Shown here piece by piece: positions 1-64,000 of a DNA stretch of 64,000 nucleotides. This DNA is from Acaryochloris sp. CCMEE 5410 (GTDB lineage Bacteria > Cyanobacteriota > Cyanobacteriia > Thermosynechococcales > Thermosynechococcaceae). Location of the stretch: contig NZ_AFEJ02000001.1 of the NCBI RefSeq assembly GCF_000238775.2, positions 4,030,001 through 4,094,000 of the forward strand, in the 5' to 3' direction. The notes under the pieces are model-generated. The model searched no databases, was not told the DNA's origin, and worked only from the letters and a program-made list of their open reading frames with translations. A program made the translations under genes and the position numbers. Position 1 is the stretch's first letter. Every line of letters begins with the position of its first letter.

Positions 1-99
1 CTGGTGCCTTTAGAAAAGCGGTTGGGGTTTTTGGGGCTGGCAGTTTGTGATAGAGACACAGGAGATTCACATCCTCTTTTGGAAAGTTTGAAACAATGA
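1..99 (+). CDS. C-terminal end of an unidentified protein (cut by window edge)
   Basis: An open frame runs in from the left edge and stops at TGA 97-99, giving the last 32 residues of a protein. The end reads LVPLEKRLGFLGLAVCDRD and finishes LLESLKQ. I do not recognise the family from so short a piece. Composition is ordinary coding sequence, but this could also be a chance open frame because only 33 codons are visible. Confidence 0.35.
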   Translation: MVPLEKRLGFLGLAVCDRDTGDSHPLLESLKQ

Positions 100-420
100 C
101 CACTCAGGAATCATACTAGCAATTTTGGCCCAGAGGACCAGGAGGTCTATGAATAGTGGGTGCAACGGCAACACTAGCAGAGTGAGCGCTTAAAATTGAG
201 GTTGAGCATAGCTTACCATCCCTATTTAGTGGACTACTATAATTTCCTTTGGCGCAAAAAAATAATGCTATTTTGCATTGTGCAGACCATGATAGTTTCT
301 TGGCTATTTCTTAAGATGAGTTGTGCTGCAATGGCATACTAGAATTTGCTTTTCAGTCGCAAGAGCGATTGACGGCGATATGGGCGATTGCCCTTTGTTT
401 ATCCTTACTATTACTCACCT
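100..420. other. Intergenic region upstream of tyrS, nothing recognised
   Basis: About 320 bases separate the partial gene at the left edge from tyrS. Short open frames in it have no recognisable protein features. It presumably holds the tyrS promoter, but I see no convincing -35/-10 pair, hairpin or repeat. Confidence 0.4.
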
Positions 421-1635
421 ATGGCAGATGCAGTGTCTTCGTTGCTCCAGAGGGGCGTTAGCGATATTTTCCCCGATAATGCTGATTCACAACAAGAGGA
501 TGACAATTTAGCCTATCGCTTGGAAAACGCGGATCAACCGCTGCGCATCAAGCTGGGCATTGACCCCACGGGCACGGATCTCCATTTAGGCCATAGCCTT
601 CCGATTCGTAAACTGCGGGCGTTTCAGGATTTAGGCCATAAAGCCGTTTTGATTATTGGCGATTTTACGGCGCGGGTGGGTGATCCAACGGGTAAATCTG
701 AGGTTCGACGTCAGCTGACAGAAGCAGAGGTGCAGCATAATATTCAGACCTACCTAGATCAGATCAAGCCGATTTTGGATTTTGAGACCCCTGATCGGTT
801 AGAGGTTCGCTACAACTCAGAGTGGTTGTCCAAAATCGATTTGGCAAAGACCTTAGAACTGCTGACTACAATGACCGTGGGGCAAATGCTGGCGAAAGAA
901 GGATTTGCCGAACGCTATCAGCAGGGGACGCCCGTTTATTTACATGAATTTCTATACCCTTTGTTGCAGGGCTATGACTCGGTAGCAGTCGAAGCGGATG
1001 TGGAACTTGGGGGAACCGATCAGAAATTTAATATTGCCATTGGTCGAGATTTACAGCGGCATTTTGGCCTGCGCCCCCAGTTTGGTCTACTCACCCCGAT
1101 TCTATTGGGGACGGATGGGGTGCAAAAGATGTCCAAGTCATTGAATAACTATGTGGGCTTGGCTGAAGATGCGGTCAGTATGTACTCCAAGTTGGAGAAA
1201 ATGCCGGATGCGCTGCTGCCTGAGTACTTTGAACATCTAACCGATTTGTCCCTTAAAGAGTTACCGGAGAGTCCTCGAGAGCAGCAAAAGCTGTTGGCCC
1301 ATACTGTGGTGAGCCAGTATCACAGTGTTGCGATCGCAAATGAAACCCAACAATCCCTAGCTGCAATGGTGACCCAGGGAGATATGAGTCAAACCGATGT
1401 TATTCCTGAATATTCGTTGGCGGAGGTGACGTTCCCGGCCAAGCTGTTCTATTTGCTGAGTGCCAGCGGATTATGTTCTAGCAGTAGTGATGCCCGTCGC
1501 CAAATTAAGGGCGGAGCTGTGAAGTTAGATGGCACTAAAATCACCGTGGTTGATCAAACGTATAAACAGCCTGACGATCTGATCGGGATGGTCTTACAAG
1601 TGGGTAAAAAGAAGTTTATTCGGTTTATCGCCTGA
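421..1635 (+). CDS. tyrS: Tyrosyl-tRNA synthetase
   Basis: Charges tRNA-Tyr with tyrosine in the cytoplasm. The class I signatures are both present: HLGH (HIGH motif) at residues 55-58 and KMSKS near residues 236-240, with the tyrosine pocket segment LGGTDQKFN between them. The C-terminus carries an S4-type RNA-binding domain ([17 protein letters not shown]). The 404-residue length fits the bacterial family. I chose ATG 421 because the family usually begins shortly before the [11 protein letters not shown] segment; an in-frame TTG at 388 would add 11 unconserved residues. It stands alone, followed by an unrelated Uma2 gene. Confidence 0.96.
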
Positions 1636-1720
1636 CTAGGTACGGAAGTTTAGAGTCTCTACTCGTAGATGTGAAGACCTCTGGCGGTTCGAGCGAGAGG
1701 ATAAACTAGAGACATCCACG

Positions 1721-2308
1721 ATGGGCGGTATCATGCTGGCAATCGAATTAGACTTGCAACCGGCTGATTTAGAACTCAGTGATGAACAGTTTTACCATCT
1801 TTGCCAAGGAAATCGAGATCTGCGTCTAGAAAGAACTGCAGCAGGAAAGTTAGTGATTATGCCACCCACGGGATGGGGGACTGGAAACCGTAATCTAAGA
1901 CTCGGGCAACGGCTCGGCAATTGGGCAGATGAAGATGGAACCGGAATTGTGTTTGATTCCTCTACTGGGTTTCGGTTGCCTAACGGTGCGATTCGCTCGC
2001 CGGATGTGGCTTGGGTACGCCAAGATCGGTTGACGGTGCTCAATCCCGATCCCAACCAGTTTTTGCCTCTCTGTCCTGATGTTGTAATTGAACTTCGCTC
2101 TGCCAATGACGCTCTCAGTAGTTTGCAAGCCAAGATGCAAGAATATCTTGTGAATGGATTACAGCTGGGCTGGCTGATTAACCCTCAAGATCAACAGGTA
2201 GAAATTTATCGTCTAGATCAAGAGGTAGAGGTGCTCCAAGATCCAGACTTCTTGAGTGGAGAAGCGGTATTGCCGAACTTGCAATTATCTTTAGCAGGCA
2301 TTCTCTAG
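1721..2308 (+). CDS. Uma2 family (DUF820) putative endonuclease
   Basis: A 195-residue protein of the Uma2/DUF820 family, which is greatly expanded in cyanobacteria and has a PD-(D/E)XK nuclease-like fold. Visible family marks are the segments RSPDVAWVR, PDVVIELRS and a following Lys/Gln-rich helix (LQAKMQEYLVNG), which hold the Asp, Glu and Lys of the predicted active site. The C-terminal part (LGWLINPQDQQVEIYRL) is also typical. Cellular role is unknown. ATG 1733 is an alternative start four codons downstream. It is a single gene between tyrS and the convergent fec-type operon. Confidence 0.88.
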   Translation: MGGIMLAIELDLQPADLELSDEQFYHLCQGNRDLRLERTAAGKLVIMPPTGWGTGNRNLRLGQRLGNWADEDGTGIVFDSSTGFRLPNGAIRSPDVAWVRQDRLTVLNPDPNQFLPLCPDVVIELRSANDALSSLQAKMQEYLVNGLQLGWLINPQDQQVEIYRLDQEVEVLQDPDFLSGEAVLPNLQLSLAGIL

Positions 2309-2370
2309 AACGTCAGACTGTAGGGTATAAACGCAATATCAGATAAGGCTATGAGGTTGTCTAGGTCCGA

Positions 2371-3189
2371 CTAAACAGCAAACGACACTCCCTTACGTCC
2401 CACAGGTATACATAACGGTGTCCCCGCAACAGGATCATCCACAATACAACTATCCAAACCGAAGACTGCCTGTACCATTTTCCTAGTCATAACTTGGCGG
2501 GGATGGCCTTGGTCATAGATGTGACCTGCTTGGAGGGCGACTAGATGATCTCCATATCGACAAGCTTGATTCAAGTCATGGAGGACCATAACGATGGTGC
2601 GGCCTTGTTCTTGATTAAGGTCATATAACAAATCCAGAACTTCCATCTGGTGCGCTAAATCAAGATAGGTGGTCGGTTCATCCAATAGCAAAATATCTGT
2701 ATCTTGAGCCAAAGTCATGGCTATCCAGGCTCGCTGACGCTGTCCACCGGATAGGTTATCCAGAGCGCAATGGGCAAACTCAATCATTTGCGTCATTGAT
2801 AAGGCCCAGTTCACCTGCTGCTCGTCTTCTTTAGACCATTGCTGCAGCCATCCCTGGTGGGGATAGCGACCTTGGGCCACTAAATCTCTAACGGTCAATC
2901 CTTCTGGGGCGGTGGGTCCTTGAGGGAGCAACCCCAACCGTTTGGCAATGGCTTTGGTGGAGAGTTTGGCAATGGACTCACTCCCCAGGTACACCACCCC
3001 CTGTTTGGGCTTGAGTAAGCGCCCTAGGCCCTTCAACAAGGTCGATTTACCACAGCCATTGGGGCCGACCAAGATGGTGATTTTTTCAGTGGGAATCGCT
3101 AGGTCGAGGGACTCAATCACCACTTTGCCTTCATAAGCGAGGGTGAGTTTCCGAGTCGTGAGAGCGTAGGCAGGTGTTTCAGGGGTCAT
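2371..3189 (-). CDS. Iron-siderophore ABC transporter ATPase (FecE/FhuC family)
   Basis: Powers uptake of ferric siderophore across the inner membrane. Walker A (GPNGCGKST, residues 42-50), the ABC signature LSGGQ (146-150) and Walker B with catalytic Glu (ILLLDE, 166-171) are intact, followed by the switch His in VLHDLNQA. The 272-residue length fits FecE/FhuC. It is the last gene of a three-gene operon on the minus strand, and its ATG overlaps the end of the second permease gene by four bases, pointing to translational coupling. No binding protein is encoded in the operon; candidates are at 10.7, 30.2 and 31.3 kb. The exact siderophore cannot be read from sequence. Confidence 0.94.
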
Positions 3190-4229
3190 GAGTTGCGATC
3201 GCGAATCAATACATAAAAAAAATAAGGTGCTCCCACAATGGCCGTAATAATCCCACAGGGCAGTTCAATGGGAGCAAAGAGTAAACGACCCAGCAAATCT
3301 GCCACCACTACGACAAAGCCCCCAGTTAAAGCCGCTACCGGAAGTAGTCCTTCATGGGAGGGGCCTACGAGTTGCCGTCCCAGATGAGGGGCCATTAATC
3401 CCACAAAGCCAATACTGCCTGCTGTAGCGACTGCCGATCCAGCCAGGGCTACACTGCTCAACAACAGTAGACCGCGTTGGAGCTCTAAACGACTGCCTAA
3501 ACTGCGAGCTACCTCATCGCCGAGTTGGAGGGCATTGAGTTCCCGACTCATCAATAGGCTCAGCACCCCAAACCCCGTTAGCCAGGGCAGAAATACCATC
3601 AGTTGCTCCCAACTGCGACCATAGACGCTACCGGCTAGCCAGACTAAGGCTTGGCTGACGTTATAGATATTGCCAAAGGTCACCATCAGGTTCGTTAAAG
3701 ATCCGGCAATCAGGCTGCATCCCACACCGACTAAAATCAATTGCACGGGAGAACTACCACCCTGCCAAGCCAGCAGGTAAATCAGCACTGCCACCGTCAG
3801 CGCTCCACCGAACGCAGCTAAGGGAATTAGTGCTATCGGTAAGTCAGGATAGAGCACAATTAAGGTGACGGCAGCTAAAGAAGCCCCAGCATTAACCCCA
3901 ATAATGCCGGGGGATGCCAACGGATTGCAGGTGATCCCTTGAGTGATCGTGCCTGCGATCGCAAGTCCCATACCTACCCCCCAAGCCACTAGGGTTCTCG
4001 GTAAACGCAGGGTCATCACAATAAAGGCAAAGTCTGGATTACTCGTTTCTACTCCTAAGACTGTTTTAATCACATCTAAGGTTGGCACCGGATATTCCCC
4101 TTGCCCCACACTGAGGACCATGGCCACCAACGTCGCCAGGATCAGGCAGACCAGAATACTGGGAACCCGTCGGTCTAGATGAAATGAGATCGGAACCTGC
4201 GGAGGACGAACCACTATCCACTGCTTCAT
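3186..4229 (-). CDS. Iron-siderophore ABC transporter permease (FecD-like)
   Basis: A 347-residue FecCD-family inner membrane permease, one half of a presumed heterodimer with the upstream gene. Strongly hydrophobic segments run through the chain. Family landmarks include [19 protein letters not shown] and [16 protein letters not shown] near the N-terminus, and [16 protein letters not shown] followed by the C-terminal [19 protein letters not shown]. The first about 40 residues form an extra hydrophilic leader plus first helix. Start ATG 4229 overlaps the preceding permease by four bases and the stop overlaps the ATPase start, so all three genes are likely co-translated. Confidence 0.93.
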
Positions 4230-5251
4230 CGTCGCACCTGCCAGCGGGTCAGATAGATAAAGAAGGGGGCTCCCAACAAGGGCATGACTAACCCCACGGG
4301 CAGCTCTTGGGGCTGAATTACTAACCGTGCTCCAATATCAGCGATCAGCAATAAGATGGCTCCGACAATGGCGGCATAGGGCAGAATCCAGCGATAATCG
4401 ACCCCCACCCAGAACCGAACGATATGGGGAACGATTAGGCCCACGAACCCGATCGGACCTGCGATCGCAACAGAGCCACCTGCCAGCAAAATAATGCTCA
4501 CTGCCGCAATTCCTTTGACCCAGGTGGTCTTTTGACCTAAACCTTGAGCAATATCTTCCCCTAGGCTGAGAGTAGTGAGCTGTTTACCCATAACTAGGGC
4601 AATCACCATGCCCACTGCCAGATAGGGTAAAACCTGAACCACTAAGTCTAAATCCCGCCCTGCGACAGAACCCGCGAGCCAAAACCGGATCTCTTCCAAG
4701 GTTCGTTGACTCAGGATCAGAATCCCGGTCGTCAGGGAGGTCACCAAAGCTGAAAATGCAGCCCCTGCAATCGTCAAATTAAGCGGTGTCAGTCCACCTC
4801 GCCCTAAGGAACCGAGAGCATAGACGGTAATGGCAGCGATTGCAGCGCCCAGCAAGGCAAACCCTGCATAAACCTTAAGAGACGTTGTACCTAACCAAAA
4901 TACTGACCCCACAACGGCCAGCGCGGCCCCGGAGTTAATCCCTAAAATACCGGGGTCAGCGAGGGGGTTGCGTGTGAGTCCTTGCATAATCGCCCCTGCC
5001 ATTGCAACAGCGCTACCGACTAATAAGGCAGTAAGGGATCGTGGAATTCTAACGGTGCGAATAATCAGTTGATCCGTCGATCCATCAAAGTCTGTCAGAG
5101 CTTGATACACCGTTTTGAGGCTGATATCAGCAACTCCTAGCCCTACACTGGCCATAAAACAAACCAATAGTAGTCCTATTCCTAAGACCAATCCCAATCC
5201 CAGGGGAATAGGGGACTGGAGCAACTGACGCCGAGCAGGAACAATAGACAC
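4226..5251 (-). CDS. Iron-siderophore ABC transporter permease (FecC-like), first gene of operon
   Basis: A 341-residue FecCD-family permease, paralogous to the next gene. It shows the same landmarks: RTVRIPRSLTALLVGSAVAMAG, NPLADPGILGINSGAAL, and GPIGFVGLIVPHIVRFWVG with a C-terminal LPVGLVMPLLGAPFFIYL. It leads the operon reading 5251 to 2371. Two sequences resembling the window's Fur-type box lie upstream (5262-5280 and 5417-5434), so repression by iron-loaded Fur is likely (inference). Confidence 0.93.
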   Translation of the reverse strand: MSIVPARRQLLQSPIPLGLGLVLGIGLLLVCFMASVGLGVADISLKTVYQALTDFDGSTDQLIIRTVRIPRSLTALLVGSAVAMAGAIMQGLTRNPLADPGILGINSGAALAVVGSVFWLGTTSLKVYAGFALLGAAIAAITVYALGSLGRGGLTPLNLTIAGAAFSALVTSLTTGILILSQRTLEEIRFWLAGSVAGRDLDLVVQVLPYLAVGMVIALVMGKQLTTLSLGEDIAQGLGQKTTWVKGIAAVSIILLAGGSVAIAGPIGFVGLIVPHIVRFWVGVDYRWILPYAAIVGAILLLIADIGARLVIQPQELPVGLVMPLLGAPFFIYLTRWQVRR

Positions 5252-5261
5252 TGACCAATTT

Positions 5262-5280
5262 ATTGATAATTCTTCTTAGT
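5262..5280 (-). promoter_or_regulatory. Candidate Fur-type box before the fecCDE-like operon
   Basis: ATTGATAATTCTTCTTAGT matches 14 of 19 positions of the box before the first antenna gene (17372-17390). It sits 11 bases from the first permease start codon, where a repressor could block initiation. It is assigned by similarity only. Confidence 0.45.
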
Positions 5281-5295
5281 AATACTACATGTATG

Positions 5296-5394
5296 TGCCT
5301 AAGATTTCTATCTAGGAACTATGAGAAAAGCTTGCTTTGCAAGCCTTTTAGGTTGACTCGTGGCTTCATGTCCGTATATTACAAAAGCGATAAT
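5296..5394 (+). repeat. Diverged 99-base repeat, copy 1, with hairpin
   Basis: This stretch aligns end to end with 9482-9580, which has the same length. Shared blocks are TGCCTAAG at the start and GTATATTACAAAAGC near the end. Both copies carry a hairpin in the same place with different sequence; here AAAAGCTTGC pairs with GCAAGCCTTTT at 5326-5349 with one bulge. It could be an old mobile-element remnant or a conserved leader. Function unknown. Confidence 0.45.
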
Positions 5395-5416
5395 TGGAGA
5401 CTATCTTCAGCCTAGA

Positions 5417-5434
5417 GTTAAGAAACTTCTCAAT
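5417..5434 (-). promoter_or_regulatory. Candidate Fur-type box, distal
   Basis: GTTAAGAAACTTCTCAAT is nearly identical to the box before TonB receptor 1 (14616-14634, one base longer). It lies about 170 bases before the fecC-like start and 135 bases before the MFS pseudogene, so it could serve either direction. Confidence 0.4.
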
Positions 5435-5569
5435 AACGAAACCAGAACTGGGTTGTCCAATCCCTTCTAGCCGCGTTTTGTATTGCTCCGCAAATGGTGT
5501 GGATGCAGACTCGACCTCTATCACTTTAGACAGGTGTGACTGCACACCAATTAATCCACTTTTTTTGTG

Positions 5570-6410
5570 ATGACTAAACTGCCTCGATGGTTACAAGGAT
5601 TAGAAAATCCGGTCTGTGCCAGACTCTACTTGGCACAGACTATCAACCTTATGGGAGATGCTTTCACCTAGTTGGGCTTGGCACTCTTAGCTTTTGAGTT
5701 AGCCGGAGAACAAACAGTCAGGCACCATTCTGGCTGGCGCATTAACGCTACGAGTAACCTGTGGCTGGATCCATGGATTCGATATGCGCTAGCTCTGCAA
5801 TTTATTGCTGCGATCGCAGGGGCTCAAATGCTGGTGAATACGGTCGGTTATGTTCAAAGCACCTTGCAACTGGGTAAAACAGAATATGGATGGGCGATGG
5901 CTGCTTTTAGCATCGATTGGTTTAGGACATTTCAGGAATAAATATCATCCCATTAGCCTAATCACCCTGGGGACTCTGTTGATTGTCTTGGCGCTCTTAC
6001 CTGCTCATGAAGTTTTACTCGGTGGATTGTTGTTGCTTTGGGGCATTGCAGGTATCGGCCAAACCCTGGTCAATGTCACTACACAAACCGTTATTGCTGA
6101 CCGAGTTGCGGTGGAGGTGCAAGGCCGTGTGTATGGGGCACATTTCGCGTTAAGCCATCTGTGGTGGGTTTTTGCCTATCCAGTTGCAGGTTGGATGGGC
6201 AGCTCTCTTGCGTCCTATTTTTTCTACAGCAGCCTGTTCGGTTTAGGGCTGTTCGTGATGATGTTCACCATATTTCGCCCCCATCAATTAATGCAGCTTA
6301 AGAGAGGTTTATGGCATGAACATGACCACGACCATAGCGACCCATCCCATCACCATCATGCCTACTCAGCCACGCAGCACACCCACCTTCACTTCCATCC
6401 CGCGCCATAA
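5570..6410 (+). pseudogene. Decayed MFS nickel/cobalt efflux permease (NrsD/NreB-like)
   Basis: The reading frame opens at ATG 5570 (MTKLPRWLQGLENPV), then meets an in-frame TAG at 5669-5671 where FTWLGLALLAFEL would be expected, so a Trp codon has probably become a stop. The frame continues to about 5925 and shifts by one base near there; the last part (5940-6410) encodes late MFS helices ending in a His/Asp-rich tail (HEHDHDHSD and HHHH). That tail is the mark of NreB/NrsD-type nickel exporters. The remaining protein is about 280 codons instead of about 400-450, so several middle helices are also deleted. Multiple lesions make function very unlikely. Confidence 0.8.
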
Positions 6411-6634
6411 TTGAGTTATGGTTTGCTTCTCAACCCAATGTTTAAGCCTGATCAGCAATGGCCTAGATTTCAAAAGAGGTGCGCTATTGTGAATGTATCG
6501 GTCTATTGTGCCGGAAGCACCTAGATGTTGTGCCCTTCCCTAACAGTCCTGAGTGCTTCACTTCGCTACCAATGGTGAGAAGTCCACTGGTGAGTTAGGT
6601 ATCTGAGCTGCCTATTGTAAAATCTGCTGCATTA

Positions 6635-7089
6635 GGGATTGGTAAAAATCTACCCTGATTTGGTTCTGTTCAGATCGGAGATCCCTTTGAAGGTCAATTT
6701 ATCACCGTTTTTGATCGGTTCCGTATCGTCTTAGCGATCGCTTCTTCAATACCCATCTGCGGATCGAAGTTCAAAGCCTATAGACCCAAGACTATATTCG
6801 TTTACTGCTCACGACTAAAGAACGTGACTGCTACGGTCATCACACTGTCTTCTCGTCTTCTCAATTACTGCGAAGTAATCAACGCAAAAAAATCGTCAAG
6901 TTGTTTGTCTAGCTTGATGAGCAAATTGATCAGATATCAGGCCGGCACAATACGTTTTCCGTCGACTCAGAGTTAGCCGGTGCCCTGAGCAGTACTTCAG
7001 AGCAAGAAATTCAAATTCGCATGGTCACAGAAATTGACGCATTGGTGGATTGGGCAACACATCACTATTCTGTGAGCCAACGGGAGTGA
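6635..7089 (+). pseudogene. Decayed gene of unknown family
   Basis: A protein-like reading is split by lesions. From about 6659 one frame reads FGSVQIGDPFEGQFITVF, then after a one-base shift near 6720 the next frame gives RLSDRFFNTHLRIEVQSL and continues to TGA 7087-7089, interrupted by TAG at 6781 and 6910, both one change from CAG. The end reads LVDWATHHYSVSQRE. I do not recognise the family. Together with the neighbouring MFS pseudogene it marks a decaying segment. Confidence 0.45.
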
Positions 7090-7109
7090 CCTTTTCTCGG
7101 TCAGTTGAG

Positions 7110-8066
7110 TTAGGAATGATCCCAATCTGGCTTAAATAGCTTGCGACTATTGAGAAAGCGATCAATCGCCATGGCGGCCACACACCCATCTCCAGCTGCA
7201 ACCACCGCTTGCTTAAAAGGGGTATTGCGGATGTCTCCAACAGCCCATACACCGTCTACACTGGTTGCCATCAGTTCATCAACCTTGACCCCACCATCGG
7301 GATTGAAGTGAACTTGATCGCCTACAAAATCAGTAATAGGTTTGGAGCCATTTTGATAGACAAATACCCCATCCACTTCTAAACCTATCGGTTCATCTTG
7401 ATCTCTGACCTTTACCTGTACCCCTGAAACTCCCATGGCGCTACCCTGAATTGATAGCAGCCTGGACCGACTCCAATGTTTCACATTGGGTAAACTCAGC
7501 AAATCCTGAGCATGGGTATCTTCCGCTGGCGGGGTCTTTACGGTTACCCAGTGAACCATAGACGAAAATTTAGTGAGGACTTGAGCTTCCTCGATTGCTT
7601 CCCGATTCAGCCCTACAACTGCAACAGGCCGATCCTTGTAAAAAGCGGCATCACAGGTGGCGCAGTAGCTGACTCCTCGACCTAAAAACTCAGCTTCTCC
7701 ATCAAAAGATGCCTTGCGACCCATTGCCCCTGTGGCTAAGACAATCGCTCGGCCCACAAATGTCCCTTCAGGGGTGTAAACCTTTTTTTGGGCACCGGTA
7801 ATATCTAGACCAAAGACTTGTGCTTGCTGATAGTGCGTGCCAAACTCCATGGCTTGCTCTCTCATGACAGTCAGGAGTTCTTCGCCACTGATATCACCGG
7901 CAACGCCAGGATAGTTGGCAATTTTATGAGTGATGGCCAAAGCACCCACAGCAGGGTTTTTGTCTAAAATAACCGTCTTGAAATTCGCTCGCGATGTGTA
8001 GAGGGCACAGGTACAGCCTGCAGGACCACCACCAATAATCACAACATCAAATTCATAGGTATCCAA
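7110..8066 (-). CDS. Thioredoxin-reductase-like FAD/NAD(P) disulfide oxidoreductase
   Basis: Contains the N-terminal FAD site VVIIGGGPAGCTCALY, a redox-active CATC pair (GVSYCATCDAAF), a second nucleotide-binding fold (VAVVGLNREAIEEA) and the C-terminal FAD segment VWAVGDIRNTP. This is the layout of low-molecular-weight thioredoxin reductases and their cyanobacterial relatives. The NADPH motif lacks the usual GGGNSA string, so the electron donor may differ (inference). TTG 8066 is preferred: GGAG lies ten bases before it and the protein then starts directly at the FAD domain. ATG 8114 would add 16 residues and overlap the upstream hydrolase gene. Likely co-transcribed with that gene. Confidence 0.85.
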   Translation of the reverse strand: MDTYEFDVVIIGGGPAGCTCALYTSRANFKTVILDKNPAVGALAITHKIANYPGVAGDISGEELLTVMREQAMEFGTHYQQAQVFGLDITGAQKKVYTPEGTFVGRAIVLATGAMGRKASFDGEAEFLGRGVSYCATCDAAFYKDRPVAVVGLNREAIEEAQVLTKFSSMVHWVTVKTPPAEDTHAQDLLSLPNVKHWSRSRLLSIQGSAMGVSGVQVKVRDQDEPIGLEVDGVFVYQNGSKPITDFVGDQVHFNPDGGVKVDELMATSVDGVWAVGDIRNTPFKQAVVAAGDGCVAAMAIDRFLNSRKLFKPDWDHS

Positions 8067-8071
8067 GGTCT

Positions 8072-8863
8072 TTAGTCTCCAGGAAGTAGGGCAGAATGAT
8101 TCATTTCCTTGCATAACAGCTTCATCATGAGCTGTTCATGGGTGGAGGGTAGGCGAGGCATACTTGAGACCTGTTGCCAAAACTCCAGAATGATTTGGCT
8201 GGTCCGACGTGGATGATCATAATGGAAAAAATGCCGTCCTTGAGGACAGCTCCATAATCGATCGCCTGCTTTAAGCCAGGGTTGCCACTGGGCATGAGCT
8301 TGCGGGTCAACCACAGCATCATGTTCTCCATGACATACTAACAAGGGAGACGCTACTCCTCCAGGCGCTAACTCATTGCGATGGGCTAAAGAGTGGGGAG
8401 CTAATTCAGTATCTAGGATCGTTGCCAAGAGTGACGCCAATGTCATGGCTCGATGGGTGTTCATCACGCCAAACAGCATGGTTACCATTTGAAATAAAAT
8501 CGCCTCTCGACTACAGGGTAAACGTTCTCTCATCTTGTAGTAATGGGCATGCCAACCCACGGATGGATTTGCCCCAACGGAGAGTAGCGTTAATGATTTA
8601 ACTGCTTGGGGATGATAACGAGCATAAAGTAACCCCAATGTGCCGCTGAGACCATGCCCCAGCAGATGAATTGGCTGTGATTGCCGTTGAATATCTTGGT
8701 GGAGCAATGTTAAGGCAGTTTGTATAGAGCAAGGTTCATCCGCCGTTTGATGGTAGCTCCAAAATTTTACATTCGTACATCGCTTGAGCTGTTGGCATAA
8801 ACTCCAGTCAAACCGTTTGAGACGGGGGTTAGCACATAACCAGAGTGCATCAAAAGTACTCAC
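8072..8863 (-). CDS. Alpha/beta hydrolase fold protein
   Basis: A 263-residue protein with an alpha/beta hydrolase core. The nucleophile elbow is probably LGHGLSGTLGLLYA, followed by the family's helix (YHPQAVKSLTLLSVG). The late acid and base lie in LVCHGEHDAVVDPQAH and the RHFFHYDHP segment. The elbow is not a strict GXSXG, so catalysis is not certain. Substrate unknown. The following thioredoxin-reductase-like gene begins just after its stop, suggesting an operon. A Fur-like sequence lies 155 bases upstream. Confidence 0.75.
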   Translation of the reverse strand: MSTFDALWLCANPRLKRFDWSLCQQLKRCTNVKFWSYHQTADEPCSIQTALTLLHQDIQRQSQPIHLLGHGLSGTLGLLYARYHPQAVKSLTLLSVGANPSVGWHAHYYKMRERLPCSREAILFQMVTMLFGVMNTHRAMTLASLLATILDTELAPHSLAHRNELAPGGVASPLLVCHGEHDAVVDPQAHAQWQPWLKAGDRLWSCPQGRHFFHYDHPRRTSQIILEFWQQVSSMPRLPSTHEQLMMKLLCKEMNHSALLPGD

Positions 8864-9017
8864 AAGCTAGGGGTCCATAAACTTAAATCAATAAAGGTAT
8901 CTTGATGTCAGTAATAGTGAGTATCACTCCACCACCTATCTAAGATCCGGAATATGACCAGCGGCTATAAATATAGGTAGTCTAGAGCTGAGCTTCTATG
9001 CTGGTGTCAAGATAATT

Positions 9018-9036
9018 ATTGATTAATATTCTCAAC
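9018..9036. promoter_or_regulatory. Candidate Fur-type box
   Basis: ATTGATTAATATTCTCAAC keeps the outer ATTGA and TCTCAA halves of the window's recurring box and lies in a very AT-rich patch (GATAATTATTGATTAATATT). It is upstream of the hydrolase gene on the minus strand and just before a decayed gene on the plus strand. Confidence 0.4.
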
Positions 9037-9065
9037 TACAGTACAGCATTTTGGCTGCGAAAGAT

Positions 9066-9333
9066 ATGGTGCGTCAAGGTTGGGGTGGACGGAATAATGC
9101 GGGATTTGGATCGCCTAAGTCATTGAGAGCTACCAAAGTGCTCTTGCAGGGTTGTGACATCCCTAGCTGATTATGCGTTGTATTCTATGGTTTCCCTTGG
9201 TGGAGGGTCTCAACAAAATGGACACAATATCGAACAGATTATTGACCATCTAAAATATTGGCTGTTCAAAGTACCGAAATCCTTGAAGGCAGAGCATTTG
9301 CTTCGAGATTTAGCGAAGATTCTTAGAGCTTAA
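9066..9333 (+). pseudogene. Decayed small gene with a GWGG N-terminus
   Basis: ATG 9066 opens a frame reading MVRQGWGGRNNAGFGSPKSL, close to the basic Gly-Trp-Gly-Gly starts of small cyanobacterial proteins, but it stops after 34 codons. A frame shifted by one, from about 9154 to TAA 9331-9333, reads like a continuation: IEQIIDHLKYWLFKVPKSL. Joined, they would make a protein of roughly 90 residues. A one-base indel near 9150 is the simplest explanation. Function unknown. Confidence 0.4.
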
Positions 9334-10019
9334 ACATCGTTTGGAGCTACACCGCAGGCTAAGCGGACGTCTTATCGTTAATACTCAATCTCAGCTTAGT
9401 GGTATAGAAAGCTAGAGCAACTGACTCAATAGATGCTTAAGCATTTTATTGCAAATGAGTATTAATAACAATATAGAGTCATGCCTAAGTTTTTTGCTAA
9501 ATCATCTTGATAAAAGCCTACTCAAAAAGAATTTTAGGCTTTATGGCGTCTTCCTGTATGTATATTACAAAAGCAATAATAAGTATCTAAATTCAACGTA
9601 ATATAGGAAAAATTGTAGTTAATGTAGCAGAAAAATGATTTCCTATACCTATTTCGTTAACTGACCACATTTATGTAAGTGTTAATGCTAAGGCTGACCC
9701 AGAAAGATTCAAACTTGACGGGTGGTGTTCCTGATGTGTGCAAATTTTCTTTTGAATGTTGCTACAAACGATACAAATTGTTGAGCTATAAAGCGACTGT
9801 CTTGAATCGTTTTAATAAAGAATATTTGAGTAAATTGATGAATGAATAGTCAAAGTCCATAAAATCATTTATTTATAGCTTTTTATTCTGATTTTGAAAG
9901 CTATATCTGAAAAATGCTAAATATCCTTGATTTTATCTCCTCAGCGTTGGGGATTCGATGGCAGGGAATACCGATTTAGTAAATCACTAGCTAATGATTC
10001 GAAATAATGTAAAACAACG
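9334..10019. other. AT-rich gene-free stretch
   Basis: Apart from the 99-base repeat at 9482-9580 I see no coding sequence, tRNA or repeat here. The sequence is AT-rich with short runs of A and T, and stop codons are dense in all frames. It may contain the promoter of the gene at 10020. Confidence 0.4.
9482..9580 (+). repeat. Diverged 99-base repeat, copy 2, with hairpin
   Basis: Partner of 5296-5394. The shared end block is GTATATTACAAAAGC followed by ATAAT. A hairpin occupies the same position as in copy 1 but with other bases: AAAGCCTA (9513-9520) pairs with TAGGCTTT (9535-9542). Conservation of the fold but not of the sequence suggests selection at RNA or DNA-structure level (inference). 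Confidence 0.45.
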
Positions 10020-10724
10020 ATGTCAAATATCTATCGTGGAATTGTCCTGCCTGGGGAGACGGGCTTTGCTAGGTGTAACAAACAATGGTGTTTTGAATCT
10101 TTGAAAACCTATTTCCGATGGGGACAACGAGAATTCGGACTACGGGTTTACTATCCCCATTGGCTACAAGGGCGGCAATATCAAATTGATGTTGTAGATT
10201 GGGTGAATCAGTTCTATCACGTCTATACCTACCTGTACTGTTGCCAAGACGGTAGCGCTCTCACCGACCCGAACCCATGGACAGGGGATTATCCTGATGT
10301 TGATGAAGATGAAAAACTTAAACTTGTTCAGCTGAGGACCTTTGCTAAAACCAAACATGGCTTTTATCTGGGGACCGTTCGAGATGCCTATGAACTGCTA
10401 CAACAAGGCATTACCCACTGTGAACCCTATGATTATGATACGAGTCTATTCCCTCAGTCTCGACAGATGAGCAAGATCTGTTCCATTGGGTCTGATGGAG
10501 AACGGTGGGCTGCCTTCACGGATCATGGCTTTCAATGGGTCGATATTGGGCACGTCGTCCAAGCAGGTGATCCTGGAACAAACGTTCAAGAATTTCCTAC
10601 CGTAATGCAGAAATTTACTGAGAAGAACTCTCTTTCCCTTCCTGTGGGATTTAAAGTTAGGAATGTTTTAGATTCAAAGCGAGTCGCGATCGTTATTGCT
10701 TGGAGTATGAGTGAATCAATCTGA
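10020..10724 (+). CDS. Hypothetical protein
   Basis: A 234-residue soluble protein with no family I recognise. It is rich in aromatic residues, especially Tyr and Trp, in the first half (FRWGQREFGLRVYYPHW, YHVYTYLYCC) and has an acidic patch (DYPDVDEDEKLKL). No signal peptide, transmembrane segment or repeat is visible. The frame opens at ATG 10020 with no clear Shine-Dalgarno sequence. It faces the convergent siderophore-binding protein gene 20 bases downstream. Codon use resembles neighbouring genes, so I think it is real. Confidence 0.65.
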   Translation: MSNIYRGIVLPGETGFARCNKQWCFESLKTYFRWGQREFGLRVYYPHWLQGRQYQIDVVDWVNQFYHVYTYLYCCQDGSALTDPNPWTGDYPDVDEDEKLKLVQLRTFAKTKHGFYLGTVRDAYELLQQGITHCEPYDYDTSLFPQSRQMSKICSIGSDGERWAAFTDHGFQWVDIGHVVQAGDPGTNVQEFPTVMQKFTEKNSLSLPVGFKVRNVLDSKRVAIVIAWSMSESI

Positions 10725-10744
10725 AGATATTGTTCAATCACAGA

Positions 10745-11815
10745 TCACGATGGGGAAATGCTGATAGAAAATATTTGAGCAATGTCATCTAGGATTTGAT
10801 TGGCAGCCAGAATATTACGGCCTGCTGTCCACACTTCGCTATTAACTTCATGAATTTTTTGGTTCTGAACAGCACTCAATTTTGACCAAAGCGGATCAGA
10901 CACAAAGCCGTCATAGTCAAAGCTGCCTGATATTTGAGGACTATGGATTAAAATGAGCAGATCGCCATCCAAGCTCTCCAAGTCTTCTCGAGAAATTTGG
11001 ACGACATATCCCTTAGTGTTCTTTTGCTTCGAAGACCGATCAAATCCTATATCTTCCAGCACTGAGCCTGAAAAGCTGTTCGACGTGTATAAGCCAATCC
11101 GGCCTTGACCTGTAGCAACCACTGAAACAACGGTTTGATCAACCTCTTCTAACTGCTGCTGTAGAGCTTTGACCCGTTGTTGATAGTCTGTCAAGACCTG
11201 CCGTCCTTCCGACTCCTTATTTAAGGCTTTGGCAAATAAGCGAAAATTGTCGTGCCATTCTCCATCCCTGCCACTTCCTTCAGTTAAAACCGTTGGTGCA
11301 ATTCGGTCTAAATGTTTGTAAATTTTGCCGGAGCTGATCTTACTGCCTAAGATTAAATCGGGCTTCAGGCTAAGGATGGTTTCTAAATTCGGTTGAGTCC
11401 CTTCTCCTACGGATGCGATACCTTCTGTTTGGTCTCCCAAATAGGCAGGGAATTGACTATAAATCACGGAACCAACAGGTTTAACACCTAACGCTAAAGC
11501 GGCATCTAATGCCGCTGTATCTACTGTAATCACTCGTTGAGCTTGGATAGGAACTTGGCTGGTTCCCATCGCATGTTCTATGGATAAAAAAGTGCCCTTA
11601 GTGAGTGGGGAACGTTGTTGAGGAAGGTTCGGTAACGGATCCGATGCACAACTCATCAACAGGCTCAGGAGCAGGCAGGAAGAAACGCTGAGCCAAAGAA
11701 ACCGTCGAAACCCAGGTATACATAGCCGCCGAATTCCGATTGCAAGGCTTGTCGCTAGCACTAGCCATAGTAGCAACATGATGATGAACTCCCACCAAAC
11801 TGAACATTTAAGCAA
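10745..11815 (-). CDS. Iron-siderophore ABC transporter substrate-binding lipoprotein
   Basis: A FecB/FhuD-type periplasmic binding protein. The mature domain begins after a hydrophobic stretch ending in LLMSC, a lipobox, so the protein is probably membrane-anchored. Family segments include RVITVDTAALDAALALGVKPVG and LETILSLKPDLILGSKIS. The N-terminus carries an additional hydrophobic stretch before the signal sequence, so the true start may be internal, for instance ATG 11779. It follows TonB receptor 1 by 23 bases on the same strand and is surely in its operon, implying that both handle the same ferric chelate. Confidence 0.88.
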   Translation of the reverse strand: MLKCSVWWEFIIMLLLWLVLATSLAIGIRRLCIPGFRRFLWLSVSSCLLLSLLMSCASDPLPNLPQQRSPLTKGTFLSIEHAMGTSQVPIQAQRVITVDTAALDAALALGVKPVGSVIYSQFPAYLGDQTEGIASVGEGTQPNLETILSLKPDLILGSKISSGKIYKHLDRIAPTVLTEGSGRDGEWHDNFRLFAKALNKESEGRQVLTDYQQRVKALQQQLEEVDQTVVSVVATGQGRIGLYTSNSFSGSVLEDIGFDRSSKQKNTKGYVVQISREDLESLDGDLLILIHSPQISGSFDYDGFVSDPLWSKLSAVQNQKIHEVNSEVWTAGRNILAANQILDDIAQIFSISISPS

Positions 11816-11838
11816 CTGGGTGCTGGTTTGAACTGGAC

Positions 11839-14532
11839 TTAAAACTCAAAACTATAGCGAATGCTATAGGTCCGGCCTTGACCGGGGAAACGGCGTAGCT
11901 CTTGAATACCCAAGCGTTCTTGGGAACTCACGGGTACATATTGGGTATCAAAGACATTTTGGATAGCGAGCTGCAGTTTCCCTGGCCCTAGGTTGACCGT
12001 ACTGAAGACATCAAACACCGTGTAACCTTCGACTCGAAACTGATCGACCGCGTCATTAAAGGCACGATCTCGTCCCCCGACAAACAACGCTTGAATTCGG
12101 TTTCGCCAACCAGGTAGGGTCTCATTCTCAACATAGACCGTTGCGTGAATGGGCTGGACATCCAGGGAGCTAAGGGCTGTAAAGACACCATCATCGTCTG
12201 GATCCGATTCGCCCTCATTCCAAGTAAAGACTGTCCCTAGTTTCCATGTATCGCTGGGTTGCCAATCCGCAGTGAATTCAATGCCATAGTTCCGTTGTGG
12301 AGCCCGCACAATAGAGGTCAGCCCCACGTTATCAACGACCAGAGAAGAACCAAGAGAGGAGGTACTCAAAAAGCCCGCTAGACTGAGCTGAACCGTATCA
12401 AAGTTGGCTTTTACCCCCAGCTCATAGTTATTGACTTTCTGAGGTTCTAAATTGAGGCTGTCAACCACGCTATTGCCAAATCGAGCTAGCCCTAGGGTTA
12501 CCCCAACACCAGGAATCGAAAATCCTTGGGCAAAGTTGGCATAGATGCTAACTTCTTCAGTCGCTTTAAACACTGCACCCGCATTAAAAACCACGTCATC
12601 GGTTGTGATTACTCCGCCTTGGATTTGTGCCGGTGGCGCAATCCCAAAATTCGCAAAAGGGCTAGCAGCATAGTCATCGACGGACAAGCGAATATTTTCA
12701 TATCGAATCCCTCCGGTGAGGGATAGCTGATCCACCACATCCCAGGTTAACTGGGAAAAAGCACCGATGCTGCGTACGGTATAAAACGGGGATTGAGTGG
12801 CCGTACCGATGATGCGGGCACGGCGGTTGAGATCAAAATCGACTGGATCTAGGGAATTGAAAAACTGCTCATTCTCTTCATAGGAAAGATCCGCACCCCA
12901 CAGAATCTTGAAGCGATCTGTAATGGGAGTATCGAGCTGAAACCGTCCACCGACCTCTAAAGAATCTAAATTAGTTTGAGAAATGACAGGCAAAAATGGG
13001 GGTGTCCCCATAGGAAAGAGATTACGAATATCACCTGGAATTTGGGTTAGATCAGTTTTCCGAAAGTAAGCCTGAGTCCGTAATTCAGCACCTAATAAAT
13101 TTTGATGGCGATAGGTCAAATTGACATTATGGATAGTCTGGGATGGGCTGTCATCAAAGGTAAACGGTCCCACTCTCAAGGCTTCAGCATCTTGCTCCCC
13201 TGGGATACCTAAAACAATCGGATCGGAAATGAAATCGCTAGCAAAATCGTTTTGAAAGAAGTTGTAGGAGATTTGTAGGCGCTGATCATCAGTGATATCA
13301 ATCCCCGCTTTTGTAAACAGGTTAAAGGTGTTGTTGTCTGTGGTTAAGCCATCGGGCGGAATACGATCTCCTTCTCCATCAAAGATGGCACCATCTAAGT
13401 CAAAGGCTGCTCCAACTAGAAAATCGAATTTTCCTTGCTTACCTGACAGACTGGCATCCACTTTGAAGCCAAAGCCATTCTCAGATAAATGTTCAAAATC
13501 GGGACGAAGGGTGAGTCCTACTTGCCCTTGCACCCCTTCTTCGACGGGGGCACGAGTCAGAATATTAATAACCCCACCAGTTGCACCATCTCCAAAGACT
13601 GCGCTGGGTCCTCTGACCACTTCAATCCGTTCAATGACGGATGGATCAATAGCTGACAACTCCGTACCAAAGGAGGCATTGCCAGTTTGGGGGATGCCAT
13701 CAATCAAAATTTGTGCAGGGCGACCTCTCAAATCTTGAACACGGGTGCGACCATCCGCTGTGGGTGGTCCAAAGCCAGGCACAAATTTACCCAGGGTTGA
13801 AGTCAGGTCATTCCTTAACAGGGCTTCTTGCTCTATCTGTTCGCGAGTAATGATGGTGACAGCACGGGGGACATCTGCGAGGAGCTCTTCCGTCCGAGTG
13901 GCTGTGACGACAATTTCTAAATCATCTTCTTCACCCTCCGCTGTGGGAGTATCCGCAGGTGGAGTCTCTGGGGGTTCTTCCGCCTCAGCTAACGTCTGGG
14001 TATTGATACTGAAAACGAGGGTCTGAGAATCGGGTTGAATTTGGTGACTTAATTCTGTCTGATCACCAATTACGGTCACCCGCACGCGATTCACATCAAC
14101 AGGCATGACAGAGACTGAGCGTATACCTGGGCTTGGGTTGTCTGCTTCAAAGGTTTGCCCAGTGGGTAAATTGAGTAGGGCATTCTCAATATCAGCGATA
14201 AAGGTGGCCCCATCACCAGAAGGCGTCACCTGCAAGGTATCACCGTTAGCAACCGTCAGCACAATATTGGCCCCGCCCTCTGTAGGCTCAAGGGTCACCT
14301 GCGTAATTTCGGCTATGAGCAGAGCCTCTACTTGGGCAACACGATATTCGGACTTATGTGGATATAGAACGATAGGTTCAACTTTACGGATCCTACGGTC
14401 CGTTTGGTCAGAAATAAGCTGGAAAGGGTTTGACGAAGACTGAGCTGCTTGGGCCGCACCCAGTGTTCCTAGGAATGTCCCCAGAGCACCCAAACAGATA
14501 TAAATGATGTTTAATGACGGTCTAGTACTCAT
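11839..14532 (-). CDS. TonB-dependent siderophore receptor with AMIN domain (receptor 1)
   Basis: Outer membrane gated beta-barrel for a ferric chelate. After a signal peptide ending in GAAQAA comes an AMIN domain (about residues 60-180), a feature of cyanobacterial receptors thought to contact the cell wall. A linker rich in Pro and Glu leads to the TonB-box region EIVVTATRTEE, the plug (VPRAVTIITREQIEQEA; VIERIEVVRGPSAVFGDGATGG) and a 22-strand-type barrel ending in the aromatic YSIRYSFEF. I start at ATG 14532, which opens directly with the signal peptide; ATG 14556 adds eight residues. Upstream are a Fur-type box and AraC-type direct repeats, and an AraC gene is next door. Confidence 0.94.
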   Translation of the reverse strand: MSTRPSLNIIYICLGALGTFLGTLGAAQAAQSSSNPFQLISDQTDRRIRKVEPIVLYPHKSEYRVAQVEALLIAEITQVTLEPTEGGANIVLTVANGDTLQVTPSGDGATFIADIENALLNLPTGQTFEADNPSPGIRSVSVMPVDVNRVRVTVIGDQTELSHQIQPDSQTLVFSINTQTLAEAEEPPETPPADTPTAEGEEDDLEIVVTATRTEELLADVPRAVTIITREQIEQEALLRNDLTSTLGKFVPGFGPPTADGRTRVQDLRGRPAQILIDGIPQTGNASFGTELSAIDPSVIERIEVVRGPSAVFGDGATGGVINILTRAPVEEGVQGQVGLTLRPDFEHLSENGFGFKVDASLSGKQGKFDFLVGAAFDLDGAIFDGEGDRIPPDGLTTDNNTFNLFTKAGIDITDDQRLQISYNFFQNDFASDFISDPIVLGIPGEQDAEALRVGPFTFDDSPSQTIHNVNLTYRHQNLLGAELRTQAYFRKTDLTQIPGDIRNLFPMGTPPFLPVISQTNLDSLEVGGRFQLDTPITDRFKILWGADLSYEENEQFFNSLDPVDFDLNRRARIIGTATQSPFYTVRSIGAFSQLTWDVVDQLSLTGGIRYENIRLSVDDYAASPFANFGIAPPAQIQGGVITTDDVVFNAGAVFKATEEVSIYANFAQGFSIPGVGVTLGLARFGNSVVDSLNLEPQKVNNYELGVKANFDTVQLSLAGFLSTSSLGSSLVVDNVGLTSIVRAPQRNYGIEFTADWQPSDTWKLGTVFTWNEGESDPDDDGVFTALSSLDVQPIHATVYVENETLPGWRNRIQALFVGGRDRAFNDAVDQFRVEGYTVFDVFSTVNLGPGKLQLAIQNVFDTQYVPVSSQERLGIQELRRFPGQGRTYSIRYSFEF

Positions 14533-14615
14533 TCCCCACACGGTTGCAGACGGCAAATGGCAAAGGCTCTTGAATATCTATGACCCACGTTCAACGGTGG
14601 GCTAGATAGATAGTA

Positions 14616-14634
14616 ATTAAGAAAACTTCTCAAT
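14616..14634 (-). promoter_or_regulatory. Candidate Fur-type box before TonB receptor 1
   Basis: ATTAAGAAAACTTCTCAAT has the same 7-5-7 layout as the box before the antenna gene, with an intact TCTCAAT half. It is 84 bases before the receptor start, between the gene and the AraC-type repeats. Confidence 0.5.
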
Positions 14635-14680
14635 ATAAATTACTAGAGTGGGATGTCGCTTTTTACACACTGCTGTCTTG

Positions 14681-14718
14681 CAAACGGACTTTTTCTGTCT
14701 GAAAGCAGGACTATTTTT
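14681..14718 (-). promoter_or_regulatory. Candidate AraC/PchR-type operator (direct repeats)
   Basis: GGACTTTTT at 14686 and GGACTATTTTTT at 14708 are spaced 22 bases, about two helix turns. The same GGACTTTTT core occurs twice before TonB receptor 2. Both receptors have an AraC gene alongside, so these are likely activator sites, placed upstream of the Fur-type box as expected. Confidence 0.5.
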
Positions 14719-14777
14719 TAGAAGTCAGAAAATCAAGGTATTGATAGTTGCCTTTTCAAAGTCAATGCGGGACATCG

Positions 14778-15800
14778 TTAAGGACGATACGTATTAGGGC
14801 TCACCTTAAACTGCTTGGTAAAGGCGGCGACAAAGGCAGTTCGACTGGCATACCCCACGGCATGGGCAGTTTCGGTCACATTCCATTGCCCAGAAGTGAG
14901 CAGCTGGCGGGCTTTGTCCATACGGTATTGGTACAAATAGTTAAATACAGACGTGCCAAAGACATCGCGAAAGCCTTGCTTGAGTTTGCGATCGTTAATA
15001 CCCACTTGACGGGCTAATTCCATTAAGGATGGAGGGTTTAAATAGTTCTGAATCAAGATGTAGCGGGCTTTGTGGATCTGTTCAACATCAGTGGGATGAA
15101 GGCAGGCTGGTAGCGAAGCCTGGGGCGTGATGATTGCTTCCAACTGCAAGCCCAGAAGTTCAAGAGCTTTACCCGCCAGATAAATATTTCTGGCAATCCC
15201 TTGCAAGGAGCAAGTCGCCAGTTGTTCAAGCACTAAGTGCATTCTAGGGGTCGTTGGATTCTCACAGTACAGCTTATGGGGAGTGTAGATGGGGGTGCTT
15301 AAATTTGATGACTGGGTTGCGAGTTGTTGGAGATTAAGCTGCGGAAAATGGTCTAAGTCAAAATACAGCTTTAAACAACAGATCCGCTGATTGGCGTGAT
15401 ATTCCTCAATTTCAGCAGTTTGAGGTAAATGGTACAAATAGTTATTCCCAGCTCGTTCAGTCTGGGGGGTAGGCAAGGCTTCATTGGTGACAACGGCCTG
15501 ACCCGATAAGTAAAAACTAGCGGTCAAGGGCATCTGGGGGGAATGTAACTGAATGCGGTTGACATGGTTGTAGTTCAGCTCAACATCTGCAATATCTAAG
15601 ATCAGCCCTGGCTGTAAGAGATGTCTTCGGATATATCCACTGCCAAACTGGGCTGGGAGGGCAATACATTGTTCATCGTGGTCGGTATTGAGAAAGGTAG
15701 AGGCGTCACTATTATTCTGTAGAAAAGCAATAATATCGGCATTGGTGAGGGTTTTAGGCATACCCATTGCAGAGGCATTCATCAGAGTGTCTACACTCAA
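14778..15800 (-). CDS. AraC family transcriptional regulator (PchR-like)
   Basis: A 340-residue regulator with a C-terminal two-helix-turn-helix AraC domain (VGINDRKLKQGFRDVFGTSV; then ETAHAVGYASRTAFVAAFTK ending SPNTYRP) and an N-terminal sensor region. In Pseudomonas, PchR-type proteins bind ferric siderophore and activate the cognate receptor; the adjacent receptor gene and repeats suggest the same here (inference). The upstream patch TAATAAGAATAATTCC near 15808-15823 is Fur-like but weak. In-frame ATGs at 15782 and 15761 are alternative starts. Confidence 0.9.
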   Translation of the reverse strand: MSVDTLMNASAMGMPKTLTNADIIAFLQNNSDASTFLNTDHDEQCIALPAQFGSGYIRRHLLQPGLILDIADVELNYNHVNRIQLHSPQMPLTASFYLSGQAVVTNEALPTPQTERAGNNYLYHLPQTAEIEEYHANQRICCLKLYFDLDHFPQLNLQQLATQSSNLSTPIYTPHKLYCENPTTPRMHLVLEQLATCSLQGIARNIYLAGKALELLGLQLEAIITPQASLPACLHPTDVEQIHKARYILIQNYLNPPSLMELARQVGINDRKLKQGFRDVFGTSVFNYLYQYRMDKARQLLTSGQWNVTETAHAVGYASRTAFVAAFTKQFKVSPNTYRP

Positions 15801-15869
15801 GTCTAATGTAATAAGAATAATTCCTATTTATCAAAATAGATTTTGGGCCTGATGCTGCGAATTCAGGCG

Positions 15870-16961
15870 TTAAGTGTCGTACCGCACAATTTGTCTAACT
15901 TCATATTGCCAATGGTCCTGGAGAGTCAGGGTGTCGTCAGGTTTTGCAGCTGATTTCACTGCCGTTTTAACCCTGCCCTTGGTCGCTAGCCGGACCCGAT
16001 AACAACTGATTTGTGTGGCTTCAGGCAAGACAAATTGGAGGTTCACTTCAACCCAATTGGCTTCTTGTGTCCATTGCTCCAACCACATCTGCAACAAGTT
16101 TAAGGGAATCAACCGCAGTAAAGGATATAAAAACTGCTTGATCCCTTTCAGACCTTTCTTTGTGGTCCGTCCTGCTTTGGGATAGTCTAACCAAGCCCAT
16201 CCTTCTCTCTGCCAGATTTCTCCTTCCGCCATCTGTTCAAATTTCTGTAAGCCAGACCAACCCCGATAATAGGGGCGCAGGCTGGACACCTCTCCTTGCC
16301 GTTCTACGAGGGTGGGCAAGATGGCTGGCTCAAGATGTCCCCAGAATTGTCCTGTAGGCAAATCTAGCAAGGTCGGGGCAAACTGATGACCGCCAAAATG
16401 AGTGGCTTGCCAGACTCTGAGAGAACTAGGATTGTGGCCATAGTCTTGCCTAAGTTGGCGATAAATAGGGGTTCCATAACGACCACAGGCCAAATCCACT
16501 TGGGTATGGGTACAGATCAATAGCTCCCGAATCTCGCTGGTGTTTTGCTGATACTTTCGGTAATGCTCAAAATGATTGGGTTGCTTTAGTAAGGATTTCA
16601 ACAAAGCCATGGTGAAGTTGAGCCCTTCGGCTTCGGGGATGAGAAATTCCTGTTTGGCATACTGGGCAAACTGAGAACTGGGGCGATAGTAGTAGAGCAC
16701 CCGTGTCCAGCCTGTTTGGGAATAGTCGTGATCGGTTGCGATCGCAGTCGGTCTGATCAAGATTCCTCTGCGAAAAATCAATTTCTTGAATAAGGGAATC
16801 AAGGGTTGAACTTGAGGATGCTCAGTTAATGAATGGGACCAGGGCTGTTTCATCTCAGTAATCAGCCAGTGGTCAGCTTTTGCCGCTGTACCGAGGGGAT
16901 CGACACCATTCGCTTTAGCAATATCTGCACAATAGCGGCAGTTCATTGACTGTTGATCCAT
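15870..16961 (-). CDS. Sucrase/ferredoxin-like family protein
   Basis: Belongs to the sucrase-ferredoxin-like (Apd1-type) family with a thioredoxin-like [2Fe-2S] domain. Key marks are the N-terminal CRYC segment, ICTHTQVDLACGRYG, and the conserved HFGGHQFAPTLL, which hold the Cys and His ligands expected in this family. Its role is unclear; yeast Apd1 is linked to redox and iron homeostasis. I start at ATG 16961 (MDQQSMNCRYC): a frame from 17075 exists, but the extra 38 residues are unlike the family and cover Fur-like promoter sequences. It lies divergent to the antenna genes. Confidence 0.8.
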   Translation of the reverse strand: MDQQSMNCRYCADIAKANGVDPLGTAAKADHWLITEMKQPWSHSLTEHPQVQPLIPLFKKLIFRRGILIRPTAIATDHDYSQTGWTRVLYYYRPSSQFAQYAKQEFLIPEAEGLNFTMALLKSLLKQPNHFEHYRKYQQNTSEIRELLICTHTQVDLACGRYGTPIYRQLRQDYGHNPSSLRVWQATHFGGHQFAPTLLDLPTGQFWGHLEPAILPTLVERQGEVSSLRPYYRGWSGLQKFEQMAEGEIWQREGWAWLDYPKAGRTTKKGLKGIKQFLYPLLRLIPLNLLQMWLEQWTQEANWVEVNLQFVLPEATQISCYRVRLATKGRVKTAVKSAAKPDDTLTLQDHWQYEVRQIVRYDT

Positions 16962-16993
16962 AGCGGTATGGTCTGACACAACAAACCTATATC

Positions 16994-17047
16994 TATTCTC
17001 AATAATTGACTTAAAAATCGATAGATATTTTCTATATTGAGAATCTT
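16994..17047 (-). promoter_or_regulatory. Paired Fur-like half sites before the sucrase-ferredoxin gene
   Basis: On the minus strand TCAATTATTGAGAAT (16996-17010) and, 22 bases further upstream, GATTCTCAATATAG (17031-17044) contain the TTGAGAAT core in opposite orientations. They lie 30-90 bases before the proposed start ATG 16961. Confidence 0.4.
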
Positions 17048-17371
17048 GGTAGAAAAATGAGTCTGGGTTTTGCAAGCATGATAGTGAACTGAGACCCTGT
17101 AGACCCTCATATCCTAACTCCTATGACCGAACGTAATTGCTTGGCTCTACGGGGAAAATTAGGTCGTAAAGCTGATCAGCATATTAGCTGAAGTGTATGA
17201 ATTTAAAGCACTTTAAGGATTCCTTGATCTCATCATGCTTCGATGAGTTGGTGAAACTGATCTATTCAGCCCGGTATTTATTTTTTATGAAAACATAAAT
17301 AAATATTGAGATTTAACAGTTTTTCTTTGACTTTTACTCTTCAGATTTTCATGAAACGCAAGTCCTGATAA

Positions 17372-17390
17372 ATTGAGAATTAATCTCAAT
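17372..17390 (+). promoter_or_regulatory. Candidate Fur box before the antenna gene cluster
   Basis: ATTGAGAATTAATCTCAAT, a near-perfect 7-5-7 inverted repeat, sits 34 bases before the first antenna gene. Iron-stress antenna genes (isiA) are classic Fur targets in cyanobacteria. The rest of the 349-base gap 17076-17424 shows no gene. Confidence 0.65.
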
Positions 17391-17424
17391 AGAATATGCA
17401 AGATTAGTCTGGAGAATAATCTTT

Positions 17425-18471
17425 ATGCAAACCTATGGACAGCCCAAAGTTAACTATCCTTGGTATGCGGGAAATGCTCGTTATACCGGGTTTAGTGCCC
17501 AATTCCTGGCTGCACATATCGGCCAAATTGCGTCGATGTGTTTCTTCGCAGGAACCTTTACCATCTATGAACTCTCTCGCTACGATCCCGATTTGCCGTT
17601 ATACAGTCAAAACTTTGTTTGCCTTCCTCAATTAGCTCGTGAAGGGTTTGGGGTCGGGTCTGGCGGGGTCATCGTAGATACCTATATCTACTTTGCCATT
17701 GGTATGATTCACCTGTTTGCAGCCGCTGTGTTTGCGTCAGGGGCTTTGTACCATATTGTGACTGGACCGAAGAACTTTGCAGATAGCGAGTTCCCAGGTA
17801 TCAGGAGATTTCATTTTGAGTGGGATGATTTTGCTTCCCAGGGCAGAATTCTGGGACATCATCTGATCTTTTTAGGGCTAGGGACCTTTTTATTTGTGGG
17901 CTGGGGAGCCACTCATGGCTTCTATGATCCAAGTATTGGCGAAGTCAGACCCGTGGTACCTGAATTTAATATTGTCAGACTGTTCAAATATGGATGGGCT
18001 GTTCCGGGGTTCAATCCTTTCTTTGTAGACAACCTGGAAGATGTGCAAATGGGGCACCTGTTTGTCGGCTTTCTCTATACCCTAGGTGGCGTTTTTCATA
18101 TCTTGGTTAAACCTTGGCCCTATACAGATCGGCTCTATCGCAAAAACGCGGATGCCATTTTAGCCTACGCTTTGGGCGGACTAGCCTTCTTGGGCTTTAT
18201 TGCCTGTTACTTTACAGCCGTTAATGAAATCACCTTCCCACCTGAATTCTTTGGCCCTGTTCTAGAGCTAAGGTTTGTCTTTTCTCCTTACTTTGCGGAC
18301 ATTATTGATACAGCAAACGGCATGCATACCTCCCGTTTCTGGATTTGTAATTTCCATTTCTATTGGGCGTTCTTCTGTTTGCAAGGTCATCTCTTTCATG
18401 CCTTGCGGGGCATGGGCTTTGACTTCCGCAATCTTCCCAAATATTTCGAGCAATTCGCGCCTGAAGTTTAG
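17425..18471 (+). CDS. CP43-like chlorophyll-binding antenna protein (IsiA/Pcb family), copy 1
   Basis: A 348-residue six-helix antenna of the CP43/IsiA/Pcb family, located in the thylakoid membrane and binding chlorophyll around photosystems. Histidines that ligate chlorophyll are in place: LAAHIGQIA (helix 1), MIHLFAAAVF and ALYHIV (helix 2), LGHHLIFLG (helix 3), MGHLFVGFLYTLGGVFHIL (helix 5) and QGHLFHALRG (helix 6). Length matches IsiA/Pcb; the large lumenal loop of true CP43 is absent. It is the first of three tandem paralogs and has the best Fur box in the window, so iron-stress induction is likely. Whether it is best named isiA or pcb, and whether it binds chlorophyll d, cannot be settled by reading. 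Confidence 0.93.
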   Translation: MQTYGQPKVNYPWYAGNARYTGFSAQFLAAHIGQIASMCFFAGTFTIYELSRYDPDLPLYSQNFVCLPQLAREGFGVGSGGVIVDTYIYFAIGMIHLFAAAVFASGALYHIVTGPKNFADSEFPGIRRFHFEWDDFASQGRILGHHLIFLGLGTFLFVGWGATHGFYDPSIGEVRPVVPEFNIVRLFKYGWAVPGFNPFFVDNLEDVQMGHLFVGFLYTLGGVFHILVKPWPYTDRLYRKNADAILAYALGGLAFLGFIACYFTAVNEITFPPEFFGPVLELRFVFSPYFADIIDTANGMHTSRFWICNFHFYWAFFCLQGHLFHALRGMGFDFRNLPKYFEQFAPEV

Positions 18472-18722
18472 GTGTGGATGAATCGGCCCCACATTTGACT
18501 AGGGCTGTTTGAAGAGTCCATCTTTATGATGCTCATCGTCAACCCAGTGTTAGCTATTTTCTCTAGCTTGTATTGCTTACAGTGGACAGATCTTTTGCTT
18601 GATAAGAGGCTTTGGCCATCTCTTGTCTGCGTGATGATGGCTGAAACGCTGAGAACGACAGGTTCCGAATACCCCCAATGTTTGATTTTTAGTAACTCTT
18701 TACCCTATCGAGGATTTAATTT

Positions 18723-19784
18723 ATGACAGCATCTTTAACCAGACGCGACCCGATGGACAGGTCCGAGCTGACTGCGGGTACAGCGAGCTTGAGCGGTTAT
18801 GAAGCGGAATGGTGGGCAGGCAATGTCCGCAACACCGATCTTTCTGGCACGCTTCTGGGTGCCCACTTATGCCATGCAGCTCTGATGAGCTGTGTTCCCG
18901 GCGCTTTTATTATTCAAGAAGCCGCTCGTTTTCAACCCGGCATACCACTATCTGAACAAGGGATGGTCTTTATGCCCCACCTGGCAGGCTTAGGGATAGC
19001 CGTGGGCTCAGGTGGAGAGATCTTGAGTACGTATCCTTATTTTGTGATTGGCGTTTTACACTTCTTTGTGGCGGCATTCTGTTGTGCGGGTGGACTATTC
19101 CACACCATTGCTGGAGAAGCGAAGCTAGGAGATTACCCTGAAGGTAGCTGGGCGGCTCAATTTGATTATGATTGGGACGACTTTGAGTCCCTCTCTTCTA
19201 TTTTAGGCCATCACCTGCTTTGTTTAGGGGTCGCTTGCCTTCTATTCGCATGCAATGCAGCCTTCGGTAATGGCTTATATGATCCATTAGTGGGTGAAGT
19301 GCGACAGATTACCCCCAACCTCAATCCGATTACCCTACTGGGTTACTTATTCGGATTTGCCAATGGCGGATGGACACCTTTGGGAATGGCCGCAGTCGAC
19401 AATATGGAAGACCTTGTTGGGGGACATTTCCTCGTCGCCATTGTTGATATTGCAGGGGCAGCCTTTCATATCATCAACAAAAAGCCGACAGCCTTTTTCA
19501 ACAATCGGCTGATCTTTTCTTTCCCCAATGGTGGGGTGACGCGTGCTGGCATTTGCAATAGCGAAGCGATCCTGTCTTATAGTGTGGCTTCCGTGGGTTT
19601 TATTGCCATTAGTTCTGCCATTTTCACCCAGTATTGCGATATCGCCTTTGCCCCTGAGTTCTACGGCATTGATCGGTCTGGGGCCGCCTCCATCCAGCTG
19701 ATTCTGGGATTGAACTGGATGGTCTTTGGTGGCCTATGGCACAGTATTCGTGGCGAAAGGCTCCATGCCCTTAAGAATAAATAG
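18723..19784 (+). CDS. CP43-like antenna protein, divergent copy 2
   Basis: A 353-residue relative of copy 1 with the same six-helix plan and most ligand histidines (LGAHLCHAALM, VLHFFVAAFCCAGGLFHTI, LGHHLLCLG, GGHFLVAIVDIAGAAFHII). It is clearly the outlier: helix 6 reads FGGLWHSIRG where the others have QGHLFHALRG or QGHLFHSLKA, so one conserved His is Gly; helices are unusually Cys-rich; and there is an inserted loop before helix 5 to 6 (NNRLIFSFPNGGVTRAG). It resembles the PcbC branch more than IsiA (inference). It follows copy 1 after 251 bases. Confidence 0.9.
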   Translation: MTASLTRRDPMDRSELTAGTASLSGYEAEWWAGNVRNTDLSGTLLGAHLCHAALMSCVPGAFIIQEAARFQPGIPLSEQGMVFMPHLAGLGIAVGSGGEILSTYPYFVIGVLHFFVAAFCCAGGLFHTIAGEAKLGDYPEGSWAAQFDYDWDDFESLSSILGHHLLCLGVACLLFACNAAFGNGLYDPLVGEVRQITPNLNPITLLGYLFGFANGGWTPLGMAAVDNMEDLVGGHFLVAIVDIAGAAFHIINKKPTAFFNNRLIFSFPNGGVTRAGICNSEAILSYSVASVGFIAISSAIFTQYCDIAFAPEFYGIDRSGAASIQLILGLNWMVFGGLWHSIRGERLHALKNK

Positions 19785-19790
19785 TTCTAT

Positions 19791-19860
19791 GGGCCAGCAT
19801 TGAGATGTGATGTTGTCCGCATTCAGGATAGCCCTCTCTAATGCTGGTCTATGGTTTTTG
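19791..19860 (+). terminator. Possible terminator or hairpin after antenna copy 2
   Basis: CCAGCATT (19794-19801) can pair with AATGCTGG (19840-19847), followed by TCTATGGTTTTTG. The loop is long (38 bases), so this may be an attenuator or processing site rather than a strong terminator. Confidence 0.4.
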
Positions 19861-20019
19861 TCAGTCACTCATTTCTCTTATCGCCTGACTCATAAGCTGA
19901 GGGCATGAGAGTAGAAATATAGATTTTCACATTCATTTGTCGCAAGGAATGCCGTAAAGCAGTCGTTCTTGCTACATAGCTCCTTTTGAGCCGTTATTAA
20001 TTATTTTTTGAATAGAACC

Positions 20020-21243
20020 ATGCAACTCAATATCAATCAATCTGAGTTTCCTTGGTATCAGGGCAATAGTCGTCTGATTGATCGCTCGGTACAAGGCAAA
20101 TGGTTAGCTGCACATATTTTGCAGATGGCCATCATCATGTTTTGGGTCGGTATCAATACCTTGTCTGAGAATCAAGTGTTTGATCCAGGCTTGCCCATGT
20201 ATGACCAAGGCTTAGTCCTAATTCCGCATTTGGCCGCTGAAGGCTTTGGTGTCGGTGCTGGTGGAGTGGTGACTAACCCAGGAGTGTATGTCCAAGTTGC
20301 CTTAGTGCATATGGTGGCCAGTGTGGTGCTGTTTTTTGGTGCTTACTACCATGCCCAAATTGGACCTGCTGATCTGTCCCAAGGGGGTCGGGGAAACACA
20401 GCAAAATTTTCTTTTGAATGGGATGATCCAAAACGGTTGGGGTATATCCTGGGCAACCATTTAATTTTTATTGGTTTTGCCTCCTTGATCTTTGTGGGCT
20501 GGATGAAATATCACGGTCTGTATGACCCTACTATTGGTGAAGTCCGTGCGGTTACGCCTGCGATGGAGAACTTTACCAATGTCTATAAATATGGGTGGTC
20601 AACCCCTGGGTATAATCCATTTTTTGTTGATAACTTGGGTGACTTAGCGGCAGGTCATTTTCTAGTGGGCTTACTGGATATTGCCGGTGGTATTTGGCAT
20701 ATTCTTGTTCCTCCATTTCAGTGGGAACAACGCTTGGGGGCTCGACAAGATAATTACAGCGCCGATGGCTTGATTGGCCTTTCTCTGGGTGGCGTTGCCA
20801 TTATGGGGTTTATCTCGGCTTATTTCTGTGCAGTCAATACCTTCGTCTATCCAGTGGAGTTCTATGGCCCCGCTTTAGAGGTAAAGTTCAACCTTACCCC
20901 TTACTTTCAGGACACGGCGGATTTTGCTGATGGTGTGTTTAGTTCGCGGGCTTGGTTGGCCAATATCACTTATTATTTGGGATTCTACTGTCTGCAAGGG
21001 CATTTATTCCATAGTCTAAAAGCCATGGGTGTGAAGTTTGAAGAGATCCCCAATGCCCTCTCACAAACTTTTGTCCAAGAGCCATCGATTATTACAGGGG
21101 CAGCTCCAACGACTGATGCTGCTCCAGAAATAAAGGAAGCGCCAGTAGAGGAGACAACTTCCATGGACTCTACCGAGTCAGTGCCAGCTGCTGAGGCTTC
21201 TCAGGCTAACGGATCGGACAGTACAGAATCACCTCAAACTTAA
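20020..21243 (+). CDS. CP43-like antenna protein with C-terminal tail, copy 3
   Basis: A 407-residue antenna of the same family, close to copy 1 (shared SEFPWYQGNSR-type start, LAAHILQMA, ALVHMVASV, LGNHLIFIGFASL, AGHFLVGLLDIAGGIWHIL, QGHLFHSLKAMG). After helix 6 it carries about 60 extra hydrophilic residues rich in Ala, Glu, Thr and Ser (for example APTTDAAPEIKEAPVEETTS), absent from the other two. ATG 20020 starts the family-like N-terminus; TTG 20008 would add four residues. In helix 3 the first His of the HH pair is Asn. The 235-base gap before it may hold its own promoter. Confidence 0.92.
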   Translation: MQLNINQSEFPWYQGNSRLIDRSVQGKWLAAHILQMAIIMFWVGINTLSENQVFDPGLPMYDQGLVLIPHLAAEGFGVGAGGVVTNPGVYVQVALVHMVASVVLFFGAYYHAQIGPADLSQGGRGNTAKFSFEWDDPKRLGYILGNHLIFIGFASLIFVGWMKYHGLYDPTIGEVRAVTPAMENFTNVYKYGWSTPGYNPFFVDNLGDLAAGHFLVGLLDIAGGIWHILVPPFQWEQRLGARQDNYSADGLIGLSLGGVAIMGFISAYFCAVNTFVYPVEFYGPALEVKFNLTPYFQDTADFADGVFSSRAWLANITYYLGFYCLQGHLFHSLKAMGVKFEEIPNALSQTFVQEPSIITGAAPTTDAAPEIKEAPVEETTSMDSTESVPAAEASQANGSDSTESPQT

Positions 21244-21275
21244 ACAACAAGCGTTGATTTTGTAGCCTGTGGAGA

Positions 21276-21351
21276 CGAGGTTTTTAAGAGAGGAGCGGTC
21301 AAAGTACAAGATTCCTGGATTTGACTGTACTGATTCAAAAACCTCTCCCCA
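21276..21351 (+). other. Long-loop hairpin between convergent genes
   Basis: GAGGTTTTT and AAAAACCTC are complementary and enclose a second pair GTCAAA/TTTGAC. It lies between antenna copy 3 and the convergent membrane protein gene, so it may end transcription in one or both directions. Confidence 0.3.
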
Positions 21352-21410
21352 CTAGCATTTATTCTTGTGACTTAGCCAAGAGGTGCTGGAAGAAGATGGG
21401 GGTGCCTAGA

Positions 21411-22067
21411 TTATGCAGGGCTGTTTTTGCGCCACCACAGGATGCCATGGAAAATTGCTCCAGCGATAAAGAGCATAAAGGCCGGAACATTGTAGAAAGG
21501 GATGTGCTGTGCTGCGGTCCCAAAGCCAAATGCCAGGGTAAAAACGAGCCAAATATACCAGAGCCCCAGTGTATATAAAACACTCAGTCTTTTTGGAACA
21601 TGGGCTTGATATAGATAATCAAAAATTTCGGGTTTTACCACTTCTGTGACTGAGAACAGCACCATAATGATCCAGAGTGGAGCCGTCACTAGCCATGTTG
21701 TCCAAGAGCACGTTTTCCCTAGTTGGTAGTACAGAACAATTTGGTAGAGATGGATGAGGTGGGATATGGTCAGGGCCAGCCACAGATAGCTGCGATTGCT
21801 TTTGAGCCATTGCCCCAGTTCATCCGTTGTGGCGGTGAGGGGCTTGGTTACAAACACGAGCAAGAATGGAATAGCGGTTGTTAATGAACTCAACCTTAGA
21901 GCAGTGAGAATGTTTGCGCTGGTGATCTTGGGATAAAGGGCCAAACCTGATGCTAGCAGCATAAATACTGTCGAGATAAAGACACCAGTCCACCCCAAGA
22001 ATGACTGTTTTTGGGTTCTCATAGCTTTGACTGTAGATAAAATCGACCGATAGTTTTGTTTAAGCAA
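21411..22067 (-). CDS. Six-helix membrane protein of unknown function
   Basis: A 218-residue polytopic protein with about six hydrophobic segments: residues about 24-45, 55-75, 92-112, 122-143, 160-180 and 193-210. Histidines near membrane borders (ISHLIHLYQI, QHIPFY, FHGILWW) could bind heme, and the general plan recalls ferric-reductase-like or MsrQ-like membrane cytochromes, but I see no decisive motif. It is convergent with antenna copy 3 and sits between it and plastocyanin, so a redox role in iron stress is conceivable (inference). ATG 22022 is a possible internal start. Confidence 0.6.
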   Translation of the reverse strand: MLKQNYRSILSTVKAMRTQKQSFLGWTGVFISTVFMLLASGLALYPKITSANILTALRLSSLTTAIPFLLVFVTKPLTATTDELGQWLKSNRSYLWLALTISHLIHLYQIVLYYQLGKTCSWTTWLVTAPLWIIMVLFSVTEVVKPEIFDYLYQAHVPKRLSVLYTLGLWYIWLVFTLAFGFGTAAQHIPFYNVPAFMLFIAGAIFHGILWWRKNSPA

Positions 22068-22175
22068 TGATATTGGCTTTTGAAACCTCTATCGTACCGT
22101 TTTCTCTTGTTATAGCGAAAAAGCTGCTGATTAAAGTCTAGTCAATCGGTTGAGAGTAGGGGAGTCCTGTGGTGA

Positions 22176-22210
22176 GTTGCGATGGTCTCCGACCGGCCTT
22201 TGGCCATCGC
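22176..22210. repeat. Palindromic repeat unit, copy A
   Basis: GTTGCGATGG and GGCCATCGC flank GTCTCCGACCGGCC. The reverse complement of the core recurs at 25440-25470, making a dispersed palindrome of about 31-35 bases that can form a strong hairpin. Confidence 0.55.
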
Positions 22211-22306
22211 ACAATTGATACCCTCCTTCTCTCGTTGCTATCGTTCTGCAGCAGTAGCAACTTTAGCTGTAAATCATCCACACTCAAATTCGCGCTTGAT
22301 AAAGAA

Positions 22307-22345
22307 TACCCGCAGAATCTTCCATTCAGTAGGATTATGCGGGTA
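22307..22345 (-). terminator. Hairpin, possible plastocyanin terminator
   Basis: TACCCGCA (22307-22314) pairs with TGCGGGTA (22338-22345), extended by AATC/GATT after one mismatch. Read on the minus strand it is followed by TTCTTTATC. It lies 71 bases past the plastocyanin stop. The remainder of the 22068-22415 gap shows no gene. Confidence 0.4.
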
Positions 22346-22415
22346 GAAGCTTATGAATTGAGAAAGAAATTCGAAAACGTTGAAATGATTAAAAATCACT
22401 TGTACTGGTGTGGAT

Positions 22416-22817
22416 TTAGCCTTGAACCGTAATGGTACCAGTCATTCCTGCGCCTCTATGGGGTTCACAGTAGTAGGCATAGGCACCGGGAGCAGCATCG
22501 GCAGGGAAAGTCACATCAAATCCACCTGACATGGCAAAACCTTGGTGAGATAAAGTCGCAATATCACCTGCAGAATTACCCGGATCAAACACCACATTAT
22601 GGGGAGGGACACCGGCCACTTCATAATGCACGGTATCTCCTGGGGCAATGGTCACTTCGGCTGGCTCAAACACTAGCATGCCCGTAGACGACCCCATTTG
22701 AACGGTAGTCGTTGCAGCCAGAGCCGTTGAAGATCCTGGCAAAAAGCCACCGATGACCAATAGCACTGCCATTACGGTAGTTGTGAGCCCCAACAGTAAG
22801 GGTTTAATGTAGCGCAT
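22416..22817 (-). CDS. petE: Plastocyanin
   Basis: Lumenal type I copper protein carrying electrons from cytochrome b6f to photosystem I. The ligand set is complete: His in VPPHNVVFD and Cys-His-Met in YYCEPHRGAGM. A signal peptide with a hydrophobic core and ALA cleavage site precedes the mature part. I start at ATG 22817 (MRYIKPLLLG); a longer frame to 22862 adds 15 residues unlike the family. The usual DTVKW segment reads DTVHY. A near-perfect copy of the antenna Fur box lies 73 bases upstream, unusual because plastocyanin is normally controlled by copper (established in other organisms). Confidence 0.92.
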   Translation of the reverse strand: MRYIKPLLLGLTTTVMAVLLVIGGFLPGSSTALAATTTVQMGSSTGMLVFEPAEVTIAPGDTVHYEVAGVPPHNVVFDPGNSAGDIATLSHQGFAMSGGFDVTFPADAAPGAYAYYCEPHRGAGMTGTITVQG

Positions 22818-22889
22818 TGGTTTTCTCCAAAGCTGAAATGAATAAGTATGACAGCTTGTCATACTTAAACTGTAGCATCCCTTTTAGTA

Positions 22890-22908
22890 ATTGAGAATTA
22901 ATCTTAAT
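22890..22908 (-). promoter_or_regulatory. Candidate Fur box before plastocyanin
   Basis: ATTGAGAATTAATCTTAAT differs from the box at 17372-17390 at one position of 19. It lies 73 bases before the proposed plastocyanin start. Confidence 0.6.
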
Positions 22909-23102
22909 TATTTAAATGTCAAGAGTAGAAAAAAGTGGTTCCATCTCTGACTGACTCAGGTGTAAAGGGTTGGCCTGGGTGCTGCTGAAGCTGTCCGCAC
23001 TTCCAGAAAAGTCCAACTGGAATTAGCATGGAGAAGACGGGTGAACATTCTCTATAACGCCTAATGCGTGTAGCTATCAGCAGGCATTACTTGAGCCAAG
23101 GA

Positions 23103-23549
23103 TTAGAGAGACTTCTCAGAATTATCTGGGTATCTGAACAAAGCATAAACATCCTGAAAAAATTGCTCTAACTTTTTTCTAGCCAGTAATGTTGGGGGCG
23201 ATATACCATCAAAGTCCCAATCATCCGTGGTAGAGCGGCATCGCCAATAGGGTTCGGTATGGGTATAGCCCATGGATTCAATATCAATAATACGAGCATC
23301 AGCCGATTTAGGATTCTCTGAAAAGCGAATTTGAGTTAGAACACAGTGACTATGGCATGTGGGATGCCACCCTGGAAAATGGAAGCAGAGATCAATCGAG
23401 TGAGGATCGATCAAGTATCGAAGGGCAGGATCATAGATCCAGGGACTTAGATCAGGATGGGCATCCAGAAATTGCTCTTTAAATAGGGAAACAATTCGAG
23501 AGATCTTACTGAGCATTTCATAGGTCGCAGTATGGTCGGTCGCATTCAC
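23103..23549 (-). CDS. Hypothetical protein
   Basis: A 148-residue soluble protein I do not recognise. It contains a His/Cys-bearing stretch (LCFHFPGWHPTCHSHCVLTQ) that could bind a metal, and an aromatic C-terminal helix (LEQFFQDVYALFRY). No signal peptide or membrane segment is seen. It lies between plastocyanin and the aldolase gene, on the strand opposite the aldolase. Function cannot be inferred beyond its iron-stress neighbourhood. Confidence 0.6.
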   Translation of the reverse strand: MNATDHTATYEMLSKISRIVSLFKEQFLDAHPDLSPWIYDPALRYLIDPHSIDLCFHFPGWHPTCHSHCVLTQIRFSENPKSADARIIDIESMGYTHTEPYWRCRSTTDDWDFDGISPPTLLARKKLEQFFQDVYALFRYPDNSEKSL

Positions 23550-23740
23550 AGCTCATCACTCCTGCCAATAATTTATGAGATTTATTCTTAGGAAATAAAG
23601 TTCATCTTTTTCCTGATTCAAATAGTTAAGTCTAAATTTCATGCAAAAATTTTGTTATTTTCAGCATTTTTAGAGGCTTTTTGAGGGTCAAATGAAGATA
23701 AACACTCTCTCTTGATTCAGTCATTGATGGATGAGATGAC

Positions 23741-23781
23741 TTGACAATCTTGCTTATTGACATTATATATCAATAAGCAAG
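23741..23781 (+). promoter_or_regulatory. Promoter with overlapping palindromic operator for class I aldolase
   Basis: TTGACA (23741-23746), a 17-base spacer and TATATA (23764-23769) form a near-consensus promoter. A perfect 12-base inverted repeat, CTTGCTTATTGA and TCAATAAGCAAG separated by nine bases (23749-23781), spans spacer, -10 and likely start point, the classic place for a repressor. The regulator is unknown. Confidence 0.65.
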
Positions 23782-23822
23782 GCAATTTTTATTCTGTCTC
23801 TGCTCTACTTAGGAGGTTCGAT

Positions 23823-24863
23823 ATGAGTACCTATGCCCAAGAGTTAAAAGCCACCGCTAAAGCATTGGTGGCAAAAGGGAAGGGCATCTTAGCAATTGAT
23901 GAGAGTAATGGCACTTGTAATAAGAGATTTGCTCAGCTAAACATTCCGACGACGGAAGAGAATCGTAGAACTTATCGAGAGTTAATCTTAACAACACCTA
24001 AGCTTTCTACTTACATCAGTGGTCCCATTTTGTTTGATGAGACCATTCGACAATCCACTAGAAACGGTAAACCCTTTGTACAAGTCATTACTGAAGCGGG
24101 TATGCTTCCGGGGATTAAAGTGGACACGGGAGCTAAAGACTTAGCCGCCCATCCGGATGAAAAAGTCACGGAAGGTCTAGATGGCTTGCGAGATCGCATT
24201 GCTGAGTACTACAGCATGGGCGCTCGTTTTGCGAAATGGCGGGCTGTGATTACCATTGGAGAAGGTATTCCGAGCCAGACTTGCATCAGTGTGAATGCCC
24301 AAGCTTTAGCCCGCTATGCGGCCCTGTGCCAAGAAGGGGGTCTCGTTCCCATCGTCGAACCTGAAGTCTTAATTGACGGTGACCATACCTTAGAACGGTG
24401 TTATCAGGTGACGGATCGCACCCTTCATGCTGTGTTTAGTCAACTCTATAGCCAAGGCGTCGCATTTGACCAAATGATTCTTAAACCCAGCATGGTGGTT
24501 GCGGGTAAAGAGTGCCCACAACAGCCTAGCGTTGATGAGGTTGCTGAAGCGACCATCAATTGTCTACGCAAAAACGTGCCTGCTCCGGTTGCAGGAGTGG
24601 CCTTTTTGTCGGGTGGCCAAAGTGCAGAACGATCCGCTGCCCACCTGAATGTCATGAACGCTCGCTATGCCGATATCTGTCCATGGCCAGTTACCTTTTC
24701 CTATGCCCGAGCGATTCAGCAGCCAGCATTGGAGCATTGGCGGGGTGAGAGCCAGCGGGTATCTGAAGCTCAACAGCGACTGTTGCATCGCGCCAAATGC
24801 AATAGTGCCGCCAGTCTGGGTGAATATAGTCCCGAAGTCGAGCGAGAACTAGCCCTCGTCTAA
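23823..24863 (+). CDS. fda: Class I fructose-bisphosphate aldolase
   Basis: Cleaves or forms fructose 1,6-bisphosphate in glycolysis and the Calvin cycle through a Schiff base, without a metal. The Schiff-base Lys is K221 in ILKPSMV, and the phosphate-binding loop FLSGGQS and N-terminal ILAIDESNGTCNKRF are intact. The 346-residue length fits. AGGAGG lies eight bases before ATG 23823; an upstream in-frame ATG at 23757 falls within the promoter palindrome and is unlikely. Cyanobacteria usually also have a metal-dependent class II enzyme; placing the metal-free form in an iron-stress region suggests a sparing role (inference). A terminator follows. Confidence 0.95.
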   Translation: MSTYAQELKATAKALVAKGKGILAIDESNGTCNKRFAQLNIPTTEENRRTYRELILTTPKLSTYISGPILFDETIRQSTRNGKPFVQVITEAGMLPGIKVDTGAKDLAAHPDEKVTEGLDGLRDRIAEYYSMGARFAKWRAVITIGEGIPSQTCISVNAQALARYAALCQEGGLVPIVEPEVLIDGDHTLERCYQVTDRTLHAVFSQLYSQGVAFDQMILKPSMVVAGKECPQQPSVDEVAEATINCLRKNVPAPVAGVAFLSGGQSAERSAAHLNVMNARYADICPWPVTFSYARAIQQPALEHWRGESQRVSEAQQRLLHRAKCNSAASLGEYSPEVERELALV

Positions 24864-24912
24864 ATCATTCTCTTCTTACGCAGATCACACTGATCCTTAA
24901 CACAGTCTACGT

Positions 24913-24951
24913 TCCCTGAGGAGTAACCGCATTTCTCAGGGATTTTCTTCT
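24913..24951 (+). terminator. Rho-independent terminator after aldolase
   Basis: TCCCTGAG (24913-24920) pairs with CTCAGGGA (24935-24942), followed by TTTTCTTCT. Confidence 0.75.
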
Positions 24952-25007
24952 ATCATGACCCGTTAACACTAATCATTGCTGTTTCAGTCTTTATCCGAGG
25001 AATGATT

Positions 25008-25505
25008 ATGGCCGACTCTATCAATACTCTTTTTGGATTCTTGGGCGGTACCATCCTGGCGGTGAAAGGCGGCTATAAAGTGTTGCCGCAAACGCCTTCA
25101 GAAAGAATCTTTAATCGCCTGTCAGATGCTAAATGGTTTTTGGCACTGCGGTGGTGTGAGCAATGGTCAACACCCGCAGGGATTTTGACCAATGTCAGCC
25201 AAATTCCCTTCCATAATGAACAGGCTTTAACCCTGGGAGCAGATGTGTTTATCCCCCTAGAATATCGACCCGCTATCTTTAAACTTTGTTTGCCGCTAGC
25301 TCCTTTAGAGACAGCTCAGTATAGTATTCCCGTTGAGCATAGTATTGCCTGTCGCACCCTCGAAATTCAAGGGATTGAGATTGACCCTCGCTATGGCAAG
25401 GTTGCTCTGGTCCGAGAATGTAGCGTGAATGGTTTTGCAGTTGCGATGGCCGGTCGGAGACCATCGCAACTGCACTGTGAGACTTCACATCTTCCATCCT
25501 GGTAA
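25008..25505 (+). CDS. Hypothetical protein; C-terminus runs into a palindromic repeat
   Basis: A 165-residue protein of no family I recognise. It starts with a short hydrophobic, Gly-rich segment (TLFGFLGGTILAVKGGYKV) and continues with a mixed soluble domain. GAGG is seven bases before ATG 25008, favouring it over ATG 25002. The last 25 or so codons lie across the palindrome at 25440-25470, so the original C-terminus may have been replaced or extended by the repeat. It follows the aldolase terminator and may have its own promoter. Confidence 0.55.
   Translation: MADSINTLFGFLGGTILAVKGGYKVLPQTPSERIFNRLSDAKWFLALRWCEQWSTPAGILTNVSQIPFHNEQALTLGADVFIPLEYRPAIFKLCLPLAPLETAQYSIPVEHSIACRTLEIQGIEIDPRYGKVALVRECSVNGFAVAMAGRRPSQLHCETSHLPSW
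25440..25470. repeat. Palindromic repeat unit, copy B
   Basis: GTTGCGATGG and CCATCGCAAC form perfect 10-base arms around CCGGTCGGAGA. Its core is the reverse complement of copy A at 22176-22210. This copy lies inside the 3' end of a coding frame. Confidence 0.6.
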
Positions 25506-25710
25506 AGCATTGAGACACTAGACCGTGCTAGTCCCCATAAATTCTGAATGTCGTTTCAGATGATTTATCTTCTCTCTGGGCAATGGTCCTCAGCGTGAGA
25601 GAAGCCAACTGTTTCTAACTAAGAATGGAAGCCAGTGTCTATCTGTGTATCATCAATCGTTTTTAGCTCATTTCTTCCGTGGACGAGAGGCACCCAAACT
25701 GGAGGTTTAT

Positions 25711-26577
25711 ATGCCATCTACCCAATCTGTAAGTGCAACACAACTTCGAGGTGTTCCTGAAACATTGATGATCACCCTCTATGCTCGCGCTATGGAACAC
25801 CAGCGGGTTAACCCTATCCTTCGCGATGCCAAAGCAGCAGAAATTATTCAACAGCTCGATTACGATTTTTCTAAGTTCGAGCAAGGCTGGTCATCGCAAT
25901 TAGGGTGTGTGGTTCGGGCTAGACAGATAGATCAGATTGTCCAAAACTTTATCAAAACCCATCCTTATGCCGTGATTGTCAATTTAGGGGCAGGTTTGTG
26001 TACACGATTCTCACGGTTGCAAACGGCTCATGTCCATTGGTATGACATTGATTTTCCTGATGTCATTGATCTGCGCAAACAGGTATTTGCCGCCTGTGGG
26101 GGCCAAGACGGAAGCGAGCACACCCATTTAGTCCCTAAATCTATCTTGGACTTTACCTGGATAGATGAGATTGACCGTGAGCCAAAGCAACCGATGATGG
26201 TGATTTATGAAGGGGTGGCTATGTATCTAACGGAAGCGGAGAATAAAACTCTCCTGCAGCAGATTCAAGCTCAATTAGGCTCTATTGAAGTTTTATTTGA
26301 TGTGATTAGTCAACAAACTGCCCGGAGTACTGCCAAACATGACACGGTCTCTAAGACCAGTGCTGAGTTTAAGTGGGGCATCAATCAATCTCTAGATCTA
26401 GAGCATTGGGGGTTAGGCTTTATCCTCAAGCGGGAGGAGTTTTATCTACAGCATTTCTTGGATGATTTACAGCGATTACCTACCGTTTGGCGTTTGATCA
26501 GTCGAGTTTTTCCAGCTTTACCCATGATGCTATTCAAAAATTCAGGACGGATTGTGGGACTCCAAGTTGGGCTGTAG
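25711..26577 (+). CDS. Class I SAM-dependent methyltransferase (LCMT/PPM1 family)
   Basis: A 288-residue member of the leucine carboxyl methyltransferase-like family (COG3315), often labelled O-methyltransferase for polyketide-type products. SAM-binding motif I is VIVNLGAGLCTRFSRL, followed by WYDIDFPDVIDLRKQ and MVIYEGVAMYL. GGAGG is placed correctly before ATG 25711, whereas an upstream frame from 25645 lacks one. The substrate is unknown. It precedes another methyltransferase on the same strand by 122 bases; there are no biosynthetic enzymes nearby, so the two may modify an imported or housekeeping molecule. Confidence 0.85.
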   Translation: MPSTQSVSATQLRGVPETLMITLYARAMEHQRVNPILRDAKAAEIIQQLDYDFSKFEQGWSSQLGCVVRARQIDQIVQNFIKTHPYAVIVNLGAGLCTRFSRLQTAHVHWYDIDFPDVIDLRKQVFAACGGQDGSEHTHLVPKSILDFTWIDEIDREPKQPMMVIYEGVAMYLTEAENKTLLQQIQAQLGSIEVLFDVISQQTARSTAKHDTVSKTSAEFKWGINQSLDLEHWGLGFILKREEFYLQHFLDDLQRLPTVWRLISRVFPALPMMLFKNSGRIVGLQVGL

Positions 26578-26699
26578 TAACTACATTGGACGAGTGGTGA
26601 CGATGGCGTTACGTTGGTTTTATCTAATAAGACTCTCATGTGCCCATAACCAAAGTTATAAGCTGCTAACCGTTTAAGTAAGCGTTCTACGGTAAATAT

Positions 26700-27461
26700 A
26701 TGGATCAGTATTCTGACGAAACACGATTGTTGTGGAATCGCGTCGCGGATGACTGGGATAGACAAGTTGGTGATGATGGGGATAGCAATCGTATCCTCAA
26801 TTCCGACCCCGTTCTCTGGCAGTTTGTAGGGGATGTGGCTGGTATCACTATTCTCGATGCAGGTTGTGGCACGGGGTATCTCTCACGCCAACTACACGAA
26901 AGAGGGGCTCACGTTCTTGGTATCGATTTTTCTGACGAGATGATCCGGATCGCCCGCTCGAAAGCAGCTCATATTGACTTCCGCATTGACTCTATTTCAG
27001 AATTGCATACGGTGACGGATGGATCGATTGATATTGTCATTTCGAACTACGTCTTGATGGATACCCCGGATCTGACTGAAACTGTGCAAGCTTTCTTTCG
27101 AGTACTGAAACCTGGAGGATATGGGGTAGTCGTTTTCTCCCATCCCTGTTTTCCTCAGGAGTACGCCATAGGGACAGATAGTGACGTTGCTGTTACCTAC
27201 CAGTGGAATTTTCCGTATTTCCAACAACAAAAATGTATTGGACCGCCATGGGGGCACTTTACATCGGAATTTATCTGGTTTCATCGACCCCTATCCGATT
27301 ACTGGAAAGCATTCCGTGAAGCAGGGTTTGAGGTCGTTGATTTCGAAGAGCCCAGGTTATCAGAGGAGCGATACCATCTCGCTAAAAATGAGCGGCAACT
27401 GAATAACGGTAAGAACCGGCCTTATTCAGTTGCGTTCAAACTGCAGAAGAGAGAGCAGTAG
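26700..27461 (+). CDS. SAM-dependent methyltransferase (Methyltransf_11 type)
   Basis: A 253-residue soluble methyltransferase. Motif I is ILDAGCGTGYLSRQL, the acidic end of strand 2 is VLGIDFSDEMI, and motif post-I to IV runs through DIVISNYVLMD and FRVLKPGGYGVVVFSHP. Substrate cannot be told from the sequence; relatives act on small molecules. No obvious Shine-Dalgarno sequence precedes ATG 26700. Confidence 0.85.
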   Translation: MDQYSDETRLLWNRVADDWDRQVGDDGDSNRILNSDPVLWQFVGDVAGITILDAGCGTGYLSRQLHERGAHVLGIDFSDEMIRIARSKAAHIDFRIDSISELHTVTDGSIDIVISNYVLMDTPDLTETVQAFFRVLKPGGYGVVVFSHPCFPQEYAIGTDSDVAVTYQWNFPYFQQQKCIGPPWGHFTSEFIWFHRPLSDYWKAFREAGFEVVDFEEPRLSEERYHLAKNERQLNNGKNRPYSVAFKLQKREQ

Positions 27462-27570
27462 AACTTGTTACTGCAGAGGACACCACATCAGGATGTCCAC
27501 TGAGTCTGAGCTTTCTAGATGGGATCACTAAACGAGAGCAATCACTCTATCCACTGCTGACAGTTACTGC

Positions 27571-27608
27571 TCAGGCTTTAAATTATTATGTTTAGAACTA
27601 AAGCCTGA
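27571..27608. other. Hairpin between methyltransferase and small membrane gene
   Basis: TCAGGCTTTA (27571-27580) pairs perfectly with TAAAGCCTGA (27599-27608) around an 18-base loop. It lies between two converging genes and could end both transcripts, although neither side has a clear T-run. Confidence 0.4.
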
Positions 27609-27620
27609 TTGCAGCCCTAA

Positions 27621-27743
27621 TCACTGATCAAACTGCCGATCAAAATACTCTAATAAGAACAACGTAGAATAGGTGGCTAATGCCAAAGGCGCTAAAACGA
27701 TTGAAAAACGGGGATCTAATAGTAAGTCAACAAAAATATGCAT
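27621..27743 (-). CDS. Small single-helix membrane peptide (40 residues)
   Basis: A 40-codon frame begins ATG 27743 (MHIFVDLLLDPRFSIVL) and ends TGA at 27621. AGGAG lies eight bases before the ATG. The middle is one hydrophobic span (IVLAPLALATYSTLFLL) and the end is charged (EYFDRQFDQ), the plan of small photosystem or respiratory subunits. I cannot match it to a known one. It lies 119 bases downstream of the TPR-like gene on the same strand and may share its transcript. Real coding is supported by the ribosome binding site and the clean membrane-peptide design. Confidence 0.6.
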   Translation of the reverse strand: MHIFVDLLLDPRFSIVLAPLALATYSTLFLLEYFDRQFDQ

Positions 27744-27862
27744 GGGATTTACTCCTGTTTATTGAGTTAACCCACTTGAGCCTTTTTTGGAAAAGAGAAA
27801 TAAAATCTTAGTCAGTCATCAAGACGCCATAAAACAGTGAAAAACCATCAGAGGATTAAACT

Positions 27863-28351
27863 TTAAGCACTTAATGATTTAGGTTGCAACTGACTGAAAA
27901 ACTGTTGGGCCTGTTCCGTAGCTTGTTTAACAACAGCCTGAGCTTTGTCAGATTGTCCTAACTGTTGATAAAACTCATAGGCTTTTAGGCTGACCATTTT
28001 TAAAGCTTTCGCCGCCTCAAAACGCAGACACTGCGAGTATTGTGTAGAACACATTGAGTCAATCACTTGATCTAGTGCTTGCTGCATGGTCGTCTCTGCC
28101 GCCGGGAACTCATCAGATTTCAGCAAATTGTCAGCTAAATTATGACAAGCAATAACATAGGCATGAATCGCCTCAGGGTGACGACGTTCTTGTTTCGCCG
28201 TCATCAACATTAGTTCTGCCAGGGAAATCGCTTTCCGATAAGCTTGCTGAGCATCTGCATACATGCCTGCCTGAAAACTTTGATTTCCTGCTTTGCTATG
28301 TAACTGCCAGCCCAGTTCATAGGATGAATAGGTCTGAGGGTCGTAGGTCAT
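27863..28351 (-). CDS. TPR-like helical protein of unknown function
   Basis: A 162-residue all-helical protein with a pattern like tetratricopeptide repeats (GNQSFQAGMYADAQQAYRKA; YVIACHNLADNLLKSDEFPA), so it probably mediates protein contacts. No signal peptide or membrane segment is seen. A Fur-type box lies 260 bases upstream (28611-28629), and a second AT-rich Fur-like patch (GAATAATTATTAATTGAG, 28406-28423) is only about 55 bases before the start. Iron control is therefore likely (inference). Confidence 0.7.
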   Translation of the reverse strand: MTYDPQTYSSYELGWQLHSKAGNQSFQAGMYADAQQAYRKAISLAELMLMTAKQERRHPEAIHAYVIACHNLADNLLKSDEFPAAETTMQQALDQVIDSMCSTQYSQCLRFEAAKALKMVSLKAYEFYQQLGQSDKAQAVVKQATEQAQQFFSQLQPKSLSA

Positions 28352-28748
28352 TGTTTCAAAGAATGGTCTTGAGCTGTAATTAGTTAGTTGTCCATTATTT
28401 ATCAGGAATAATTATTAATTGAGTATTCATTCGATAGATTTTGAAGCTAACTGTGATTGGTGATGTCCGTCTACAAGTCAGCGGTGAAGTAGCATCTTTC
28501 AGTTTATAGATAGAAAAATCTAGCCTGATCGTTTTGTATAAAGCGTTTGATATAGAACACGATGGATTTTTTGATGTACTTGAAATTCACTCAAGTTGTA
28601 TTGTTGCATAATTGAAAATTATTCTCAATAATTTTTGTGATGGCATTTACGAAATCTCTGTCAGCCTTTTTAAGATTATGTTGCTTGACATCGGCTCAAC
28701 AGGCTGTTTGAGAGGTCTAGGTTCGTAGGTTTAGTCCCTTGAAGACAG
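28352..28748. other. Gene-free regulatory gap
   Basis: About 400 bases hold the Fur-type box 28611-28629, the Fur-like patch near 28406 and a small hairpin (ACTTGA/TCAAGT) near 28577-28595. I see no convincing gene. A Fur-controlled small RNA could lie here but nothing in the sequence proves it. Confidence 0.35.
28611..28629 (-). promoter_or_regulatory. Candidate Fur-type box
   Basis: ATTGAAAATTATTCTCAAT keeps both outer halves of the recurring 19-base box. The nearest gene that could use it is the TPR-like gene, 260 bases away on the minus strand. Confidence 0.5.
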
Positions 28749-30002
28749 CTATACCGATCTCAAGAGGCGATTCCCATAGCCACCGATGGCAATGAGCATT
28801 CCGCAGAGAGCAAAGATGGAAACCTGCAATGCCATCCCTGCTCCCAATCCTGTGCCAAACATAGATCCAAAGAGACTTACTAATGCTCCATCGGGCTGCA
28901 TGGCTGGCTCAAAGAAATGATCGGCTAACGGACCTGCGATCGCATATCCGATTGGACTACTCAACTGGGTCAGCAAAAATTGCGTTGCAAACACTCGCCC
29001 TTGCACTTCCGGCTCCACCTTCGACATCCAAATTGCTTGGCTAGCACTCTCTGGAAATGGCGAACAGAATCCACAAACTAGCGCTGTGCCAATCTTAGTC
29101 ACCGTTTGCTGTGCAAGAGCCAACACAATAATGCCGAACTTCCACAGGGCACTGGCAATCAGAACGCCGTGAATACGCCGTTTTGGTCCGCCGCTAACAC
29201 TAATGGTGAGTCCGCCCAGCAAACCGCCCATGCCAAAGAAAGCCAGAAGCGTTCCCCAAATTAGCGGGTTATTATTGCTCCGAGCTAAAACCATCGCGGG
29301 CAGAATGGCGAATATCGTACTGCCAATTAGGCTATTGATGATCCAAAAACCCAGTAGAGCCATCAGGCTAGGCCGAACCCAGAGATACTGTAGACCAAAG
29401 GCTAAGGAAGACCAAGACGTTTTTGGTTTAGTCGGCTGTTCTGATGGCTGAGGGATTTTGACCAAAACTAGACTGGTGATCGCCATGCCAAAGGTGACAA
29501 TATCGATGCTGAGAACCCCCGTTAACCCAGTGGTAGCATAGAGAGCACCCGCTAAAGCCGGAGCCAAAACATAACTCCCTGACATTTGGACAGAGCCTAG
29601 GGCAGTAGCACGGGCATAATTTTTTTCGGTCACGATTAAGGACAGAGAAGCCGAATAGGCTAGCCCTTGGATATAGCCGAATAAGCCGTTAATGGCCCCA
29701 GAAATATAGAGATGCCACACCTGCAATTGATCCATGAGAAACAGCATCAGCAGGGCGATAGTAGACAGTCCGGCGACGAGATCGCCTAACAGCATTAAGA
29801 ACTTACGAGAGTAGCGATCTACCCAGATTCCGGCAAAAGGGGAAACCAAAAGTTTGGGAATCTGAGTGCACACCATAATCAAAGACAAAGGGGTCGCTTG
29901 TCCGGTGATTTCCCAGGCCCACAAAGTGATGGCAAAGTTGGTTAGTTCTGAACCCAGGAGTGATACAAACTGTCCAAGCCAGATGATCAGAAAGGTGCGC
30001 AT
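28749..30002 (-). CDS. MFS transporter, possible siderophore exporter (MFS_3/EntS-like)
   Basis: A 417-residue, 12-helix major facilitator of the MFS_3 type. The loop between helices 2 and 3 carries GIWVDRYSRKFLM, the MFS signature. EntS-type members export siderophores, and the gene closes a cluster of receptor and binding proteins, so export of a siderophore is the best guess; no siderophore synthesis genes are in the window. I start at ATG 30002; ATG 30014 adds four residues. About 230 bases separate it from the upstream binding-protein gene. Confidence 0.85.
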   Translation of the reverse strand: MRTFLIIWLGQFVSLLGSELTNFAITLWAWEITGQATPLSLIMVCTQIPKLLVSPFAGIWVDRYSRKFLMLLGDLVAGLSTIALLMLFLMDQLQVWHLYISGAINGLFGYIQGLAYSASLSLIVTEKNYARATALGSVQMSGSYVLAPALAGALYATTGLTGVLSIDIVTFGMAITSLVLVKIPQPSEQPTKPKTSWSSLAFGLQYLWVRPSLMALLGFWIINSLIGSTIFAILPAMVLARSNNNPLIWGTLLAFFGMGGLLGGLTISVSGGPKRRIHGVLIASALWKFGIIVLALAQQTVTKIGTALVCGFCSPFPESASQAIWMSKVEPEVQGRVFATQFLLTQLSSPIGYAIAGPLADHFFEPAMQPDGALVSLFGSMFGTGLGAGMALQVSIFALCGMLIAIGGYGNRLLRSV

Positions 30003-30231
30003 AGGTCCTGGCATTCAGAAAATGGAACGACGAATAGATCAGAATTTCAATCGGATTAAACTGCAGGGAGGTGATAGAGATATCGAGGCGAACTGATCAG
30101 CCAGACGCCATCAGGTGGAGTCAGAATTGAGGTTAAAGGTCTCAAAAAGACTCTAAAAGTATTGGTAGTTGTTGTTTAAGCGTTGAAAGCTGTCGGACAT
30201 GAATGAGTCGTTGATATCCTCCAGTTCAACT

Positions 30232-31293
30232 TCAAGACCTGAATCGAGCGGGGATATAGCTGGTTTTGATTTGTGAGGGTGATAGCTGTTGGTAGAGATC
30301 CTTGAGAAAAATTTCAGTGCCAATAGGCCCCAAGAGGGCATGGCATAGGTATACAGGGATGAAATAGACCTTACCTGCTTTGCTGGGTGGTAGTGATTGT
30401 GCGATCGCATTCTCGCTCCACTCGGTTTTGATGGCTTTGACCTGCTGTTTTTCTGGGTTAGGCGTTTTAGCAATATTTTGGCTAGAGAAGCCTTCGATCA
30501 ATATCCAGTCCATATCCAGATTGGTCAACGATTCCAAAGAAATCACATGACTCGGTTCCTGGGATTGGCTCAAAGCAGCCGGGACTACTACCTCAAAACC
30601 AACGTCTTCAAGCAAGGCCCCACAGGCACTATTCGCGGTTTCTAGGCGCACGCCCTGACTCAGTTGCTCAGACAATAGCAGCAAGACTTTGGGATCTTTA
30701 GCCACAATAGGCTGTAACTCTTGCTTGAGTTTGGCAACCTGTTGCTGAGACTCCGCTACCACTGCGGTGGCTTTTTCAGATTTCTGGAGGGCTTGGCCGA
30801 GAGCTTTCAAATCGGTCTGCCACGCAGACCCTGCACCACTGTAGTCAAACAGTAAGGTGGGTGCAATTTTAGACAGTAGTTCATACTCATCTTTATTCTT
30901 AATGCTGTCTGCCAAAATCAAATCCGGTTTCAATTTTGCGATCGCTTCTAGGGATGGGCTTTCGGCAGTCCCCACATTGTCTGGCTGTCCCGTCAGGTAC
31001 TTGCCCAAATAGGGAATTTGCTGATCGGGCTGATCAAATTGACGCTTAGGGAATGGAAAGTACTCGGCATGGGCAATTGGTTGTACCTCAAGGGCCAATA
31101 AGAGTTCCAATAAATTAGGACCAATGGTCACAACCTTTTGCGGTTGACCACAGATTTCTGTTTCACCCAGGTCATGGGCAATGGTCCGACAGTCAGTATC
31201 CGTTGAGGTGGGAGGAGATGGACGGGTACAGGCTTCGCCCGCTATCGCAAGGGCCATCAGTAGGACCATCATTTTCAATTTCAGTTGTGCCAT
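30232..31293 (-). CDS. Iron-siderophore ABC substrate-binding lipoprotein, tandem copy B
   Basis: A 353-residue FecB/FhuD-type binding protein. A short hydrophobic leader ends in AGEAC, an atypical lipobox. Family segments include ICGQPQKVVTIGPNLLELLL and LEAIAKLKPDLILADSI. It is clearly a duplicate of the upstream neighbour: the segments QIPYLG, LTGQ and SPSLEAI occur in the same order in both. The last residues (after FLKDLYQQL) are longer than in the paralog. It has no permease or ATPase alongside, so it probably docks to one of the two ABC systems elsewhere in the window. Confidence 0.9.
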   Translation of the reverse strand: MAQLKLKMMVLLMALAIAGEACTRPSPPTSTDTDCRTIAHDLGETEICGQPQKVVTIGPNLLELLLALEVQPIAHAEYFPFPKRQFDQPDQQIPYLGKYLTGQPDNVGTAESPSLEAIAKLKPDLILADSIKNKDEYELLSKIAPTLLFDYSGAGSAWQTDLKALGQALQKSEKATAVVAESQQQVAKLKQELQPIVAKDPKVLLLLSEQLSQGVRLETANSACGALLEDVGFEVVVPAALSQSQEPSHVISLESLTNLDMDWILIEGFSSQNIAKTPNPEKQQVKAIKTEWSENAIAQSLPPSKAGKVYFIPVYLCHALLGPIGTEIFLKDLYQQLSPSQIKTSYIPARFRS

Positions 31294-31325
31294 ACGCTAG
31301 CGTTCCTACAGGGGAGGGGTGGGGC

Positions 31326-32369
31326 TTATGGAGTTGGATCGGACACTGAAGGCAGTAAATCAGCTTGAAATTGTTCGAGCAACAGCTCGGTGCCGATGGG
31401 ACCTGGTAGGGCGCGACAGACATAGGCACTGTGAAAGTACACTTGGTTCGATTTGCTTGCGGGTAACGATTGTGCGATCTCATTTTCCTGCCACTGTTGC
31501 CGAACGGCTGAGATCTGCTGCTTTTCTAGATCAGGCCCTGCATCACTAAAATCGGTATTCCAGGCTAGGAACAAGATCCAGTCAGACTTTAACTTTGGCA
31601 ATAGCTCTAGGGAAATATTGTTGCGTCCTGGCCCCTCAGTACCGATATTTTTAGGCGCTAGCAACTTAAACCCCAGATTCTCTAGTAGTCCACCACAGCG
31701 ACTGCCGCTGTTTTCAACTGCGAGTCCCTGTTCAAGTTGCTCAGATGCCAGCAACAAGACTTGTGGATATTTCTGGACAGTAGGTTGAAGTTTTTTGCGG
31801 GCCTCGGCTACCAATTGATTATGGGTAGCAATTACCTGCTCTGCCTTTTCAGAACGGTTTAATACCTTAGCCAGCAAGCGAAGCTGTGTCTGCCATCCCT
31901 TTTTGGCTCCATAGGAAAACAGCAATGTAGGAGCAGCTTGAGATAACAGTGAGTACTGCCCCTGATTCGCTAGAGTACTCCCGACAATTAGGTCCGGCTT
32001 GAGTTTCAAAATGGCTTCCAAGGAAGGACTATTCCAAGTGCCTACTTTTGTGACCTGGCCCGTTAGCCGTTCCCCCAGGTAAGGAATTTGGGATTGTGGT
32101 TGGTCAAAGTCTGTAAACGGCAGGGCATAGTAATCTGCATAGCCCACAGGTTGTATATCCAAAGCCAATAGCAACTCTAAAACGTTGGGGCCAATGGCAA
32201 CAATGGTTTGGGGTTGCCTGCAAATCTCAGTTTCACCTCCATCATGCTTAATGCGTTCACAACCACTTGTTGGCGTGGATGCATCAGGCCGGTTACCCGT
32301 TGTGCCGCAGGCTAGAGTTAGAGCACCAACTAGTAGCCCAAGAGATAGAGCCTGGACAACGGTGACCAT
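31326..32369 (-). CDS. Iron-siderophore ABC substrate-binding lipoprotein, tandem copy A
   Basis: A 347-residue paralog of copy B with a lipobox TLAC after a hydrophobic leader. It has a KHDGGETEIC segment near the mature N-terminus, also found in copy B as AHDLGETEIC, and the late binding-protein segments LKSDWILFLAW and LPGPIGTELLLEQF. ATG 32369 shares its last base with the receptor stop, so receptor 2 and this protein are translationally coupled and very likely act on the same chelate. Confidence 0.91.
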   Translation of the reverse strand: MVTVVQALSLGLLVGALTLACGTTGNRPDASTPTSGCERIKHDGGETEICRQPQTIVAIGPNVLELLLALDIQPVGYADYYALPFTDFDQPQSQIPYLGERLTGQVTKVGTWNSPSLEAILKLKPDLIVGSTLANQGQYSLLSQAAPTLLFSYGAKKGWQTQLRLLAKVLNRSEKAEQVIATHNQLVAEARKKLQPTVQKYPQVLLLASEQLEQGLAVENSGSRCGGLLENLGFKLLAPKNIGTEGPGRNNISLELLPKLKSDWILFLAWNTDFSDAGPDLEKQQISAVRQQWQENEIAQSLPASKSNQVYFHSAYVCRALPGPIGTELLLEQFQADLLPSVSDPTP

Positions 32370-34957
32370 TACAACTCCACAGAGATAGAGCCTCGAATAG
32401 TGAACGGCTCACCTGGATAGATACCTCTGGCTCTCCCTCCATCCACAGAACGGATAAAATTAACATCGAATAGGTTGTCAATGTTGATTCTAAAATCCCA
32501 CTTGTCACGCCGATAGAAAATAGCAGCATTCGTCAAGAAATAGCTATCGGCCCTAAAGCTGTTCTCCAAATCGCCAGCCCGATCATCAACGAAATTAAAG
32601 CCCAATCCAAACCCCAATCCCTGAGCGTCCCCAGATTGGATTTCGTAGGATGTCCAGAGACTAGCGCTATGCTCAGGGACGCCGCTTAGGTCATTGCCGA
32701 TGGGGAAGGTATTATCTTGCGTTACTTTGGCATCAATATAGGCATAAGAAGCAATCACATTCCAGCCCGGCAAAATTTCACCGGAGATATCAAAATCAAT
32801 CCCCCGACTGTTTTGCTCACCTGTCGTGACAGAAGCAAAAGGGATGACCGGATCGGCGGTGGCGACGTTTGATTTAGTGATATCAAAAAAAGCAAGGGTG
32901 GCTGACAATCGGTCTTTGATCAACTCCGCCTTAATACCAACTTCAAACCCCTCTCCTCGCTCTGCATCAAGAATTTCTCCCGTATCATCCCTTTCAAAAG
33001 TGGGATTAAAAGATTTGGAATAGTTGGCATAGAGGGCCAGATAATCCGTCGGCTGAAAGACCAAGCCAACCCGAGGGCTAAACGCTTCGTCTACCTGGGT
33101 TTCTTCAATCCCTGTGACAATACTGATATTAGAGCGATCGACGATATCATAGCGGATACCTCCCACCAAGATCAGGTTATCCAGCAGGTAGATTTGATCT
33201 TGCAGGTAAACCCCCAACCGATTGACCGAATTGTCATTGCCAAAAGCAATCGGCACCGTATCAAACGGAGGTTTTGGATCGTATACGGGGTTAAAAATAT
33301 CCAGAAAGCTGAGAAACTCAGGGGTTGGCGAAAACCGTGTTGCCCCATTGTTGTCTGCACGGGATAAATCGACCCCAGCGACGACATTGTGCCTAATCGA
33401 GCCTGTTTCAAATTCGCCTTGAAGACTGGTATTGAGATTGAAAAAGGTATTCTCGTTAAACTGAGCCGCAAAAACCCGCGTCAACGTTCCAGTTGGTTCG
33501 TCTAGGCTAAAAGGCAACGCTAGAACACCATAGTCATATTTGTCGTAGATATAGCTAAACTCGTTGCGGAGTTTCCATTTGTCATTAAACCGATGCTCTA
33601 GGTTGTACCCCACCTTCAAAAAGGTTTTATCCACCGTATCATCAGGATTATTGGTCACCTGTGATAGCGGGATATTAGCAATACCATCACCAAAGGCCAG
33701 GGTCCCAAAGTCGGCAGGATTATCCTCCTTGATGTATTCCAGGCTAAAGGTTACGTCCGTTTGATCACTGATATTCCAGGTTAAAGAGGGACCGACGAAA
33801 AAACGATCAAAACTGCTTGTATAGTCTCGAAAACTATCTTCGCGACGATAAAGGGCATTGAGACGGTACAGCAAGTTGCCGTCTTTATCCAAGGGACCGG
33901 ATAGATCAACACTTGGACTGACAAAACCTCGGTTCCCCCCTTGAATTTGCAGCTTATAGAACGGTTCCGATAAGGGTTTCTTGCGGATCAAATTAATCAG
34001 TCCACCGGGTTCTGACTGCCCAAACAAAATCGAGGCAGGTCCTTTCAAGACTTCTACCCGTTCTAAATTAGCCACTTCTGGCTCTACGGAGTCACCTCCA
34101 AATAGACGAAACCCATTTTGCAAAACAGGCACATTATCAAAGCCGCGAATAGAAAAATTGAGTCCTCGACTATCTTGATTGCCTAAAAAGGTGACGCCGC
34201 CCACATTCTCCACCACCTCTTCTACGCCAATAGCCTGCTGATCTTCAATGATCTGCTTGGGAATGACCTGAATGGATTGAGGAACATCCCGAATGGGTGA
34301 GTCGGTCCGCGTTCCCACGCTGGCAGTGGATGGAGCATAACCTTCTTCAGGATTGGCCGTCACTGTAATTTCCACTTCTTCATCTTCAGCCAGAGTGTCC
34401 GGGGTAGCAGCAATAGAAAAAGTGAGCCCTGAGTCTACATTGCTCACCGTCGCAGTGGGGGCAGCCTTAGCCCCTATGATTACGACTTTCACCTGATCAT
34501 CAGCCAGGTTCGTGACGCTAATTTGCGTGATCTCAGGCGTTGGGTTAGCTTGCTCAAAGCTGGGACCTTCTGGCAAGGCCAATACTGCATTGGGAATAAC
34601 AGAACTGAGACGATTTCCCTCGGTGGTGGGGGTGGGAATACTAAGCTGTCCTGTCTCAGATTCCAAAATAATATTGAGTCCTTCTGGGCTGGGTTCTACT
34701 CGCACAGCCGTAATCTCAACAATGGATGCCTCAATCTGGGCCTGCCATTCCTTGACACTAGTAGCGGGTTGGGAAGAAGGGGGTGTAGAGAGCTTCGCGA
34801 GATCAATATCTGGAATCTCAGGTACTCCGGCAGCTTGTTCAGCCCGAACGGGAATCGAAGCTAAAAGGCCCAAGGTAGCAATCACAGAAGGAAGGCCATA
34901 GGCAAGCAATTCAGGCAACATCGCCTTCTGAGTCAATCTTCGATACCGCTTAGACAT
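32369..34957 (-). CDS. TonB-dependent siderophore receptor with AMIN domain (receptor 2)
   Basis: An 862-residue outer membrane receptor of the FhuA/FpvA-like siderophore class. It has a signal peptide ending in VRAEQA, an AMIN domain (about residues 55-190), a TonB-box region (EVEITVTANPEEG), a plug with IRDVPQSIQVIPKQIIED and VLKGPASILFGQSEPGGLIN, and a barrel ending in FTIRGSISVEL. I start at ATG 34957; ATG 34972 adds five residues. Two direct repeats upstream (35024-35060) resemble AraC-type sites. It is followed by two binding proteins and the MFS exporter. Confidence 0.94.
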   Translation of the reverse strand: MSKRYRRLTQKAMLPELLAYGLPSVIATLGLLASIPVRAEQAAGVPEIPDIDLAKLSTPPSSQPATSVKEWQAQIEASIVEITAVRVEPSPEGLNIILESETGQLSIPTPTTEGNRLSSVIPNAVLALPEGPSFEQANPTPEITQISVTNLADDQVKVVIIGAKAAPTATVSNVDSGLTFSIAATPDTLAEDEEVEITVTANPEEGYAPSTASVGTRTDSPIRDVPQSIQVIPKQIIEDQQAIGVEEVVENVGGVTFLGNQDSRGLNFSIRGFDNVPVLQNGFRLFGGDSVEPEVANLERVEVLKGPASILFGQSEPGGLINLIRKKPLSEPFYKLQIQGGNRGFVSPSVDLSGPLDKDGNLLYRLNALYRREDSFRDYTSSFDRFFVGPSLTWNISDQTDVTFSLEYIKEDNPADFGTLAFGDGIANIPLSQVTNNPDDTVDKTFLKVGYNLEHRFNDKWKLRNEFSYIYDKYDYGVLALPFSLDEPTGTLTRVFAAQFNENTFFNLNTSLQGEFETGSIRHNVVAGVDLSRADNNGATRFSPTPEFLSFLDIFNPVYDPKPPFDTVPIAFGNDNSVNRLGVYLQDQIYLLDNLILVGGIRYDIVDRSNISIVTGIEETQVDEAFSPRVGLVFQPTDYLALYANYSKSFNPTFERDDTGEILDAERGEGFEVGIKAELIKDRLSATLAFFDITKSNVATADPVIPFASVTTGEQNSRGIDFDISGEILPGWNVIASYAYIDAKVTQDNTFPIGNDLSGVPEHSASLWTSYEIQSGDAQGLGFGLGFNFVDDRAGDLENSFRADSYFLTNAAIFYRRDKWDFRINIDNLFDVNFIRSVDGGRARGIYPGEPFTIRGSISVEL

Positions 34958-35023
34958 GATTGCTTCGCCCACAGAGTCGTTATTAACTAGAAATCATAGG
35001 GGAGCAATTTTCTCGCCGTCTTT

Positions 35024-35060
35024 GCGATCTGGACTTTTTTCTTCGCGATCTGGACTTTTT
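35024..35060 (-). promoter_or_regulatory. Candidate AraC/PchR-type operator before receptor 2
   Basis: Two exact copies of the 16-mer GCGATCTGGACTTTTT begin at 35024 and 35045, 21 bases apart (two helix turns), and a partial third GGACTTTT follows at 35062. They lie about 70-105 bases before the receptor start and directly after the AraC gene's stop. The GGACTTTTT core also repeats before receptor 1. Confidence 0.6.
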
Positions 35061-35067
35061 TGGACTT

Positions 35068-36066
35068 TTAGGTTCGACAACTCAGTTGATACGCTTTAGG
35101 GCTTACAGAAAATTTTCGGCGAAAGGCCGTGCTAAAAGCTTCAGGATTGCGGTAGCCCACGGACAACGCCACAGAAGCAATGGACAAGTTGGCATCTGCC
35201 AAAAGTTGCTTTGCTTGTCCCATCCGATAGTCCTGTAAATACCCAAAAACAGTGGTGCCGAATAGTTGGCGAAACCCTTGTTTTAACTTGCGATCGTTCA
35301 ATCCCACTTGATGGGCTAAATCAATTAAGAGAGGAGGATTATCCGATTGTTGAATCAACAGATCCCGCGCCTGATGCAAACGTTCGATATCATCTTTTCG
35401 TAAGGTAGGTACATTTAGATACTGCTGCTTCCAAGTTTCTAACTGCAGCGTGAGCAACTCTAATGCTTTACTTTCAACATATAAGGCTTGGGTTGCACCT
35501 GTGTAAGGACAGTCCACCACCTGTTGAAGCAACTGCTCCATTTTGGGAGAGATTGGGCCTAAGGACTGGTGAAAGCGATGCTGCGCCTGTCGGCCATGAA
35601 AAATATTGCGTAAAGGGGTGGGAAGTGTCTGATCATCCTGTAGAAAGTGAAAGTAATCGGTGTTGGCATAAATCATGACCACGTGGATCGCTTCTCCGCC
35701 ATACCATTCTTCAATTTCTTCTAAGTCTGGCAGGTGATACAGGTAGTTAAACCCTTTACGTTCCAAATAATCTGGCTGAATACCTTGAATGCCGGGGGTC
35801 TCCACCCTGGCAGATCCAGCTAGAAAAAACTTAGAGGTTAACGGAAAGACGGGTTCATGAATTTGCTCAATCCGGAGAGTTTCTTGTAGTACGCCCTCCC
35901 GAATTTCAATCGTTAATCCACCGCGCAGGTTTAACTGGCGATAAGTGCCTTGGCCTAAGCTTCTGGGCAGCAGAGTTGAGCGATCTAATCCGGTACCAGA
36001 CGAAGACTCTATTTGACCCTGCTGACAAAGCTGGGTGAACTCTGCTGCCTTCAGAAAAAGTGCCAT
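35068..36066 (-). CDS. AraC family transcriptional regulator (PchR-like)
   Basis: A regulator of 332 residues, paralogous to that at 14.8-15.8 kb (shared QVGLNDRKLKQGFRQLFGTT and SVGYRNPEAFSTAFRRKFSV in the C-terminal DNA-binding domain; shared NYLYHLPDLEEIEEW in the sensor half). It sits between TonB receptor 3 and receptor 2 on the same strand, so it may control either. I start at ATG 36066; ATG 36081 overlaps the receptor 3 stop by 11 bases and adds five residues. Confidence 0.9.
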   Translation of the reverse strand: MALFLKAAEFTQLCQQGQIESSSGTGLDRSTLLPRSLGQGTYRQLNLRGGLTIEIREGVLQETLRIEQIHEPVFPLTSKFFLAGSARVETPGIQGIQPDYLERKGFNYLYHLPDLEEIEEWYGGEAIHVVMIYANTDYFHFLQDDQTLPTPLRNIFHGRQAQHRFHQSLGPISPKMEQLLQQVVDCPYTGATQALYVESKALELLTLQLETWKQQYLNVPTLRKDDIERLHQARDLLIQQSDNPPLLIDLAHQVGLNDRKLKQGFRQLFGTTVFGYLQDYRMGQAKQLLADANLSIASVALSVGYRNPEAFSTAFRRKFSVSPKAYQLSCRT

Positions 36067-36070
36067 ATGC

Positions 36071-38638
36071 CTAGAATTCAAACGTCAGGCCAACCCCGAA
36101 ATTAATGCCAGGTTGGGTAATGCGAGCCCGCCGCTGACCAAACGTTGGATCGGTGGTGGTATTGTTTGTTTCATTGTTGAGTCTGCGAGCATCTGCATAG
36201 CGCACATACTCTGCATCAAAGATGTTGTAGATGCCGCCTCGGAGGCTGAGGTTCGGGGTAACTTTGACAAAGCCCGTCAAGTCAACCACTGCAAACCCTC
36301 CCGGAATAAAATCATCCGGTTCGGAATCTACACGAGCAGTGCCCACAAAGGTGCCAATCAATTCAGCCCCCCATTGATCTTCTGGGGCTCGATACCCGAG
36401 GCCAACCACTGCTTCAAAGGGATTCACAGTTTCTAAAGGCTGATTATTTTGGTCGTCATCGCCAATAATCCAGGCTAGCCCCCCAAAGATACGGAATCCA
36501 TGAGGCTCAGAGCTGAACCGATATTCACCTTGGGCTTCAATGCCATAAATACGGACCTGCTCCAGGTTTTGAGACTGGAACACCTGCACACAGCCTGGGG
36601 TAAAAGGCGGGAAGCATCCGGCAGGTTCTGTGCCTGCGGTGCTACCTTCCGCAGCCCCAAAGATAAAGTTGTCATAGATGCTGTAGAACCCAGTAACGCC
36701 AAAGGTCCCTCGTGGAAAGGCTCCTTTAACCCCTAACTCAAAGGTATGGCTGGTTTCCGGCTCTAGATTAGGGTTAGAAATGGTGCGATATCCGCTTTCT
36801 GGGTTAGAAAAACCGCTATTGATTTCAATGTAGTTGGGTCCCCGAAACCCCCGAGCATATCGACCCACTAAGGCAATCTCTGGGGTGACCTTATAAACCA
36901 AACCTAAGCTGGGAGACAGGGCCGAATCATTTAAGTCCGTCGCCTCAGCACCAGGATTATTAAAGAAGAGGGCATCCGGTTGGGTTGTCAGACTGTAGTA
37001 GTCAAAGCGCAGACCCGGAATAACCGTAAATCGGCCTTCGCCAAATTCAATCTCATCTTGTAGATAAACCCCGATGCGCAGGGTGTCGGAATCAGGAAAG
37101 TCTTTGATTGGAAACGCATCCGGTCCAACTCGGTTGGAGATGGCACCCGTATCTAAGTTAATGCGCTGTCCATCTCGGATCCGTTGGTTAAAGGTGCTAG
37201 AAATATCTAATCCATAGGTGAGTTTATGAGCGACGCTGCCCGTGCGAAAATCACTCCGCAACTGGATATCGCCACCGATAATATCTTCAACGAACAGGTT
37301 ATTTAACTCTCGAAACCGTCGGGCTGGGGGCGGGGTGAAGGGCGGTGGTACAAAGGGATTAGCGAAAATATCATTTCTGGTTCGGGTCTCTTGGTAATCC
37401 GATTCTTGGTAGTAGAACTGGACTCGACCAAATTGTAAGAAACTCTCACTCTCAGGATTGTCAAATTTGTAAGCGATACTAAAGCGCGATCGCGTCGTTT
37501 CCGTATCGGTATCATCGTTCAGAATGGTCGTACCCGGAAAGGCTAAGACCAAGTTCAGGTTATCCGCCGCCGTATCGAAGTCTCCCGCTTCATTGAAATA
37601 TTCACCCGTGAGTAGGACGGTATTATGGTCATTGATCTTAAATTCCAGCTTGCCCAACACATTATTGGTCACCCCGAAAAACGGATCTTCAAATCGATCT
37701 TCGGCATTGTTATCTCGTTCAGTATTTTCGCGATGGGTAAAGCGCACCAAACCAGACAGATCGTCCGTGGCCTGGAAGGCAACGGTTCCCGTACCTGAAA
37801 ACCCGGAATTTGAACTCCGAAACTGGGTAGAACCGCTAATGTAGTAATCGCGATCCGTTAATGCCAATAGGTCACTGGGGTCTGGGGTCAGGTAGCTGAC
37901 CACCCCCCCCAAGGCATCACTCCCGTAGAGGGCAGAGGCGGGGCCTCGAATAATTTCTGTCGTCTGCACCGAGCCCACATCGACAAAGTCGCGCCCTAAA
38001 ATCGAACTGCCAAATTCAAAAAAAGTGGGGAGTCGAATCCCATCCACCTGCAGCAAAATCCGGTTACGCTCTAAGCCACGAATATTGTAGTCCGTTGCCC
38101 CATAGGTCCCATCTTCATTGACGCTCACCCCTGGCTCATAGCGAATTAAATCCCGAATATCTTGGCCTAGCTGACGTTGTAACTCCTCTGCTTTGATCAC
38201 CGTGATATTAGCAGGAGAGAGTTGAACGGCCCGTGGCGTCCGAGTACCAGTCACCGTAATTTCCAGCTCTACTTCTTCATCCACGGTGTCGGTCGGTAAT
38301 GCCTCTTCTTCTGCAGAAGGGCGATCGGCTTCATCAGGACCCTCTTGAGATAAGAGTTGGGCATTCGATAGAGGCAGATCTATTTCTGTAATGTCAGGAA
38401 TACCCTCAGCCGTAATAACCGTTGGGACGGGTGGTTCTACTCCAGGCGTAACATCAGCAGTGACATCCAGGGGACAGTCATCTGAGGTTAACAAACAGCG
38501 TGTTTGGTTTGACTGTTTTGTTCTGTCTAACGGTTTATCTTCAACTTGGGACAAGACTGGCTGAGCATTAAGCATACCAGCACCTGTAAGGAGTAAGGCT
38601 AGAGAGAAAGCTGAGGCATGAAATCGAGTCATAGTCAT
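36071..38638 (-). CDS. TonB-dependent receptor of the heme/hemoglobin type (receptor 3)
   Basis: An 855-residue outer membrane receptor without an AMIN domain. After a signal peptide (LNAQPVLSQ) a Glu/Asp-rich linker leads to the TonB-box region LEITVTGTRTPRAV, the plug (DIRDLIRYEPGVSVNED; TEIIRGPASALYGSDALGG) and a barrel whose end carries LSLRGGIYNIFDAEYVRYAD, the form seen in heme, hemoglobin and transferrin receptors. Heme is therefore a plausible ligand (inference); I do not see a diagnostic FRAP/NPNL box. ATG 38632 is an alternative start. It is divergent from the dps gene. Confidence 0.9.
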   Translation of the reverse strand: MTMTRFHASAFSLALLLTGAGMLNAQPVLSQVEDKPLDRTKQSNQTRCLLTSDDCPLDVTADVTPGVEPPVPTVITAEGIPDITEIDLPLSNAQLLSQEGPDEADRPSAEEEALPTDTVDEEVELEITVTGTRTPRAVQLSPANITVIKAEELQRQLGQDIRDLIRYEPGVSVNEDGTYGATDYNIRGLERNRILLQVDGIRLPTFFEFGSSILGRDFVDVGSVQTTEIIRGPASALYGSDALGGVVSYLTPDPSDLLALTDRDYYISGSTQFRSSNSGFSGTGTVAFQATDDLSGLVRFTHRENTERDNNAEDRFEDPFFGVTNNVLGKLEFKINDHNTVLLTGEYFNEAGDFDTAADNLNLVLAFPGTTILNDDTDTETTRSRFSIAYKFDNPESESFLQFGRVQFYYQESDYQETRTRNDIFANPFVPPPFTPPPARRFRELNNLFVEDIIGGDIQLRSDFRTGSVAHKLTYGLDISSTFNQRIRDGQRINLDTGAISNRVGPDAFPIKDFPDSDTLRIGVYLQDEIEFGEGRFTVIPGLRFDYYSLTTQPDALFFNNPGAEATDLNDSALSPSLGLVYKVTPEIALVGRYARGFRGPNYIEINSGFSNPESGYRTISNPNLEPETSHTFELGVKGAFPRGTFGVTGFYSIYDNFIFGAAEGSTAGTEPAGCFPPFTPGCVQVFQSQNLEQVRIYGIEAQGEYRFSSEPHGFRIFGGLAWIIGDDDQNNQPLETVNPFEAVVGLGYRAPEDQWGAELIGTFVGTARVDSEPDDFIPGGFAVVDLTGFVKVTPNLSLRGGIYNIFDAEYVRYADARRLNNETNNTTTDPTFGQRRARITQPGINFGVGLTFEF

Positions 38639-38792
38639 CCAAGGAGGTTAAGAGATAGCAGATTTAAACCTTTTGAGAGGGGAAAACGTTACCTTTAAAG
38701 GCAAAGCTTGAAGCCAAACGCCCACAGGCATCTCAATTCCAGAGAAAAAGAGATGTCCGTCTGCACGTGCCATTTTCTGAGAGAGGAATATT

Positions 38793-39320
38793 ATGTCTAC
38801 TGCTGTAGTTCAACCTTTCGGCCAGATAGCTGACAATCCAGTCTTGCTGGATCGGTCTGCTACTGAACCGATTTGCGAGGGTATGAATACTGCCCTGGCT
38901 AGTTTCCAGGCGTTGTATTTGCAATATCAAAAGCATCATTTTGTCGTCGAAGGGGCTGAGTTTTACCAGCTCCACAACTTTTTCCAAGAGTGTGGGGATG
39001 CCACCAAAAGCCATGTTCATGATCTTGGCGAACGTCTAAATGGTTTAGGAGGGGTACCCGCCGCTAGTTTTAGCAAGCTAGCGGAGCTATGTTGTTTTGA
39101 ACCCGAAGCAGACGGTGTGTATAACTGTCGAACCATGGTGGAGCATGACCTAGCTGCTGAACAGGCTGTGATCAAACTACTTCGTAGCCAAGCGTCCCAG
39201 GCAGAAAGTCTAGGAGATCGCGGTACTCGCTACTTGTATGAGCAGATGCTGCTAGCGACAGAAGAGCGAGCCTACCATTTGGCCCATTTTTTGGCCTCTG
39301 ACAAGCTGGTTGTGGCGTGA
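38793..39320 (+). CDS. Dps family ferritin-like protein
   Basis: A 175-residue member of the Dps family, 12-subunit shells that oxidise and store iron and protect DNA from peroxide. The ferroxidase-type segment [20 protein letters not shown] corresponds to the conserved His/Asp/Glu stretch, with Lys-His-His replacing the usual Asn-X-His. Length is typical. GAGAGG is six bases before ATG 38793. It faces heme-type receptor 3 and is convergent with exbD, so iron storage sits directly beside iron import. Confidence 0.9.
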
Positions 39321-39331
39321 TCCGGTAATCG

Positions 39332-39736
39332 TCATGGTTTCTTTGTGGCGGCAATGGCCAGCTTCGCACCTTCAATTTCGCGAATGCGGTCCATCACCGT
39401 CACAACGCGGCCATGCCCCACTTGCTCATCCGCATGGATGACCACTACGACCTTTTTGGCTGTTTCCGTTAAGTCTTGAACTTCTGTTGCTAAAGCATCC
39501 AGCTGGATCGGTTCTCGGTTGAGCGCTAAATCCCCCGTCTCACCAATGGTGACCGTCACCTTGGTTGATAGCTGCGGCTTCACTGTTTTTGCCTGGGGCA
39601 AATTCACAGGTAGAGCATCACTGCGGTTGAGGAATAACGTGGCAATGATAAAAAAGGACAGAATTGCAAAAATAACATCAATCATCGGCACAATATTGAT
39701 CTGAGCCGGTGGATTGGGATCATCGGGTAAGCGCAT
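39332..39736 (-). CDS. exbD: ExbD, energy transducer for TonB
   Basis: A 134-residue inner membrane protein with one N-terminal helix (INIVPMIDVIFAILSFFIIA) carrying the key Asp, and a periplasmic domain. It forms the proton-driven motor with ExbB. AGAGG precedes ATG 39736, which overlaps the end of exbB by 17 bases; frames opening at 39757 or 39841 lack family similarity in the extra part. The order exbB-exbD and the divergent tonB upstream complete a TonB system for the receptors. Confidence 0.92.
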   Translation of the reverse strand: MRLPDDPNPPAQINIVPMIDVIFAILSFFIIATLFLNRSDALPVNLPQAKTVKPQLSTKVTVTIGETGDLALNREPIQLDALATEVQDLTETAKKVVVVIHADEQVGHGRVVTVMDRIREIEGAKLAIAATKKP

Positions 39737-40391
39737 GACTGCCTCTTTGTCGTTCATAGCGATGGCGATAGAGCAACTCCAACTGTCCCCCGTACTCTTG
39801 AATAAAAGCCAACTGTCGTTGATATAAACTGCGGAACGCATTGGCGAAAATAAGTGTTGAAATCGCTACAATCAACCCTGCAGCTGTTGAGATTAAGGCT
39901 GTACTAATCCCCCCCGTCACTCCTGCTGTTTCACTCCCCCCGATATTGCCCATATCGAGTGAAGAGAAGGAGTTAATTAGACCCAATACCGTTCCCAGTA
40001 GGCCAAGTAAAGGGGCAATGCTAATAATGGTGTCAAACACCGTGGTAAACCGCTTTAACGTAGGTAGCTCAGCTTGGGCTTCACTCTCCAACGCCAAACG
40101 GAATTCATCCGGTGTGGGCTCCTCTAACGATAGAGCTGCTAAGAAAATGCGCGCGATGGGATACTTTGTCTGCTCCTGCACATACCCCAACGCATCATAA
40201 ATATTATCGAGCCGATAGAGCTGCAGCGTCCGCTTGACGATTCGCAGTTGATTGCGATTTAGCCTGGCCCAAAAGATCAATCGCTCAATCACCAGAGCCA
40301 TGGCAATTAGTGAAAATACCATGAGAGGGAGCATTACAATTCCCCCCGCCGTAATGATTTGGCCAAATTGCATGTATGTATACCACTCCAT
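39720..40391 (-). CDS. exbB: ExbB/TolQ/MotA family proton channel
   Basis: A three-helix inner membrane protein of about 220 residues: helix 1 near FGQIITAGGIVMLPLMVFSL, helices 2-3 in FDTIISIAPLLGLLGTVLGL and GGISTALISTAAGLIVAIST, the conserved core of ExbB. It works with ExbD and TonB. Start choice is uncertain: GTG 40433, ATG 40391 and ATG 40373 are all in frame, and I take 40391. Divergent from tonB across 390 AT-rich bases. Confidence 0.92.
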   Translation of the reverse strand: MEWYTYMQFGQIITAGGIVMLPLMVFSLIAMALVIERLIFWARLNRNQLRIVKRTLQLYRLDNIYDALGYVQEQTKYPIARIFLAALSLEEPTPDEFRLALESEAQAELPTLKRFTTVFDTIISIAPLLGLLGTVLGLINSFSSLDMGNIGGSETAGVTGGISTALISTAAGLIVAISTLIFANAFRSLYQRQLAFIQEYGGQLELLYRHRYERQRGSHALTR

Positions 40392-40433
40392 ACTGCGATA
40401 GGGAAGACCGATTGCTGTGACCGAAACCTGCAC

Positions 40434-40781
40434 TGGCTCTAAAAAGCGCTAATCCTGTGAAGACTCACAACTAGAGACCCTGACACAGCAATCACCCTTG
40501 CTGAACCTAAGCCATCTAGTTCATTAGAGATGTCGGCACAATCAGCCATAGATGAGACCGTATCTTTAATGATATATATTGTCAAGTAATTAAAAGCAGA
40601 TCGGGTAATAAATAGAAATTCCTTATTGATGGGATAAAGAAGCAAATTGCCTAAATTTTCCTGAAAACTCTATTTTTATGAGATCTTGAGAATTTTATTT
40701 ACCTTGATAAAGTTCATAGATAACTTTCATTTACTAAGAATATTGTGTATCGTTTAAACCGATCTATTCTCAGTTATTCAC
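40434..40781. promoter_or_regulatory. Divergent exbB/tonB promoter region
   Basis: About 350 AT-rich bases between the divergent genes. CTTGAGAATTTTATTTACC (40685-40703) holds one half of the recurring Fur-type box, and TTCTCAGTTATT near 40769-40780 holds another. No gene is apparent. Confidence 0.35.
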
Positions 40782-42422
40782 ATGAGTCTCAATCCGTTCT
40801 CTAGCACTCATAAAGAGAACGAAGAGCGCTTTGTCCGCACCGTTCTGGCATGTACTTTGCCAGGGTCCCTAGTGTTGCACTCTTTGTTTTTCGGAATTAG
40901 TGTCGGTTTACCCTCCTCTGAAGAGATTGATCTAGCCGAGGACGATGCCATTGAAATTGCAGTCGTAGATGCGCCAGTAGAAGAACTTGAAGAAGAAGAC
41001 CCGATTCTGGAGGATCTAGAACCTGAACCGTTGGAAGAGCTGGAAGACCCAGATGCTGCTGAGCTAGTAGAGGATGTGCCGGAACCTGTGGCATTGAATT
41101 CAGTGCCTGAACCGCCGCTTCCAGAATCAGAAGAACGCCCAGAGCCACTGCAAGAATCTGAGCCTCCTGAAGAACCATCTGAAACGCCACCAGAAGGACC
41201 AGAAACTAGTGACACAACAGAGGAATCTCCTTCCACCGCCAAAACAACTGACCAGTCTGAACCCACGTCCTCTGCTTCAGAAGAAGATGCTCCGTCTCAG
41301 GCACCTGTAAAAACTGGAGAAGCTACGCCTGCCGATCCAGGCTCGTCAGCTGAGAAAACTGCAGCCAAATCGACCGCTAAGCCATTAGGAGCTGCGAAAC
41401 GCAAAGTATCCAAATCTGGACTATCGACAGCCAAGACATCCAAGGGCAAAACGTCTTGGTCTAAGTCTAGACGAGGAAAAGCCAAACCGACTAAGGGGCC
41501 GAAAAAAACAGCGGTGAATACTCAACCCAAAGCCCCTATCAAGCCCAAAAAGGTACAGAAAAAAGGGCGCTCGAAAAAACTGGGCATTGGGTATAAAAAA
41601 GACGCGAAATCGAAAACGACCGCTGGGTTATCAGAACGGTTTATTCCAGTTCTCAAGAATGGCAAGGTGGTGGATCTACAGCTTGAGCGATCTACAGGCG
41701 ATCCTGAACTGGATAAGGCGATTGAAAAGGATAAGAAGAAATTTCTTAAGCAGGTTAAGAAACAGCTGAAGTCTGTGCCAGAAGAAAGGCGGAGTAAACC
41801 CATTAAAATTCGGTTTGAAGCGAATGATTTGACGGCAAAAGAGCGAGAACAAGCTCGTAAAAATCGAGCTTTATCCCAGCAGCGGGCTCAAGAGCGAGCA
41901 GCCGCTAAAGCTCGTCGAGCAAGGCAGCAGGCCCCAGCTGCAGCCCCAGCTGCAGCCCCAGCTAGACCAGCAGATACACCAGTGAGTGCTCCGAGCACTC
42001 CAGCTCCGGCAGCAGCTACCGCTCCAATATCGACTCCGGCCCCAGCCCCAGCTCCAGTAACCTCTCCAGTGGCTGATCCGGCTCCAGGTCCCGTTCCGGA
42101 ACCCGCTTCAGCCCCAGCACCAGCTCCAGTTTCTGCCCCAGCCCCAGCTCCAGTACCCGCTCCGGTTCCGGCCCCTGCCCCACCTCCAGCCCCGGCTTAT
42201 GTACCGCCTGCTCCGGCCCCAGCCCCAGTTCCGGCTTATGTACCACCCGCTCCAGCTCCAGCATATGTACCGCCGCCCGCTTCGGCTCCAACCCCGGCTT
42301 ATGTACCACCCGTTCCGGCTCCAACCCCAGCTTATGTACCGCCCGCTCCGGCTCCAGCATATGTACCACCACCTGCTCCAGTTTCTGCCCCAGCTCCAGC
42401 TGCTCCACCTCCTTTAGAGTAA
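40782..42422 (+). CDS. tonB: TonB-like energy transducer with long Pro-Ala C-terminal tail
   Basis: A 546-residue TonB-like protein. Residues about 25-46 form the membrane anchor (LPGSLVLHSLFFGISVGL); residues 50-190 are Glu/Pro/Asp-rich; 190-280 are Lys/Ser-rich, the usual periplasm-spanning character. A TonB C-terminal-like domain follows at about 283-345 (RFIPVLKNGKVVDLQLERS; LDKAIEKDKKKFLKQVKKQ). Unusually it is not the end: about 160 more residues, mainly Pro and Ala with about seven YVPP units, follow from 383. TonB proteins normally end with the receptor-binding domain. It heads an operon with a second iron-chelate ABC transporter. Confidence 0.85.
   Translation: MSLNPFSSTHKENEERFVRTVLACTLPGSLVLHSLFFGISVGLPSSEEIDLAEDDAIEIAVVDAPVEELEEEDPILEDLEPEPLEELEDPDAAELVEDVPEPVALNSVPEPPLPESEERPEPLQESEPPEEPSETPPEGPETSDTTEESPSTAKTTDQSEPTSSASEEDAPSQAPVKTGEATPADPGSSAEKTAAKSTAKPLGAAKRKVSKSGLSTAKTSKGKTSWSKSRRGKAKPTKGPKKTAVNTQPKAPIKPKKVQKKGRSKKLGIGYKKDAKSKTTAGLSERFIPVLKNGKVVDLQLERSTGDPELDKAIEKDKKKFLKQVKKQLKSVPEERRSKPIKIRFEANDLTAKEREQARKNRALSQQRAQERAAAKARRARQQAPAAAPAAAPARPADTPVSAPSTPAPAAATAPISTPAPAPAPVTSPVADPAPGPVPEPASAPAPAPVSAPAPAPVPAPVPAPAPPPAPAYVPPAPAPAPVPAYVPPAPAPAYVPPPASAPTPAYVPPVPAPTPAYVPPAPAPAYVPPPAPVSAPAPAAPPPLE
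41930..42420 (+). repeat. Degenerate tandem repeats encoding Pro-Ala tail
   Basis: Imperfect direct repeats of GCTCCAGCCCC-type units, with longer units around TATGTACCGCC (about 42198-42370), encode the TonB tail. Such tracts change length easily by slippage. Confidence 0.8.
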
Positions 42423-42483
42423 AGAGATAAGCGCTTACCTTATGTTCAATTCACCCTCAACGTTTTAGGCGGACTCAAAAGCT

Positions 42484-43464
42484 GTGCAACGTGCTTCATT
42501 GATGGGCATCTTAGGTGCCGGACTCGTCATTACTATTTTGCTGTCCTTAGGCCAAGGCTCTGTGGATATGGGCTTGCAAGAAGTCTGGCAAGCCCTGTGG
42601 CACCAAGGACCTGAACTAAATCAAACCATCCTATGGGACCTGAGATTGCCTCGGATTGCCGCTGCACTTCTGGTGGGATCTGCCTTGGGAATGTCGGGAG
42701 CCTTATTGCAAGGAATGCTACGAAACGGTCTGGCCGATCCGTTTATCCTAGGGATTTCGGCAGGGGCTGGTTTGGTTGCGATCGCACTTCTTACCCTTAA
42801 TATCTTCCTAAGCTGGTTGCCCGTCGCTGCCTGGGTTGGCGCTGTTGTGACTTCGGCCTTAGTCTATCGTTTAGGCCATACTGCCAACGGTATCGCTGTG
42901 GAACGTTTGGTCTTAGGTGGGGTTGCGGTTAGCTCTTTATTAGGTGCAGTACAAACCACCCTGCTGTTGTTGTCCGATGATGGTCGGATTCAAGCCGCTC
43001 TGAATTGGCTGATTGGCAGTTTGAATGGACGAGGCTGGACAGAAGTGGTGAATGCTGGCCCCTATATTGGCGGTGCGCTGATAGCAGGCTGTTTGCTGTC
43101 CCGCAATATTAATATCCTCAATTTGGGAGATGAACTAGCGGTAGGCTTGGGGGTATCGTTGACGCGATCGCGCCTCTTAATCGGTGGAATAGCCACCCTA
43201 TTAGCCGCTAGTGCCGTCAGCATGGCGGGATTAATTGGCTTTGTCGGTTTAGTCGTCCCCCATGGTGTCCGCCTCTTAGTCGGCACAGACTATCGCTGGG
43301 TCGTCCCTTTATCTGCTCTTGGCGGAGCCTGGGTGTTGATTTTAGCCGATCTGCTGGCTCGGTTAGGATCCGTTGAACTGCCTGTAGGTGCAGTCACTGC
43401 TCTCTTAGGTTCTCCTCTGTTTATTTGGCTGCTGTATCGTCGTATGTCTCCGTTAGGAGTATGA
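42484..43464 (+). CDS. Iron-chelate/cobalamin-type ABC permease (FecCD family)
   Basis: A 326-residue BtuC/FecCD permease with many hydrophobic helices. Landmarks are LRLPRIAAALLVGSALGMSG, NGLADPFILGISAGAGL, LIGFVGLVVPHGVRLLVG and LPVGAVTALLGSPLFIWLL. A single permease gene implies a homodimer. GTG 42484 is used; ATG 42502 is possible. The next gene begins on its stop codon (ATGA). Substrate may be a ferric chelate, heme or a corrinoid; the TonB gene immediately before it favours a TonB-linked ligand. Confidence 0.92.
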   Translation: MQRASLMGILGAGLVITILLSLGQGSVDMGLQEVWQALWHQGPELNQTILWDLRLPRIAAALLVGSALGMSGALLQGMLRNGLADPFILGISAGAGLVAIALLTLNIFLSWLPVAAWVGAVVTSALVYRLGHTANGIAVERLVLGGVAVSSLLGAVQTTLLLLSDDGRIQAALNWLIGSLNGRGWTEVVNAGPYIGGALIAGCLLSRNINILNLGDELAVGLGVSLTRSRLLIGGIATLLAASAVSMAGLIGFVGLVVPHGVRLLVGTDYRWVVPLSALGGAWVLILADLLARLGSVELPVGAVTALLGSPLFIWLLYRRMSPLGV

Positions 43465-44279
43465 CCATGCTCCTAGACCTGCAAAAAATTAGCGGTGGTT
43501 ATGGCCAAACCAGCATTGTTAAAGATATTGCTTTTACCTTGCAGGAGGGCGAGTGGCTGAGTTTATTGGGGGCGAATGGCTCCGGGAAATCGACCTTATT
43601 AAAACTGATCAGCCGCATGTTGCCCCTGCAAGCAGGCACCATTCTCCTGGATGGCAAAGCCATTCAACAGCAATCCACCCAGGCCGTCGCCCAACAGATG
43701 GCCGTCTTGCCCCAGCACCAAACGCTACCTGCAGGGCTAACCGTTCACCAACTGGTCTGCTTAGGCCGGACCCCCTATCAATCCTGGTGGCAATGGTCGC
43801 TGACACCCACAGATCATGAGCATATTAAACGAGCCTTGGCCCAAACGGGGATGTTGTCATTTCGCAACCGCCCCCTGGAAAACCTGTCAGGTGGCGAACG
43901 CCAGCGAGCTTTTTTAGCCTTGGCGTTAGCTCAAAATCCCAAAGTCTTGCTGCTAGATGAGCCTACGACTTTTTTAGATTTACACCATCAGCTCGAATTG
44001 CTAGAGCTTCTGAAATCCCTCAATCAAGATCGCGGGCTGACGATTCTGACCGTTCTCCATGATGTTAATCTCGCGATTCGCTATAGTGCTCGCCTAGCGC
44101 TGCTGAAACAAGGACAGCTCTTTGATTTGGGGTCTCCCCAACAAGTGCTCACCCCCCATAATCTGGCTCAAGTTTTTGGCATCACCGCTGCCCTGATGGA
44201 TAGCCCTGTGGGCTTACAAATCTGTGCCATCCGCGCAGCCGATACACCTGTTCCTTCAACCGTTTCGTCCCATGACTAA
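43461..44279 (+). CDS. Iron-chelate/cobalamin-type ABC ATPase
   Basis: A 272-residue ABC ATPase with Walker A GANGSGKST (37-45), signature LSGGE (142-146) and Walker B LLLDEPT (163-169), and switch His in VLHDVNLA. ATG 43461 overlaps the permease stop and follows TAGGAGT; an upstream in-frame ATG at 43425 would overlap more. It belongs to the FecE/BtuD/HmuV group. Works with the adjacent permease and binding protein. Confidence 0.93.
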   Translation: MTMLLDLQKISGGYGQTSIVKDIAFTLQEGEWLSLLGANGSGKSTLLKLISRMLPLQAGTILLDGKAIQQQSTQAVAQQMAVLPQHQTLPAGLTVHQLVCLGRTPYQSWWQWSLTPTDHEHIKRALAQTGMLSFRNRPLENLSGGERQRAFLALALAQNPKVLLLDEPTTFLDLHHQLELLELLKSLNQDRGLTILTVLHDVNLAIRYSARLALLKQGQLFDLGSPQQVLTPHNLAQVFGITAALMDSPVGLQICAIRAADTPVPSTVSSHD

Positions 44280-45150
44280 CCGTTCTCGGCTACTCCTAGC
44301 CGCACTACTGCTCAGTAGCCAACTGTTCGCTTGTTCTAGCCCACCTCCCTCTGCCAATAGCGAAAAACCTGCGACAGCGGATGCCACAACCAACGAATCG
44401 GTCAAGGTCGTAGCCTTGACTTCCCTCACAGCCGATATTATTCATCATCTGGATGACACCAAGCTGGTGGGAATTCCGGGTAGTCGATTAATTGGAACCG
44501 ATCAGCGGTTTAAAGATCTCCCCCAAGTCAGTCAAGGACGAACCGCCCCTGATTTAGAAAAAATTGTTGCCCTGAAGCCGACGCTGGTGATTGGTGCGAA
44601 AGGGTTTCATGATCAGCCCCTCAGCAAAGTAGAGGATTTGGGCATTGCTACATTGACGACGGAAGTCAAAGGCTGGCAGGATTTAATCGCGTTAACGGAA
44701 GAGATAGCGGACCAAATCGGAGCCGATCCCGCCCCTTTATTAGCTCGCTATCAACAATGCCTGAGTAAATTACCTGAAGAATCAGCCTCAACCCTGGTTC
44801 TGGTCAGTCGACAACCAATCTTAGCTCCCAATAGAAATAGCTGGGCTGGCGATCTGCTTCAGCAATTTAAGGCCAAAAACCTAGCAGCAGATCTACAAGA
44901 CCAAAGCCCAGTGGAAGGCTATGTTACCCTCTCAGCGGAAAAGGTGTTAGAGGCAAACCCCGATATTGTCCTGGTGGTGGACCCGGAGCAGGATCCCGTG
45001 GCAGCATTCGAAGCTGAACCGTTTTGGAGCAAGCTGAAAGCGACGCAAAATAAGCGGGTGCATGCCTTTGATTATTACGGCCTTGTCAATCCTGGCAGCA
45101 TTAGCAAGATTGAGGCTGCTTGCACCCAACTGCAAGAGATTTTGCAGTGA
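44272..45150 (+). CDS. Iron-chelate/cobalamin-type substrate-binding lipoprotein (BtuF/FecB-like)
   Basis: A 292-residue binding protein with leader ending in the lipobox LFAC at residues 17-20 and a BtuF-like fold (KVVALTSLTADIIHHLDDTK; LEKIVALKPTLVIGAKGF). ATG 44272 overlaps the ATPase stop by eight bases. It is shorter than the three binding proteins at 10.7-32 kb and of another subfamily, closer to heme or cobalamin binding proteins in length (inference). It completes the tonB-permease-ATPase-binding protein operon, a full inner membrane import line. Confidence 0.9.
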   Translation: MTNRSRLLLAALLLSSQLFACSSPPPSANSEKPATADATTNESVKVVALTSLTADIIHHLDDTKLVGIPGSRLIGTDQRFKDLPQVSQGRTAPDLEKIVALKPTLVIGAKGFHDQPLSKVEDLGIATLTTEVKGWQDLIALTEEIADQIGADPAPLLARYQQCLSKLPEESASTLVLVSRQPILAPNRNSWAGDLLQQFKAKNLAADLQDQSPVEGYVTLSAEKVLEANPDIVLVVDPEQDPVAAFEAEPFWSKLKATQNKRVHAFDYYGLVNPGSISKIEAACTQLQEILQ

Positions 45151-45260
45151 GAACACCGTACTGAACGCTGCGATCGCAACCCTAATCCGGCAAGAGACAA
45201 CCTGCGATGCCAGTGATGGTGTTCGCTTTGCCAAAATTCTATAGACACTTATTGCAATCA

Positions 45261-45279
45261 ATTGATTTTATTTCTCAAT
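45261..45279 (+). promoter_or_regulatory. Candidate Fur-type box before imelysin gene
   Basis: ATTGATTTTATTTCTCAAT has intact TCTCAAT and ATTGA halves in the 19-base layout and lies 209 bases before the imelysin start. No gene is visible in the rest of the 338-base gap 45151-45488. Confidence 0.5.
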
Positions 45280-45488
45280 AAGTGATATGGTATCGATTGA
45301 AATTTACGACCACCTGAGGTCCTTTACGATCAAAAGCTGTGGGGGATACAACAGCTCTATTTGATTTATTTTCTTCTTGGCTATCTTAAATAAATTTCAC
45401 TTACATATACTGAACTGTTGCAAGTATATGGAGTGGTTTTGCACCTTGTCTGCAATCTATTTGCAGTGTCGTACTGATTACAGAGCCC

Positions 45489-46706
45489 ATGATGATTTCT
45501 CCAAGACTTTCTCAAACCCTGAGTTGTTTGCTTTGCTGTTCCGTTACCTTGACGACCGTCGGTGTTGTCAATGCCCATCACCACGACAAGGCAGGTCGTC
45601 AGCAGACCATCGCTGCGAAAAATGTTGATCTCACCCCCTATGTAGAGAACTATGCAGAGGTCGTCTTTCGGAATTATCAGGATGCTCGTACCCAAGCGGC
45701 CATGATGCAGGTGGCAATCACAGCCTTTTTGAATAATCCGAATGAAACGTCTCATAAAGCCGCTCAAGATGCTTGGGTGCAAGCGAGACAGAGCTATCTG
45801 CAAACGGAAGCCTTTCGTTTCTATGAAGGCCCCATTGACTTTGTGGATGCCAAAACTGGAGAAGAAGGCCCCGAAGGTCGGATCAATGCTTGGCCAATGA
45901 ATGAAGCCTTTATTGATTACGTCAAAGAAAAGCCTGACAGCGGTCTGATCAACAATCCCAAATTTGAACTTTCCATTGCTGCCATTATGGAAAATGACCA
46001 AGTCACAGATGAAGCGGATGTGACTACGGGCTGGCATGCGATTGAATTCTTACTATGGGGCCAAGACTTCAATAATGAAGGGCCGGGCCAACGCAGTTTT
46101 ACGGACTTTGTTCCCAACCAAAACAATAACGATCGTCGTCGCCAATACTTAACCCTAGTCACTCAACAGCTGGTGAGTGATTTAACTTTCCTGGAAACAG
46201 AATGGAAGCCCAATGCTGAGAATTATCGGGCTAAGTTTCTGAAGGGCGATCCCAAAGCCACCGTGGGCAAAATTTTTACAGCACTGGCCACCTTAAGCGC
46301 TTTTGAAATGGCGTCGGAGCGGATGACGGTTGCCTTAGATAGTGGGAATCAAGAAGACGAGCACTCTTGTTTTAGCGACACCACCTACCAAGACTTTGTC
46401 TTTAATGCCAAAGGTATTAGTAATGTTTATTTTGGTGACTATGCAGGATATCAAGGCAAAGGCTTTGATGAGCTGCTGGCGCAAATGAATCCTGATCTGA
46501 ACCAAAAAATAACGGCAGCCCTCACTACAACCGAAGAATCAGCTTCTCAAATCGATCAACCCTTTGATCAAGTTCTCGCTTCTGCCCAGGGCAGTCCTCA
46601 GCGAGCTGAAGTTGAAGCAGTAGTGACTGCTTTAGAGAACCAGGGAGAAGCCTTTAAAGAACTAGGCCCAGTACTCGGTACCTCTGTAGAAATCTTGGCA
46701 GAATGA
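45489..46706 (+). CDS. irpA: Imelysin-family iron-regulated periplasmic protein (IrpA-like)
   Basis: A 405-residue exported protein of the imelysin family (peptidase M75), which includes the cyanobacterial iron-regulated protein IrpA. It has a signal peptide (LCCSVTLTTVGVVNAHHHD), the conserved GWHAIE motif near residue 182 (GxHxxE, the proposed metal site) and typical ending EAFKELGPVLGTS. IrpA is required for growth in low iron. It overlaps the following gene by four bases and so is translated with it; this pair is seen widely. Confidence 0.9.
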   Translation: MMISPRLSQTLSCLLCCSVTLTTVGVVNAHHHDKAGRQQTIAAKNVDLTPYVENYAEVVFRNYQDARTQAAMMQVAITAFLNNPNETSHKAAQDAWVQARQSYLQTEAFRFYEGPIDFVDAKTGEEGPEGRINAWPMNEAFIDYVKEKPDSGLINNPKFELSIAAIMENDQVTDEADVTTGWHAIEFLLWGQDFNNEGPGQRSFTDFVPNQNNNDRRRQYLTLVTQQLVSDLTFLETEWKPNAENYRAKFLKGDPKATVGKIFTALATLSAFEMASERMTVALDSGNQEDEHSCFSDTTYQDFVFNAKGISNVYFGDYAGYQGKGFDELLAQMNPDLNQKITAALTTTEESASQIDQPFDQVLASAQGSPQRAEVEAVVTALENQGEAFKELGPVLGTSVEILAE

Positions 46707-48121
46707 AGTTTAAACGCCTATTCCTATTCGTCTGGGCTGTTTTCACAGCCCTGATGATTTTGATGGTTCAGGGAGGAGTAACTTCTCAAGAAGCCTTCTC
46801 TTCTGACAATCGCACTGAGCTGTCTGGTGGTACTGCCGCAACGGTGAGTAAAGCCACCAAAACGGCCTTTGCCCAACCGATTAAAAATCTGGATCGGAAG
46901 CGAAGGCGGGTTTTTGTCTTTGGCGATCACCTGTTCAATACCCAATGGGTGCAGGCCCCTAGTTCAGTGGCAACCCTGGATGGCTTGGGGCCGCTCTTTA
47001 ATCGGAATTCTTGTGCTGGATGTCATGTGCGCGATGGCAGAGGTCGTCCACCCCTGCCCCATGAAAACCGTATGTTGTCCAAACTGATTCGGCTCAGTAT
47101 TCCGGGGCAAACAGAAGAAGGGGGGCCTCTCCCTCATCCCTTGTATGGCGGACAACTCCAAGAACAAGGAATACTTGGTGTCCCCTCTGAAGGTCGCACT
47201 CAAATCACTTGGGAAGAGGAACCCGGTACTTTTGCGGATGGTAAACCGTTTAGTGTGCGACAGCCTAGCTATCAGTTCACAGATTTGGCCTATGGACCCC
47301 TAGGGGATGAGGTCTTATTCTCGCCCCGCGTCGCGCCAGCCGTATTTGGCCTGGGCTTGTTAGAGACGGTTCCCAAAGCAGAGATTTTAAAACAAACAGA
47401 TCCTGAAGATCAAGATGGCGACGGTATTTCAGGTCGCCCCAATTATGTTTGGGATTTTGCCAAGCAAGAAAAACAATTGGGCATTTTGGGCTGGAAAGCC
47501 AATCAACCCAATTTAAAACAGCAAATTGCTGGAGCCTTTAATGGAGATATTGGTCTCACCACCTCCCTGTTCCCTAAACCCAGCTGTAATGCAGGCCAAG
47601 CTGATTGTCTCAAGGAACTCAAATTTGGCGAGCAGCCTGAAGTCAGTGACGAATTTTTGGATAAAATTACCACCTATATGCGTTTGTTGGCGGTTCCTGC
47701 CAGACGCAATATTGAGGGTGTCTCAGAGCAACGGGGTGAAAAGCTGTTTTACCAAGCGCAATGTGCCAGTTGCCATACACCCAAGCTAGTGACGGGCCAG
47801 ACCTCGGAGCATCCAGAATTCAACAATCAGGTGATTCATCCTTATACGGACTTGCTGCTCCATGATATGGGGCCAGGGCTGGCAGATAATCGCCCCGACT
47901 TTGAAGCCGAAGGGCAAGAATGGCGCACACCACCCTTGTGGGGAATTGGTTTAGTTAAAAACGTGAATAAACATACGTTTTTCCTCCATGATGGTCGGGC
48001 GCGGGATCTGATGGAGGCGGTTCTCTGGCATGGAGGAGAAGCCCAAGCGTCGAAGGAGGCGGTTCTCCAGTTATCTGAAACAGAGCGAACTGACCTGATG
48101 GCCTTTTTGCAATCTCTCTAG
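46703..48121 (+). CDS. Di-heme cytochrome c oxidoreductase (DUF1111/DHOR family)
   Basis: A 472-residue exported c-type cytochrome with two CXXCH motifs, CAGCH (about 103-107) and CASCH (about 354-358), and the family segments GRPNYVWDF and WRTPPLWGIG. It is of the putative thiol oxidoreductase/di-heme peroxidase-like family often coupled to imelysin genes. ATG 46703 overlaps the imelysin stop (ATGA). N-terminal hydrophobic signal is visible. Electron donor and substrate unknown; a role in periplasmic iron redox is plausible. Confidence 0.88.
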   Translation: MKFKRLFLFVWAVFTALMILMVQGGVTSQEAFSSDNRTELSGGTAATVSKATKTAFAQPIKNLDRKRRRVFVFGDHLFNTQWVQAPSSVATLDGLGPLFNRNSCAGCHVRDGRGRPPLPHENRMLSKLIRLSIPGQTEEGGPLPHPLYGGQLQEQGILGVPSEGRTQITWEEEPGTFADGKPFSVRQPSYQFTDLAYGPLGDEVLFSPRVAPAVFGLGLLETVPKAEILKQTDPEDQDGDGISGRPNYVWDFAKQEKQLGILGWKANQPNLKQQIAGAFNGDIGLTTSLFPKPSCNAGQADCLKELKFGEQPEVSDEFLDKITTYMRLLAVPARRNIEGVSEQRGEKLFYQAQCASCHTPKLVTGQTSEHPEFNNQVIHPYTDLLLHDMGPGLADNRPDFEAEGQEWRTPPLWGIGLVKNVNKHTFFLHDGRARDLMEAVLWHGGEAQASKEAVLQLSETERTDLMAFLQSL

Positions 48122-48143
48122 TCCTTTTCAATCCATTTTTAGT

Positions 48144-48181
48144 CCACAAGCGTTACTAACGCTTGTGGGCTGTCGCTTTTT
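48144..48181 (+). terminator. Rho-independent terminator after imelysin/cytochrome operon
   Basis: CCACAAGCGTT (48144-48154) pairs perfectly with AACGCTTGTGG (48158-48168), followed by GCTGTCGCTTTTTT. The 11-base stem and T-rich tail are convincing. Confidence 0.85.
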
Positions 48182-48279
48182 TGGCTAGAAGTGCTTTGCT
48201 GAAAAAAGATTGGGGGAAGGTCAAAACCTGGTGTTTGCAATAGCGCCATTTGAGGCTAGAAAGTTCTATTTTTTTCTAC

Positions 48280-48420
48280 TTACTCTGAGCCAAATTTCCA
48301 CTTAAGTTGACCTGGTTTTAGACTGACATGCTTGCCATCATATTGAACACTAACTTTGGGGGAAATGCAGGTCTCATTTGCCGAAATATGACTGCTAGAG
48401 CCCCAAAAGGCTTGCTTATC
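48280..48420 (-). pseudogene. Possible C-terminal gene remnant
   Basis: On the minus strand an open frame of about 46 codons reads DKQAFWGSSSHISANETC, then PKVSVQYDGKHVSLKPG, and ends LKWKFGSE at TAA 48280-48282. It has no start codon and is closed upstream by TGA, but the residue pattern is protein-like. It may be the tail of a lost gene. Chance cannot be excluded. Confidence 0.3.
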
Positions 48421-48447
48421 TCAAGTTAGTTTATTGGATATAAGCCT

Positions 48448-49035
48448 ATGACTGCTGTGCACGCTACTTCGCTCAGTCCTGCGCCAACTCTTTTACCATT
48501 CAAACCCAAACAAGTGATTCCTGATGAGCCAGTGGGCCATTTATGGCGTATTGAGCAGGGAGTGGTTCGTACGGTCACTTGGGATGATGAAGGGGATTTA
48601 GTCACTTTAGGACTATGGGGGGTCGGAGATTGTATTGGGCAACGCTTTACCAGCATGGCCCCCTTTCAAATAGAAAGTGTGAGTGATGTTCAAGTTCGAG
48701 CAGTTCCAGTCTCCAGCCAAGAGTTGGGATTAGTGCTGCGATCGCATATTCGTTTCATGGAGGATCTCTTCCTCATCAATAGCTATAAACTCGCTCCCCA
48801 GCGCCTGCTTCATTTCTTAACCTGGTTGAGCCATCGATTTGGTCAGCCGGTGGAGCAAGGGCAACTCCTGGATATTGGTCTGACCCATCAACTGATTGCT
48901 GAGCTCACTGGGATTAATCGAATTACGGCCACACGCATACTGAACGAATTGGAACGAGAAGGACAGTTGATCCGACTTCCTAAGCAACGGCTCATTATAT
49001 CGTCCATTGCTATGGGCAAAGCCCTGGGCTGCTGA
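48448..49035 (+). CDS. Crp/Fnr family transcriptional regulator
   Basis: A 195-residue regulator with an N-terminal cyclic-nucleotide-like effector domain (residues about 20-110) and a C-terminal winged helix (LTHQLIAELTGINRITATRI with recognition helix, then LEREGQLIRLPKQRLII). It has no Cys cluster of Fnr and lacks the full cAMP pocket, so its signal is unknown. It is monocistronic after the cytochrome terminator. NtcA-like proteins have similar size but this seems a different branch. Confidence 0.88.
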   Translation: MTAVHATSLSPAPTLLPFKPKQVIPDEPVGHLWRIEQGVVRTVTWDDEGDLVTLGLWGVGDCIGQRFTSMAPFQIESVSDVQVRAVPVSSQELGLVLRSHIRFMEDLFLINSYKLAPQRLLHFLTWLSHRFGQPVEQGQLLDIGLTHQLIAELTGINRITATRILNELEREGQLIRLPKQRLIISSIAMGKALGC

Positions 49036-49235
49036 ATAAAGGTCTGACGAGTGCCCCTGGAACTATTGTTGACTAAAAAAATAGCGTGAGGAGTTGTACG
49101 TTCCTTGAAACTTTTGTCCTGACAGGCTAATAAGAGTTTTGTCCTGTGCTAAAGGTCCATGTCAATAGAGTCACCCATATGCGATCGCAATTTGTCGTAG
49201 GACTAAAATAGCAATAGTCAAGGCCATCACTGAGG

Positions 49236-49973
49236 ATGCCCATGGTGCTTCAATACGACCCCAGACAATGTCTCCCCTCCTCAGCTGAGTTACCGGACTC
49301 AGACGATACGCCCGTTGATAATGAACTGCAAAATCTCATCCCCAATTTGCTCGACGGCATTTTGGCAATGGCATGGCCTCAACGAGTCGATTGGTTCTTT
49401 GGCGTAGATATGGGCATCTACTATGACCCCGACCAGCCAGCCATCGTGCCAGATGGCTTTCTTAGCCTTGGCGTTGAACGGTTTATTGGTGAAGATGTCC
49501 GTTTAAGCTATATGTTCTGGGAGGAGGATCACATTCCTCCGATTTTAGCCTTAGAGGTTGTATCAAAGACCTACGGCGGTGAATACGAACGGAAAAAGAC
49601 AATCTACGCGGATTTAGGGATTCGCTATTACGCCGTTTATCTACCGAATCACAAGTCTCGACGGAAACGTCAGTCTCTTGAAGTGTATATTTTGGAGAAT
49701 GGCACTTACCAACAATTAGATGGAAATCCAGTCTGGCTGCCCGAAATTGGCTTAGGGCTAGGGCGAGAGCGCGGCACCTATCTGGGGCGAGAACGAGAAT
49801 GGCTTTACTGGTTTAATCAGGACGGCGATCGCTTACTCACGCCAGAAGAAAGGGTGGAGCAAGCCGAGTCGCAGGTGGAGCAAGAAAAAAATCGTGCTGA
49901 GCAGGCAAAGGCTCGGGTCGAGCGATTAGCCGAAAAGTTGAAAGCGCTGGGGGTGGATCCTGATTCTATTTAA
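49236..49973 (+). CDS. Uma2 family protein with C-terminal coiled coil
   Basis: A 245-residue Uma2/DUF820 protein, second in the window. Core marks are QPAIVPDGFLSLG, PPILALEVVSKTYGGEYE and KKTIYADLGIRYYAVY, with the putative catalytic Asp/Glu/Lys. The C-terminal 40 residues (RVEQAESQVEQEKNRAEQAK) form a clear coiled coil absent from the copy at 1.7 kb. ATG 49242 is an alternative start. Function unknown; Uma2 genes are widespread and expendable. Confidence 0.88.
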   Translation: MPMVLQYDPRQCLPSSAELPDSDDTPVDNELQNLIPNLLDGILAMAWPQRVDWFFGVDMGIYYDPDQPAIVPDGFLSLGVERFIGEDVRLSYMFWEEDHIPPILALEVVSKTYGGEYERKKTIYADLGIRYYAVYLPNHKSRRKRQSLEVYILENGTYQQLDGNPVWLPEIGLGLGRERGTYLGREREWLYWFNQDGDRLLTPEERVEQAESQVEQEKNRAEQAKARVERLAEKLKALGVDPDSI

Positions 49974-50055
49974 TCCAGCAGTCAAGCTCCATCTAAGGTG
50001 CCCCAACCCCAGCGGTTGATAGTAGAGATTAACCAGGGAATCCACGCCGTGCCGC

Positions 50056-50159
50056 TTGGTGTCGCTAGTGGGAATGGCTGGGATGGGGCAAACTACGGTG
50101 ACTCGGCTCGTGGAAAAGAATGTGGACAGTTTCGCAGAGGGGTGTGGCGATCGCTTAAC
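50056..50159 (+). pseudogene. Remnant of a STAND/NB-ARC ATPase P-loop
   Basis: A short frame encodes LVSLVGMAGMGQTTVTRLVE, unmistakably like the P-loop region of cyanobacterial NB-ARC or NACHT ATPases (GMAGxGKTTLT) with the catalytic Lys changed to Gln. It continues for about 15 codons, then merges with the end of the convergent protease gene. Only this fragment is present, so it is a relic. Confidence 0.5.
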
Positions 50160-50963
50160 CTATCGTCTAACTTTATGGGCTGTAGGGATAAACTGCAAAA
50201 ATCGTTCTGCAGGAATGGCCCAACTAGACTGTTTCATCACTTGATGTTCGGCAGAATTAGGTTTGGAACCATCTATAAAAATGTAAGGATCACCCCAAAG
50301 GGGGTAGGCATGCATTCCATTCATCGCAATCACCTGTCCCCAACGATTTAAAACAGGGCCACCACTCATTCCTTTCTGAATGGGATTGGTATAGCCAATC
50401 TGATAACCACCCTGCAATACCCGATCAGAGATCAGAGAGACCTGTCCTGATGTGAAGCGAAATTGAGGTTGGCTGGCTGAGGTTTGAGCAATGGGAAATC
50501 CGGCTGCAAAAACAGGAACTCCAGGGACTAGTGACAAAGAGGGAGCGAACTGAGCGACGGGATAAGCAACGTTAGGACTCTGAAATTTTAGTACCGCCAG
50601 ATCGTTCTTTTCCTGGTTTGGGGATGGCCTTAGTTCGGCGTCATAACGCTGCCCATCTGCCAGCACCACTTGATAGCGTTTGCCAACGGCGACGACATGC
50701 TGATTCGTGATCACCGTGTAGGTCCGACCTTGGCGATGGACTAAAATCCCAGAACTCCATCGATCATCTACCCACACCGTTACGGTGATGGTTCGCGCAT
50801 AACGGCGTACCCGTTCAACCGAGACGGTGTGCGGTTCAGTCTTCGCAGGAGCTGCGAGCAACGGCACCCCAGGGACTTGAGTACAAAGTTCAGCACTAGG
50901 GGGTATGCCCGGTAGCCATAGCGCTATGGTGCATAGGGAGTACAGACTTAACGTGGGAACCAT
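50160..50963 (-). CDS. Trypsin-like serine protease (exported)
   Basis: A protease of the trypsin-2/DegP-like fold. The catalytic triad can be placed: His in VITNQHVVAVG, Asp in EKNDLAVLKFQ and Ser in IQKGMSGGPVLN. A hydrophobic N-terminal segment (TLSLYSLCTIALWLPGI) suggests export. No PDZ domain follows, unlike Deg proteases. I start at ATG 50963; ATG 50993 and 51011 are further upstream. Substrate unknown. Confidence 0.85.
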   Translation of the reverse strand: MVPTLSLYSLCTIALWLPGIPPSAELCTQVPGVPLLAAPAKTEPHTVSVERVRRYARTITVTVWVDDRWSSGILVHRQGRTYTVITNQHVVAVGKRYQVVLADGQRYDAELRPSPNQEKNDLAVLKFQSPNVAYPVAQFAPSLSLVPGVPVFAAGFPIAQTSASQPQFRFTSGQVSLISDRVLQGGYQIGYTNPIQKGMSGGPVLNRWGQVIAMNGMHAYPLWGDPYIFIDGSKPNSAEHQVMKQSSWAIPAERFLQFIPTAHKVRR

Positions 50964-51253
50964 GCTATCTAATTGCTTTACGTCCTGATTCATGACCCAT
51001 ATTGATAGCAATCATACGCTAGCGGCCATCGTCGGTGGGTTGATAGTCTAAGGCTATGCTGTAAGATCTGCTGTATCCAGCGTGAACCTCAGAACACTTG
51101 CTTGTAACCATCTGGTTGCTCTTAACCATAATTGGCCTCACCAGCGCTGCGCGTTAAAGACACAGCTCTTAAATAAGGCAAATGCAGGTTAACGCCAAGC
51201 TAGAGAAGCTCTCTTGCCCAGGTTAGCCTGCATTTATAGCTGTTATCTAAATC

Positions 51254-51283
51254 ATCCGTGTCCAACCGGGATGGGCCACGGAT
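51254..51283 (-). terminator. Hairpin after COP23 gene
   Basis: ATCCGTG (51254-51260) pairs with CACGGAT (51277-51283), a few bases past the COP23 stop. The T-run is weak, so the call is tentative. Confidence 0.4.
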
Positions 51284-51291
51284 TTAGAGGA

Positions 51292-51897
51292 TTACCACAA
51301 TCCCAAAGGCTTAGTTGCAGCAGGGGTGGTTGTAGAGCTTGGAGTCGTGGATTCAATCTTGGGTTGAGGGGTGCTTGGGGTTGCCCCTGCTTCTTTCTCA
51401 ACCGGTGCCTTACTCAAGAAATCTTCCATGTCAATATAAACGCGGGCCGTAGACTCATTCAGAGGCCCTGATGCACCGACTCGAACGCTGAGAAGCTGTT
51501 GCAAGGTTCGCCCAGGATTGCTGCCTGGCTTGAGGGTAAACAATAACCCACTGCAAGGACCCCCGTTATAGTTCGCGACACAAACGACAGACTGGCGATT
51601 CATCCGACCAGTGGTGAGAAAGTTCAGGGTGTCCTTTTGATAATAGGAGTTGAAGCGATCCGAAACCTCGGCACAGCGAGCTTCTGGAGACCAACCGGAA
51701 GCGCCAAAATATTCAGAGGTCCAGCGAATGACGGGTACATAACCTCGCTTGGTTTTTGCCATGGTAGTAGGGGTGCCACTGCCTAGGGCACAACTGAATC
51801 GTGCTTCACCGGCTTGTGCAGGTTGAGCTCCCATAACTAAGGTTGCACCAGCCACGACGGACAACGCAATCATAGATGTGATCTGGTGGCGCTTCAT
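51292..51897 (-). CDS. COP23 domain protein (exported)
   Basis: A 201-residue protein of the COP23 (circadian oscillating polypeptide) family, first found in Cyanothece. It has a signal peptide (LVMGAQPAQAGEARF), then the COP23 core with paired cysteines (FSCALGSG, EARCAEVSD, VVCVANYNGGPCSGLLF). The C-terminus is Pro/Thr/Ser-rich (TPSTPQPKIESTTPSS). Function unknown; the domain is extracytoplasmic. Confidence 0.85.
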   Translation of the reverse strand: MKRHQITSMIALSVVAGATLVMGAQPAQAGEARFSCALGSGTPTTMAKTKRGYVPVIRWTSEYFGASGWSPEARCAEVSDRFNSYYQKDTLNFLTTGRMNRQSVVCVANYNGGPCSGLLFTLKPGSNPGRTLQQLLSVRVGASGPLNESTARVYIDMEDFLSKAPVEKEAGATPSTPQPKIESTTPSSTTTPAATKPLGLW

Positions 51898-52210
51898 AAT
51901 GCCTTCAAAGCCTCATTGAACGTAAGAGTTACAATTCAGGTATATCACTCCTATCCTTAGTATGGCAAAACCTAGATCACAGCCTACTTCCCTCTTCGAT
52001 CACACCGATTGATTTCAAGGCTTATACCAACCTTCTCTGCTCAGCAATAGACTCAGCTCAACCTTTTATGAAGCTACAGAAATCTTTAAATTAGCTACAG
52101 AAGTATCAAATGCAAACAGAATCATTTAAAACAATGCATCAGGCATGTTTTTAGCAACCATCATCGCAAACAGCTTGCCATTTCTGAAATAGATGACTGT
52201 GGAGAAAACT

Positions 52211-53173
52211 ATGCAAGGGCTTTGGTTAGAAGACAATCAGCTTCGTCATCGCACGGATTTGCCCCTGCCCCAACCCCAAGCGGATGAAGCCTTGGTCCGA
52301 GTGCGACAAGCAGGCATTTGTAATACTGATCTGGAGTTAATCAAGGGCTATTACCCCTATACCGGTATTCTGGGCCATGAATTTGTTGGGCAGGTTGAAC
52401 AGGGACCTGCTCATTTGCAAGGTAAGCGAGTGGTCGGTGAAATCAATGCAGCCTGTGGCAACTGTGACTATTGTCGTCGTCATTTAACGACCCACTGTGA
52501 ACAACGGTCTGTTTTAGGTATCGTCAACCGTCATGGGGCTTTTGCCGAATATTTAACGTTACCTGTTGCGAATCTCCATCCTGTCCCCGATCATCTTCCC
52601 GATCAAGTGGTTACGTTTACGGAACCCCTCGCTGCGGCCTTAGAGATTCAGGAACAAATCGCCATCAATCCTTCCCACCGCGTGCTGGTTGTCGGTGATG
52701 GCAAGCTGGGGCAGCTGGTTGCCCAAACCTTAGCGCTGACGGGATGTCAACTCTTTGTTGTGGGACGTCATGCCGAGAAATTAGCGAATCTCTCAGCCCG
52801 AAATATTGCAACTGGCTTTGAACCCGATCTCCAGGCTCAGCTACGGTCTTTTGATATTGCCGTTGAATGTACAGGTAATCCTCAAGGGTTTGACCTGGCG
52901 CGTAAAGCTCTGCGTCCCCGAGGAACGTTAGTACTCAAAAGTACCTATGCTGAGCATTTAACCATTGATGCGGCTGCTATCGTCGTCGATGAGCTGACCG
53001 TGTTGGGGTCTCGCTGTGGACCTTTTGCCAAGGCTTTAGATCTATTGGACCAGTCAGCAGTAGACGTTACCTCTTTGATCCAAACTACCTTTCCCTTGTC
53101 TCAGGGCATTCAAGCGTTTGCAGTGGCGCAACAGCGAGGTACCCAAAAGGTTTTGTTATCGATGAACGATTAG
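52211..53173 (+). CDS. Zinc-dependent alcohol dehydrogenase-like protein (MDR family)
   Basis: A 320-residue medium-chain dehydrogenase. It keeps the catalytic zinc site (AGICNTDLEL and LGHEFVGQV) and the structural zinc Cys cluster (AACGNCDYCRRHLTTHCEQ). The NAD(P) fold is at VLVVGDGKLGQLVAQTLAL. GGAG lies seven bases before ATG 52211; ATG 52193 adds six residues. Substrate cannot be inferred. Shorter than classic ADH by about 20 residues. Confidence 0.88.
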   Translation: MQGLWLEDNQLRHRTDLPLPQPQADEALVRVRQAGICNTDLELIKGYYPYTGILGHEFVGQVEQGPAHLQGKRVVGEINAACGNCDYCRRHLTTHCEQRSVLGIVNRHGAFAEYLTLPVANLHPVPDHLPDQVVTFTEPLAAALEIQEQIAINPSHRVLVVGDGKLGQLVAQTLALTGCQLFVVGRHAEKLANLSARNIATGFEPDLQAQLRSFDIAVECTGNPQGFDLARKALRPRGTLVLKSTYAEHLTIDAAAIVVDELTVLGSRCGPFAKALDLLDQSAVDVTSLIQTTFPLSQGIQAFAVAQQRGTQKVLLSMND

Positions 53174-53225
53174 AGGCGAATGGCTTTTCCCCTCGTCGCT
53201 TTTTAGGCCGTCACGATCACGGCAC

Positions 53226-54392
53226 TTATAGCTGTAAACGGACATTCTCGCCTTTGACCCAACCTTGGGCTGTCGGCTTATCCTGCACTTTGACCGAATA
53301 CCAAGCATAGCCATTGTTACCCTTAGTCTGTTTTAAAACCTCTACAGCTTGACCTGAGATGCCGCGAAGGGGCAACGCTGTTTTCTCAGTGGGCTGGGCA
53401 TAAAAAGAAATGATCTGGCCTGGGGAGGCGCTCAACTTAGCCGCTTTGGGTTGGGTATAGCTCACCAGCCATCTCACCTGATCGCCACGAACCCACCCTT
53501 TGGCCTCAGCATTATCGAGAAACTGAACGTTGTACCAAGCCAATCCATCTTCGCCTTTGACCATTTTGAGGAGTTCAACGCTCTGGCCAGAACTAGCCCG
53601 ATACTGAGTGGCGGTTTGCTGAGCTGGGGTCGTTTGGAGAGCGACAAATACACCAGGGGGGGACGTAATAGCACCTGGATTTTTAGGCGGAGCGGCTGTG
53701 CTTTGAGGCTGAGATTTTTGAGCGCGGATTTTGACAAAGTCACCGCGCATCCACCCTTCTGCTCCCAATCGAGTGAATTTCAGTTTGTACCAGGTATAGG
53801 AATCTTTGCCCAAGGTTTGTTTTAAAACCTCAGCAGGTTCCCCTGACTTAACGGCTAGCAAAGATTTTGAGTCAGTAGTGGGTTCTTCTCGGACATTAAT
53901 GGCAACGTCTGCGTCCTTGGCAATCACCTCTGCCGTTCGTGGGGTTTTAGTAACTGGAGCCGCTAGAGGTTTTCCTTTGGGTGCTGAGGGTGTTGCTGGC
54001 GTTGAGGGCTTAGAGGGTTTTGAAGGGGACTCAGGGGGCGGTGAAGGCGGCGAGGCAGGTGGAGTCGGGGGCTGTGCTGCGGCAGGGGGTGGACCCTCTA
54101 TCACCCGTAATGAAGCTTCAGGAATCCAATGGTCGCCTACTTTTAACCAAATTTGCCCTTCATTGCTAAAAACGCGCAGGGTTGGATTGAGAATGACCCC
54201 AGCTTTATATTCTCCAATCACTTCCCCAGAGTTTCTGGGCTGGGCAAAAATGCTGGCTCCCCCCGGCTTCACTTGCACTGTTTTGGGATAGGTCAGGGTT
54301 TCGGCTTGGCTATGTCTAATGGGAAGCACACCCGCAAGAACCATGACTGTTCCGCTTAGTAGTGCTGTGGACACCGATTTGAAACGCATCAT
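53226..54392 (-). CDS. Exported protein with bacterial SH3 domains
   Basis: A 388-residue protein with a signal peptide (LLSGTVMVLAGVLPIRHSQA) and, after a Pro/Ser-rich linker (PPSPPPESPSKPSKPST), several SH3b-type repeats, each ending in a WVRG/WMRG/WVKG segment (three visible at roughly 190-235, 245-310 and 330-385). An initial related module lies near residues 35-100. SH3b domains bind peptidoglycan. ATG 54389 is possible. No partner is evident. Confidence 0.8.
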   Translation of the reverse strand: MMRFKSVSTALLSGTVMVLAGVLPIRHSQAETLTYPKTVQVKPGGASIFAQPRNSGEVIGEYKAGVILNPTLRVFSNEGQIWLKVGDHWIPEASLRVIEGPPPAAAQPPTPPASPPSPPPESPSKPSKPSTPATPSAPKGKPLAAPVTKTPRTAEVIAKDADVAINVREEPTTDSKSLLAVKSGEPAEVLKQTLGKDSYTWYKLKFTRLGAEGWMRGDFVKIRAQKSQPQSTAAPPKNPGAITSPPGVFVALQTTPAQQTATQYRASSGQSVELLKMVKGEDGLAWYNVQFLDNAEAKGWVRGDQVRWLVSYTQPKAAKLSASPGQIISFYAQPTEKTALPLRGISGQAVEVLKQTKGNNGYAWYSVKVQDKPTAQGWVKGENVRLQL

Positions 54393-54522
54393 CAGAGCCG
54401 CTCCTTAACTCTTGCAAACCTGACACAAAAGTCAGTCTGTCAAACTTTTGGGGGAGTTGCTAGAGAAGCACTAGAACTATTTATTTTTCTGATCGATTTT
54501 ATCAAAGCGCACCATGTCGATT

Positions 54523-55284
54523 TTATTCACTGACTTCTGTGGGGAACCAACTGGCTCGCCATGCTGCTGTGGCTTCGGCAACCGTTTTTTCTCGCTGTTT
54601 TTTTTGAAAAGACTCTCGTAGGATTTTGAGCTGTTGCCAGAGCTGGCGAAGTTGATGTCGCTCATTCATGACTTCTGCATCGGTAAATTCTAAATCGGAT
54701 AATTGCAGGAAGATGGCGACGACTGGATCGGAACGATCGTCCGATGAGTCGTCGTTTTGATCATCCATCAGAGCTTTGATTAAATGGGGAGCGCTTGTGA
54801 TCGGTCGCCCTTGCTCAGCTGCTTTGCTGGCAATGTCAAACAGTAGATCCATGGAGGTGATGTTAACAATGCCATATTCCTGCAAGCACTCATTGGCCTG
54901 CTGAGAAATTTGACGTAAGGCATCTAGAATGGCCTGTTCCATATCTTGCAAGAGGTGGGACAAGTGTTCAGGGTCCACACTCTCTTGCTGAGTTATATCG
55001 GTTAAAGGTTGGGTGACGGCTTTTAACGCTTCCTGTAACTTGGTGCCCAGTCGCTGCACCTCTTGCTGCAGAGTTTGTTGTTGATTCAGAGACAGTTTCA
55101 AAAAGCTAGTTGGGTTGACCTGAGTACAGAGATGATAGCTAGCCTGAATGAGCTTCTGGGAGACGGCAGGGCCAAGCAGGGCTAAGTACTGCCCATACTG
55201 CTCATGCACTTTGTGAGTTAATTCAACGGTTTTTTGATCGAGCTGATCAAGGCTTTGCTGAATTTGCGTAATTTCTGGGACCAT
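54523..55284 (-). CDS. Conserved-looking helical protein of unknown function
   Basis: About 253 residues, predominantly helical and Gln/Leu-rich, with coiled-coil character (ITQIQQSLDQLDQKTVELTH; QLWQQLKILRESFQKKQREK). I do not recognise it. A longer frame to 55377 covers a HIP1 site and a hydrophobic stretch that is probably not translated. It lies downstream of tsf on the same strand, beyond the strong terminator. Confidence 0.6.
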   Translation of the reverse strand: MVPEITQIQQSLDQLDQKTVELTHKVHEQYGQYLALLGPAVSQKLIQASYHLCTQVNPTSFLKLSLNQQQTLQQEVQRLGTKLQEALKAVTQPLTDITQQESVDPEHLSHLLQDMEQAILDALRQISQQANECLQEYGIVNITSMDLLFDIASKAAEQGRPITSAPHLIKALMDDQNDDSSDDRSDPVVAIFLQLSDLEFTDAEVMNERHQLRQLWQQLKILRESFQKKQREKTVAEATAAWRASWFPTEVSE

Positions 55285-55480
55285 CATTACCAATCGGTGC
55301 GTAGCCACTAAAATAGCGAGTATCGCAGGTTGCGATCGCATCGTTATGCAATTGTACCCAGCTTCAATTGAGACCAAATATCAATCGCTGGATTATTTCA
55401 CGTTGAAGAGCTAGATATCACCTTTTTTACGATGGTAGCAGCCTCAAACATGGAACGGCGGGCAGCACGCTGTAATCGCT

Positions 55481-55520
55481 CAAACTAAAAAGGTAGACCA
55501 AGGTCTACCTTTTTAGTTTG
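55481..55520 (-). terminator. Strong terminator after tsf
   Basis: A perfect 19-base stem: CAAACTAAAAAGGTAGACC and its complement around a two-base turn. The arms carry runs of A and T that act as the U-tail, making it bidirectional. It starts two bases from the tsf stop. Confidence 0.9.
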
Positions 55521-55521
55521 T

Positions 55522-56256
55522 TTACTTCTTCTTACCTTTTTTCTTCTTAGAAGTAGCCTTTTTGGCCGCAGGCTTCTCTTCGGCAGGTTTCTCTTCTACT
55601 TTAGGCTTGGTTTGGGCTGCCACTTCTTCGGCTAAGTTAGACTCAACTTTATCAATGCCTTCGCCTAGGACAAAGCGAGTAAAGCGACGAACCTTCATGT
55701 TCTCGCCCAGCTTAGAAATAGCCTGCTGCAGCAGTTCTTGGACTGTGATGCTTTGGTCTTTGATATAGGGTTGATGCAAGAGGCATAGCTCTTTTAAGGT
55801 CTTGTCTAACTTGCCTTGGACAATTTTTTCTTTAATATTGTCGGGCTTACCCTTGAGGGCGTCAGAGCCCATGGCCACTGCCTTCTCTTTTTCCACAAAA
55901 TCCTGAGGGATTTCATCGGTATCAACATATTGGACATTGGGGCAAGCGGCGATTTGCTTGGCAATGTCTTGGACCAGTTCTTTAAAAGCTTCGTTGCGGG
56001 CTACAAAATCAGTTTCACAGTTGACTTCGACCAACACACCAATTTGACCACCGAAGTGGATGTAGCTATCAACGAGTCCTTCAGCAGTGACGCGACCGGA
56101 CTTTTTACCCGCCTGGGAGAGGCCTTTTTTGCGCAGATAGGCAATGGCTTTTTCTTGATCGCCATCATTTTCTTGCAAGGCTTTCTTGCAGTCCATCATC
56201 CCTGCGCCAGTTTTATCACGCAGTTCTTTAACATCTTTTGCTGATATTGCTGCCAT
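55522..56256 (-). CDS. tsf: Elongation factor Ts
   Basis: A 244-residue exchange factor for EF-Tu. The N-terminal UBA-like domain contains [18 protein letters not shown], and the core has [20 protein letters not shown]. The C-terminal tail is Lys-rich ([13 protein letters not shown]). It is the second gene of the rpsB-tsf operon, 110 bases after rpsB, a conserved bacterial arrangement. A strong terminator follows. Confidence 0.97.
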
Positions 56257-56365
56257 GGTCTTTTCTCGGTGTATCTATGATGGTGTTTATCTTGAAGCTA
56301 AAACGTTAAGGGACATCTAAGAGCGAGCAGTAGGCTTCCCTTAGATGTCCAGCAGGGTTCTGGTT

Positions 56366-57262
56366 CTATTCAGCCGCAGGCTCTTCTGCCTCAGCCGTAG
56401 GAGCAGCGTCTTCAGCAGGAGCTTCTTCAGGGGCAGCTTCAGCCGTAGGAGCTGCTTCAGCAACAGGCTCGGCTGCTGCGACTTCAGCGTCTGCTGCGTC
56501 AGCAACGGGTTCCGGCGTCTCATCCTCGAAGTCAATGGCAGAGGGAATGTCGTCGCCTTCGAAGGTTTCAGCACTGACTTGTCCATGCCGGCCTTCATAA
56601 ATGGCGTCAGCGAGCTTGCCGATGATCAGTTTGATGGAGCGAATCGCATCATCATTGGCAGGAATGGGAATATCGACCCAATCGGGGTCGCAGTTGGTGT
56701 CTAACAAAGACACAATGGGTAGTCCCAATTTCTGACACTCTTGCACCGCGTTGTATTCCCGGCGGATATCGATAATCACGACCACATCAGGGATCTTATG
56801 CATCTGCTTCAGACCACCGAGGTACTTCTGCAATTTATCCAGCTCTCGGCGCAACATGGACGCTTCTTGCTTGGGCAAGAGGTCAAAAATACCGCTCTCG
56901 TAGCGTCTTTCCAAATCTTTGAGACGCTCAATTCTGGTTTTAATGGTGGTCCAGTTGGTGAGCATACCTCCCAACCAGCGCTGGTTGACATAGTAGCCAC
57001 CGCATCGGGCAGCTTCTTGGGCAATAATGCCAGCGGCTTGTCGCTTCGTGCCTACGAATAAGAATTTCTTGCCAGATTCTGAGGCAGAGCGGACGTAGTG
57101 GTAAGCTTCATCCATCAACTGGGCGGTTTGCACCAGATCAATGATGTGAACCCCGTTACGCTCTGTAAAGATATAAGGGTCCATTTTGGGGTTCCAACGG
57201 CGAGCTTGGTGGCCGAAGTGAACTCCTGACTCAAGCATTTGAGCCAAACTAATAACAGGCAT
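56366..57262 (-). CDS. rpsB: 30S ribosomal protein S2 with acidic C-terminal extension
   Basis: A 298-residue S2 with the typical start ([20 protein letters not shown]) and core ([31 protein letters not shown]). About 60 extra Ala/Glu/Pro-rich residues at the end ([20 protein letters not shown]) form a disordered tail, as in several cyanobacteria. AGGAG is seven bases before ATG 57262. The leader can form a pseudoknot next to this site, pointing to feedback control by S2 itself (inference). Confidence 0.97.
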
Positions 57263-57351
57263 ATTTTTCTCCTATTCGGGTTTCAACCTCCATCTGAGTG
57301 CATTTCTTGCGACCAATGATTTGGCGAGAAACACCCGAATTCTCAGATGTG
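57263..57351 (-). promoter_or_regulatory. rpsB leader with predicted pseudoknot
   Basis: On the transcribed minus strand CATCTGAG (57349-57342) pairs with CTCAGATG (57298-57291), and ATTCGGGT (57340-57333) pairs with ACCCGAAT (57281-57274); the two 8-base stems interleave. A third 8-base stem (TTTCTCGC with GCAAGAAA, 57331-57303) fills the loop between them. The last arm touches the AGGAG ribosome binding site at 57270-57274, so folding could hide it. Remaining gap to 57634 shows no gene. Confidence 0.6.
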
Positions 57352-57634
57352 TGAAGTGTTAACAGCCTTTACAAAATAGCACAACTCCCGAGGTCCCACA
57401 TGGCTTTTTGTCGGGACTTGGCTGGATACATCAGCGACCCCCGCTTTTTGCAGTCTTAAGGAGGTGGGTCCCAGTGCGATAGCCCAGACATTGATCTGTT
57501 TAGGTTGACTAGAATGACAGGGGTGGAATAGAGCAAGATCGCTCCCTCCCTTTTTTTGGGTTTAATAGTTTTTATATACCCGTAGCGATAGTTGCCATCG
57601 CAAAATTTCCAATACCTTAGGTAAACCTAAACTT

Positions 57635-58426
57635 GTGGACCAGAGTACGGCCCAGTTGCAGCGGTTAGCGATAGCCCCTGAGCAACGCCAAAATCATCAG
57701 ATTTATTTGACGAGCGATCAACAACATTATTTGTGTGATGTGTTGCGGTTGGGGCATGGTGATCGTTTTATTGCTATGAATGGCCAGGGACAACTCTGGT
57801 TAGCGGAGCTTCAGCCCGATGTTAGGTCAGCCAGGATATTGCACGCTTTAGGTGAACAGACTGAGTTGGCGATGCCGATGATGTTACTAGCTGCCCCTCC
57901 GAAAGGGAATCATTTTGACCAAGTGGTTCGGAGTGTAACGGAATTAGGGGTCAGCCATATTGTGCCGCTTATTAGCCAGCGAACGCTGCTGAAACCGAGT
58001 TCTAATCGTATTCAGCGATGGCAGCGGATTGCCACAGAAGCAGCTGAGCAGTCCCATCGGCAGATTATTCCTAAAGTGTTGGAGCCGGTCTCCTTTGAAA
58101 AAAAAGTGATGCAGGATGATCAGGGCGCCTGGCAACGATATATTTGTACTGTAGAGCCGTCAGCACCGAATTTCTTGCACTGTCTCAGCCAAGCTTTAGA
58201 TCAAGAGAGCCAATCGGGTGTTGCTGTTATGGTAGGGCCCGAGGGCGGATGGACCGAGACTGAAACCCAGCAGGCCCAAACAGCCGGATACCAAGCAGTC
58301 TCTCTAGGCCAAAGAACCTTAAGAGCGGTCACCGCAAATTACATGGCAGTATCCATTGCGATCGCACAAATAGAACTACACACTGCGTACCCAGGGGGAA
58401 AAGTATGCACCAAGAAATCGCCATAG
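57635..58426 (+). CDS. rsmE: 16S rRNA (uracil-1498-N3)-methyltransferase
   Basis: A 263-residue RsmE. The SPOUT knot is VAVMVGPEGGWTETE near the end, followed by the conserved SLGQRTLRAVTA. The N-terminal PUA-like part has HYLCDVLRLGHGDRF. It methylates U1498 of 16S rRNA. GTG 57635 is the likely start (no nearby ATG fits). It overlaps the next gene by 22 bases. Confidence 0.93.
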   Translation: MDQSTAQLQRLAIAPEQRQNHQIYLTSDQQHYLCDVLRLGHGDRFIAMNGQGQLWLAELQPDVRSARILHALGEQTELAMPMMLLAAPPKGNHFDQVVRSVTELGVSHIVPLISQRTLLKPSSNRIQRWQRIATEAAEQSHRQIIPKVLEPVSFEKKVMQDDQGAWQRYICTVEPSAPNFLHCLSQALDQESQSGVAVMVGPEGGWTETETQQAQTAGYQAVSLGQRTLRAVTANYMAVSIAIAQIELHTAYPGGKVCTKKSP

Positions 58427-59493
58427 CATTGGATCGTCAAGACTATCAGATGGCGTCTCAATTGATTCAAGCCATCCCCACGAGCGATCCATGGGGCAAG
58501 CTCTATTTGGGGAAACTGCAAGCGGCTCAATCTGACCATGAGCAGGCCGAGCAGACCTTCCGTGCTTTATTACAGGAAGATTACGGTCCCAAAATTGCCC
58601 AAGCGGCTCGCGAAGGTCTCAAACAACTTCAAGATCATGCTCAAGCGTTACGAAAAGCCAAACTGAGCCAAGCGACTGCGAATCCAGAGCAAACGCAAAT
58701 AGGAGCCCTGATTTTAGAACCCTTACCGACGGACGCTAAAACTGGAGCAGCTCTTAAATTTGCCAAAATCATGCAGGTTGAACCCTATACAGCCCGTATG
58801 TTAATCCCCAGCCGCGGGTGGCGTCTCTATCGGATTGGCCCGATTGGAGAGTTAGAGATGTATGGCCAAGACTTGCAAGCAGCAGGAATTCCTAACTTTG
58901 CGGTCACCATGGCTCAGGTTCAAACGCTTAAGGTCCATCAGGTCTGCTATATTCAATCCTCACAGCCCGCACCAGAAGTCCTGGTGTCTGATCATCACTC
59001 GCAACAAACGAGTTCATTCCGATTTCAGTGGTCTGATGTAACTCAACGGGTTGAAGGTCTAGTTCCCATTTTTGAACAGGTTGTAGATCGCGATCCGCGT
59101 GGCAAGCTACAGCGGAAAGAAAAGACGCAGGATCATGCTCAATTCTGCGATCTGCACTTGCCCCAAAAAGGCTGTATTTTGCGATTCTATGATGCAGCCT
59201 ATCAATTCAACCAAGGCATCAAGCTCACGGAAGTAGATCAGGAAACTTCTTGGGCGAATTGGCGTGGCTTAACCACCTTGCTGACCCAAAACTTGCCCCA
59301 TGCAACCACTTGGGCAGATTTCACCTCTTTTGCCGATACTGCGGTGGAACAGCTTGAACTATTGGGGGCGTTTGAGTCCTACATCAATTTGTTACGCCGA
59401 GAAGATAGTCAATGGGATCAGGCCTTCCACTTGTACAGTAGTTTAGCCATGCTTAAACAACAGGTCGATCAGCGTCTTGGGCAATCTAGGTAA
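58405..59493 (+). CDS. Hypothetical protein with N-terminal TPR-like region
   Basis: A 362-residue soluble protein. The first 75 residues form TPR-like helices (ALDRQDYQMASQLIQAIPT; HEQAEQTFRALLQEDYGPK). The rest is a larger domain, unfamiliar to me, with regular positions of Trp and Tyr (SRGWRLYRIGPIGELEMYG). It overlaps the rsmE stop by 22 bases, indicating coupled translation, and may be a cyanobacteria-specific protein. Function unknown. Confidence 0.75.
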   Translation: MHQEIAIALDRQDYQMASQLIQAIPTSDPWGKLYLGKLQAAQSDHEQAEQTFRALLQEDYGPKIAQAAREGLKQLQDHAQALRKAKLSQATANPEQTQIGALILEPLPTDAKTGAALKFAKIMQVEPYTARMLIPSRGWRLYRIGPIGELEMYGQDLQAAGIPNFAVTMAQVQTLKVHQVCYIQSSQPAPEVLVSDHHSQQTSSFRFQWSDVTQRVEGLVPIFEQVVDRDPRGKLQRKEKTQDHAQFCDLHLPQKGCILRFYDAAYQFNQGIKLTEVDQETSWANWRGLTTLLTQNLPHATTWADFTSFADTAVEQLELLGAFESYINLLRREDSQWDQAFHLYSSLAMLKQQVDQRLGQSR

Positions 59494-59499
59494 TCTGGT

Positions 59500-60111
59500 A
59501 TGGACAAACATGACCTGCAAGACATAGAAGTTCTGCCATGGCCGGAGCCAATTCGACGTCGGTCACATCTGTATGTTGGTGATCTGTTGGATCCTGAGGT
59601 GTCAACTATGTTTCTGCTCCAATCGCTTTGCCATGCTATCGATGAAGCGATTGATGGACATTGCAGCACTGTAAAAATTTTAGTTCAAGAATTTGGTGCG
59701 GTTATTGAATATGATGCGGGGCTTCCCTTGCATCCTGTGCGAAATGGACAGGTTCCTGCTGTAGTTATATTGATGAGTGGACCGAGAGGATGCAGCAATA
59801 TGAAGAAGCATATTGAAGTCGGTTCTGAATATTGTGAATTGGGGATAGCAGTACTCAATGCTTTGTGCTGCAACTTCTCCGTGGTGACCTATGCAAATGG
59901 GCAGCAAGCTACGTTGAGTTTTAAGTCAGGGAAACTCCAGCATCCGGTCAACTTACAGAAATCTGAACATGCTGACTTCACCCGCATGGCCTTCCAGCTA
60001 GATGACACAATCTTGCCAAGATTTACTTTCAGTGAAGAGGTTATCCGCAAGCGTGCCCGAGACATTAGTGTCAAATATGGCATTAGCATTGATGTTTCTA
60101 TGGCAGGTTAA
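59500..60111 (+). CDS. Stand-alone degenerate GyrB/ParE-type GHKL domain protein
   Basis: A 203-residue protein that follows the ATPase domain of DNA gyrase B in order: IEVLPWPEPIRRRSHLYVGD matches the IEVL...RKRPGMYIGD start, LCHAIDEAIDGHC matches DNSIDEALAGHC, YDAGLPL matches DNGRGIP, and GIAVLNALC matches GISVVNALS. The residues for Mg-ATP binding are lost: the Asn of the DNSIDEA motif is His, the DNGRG box is DAGLP, and the GGLHGVG loop is missing. It therefore probably cannot bind ATP. No topoisomerase domains follow. The gene follows its neighbour by six bases. Confidence 0.75.
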   Translation: MDKHDLQDIEVLPWPEPIRRRSHLYVGDLLDPEVSTMFLLQSLCHAIDEAIDGHCSTVKILVQEFGAVIEYDAGLPLHPVRNGQVPAVVILMSGPRGCSNMKKHIEVGSEYCELGIAVLNALCCNFSVVTYANGQQATLSFKSGKLQHPVNLQKSEHADFTRMAFQLDDTILPRFTFSEEVIRKRARDISVKYGISIDVSMAG

Positions 60112-60169
60112 GGTTGTTTGATCTTCTTGGCTGGCAACCATTTAGAACGCCGTAGATGAAATAACTTTT

Positions 60170-60688
60170 TTAAACAGCGCAAACTATAGTTCCTTGTTTG
60201 CATTTAGGGCAAATGTCATTGCTCGCAAAGCTCAACTTTATCGTTCCTGAGAAGTTGCAAATAGGACAATGAACCTTAGCCAGATCGAGGTGTATCATCC
60301 CCTCTGTTTCCATCACGGAGATTGCGATTCCAGAGACCACCTCAGAAAGCATCGAATTCCAAACTTTATCGTTTTTCATTTGCATTAGAGCTAGCCTGAG
60401 TTTTTTCTTGAGTGGTTTTTTGGCGCGTTTGATGCGTCGTTGCCAGGCTTTTTGTTGAGCTTTATCAAATACTGGACGCTCAAAGGGCAAAGCTTGAGAA
60501 TGCAAAAAACACAGCTTTCCTAATTGTGGATAGTTTAAATCCTCGCTGTATATAGGCAATAGAGTGAAACAGTGGGTACAAATCGATCGAAACTCAATAG
60601 CTCGATAGGTTGAGAGATCTACCACCCCATGACCACCCAGAAATTGAAAATCGCAGTGGTTGCATCGACAGTCCACATGAAGGCTCAT
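60170..60688 (-). CDS. Hypothetical zinc-ribbon-like protein
   Basis: A 172-residue protein with several CXXC pairs: CRCNHC near the start, CTHC near residue 36, and CPIC with CPKC near the C-terminus, arranged as two possible zinc ribbons around a basic, helical middle (AWQRRIKRAKKPLKKKLRL). This plan suggests nucleic-acid or protein binding. No family name comes to mind. It converges with the GyrB-like gene. Confidence 0.6.
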   Translation of the reverse strand: MSLHVDCRCNHCDFQFLGGHGVVDLSTYRAIEFRSICTHCFTLLPIYSEDLNYPQLGKLCFLHSQALPFERPVFDKAQQKAWQRRIKRAKKPLKKKLRLALMQMKNDKVWNSMLSEVVSGIAISVMETEGMIHLDLAKVHCPICNFSGTIKLSFASNDICPKCKQGTIVCAV

Positions 60689-60779
60689 AGCGTTTTTCAG
60701 CTAAAGCTATATGAATAAAGATTAACGTTCTCTTCTCGTGGTTTGTACATGCTGATAACTGATTTGCTCTACATAGGGT

Positions 60780-60808
60780 GAATCAGCTTAGTGACCTTAG
60801 GCTGATTC
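60780..60808. other. Intergenic hairpin
   Basis: GAATCAGC (60780-60787) and GCTGATTC (60801-60808) form a perfect 8-base stem with a 13-base loop. It lies between the divergent zinc-ribbon and CGLD27 genes, so it may be a regulator site. The rest of 60689-60964 is unremarkable. Confidence 0.35.
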
Positions 60809-60964
60809 GTGGGCACAACGGGATGATGAGTATGACCAGCCTTTGTGAGTTTCTCTAGCAAGTTGATCTAGGATGAATAGGTGACTTGAAGGATGGATCC
60901 TTAGTGAGATATAGAGTTTAGTGGTCTCAGGTTCACACTTCCCCCTCTTGAGTTGAGTGAATGC

Positions 60965-61474
60965 ATGAACGCTCCCGTTTCTAATTGCCCTGTGCCCCTT
61001 GAGCAACAGCCTCTGAATGAGTACCAAAGTCTGCAAGAATCCTGTTTTTTTCGATGGGCAACTTTAGAAGACGCAGCATATCTCAATAGAGGTTTTCAGT
61101 TAGGCAGTATTGCCAGTGTGATTGCTTCTCCCTTTGCGGCCAGTAGCTTCTCCTTGGCCGAATCCCTGGGCCAGTTTGTCTTGACGATCTCGGTTGTTGC
61201 CACAGGCTTACTGGTATTGCTGGTCTTGCGGTTGTATCTGGGATGGTCTTACGTGTGCGATCGCCTATTACGCGAAAAAATCTTTTATGAAGAAACTGGC
61301 TGGTATGACGGTCAATATTGGACCAAGCCTACCGATGTGCTGGATCGAGAACGGTTAATTGGGACTTATGAAGTACAGCCCATCCTAGAGCGTTTGCGGC
61401 GAAGTCTCTTAGGGCTAGGCTTAACTTTGGCAGGAGAATTTAGCCTTTGGTGGCTGATTACTGCTTACGCTTAA
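60965..61474 (+). CDS. CGLD27 family protein (DUF1230, Ycf36-like)
   Basis: A 169-residue membrane protein of the CGLD27 family, conserved in cyanobacteria, red-algal plastids (ycf36) and plants. Family marks are NEYQSLQESCFFRWATL, RLYLGWSYVCDRLL, FYEETGWYDGQYWTKP and LIGTYEVQPIL. Two to three hydrophobic helices are visible (VLTISVVATGLLVLLVLRL; LLGLGLTLAGEFSLWWL). In Arabidopsis the protein is tied to growth at low iron. ATG 60965 is preferred; TTG 60953 adds four residues. It lies apart from the iron cluster. Confidence 0.85.
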   Translation: MNAPVSNCPVPLEQQPLNEYQSLQESCFFRWATLEDAAYLNRGFQLGSIASVIASPFAASSFSLAESLGQFVLTISVVATGLLVLLVLRLYLGWSYVCDRLLREKIFYEETGWYDGQYWTKPTDVLDRERLIGTYEVQPILERLRRSLLGLGLTLAGEFSLWWLITAYA

Positions 61475-61529
61475 CCCCCTAGTTAAAAATATATTTACCC
61501 AATCAGCATCTGATGCTAGAGTCTTACGC

Positions 61530-62483
61530 ATGACCATGGGAAAACGCAATCATAGCCCTGCACTTGAGATCCATCTACTGCGGGAAGGGATTATTGAATC
61601 CAAGCATCAAGCTGAAGCCGTTGTCTGTGATACCAGGGGCAGAATGCTCTCTATTGCTGGGCAGACAGATACCTCTTGCTTTATTCGCTCCGCCTTAAAA
61701 CCTGTGCAGGCCCTATCGGTTGTGACCAGTGGCGCAATGGAGCATTTTGATCTCAACGATCGGGATCTGGCGGTGATGTGTGGGTCCCACCACCATACTG
61801 TCGAGCAGGTGCGGCAAGTCTTTAATATCCTTTGGCACTGCGATATCGATCCGACAGCCTTGCAATGCCCGACTCCCCAAGGTTTAGATAGTCCTTTAGA
61901 ACATAATTGTTCGGGTAAACATGCAGGGATGTTGGCGGTTTGCCAACAATGTCAGTGGCCCTTAAATACCTATATGGAGGCCCGGCATCAGGTTCAGCAG
62001 TTGATTCTCAACCAAATGGCGGAATTGCTGAAAATGCCAGCGGCAGAATTTATGCGCACCCACGATGACTGCGGTGTACCGACCTACTATATGCAGTTAG
62101 AGCAAATCGCGACCCTCTATGCCCATCTTAGTGCGGGTAATAATTTAAATATTGAGCGGGTGATGCGGGCAATGATTCACCATCCCACGTTGGTGGCAGG
62201 GCAAGGTCAATTTGATACGGATTTAATGACGTTATCTGCTGGAGAATTAGTCAGTAAATCTGGAGCTGAAGGTGTGCAATGTGTAGGCCGCATCGGTGAA
62301 GGCTTAGGCTTAGCGATCAAAGTTAAGGATGGGGCAAAGCGGGCGAAATATGCCGTCGCCATTCACTTGCTGCGAGAGTTAGGCTGGCTAGAACCCAGCC
62401 ACGCCGATACCCTAGCCGATCGCTATTTATGTTTGAGCAACTATAAACGCCTAGAAGTGAATGGTGAGCTGGTGATGCTTTAG
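61530..62483 (+). CDS. L-asparaginase II family protein
   Basis: A 317-residue enzyme of the asparaginase II family (PF06089), related to Rhizobium AnsA; converts asparagine to aspartate and ammonia. Family marks are [39 protein letters not shown] and [11 protein letters not shown], containing the active-site Ser, Lys and Cys. Ends by overlapping the convergent glmM gene by four bases. Confidence 0.9.
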
Positions 62484-63931
62484 GCTAGATGAGTTTCAAC
62501 CGCACTGACTAATCGGTCTGTCCAATGGTTGACCATTCCCATATTGCGGGCTTCTACCATGACGCGAATGAGAGGTTCTGTGCCGGAGGCCCGGACTAGA
62601 ATTCGACCTTGATCCCCCATGTCATCTGTGGCTTGATCAATTAGGGTTTGGAGGGGTTGGCACTCTTGCCAGTTGCGCCTGCGATCGCGATCTTCGACGC
62701 GCACATTCTTGAGAAGTTGGGGATAAGTCTGGAAGCTGTCATCCACTAAACAGGAGAGGCGGGTCTTGTTTTGGCAAATAATGGTTGCTAAATGCAATGC
62801 TGTCAACAAACCATCGCCACTGACACCATAGTGGGGACATAAAATATGACCAGATTGCTCACCCCCTAACATGGAGCCGTGATTGAGCATCTCAGCATGG
62901 ACATTTTGATCCCCCACGGCTGCTCGTAAGAGAGTGCCGCCTTGCTGTTGCCAAGCCAATTCGAACCCTAAATTAGACATTACGGTTGCCACAATCAAGT
63001 CATTGGGCAACTGATTTTGCTGCTGTAACGCTTTGCCCCACAGGTAGAGAATATAGTCGCCATCCACGGTTCGGCCTTGACAGTCAATCGCGAGCACGCG
63101 ATCGGCGTCGCCATCAAAGGCAAAGCCGACATCAGCCTCATGTAAGTTAACGGCTGCTTTCAAGGGTTCTAAATGTGTAGAGCCGCAATTGACATTAATA
63201 CGATCACCATCTGGCTGATCGTGTAAACAAATGACCTCAGCCCCCATGGCTTTAAAGACAGCAGGGGCTAACTGAGTGGCTGCGCCCCAAGCCAGATCCA
63301 GGACGACTTTCAGCCCTTGGAAATCGACTTGAGCGTGTAAGGGGGTCTGAATTGCATCGGTATAAGATTTTGTCAGTTCAGGCCGATGGAAATGATGTCC
63401 CCAGGTGCCCGAGGGCTGTTGTTGACCATAGGCTCGAATCCGTTGTTCAATTTTCCCTTGAGTGGCGGGAGGGAGCTTAGTACCGTTGGCTTGAAAAAAT
63501 TTAATGCCATTATCTGCTGGCGGGTTATGACTGGCAGAGACCATCACGCCACCTACTGCTTCGGTGTGATGAGTTAAGTAGGCAACGGTGGGGGTTGGAC
63601 ATAATCCGATATGCCAAACATCTAGCCCAGCGGCGGTCAGACCTGCCGACAGGGCCATCGCTAACATATCGCTGGAGTTACGAGAGTCTTGACCCAGAAT
63701 AAAAGGCTGACGGGGTGATGAATCTTGTCCCAACTCAAGTCCTGCACAAAAGCCTACTTGCAGCGCTAATTGAGGGGTGAGATGTTGACCGACATGGCCT
63801 CGAATCCCATCCGTTCCGAATAAGTTCACATCTTTTGCGGCTGCCACAACTTTGCGCGCTAGTTTGGCAGGTTGAACCGTGCGATCGCTTTTGATAACAC
63901 TTTTCTGCTTAGATTGAGAAGTAACAGACAT
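62480..63931 (-). CDS. glmM: Phosphoglucosamine mutase
   Basis: Converts glucosamine 6-phosphate to glucosamine 1-phosphate for UDP-GlcNAc. The catalytic phosphoserine is Ser134 in [11 protein letters not shown], the metal loop is FDGDADRVL, and the C-terminal phosphate site is [15 protein letters not shown]. It begins LFGTDGIRG after about 36 extra N-terminal residues, a common cyanobacterial trait. I start at ATG 63931; ATG 63970 adds 13 residues. Length 483 is slightly above the usual 445. Confidence 0.94.
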
Positions 63932-64000
63932 TGGACAATACACTCCACACCATGGCTGTACGATCCCCAAAGACGGAATACCTTATCTACGGGTGAGTAG

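Follow-up and report, generated by a model that had tools for sequence, protein, structure and literature searches.

The leader of rpsB in the stretch of DNA analysed here (the window, 64,000 nucleotides of Acaryochloris sp. CCMEE 5410) is the cyanobacterial form of an element that is already known, the rpsB motif of Meyer et al. (2009), and probably serves the rpsB-tsf mRNA as an autoregulatory leader responding to S2 (uS2), in which an S2-stabilised pseudoknot would block initiation. Both the motif with its pseudoknot and its occurrence in cyanobacteria were published in 2009, and the questions that remain are mechanistic; what is added here is that the pseudoknot lies at the Shine-Dalgarno sequence, which offers a simple and testable mechanism.

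Read on the minus strand, the leader runs CATCTGAG-A-ATTCGGGT-hairpin-CTCAGATG-GAGGTTGAA-ACCCGAAT-AGGAG-AAAAAT-ATG (Table 1). As the initial annotation had it, two perfect 8-bp stems interleave, P1 (57349-57342/57298-57291) and the pseudoknot (57340-57333/57281-57274), the joining loops measure 1 nt (A) and 9 nt in the window, and the last pseudoknot arm directly abuts the AGGAG ahead of rpsB. The feature, which had been placed at 57263-57351, is thus confirmed, but the start of P1 has to be corrected to 57349 and the distance from the start of AGGAG to the ATG is 11 nt, not 12. The internal hairpin proposed between the stems also exists, but reaches the claimed 8 bp (GTGTTTCT/AGAAATGC) only when its two first bases are borrowed from the pseudoknot arm; that version is the minimum free energy (MFE) fold, and about 6 bp are left when the hairpin coexists with the pseudoknot. 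It is probably the P3 of Meyer et al. The joining loop, together with the last bases of P1, forms a UGGAGG-N-UUAA-like element. We also considered whether the GGAGG found here serves as an additional or decoy Shine-Dalgarno sequence and rejected this as a general role, given that the consensus of the Rfam family RF01815 reads UGGUGG there.

Table 1. Features of the rpsB-tsf region in the window (window positions; arms named in the direction of the mRNA)
Feature	Position	Strand	Basis
Predicted extended -10 promoter element TGCTATTTT	57373..57381	-	TGnTAnnnT motif
P1 5' arm CATCTGAG	57342..57349	-	sequence, covariation, RNAalifold
Pseudoknot 5' arm ATTCGGGT	57333..57340	-	sequence, leader alignments
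Internal hairpin, stem GTTTCT/AGAAAT	57302..57332	-	MFE fold, alignment, RNAalifold
P1 3' arm CTCAGATG	57291..57298	-	sequence, alignment
Conserved joining loop GAGGTTGAA	57282..57290	-	leader comparisons
Pseudoknot 3' arm ACCCGAAT, adjoins Shine-Dalgarno	57274..57281	-	sequence, leader comparisons
Shine-Dalgarno AGGAG	57269..57273	-	sequence, leader comparisons
rpsB, ribosomal protein S2	56366..57262	-	NCBIfam TIGR01011, 341.5 bits
tsf, elongation factor Ts, second gene of presumed operon	55522..56256	-	NCBIfam TIGR00116, 229.6 bits
Palindromic terminator-like hairpin after tsf	55481..55520	. (listed on +)	terminator scan

The structure is borne out by comparison of leaders. We gathered 110 rpsB loci (the 80 of the initial collection being the best 80 of 290), of which two lacked upstream sequence and ten were duplicates, and aligned the remaining 98 leaders; the window stands in there for its own copy (L081), and L106 was cut within an insertion, its P1 5' arm being absent from the alignment. 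P1 changes on both sides in seven of its eight pairs, with 96.7% of cells paired. For P1, hairpin and pseudoknot together, 94.7% of cells are paired, a value reached by none of 500 shuffles (mean 87.7%), while pairing falls to 30-56% when the partner is shifted by one, two or three columns, a comparison biased in favour of the tested structure, which was taken from one aligned row. RNAalifold, unprompted, recovers P1 and the hairpin; pseudoknots are beyond its reach. Over its six inner pairs the pseudoknot has 99.1% of cells paired, and one pair outside its GGG:CCC core changes on both sides, from C-G to U-A, in two of the 98 leaders. The core itself is invariant in these 98 leaders and served as anchor for the larger set described below, and since it can therefore not covary, it is neutral evidence.

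That larger and more diverse set comprises 125 leaders anchored on GGGU and ACCC, obtained from 108 usable loci plus 28 after removal of duplicates; the anchor script, which needs GGGT and ACCC, missed two distinct leaders (L194 and L196), one of the 125 is misanchored (52 nt from the ATG), and for L195 and L196 the start was reassigned to an upstream ATG. Among the four pseudoknot positions outside GGGU:ACCC, three exceed all of 1000 shuffles, namely position 5 (paired in 122 of the 125; shuffle maximum 120), position 6 (119; maximum 118) and, the only one with a wide margin, position 8 (87; shuffle mean 53.5, maximum 69), though the leaders are kin and these shuffle counts are not probabilities. 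Position 7 is not above all shuffles (109/125; maximum 110), and at position 9 there is no pairing above chance (40/125; maximum 46). Arm pairs that have diverged and still pair are exemplified by CTACGGGT/ACCCGTAG in L195 and GTTTCGGGT/ACCCGAAAC in L204. The compensatory changes that the initial annotation proposed to look for in both stems are thus present throughout most of P1, whereas in the pseudoknot the retention of pairing is evident at a single position, small at two others and not discernible at position 7.

The element is widespread and specific to its gene. A model built from the 98 leaders, window included (R1; threshold E<=0.01), matches 320 of 388 genomes of the cyanobacterial class, or 151 of 160 genera, and misses 68; a lack of conservation in related strains, which had been named as grounds for abandoning the proposal, is not observed. 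For the misses inspected, the 20 listed from another R1 search, true loss was rejected: 19 have an rpsB match (one is without), and these 19 leaders carry variants, 18 showing both pseudoknot arms by eye and the remaining one (L200) carrying its 5' arm farther upstream. All 33 cross-checked R1 matches, the window and model-member genomes among them, lie directly upstream of rpsB, and the window's genome contains one significant site (next-best E 6.15). Because the window forms part of R1, a held-out model (R2) was built without its family, from 47 leaders judged to lie outside it by handles and titles; as the loci of the initial collection carry no family label, a relative may remain. R2 finds the window leader with 70.1 bits (E 6e-18). 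Its 26 matches among 40 sources (E<=1) are all at rpsB leaders, and the 14 sources without a match are six sister-class loci, the cyanobacterial L196 and seven loci of other phyla; the latter are all of the 11 non-cyanobacterial loci except those of E. coli, Catenovulum, Sinorhizobium and Shinella. The best R1 matches in 19 sister-class genomes (E 9e-4 to 0.09) were judged to be chance and rejected, as none of those listed is at rpsB.

The position of the pseudoknot relative to the initiation site is likewise maintained, the distance of its 3' arm being -1 to 2 nt to the Shine-Dalgarno sequence in 97 of the 125 leaders and 8-20 nt to the start codon in 124. A family of 21 leaders from small genomes (L197-L217, family f2, probably marine picocyanobacteria) has a lengthened pseudoknot and no GGAG, GAGG or AGGA between it and the start codon. 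Another leader (L106, genome G048) carries about 25 extra nt after P1 and ahead of the pseudoknot arm, which may be a P2 stem like that known from Alphaproteobacteria. The searches also returned an rpsB-like match in 59 plasmid-labelled records (e.g. NZ_CP154629.1 and NZ_LT559118.1), and several of the rpsB-bearing "plasmid" records are megabases long and resemble chromosomes or chromids.

The mRNA is predicted to start near 57366, which would place the whole element inside the mRNA. The prediction relies on an extended -10 motif, TGnTAnnnT, present in 116 of 122 leaders within 60 nt before a YACAY anchor, compared with 9.6 expected from mononucleotide shuffles; 78 occurrences are at -29 and 25 at -30 from YACAY, which itself begins 2 nt before P1, and thus about 31-32 nt before P1. 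With the predicted promoter upstream of P1, a start downstream of the element, which the initial annotation regarded as fatal to its proposal, is not indicated. A sigma-70 two-hexamer scan found no promoter at the leader, and our literature search found no mapped transcription start for cyanobacterial rpsB. Transcription attenuation was considered and rejected, because a simple scan shows no terminator in the leader. The call of a terminator beyond tsf is weak, since one was found against a shuffle mean of 2.7; the sequence in question (55481-55520) is an 18-bp palindrome, possibly a terminator for both strands, and also attracts a spurious microRNA match.

We propose that the nascent 5' UTR would form P1, the internal hairpin and, with its 3' arm next to the Shine-Dalgarno sequence, an H-type pseudoknot, that free S2, when it exceeds 16S rRNA, would bind and stabilise this pseudoknot, and that the stabilised pseudoknot would then block initiation on rpsB and lower tsf expression. 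A 30S footprint of the expected size would cover a pseudoknot located at the Shine-Dalgarno sequence. Given the closeness of the arm to the Shine-Dalgarno sequence and start codon, and the 21 leaders without GGAG, GAGG or AGGA, occlusion of the 30S site would be the simplest mechanism. The hypothesis of translational control by free S2, put forward in the initial annotation, is supported by homology to the S2 leaders of E. coli and some Alphaproteobacteria and by the literature. What has been observed are the paired arms, their conservation, the genes around them and the homology to the E. coli leader; for cyanobacteria we infer S2 as the ligand, repression as the outcome and steric occlusion as the mechanism. 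According to a review (PMC10931766), S2 in excess represses rpsB-tsf translation in E. coli with the assistance of bS1, the details of the mechanism are unclear there, and the ribosome binding site lies outside the operator. On that account, the occlusion step is not transferable from E. coli. Our literature search found no cyanobacterial experiment on an S2 leader.

How far other explanations can account for the same observations deserves consideration. Any perfect 8-bp stem is fairly common, turning up in 1614 of 20000 dinucleotide shuffles of the leader, and the plain folding energy of the leader is ordinary (z -1.13; 26 of 200 shuffles fold equally well), so that the case for the element depends on conservation and covariation. 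That both stems should be chance complementarity can nevertheless be practically dismissed: two such stems in the H-type arrangement arose in only 7 of the 20000 shuffles, and the covariation together with the occurrence in 320 of 388 class genomes has already refuted it. A structured ribosome binding site could also set basal rpsB translation or mRNA stability without any feedback by S2. Conservation by itself names no ligand, no direct S2 data were found for cyanobacteria, and the retention of the pseudoknot in the 21 leaders lacking GGAG, GAGG and AGGA might reflect a structural function when translation is initiated. We nevertheless consider this unlikely, in view of the homology to the S2-responsive leader of E. 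coli, the single site in the window's genome, the placement of all 33 cross-checked matches at rpsB, and the conservation of loop and core sequence beyond what the helices need.

Smaller still is the probability that the leader senses another ligand, be it S1, EF-Ts, another ribosomal protein or a metabolite. It is true that bS1 assists S2 in E. coli, as stated in the same review (PMC10931766), and that tsf lies within the same presumed operon; against this, the element stands before rpsB in all 33 cross-checked genomes, and the known E. coli homologue responds to S2 (same review). We therefore retain regulation by S2 as the preferred reading. A further elaboration of it seems possible to us, if somewhat doubtful: cyanobacteria may use an ancient S2 leader in a manner unlike E. 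coli, with a longer pseudoknot set against the Shine-Dalgarno sequence through which S2 would occlude or entrap the 30S subunit, and in one small-genome family (probably the marine picocyanobacteria) the pseudoknot may replace the Shine-Dalgarno region.

A different conserved rpsB leader was encountered in a sister-class family (f44, probably the non-photosynthetic Vampirovibrionia), in 38 of 42 leaders examined. Its consensus is GGUUACACYAGUCYGAUAGG..CCUAGUYC[hairpin]GRAUGRGACRGUAUARCCCGUAGUAC (e.g. L158:2224-2392), folding into a long P1 and a three-way junction. The 38 aligned leaders are among L152-L168 and L229-L256; L169 (wrong anchor), L159, L161 and L167 (no anchor) and also L170 (family f51) were left out. 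Of the 20 pairs proposed for this structure, 12 show changes on both sides across the 38 leaders, a number that 2 of 500 shuffles attain (mean 7.0), and pairing covers 94.1% of cells, compared with 33-50% in slid controls, figures that are biased in favour of the structure by its derivation from the same sequences. Rfam has no match at this leader in the five element-bearing loci of eight scanned, R1 has none at rpsB of this family, and a literature search aimed at it showed no paper describing it; it is possibly an undescribed class of S2 leader. The 20 rpsB leaders of other sister-class families (L257-L276) show by eye, over 170 nt, neither this element nor the cyanobacterial motif.

It remains to compare the window element with the systems already described. 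The rpsB motif, as described in PMC2704228, consists of P1 and a junction carrying P2 and P3, with J2-3 forming a pseudoknot with the 3' extension after P1; Cyanobacteria are listed for it, P2 being absent or very short there, and outside the Firmicutes the pseudoknot has five pairs. In the window the same arrangement is found before rpsB: a P1 that covaries, a junction hairpin, the same pseudoknot, in which the junction strand pairs with the 3' extension (above shuffles at positions 5, 6 and 8, not at 7 and 9), and a 1-nt junction in place of P2, which is where L106 has its insertion. The two differ in the length of the pseudoknot, 8 bp here versus five pairs, and in nothing essential.

The Rfam search recommended in the initial annotation had a divided outcome, in that the window stretch contains no match to RF01815 (E<=1) or to t44 (RF00127), but the best sub-threshold matches of RF01815 do fall at rpsB. 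None of the 39 genomes searched has an RF01815 match at or above its 40-bit gathering cut-off, and the window leader is not listed even at E<=10; the eight best sub-threshold matches in these genomes are nonetheless all directly upstream of rpsB, the ninth lying elsewhere. Chance matches at E<=10 are frequent, occurring in 6 of 14 control genomes, archaea among them. The model aligns in register, below threshold, to one of six cyanobacterial loci (L050, E 0.93), where it shares the P1 register, the UC(C/G)GGU arm, the UGGNGGA(U/A)UAACC element and the arm that follows. It differs in one pseudoknot pair (C-G in its consensus, G-C here), in the P2 that is missing here and in leaving the cyanobacterial leaders of the 39 genomes below its cut-off, an annotation gap that a cyanobacterial-specific model would close.

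The gammaproteobacterial S2 leader, t44, has no match in the six cyanobacterial loci, and yet it shares with the window CACAC before P1 and GUGGAGG-N-UAACCC after it. In E. coli the internal hairpin is longer than in the window, and the arm of a candidate pseudoknot, read from the fold that a simple script ranked second, stops 22 nt short of the ATG, versus 11 here. Both cyanobacterial models match the E. coli rpsB leader (R1 at E 0.0019), and R1 matches five of the 11 non-cyanobacterial loci in register: E. coli, Catenovulum, Acetoanaerobium, Sinorhizobium and Shinella. Among the same loci t44 matches the leaders of E. coli, Catenovulum and, below cut-off, Bacillus velezensis, and RF01815 those of Sinorhizobium, Shinella and, below cut-off, Methylobacterium, five loci having a match to neither. 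The simplest reading of these sequences would be that all of them are forms of one S2 leader, and a single architecture is indicated from E. coli and the Rhizobiales to the cyanobacterial class, where 151 of the 160 genera sampled have it.
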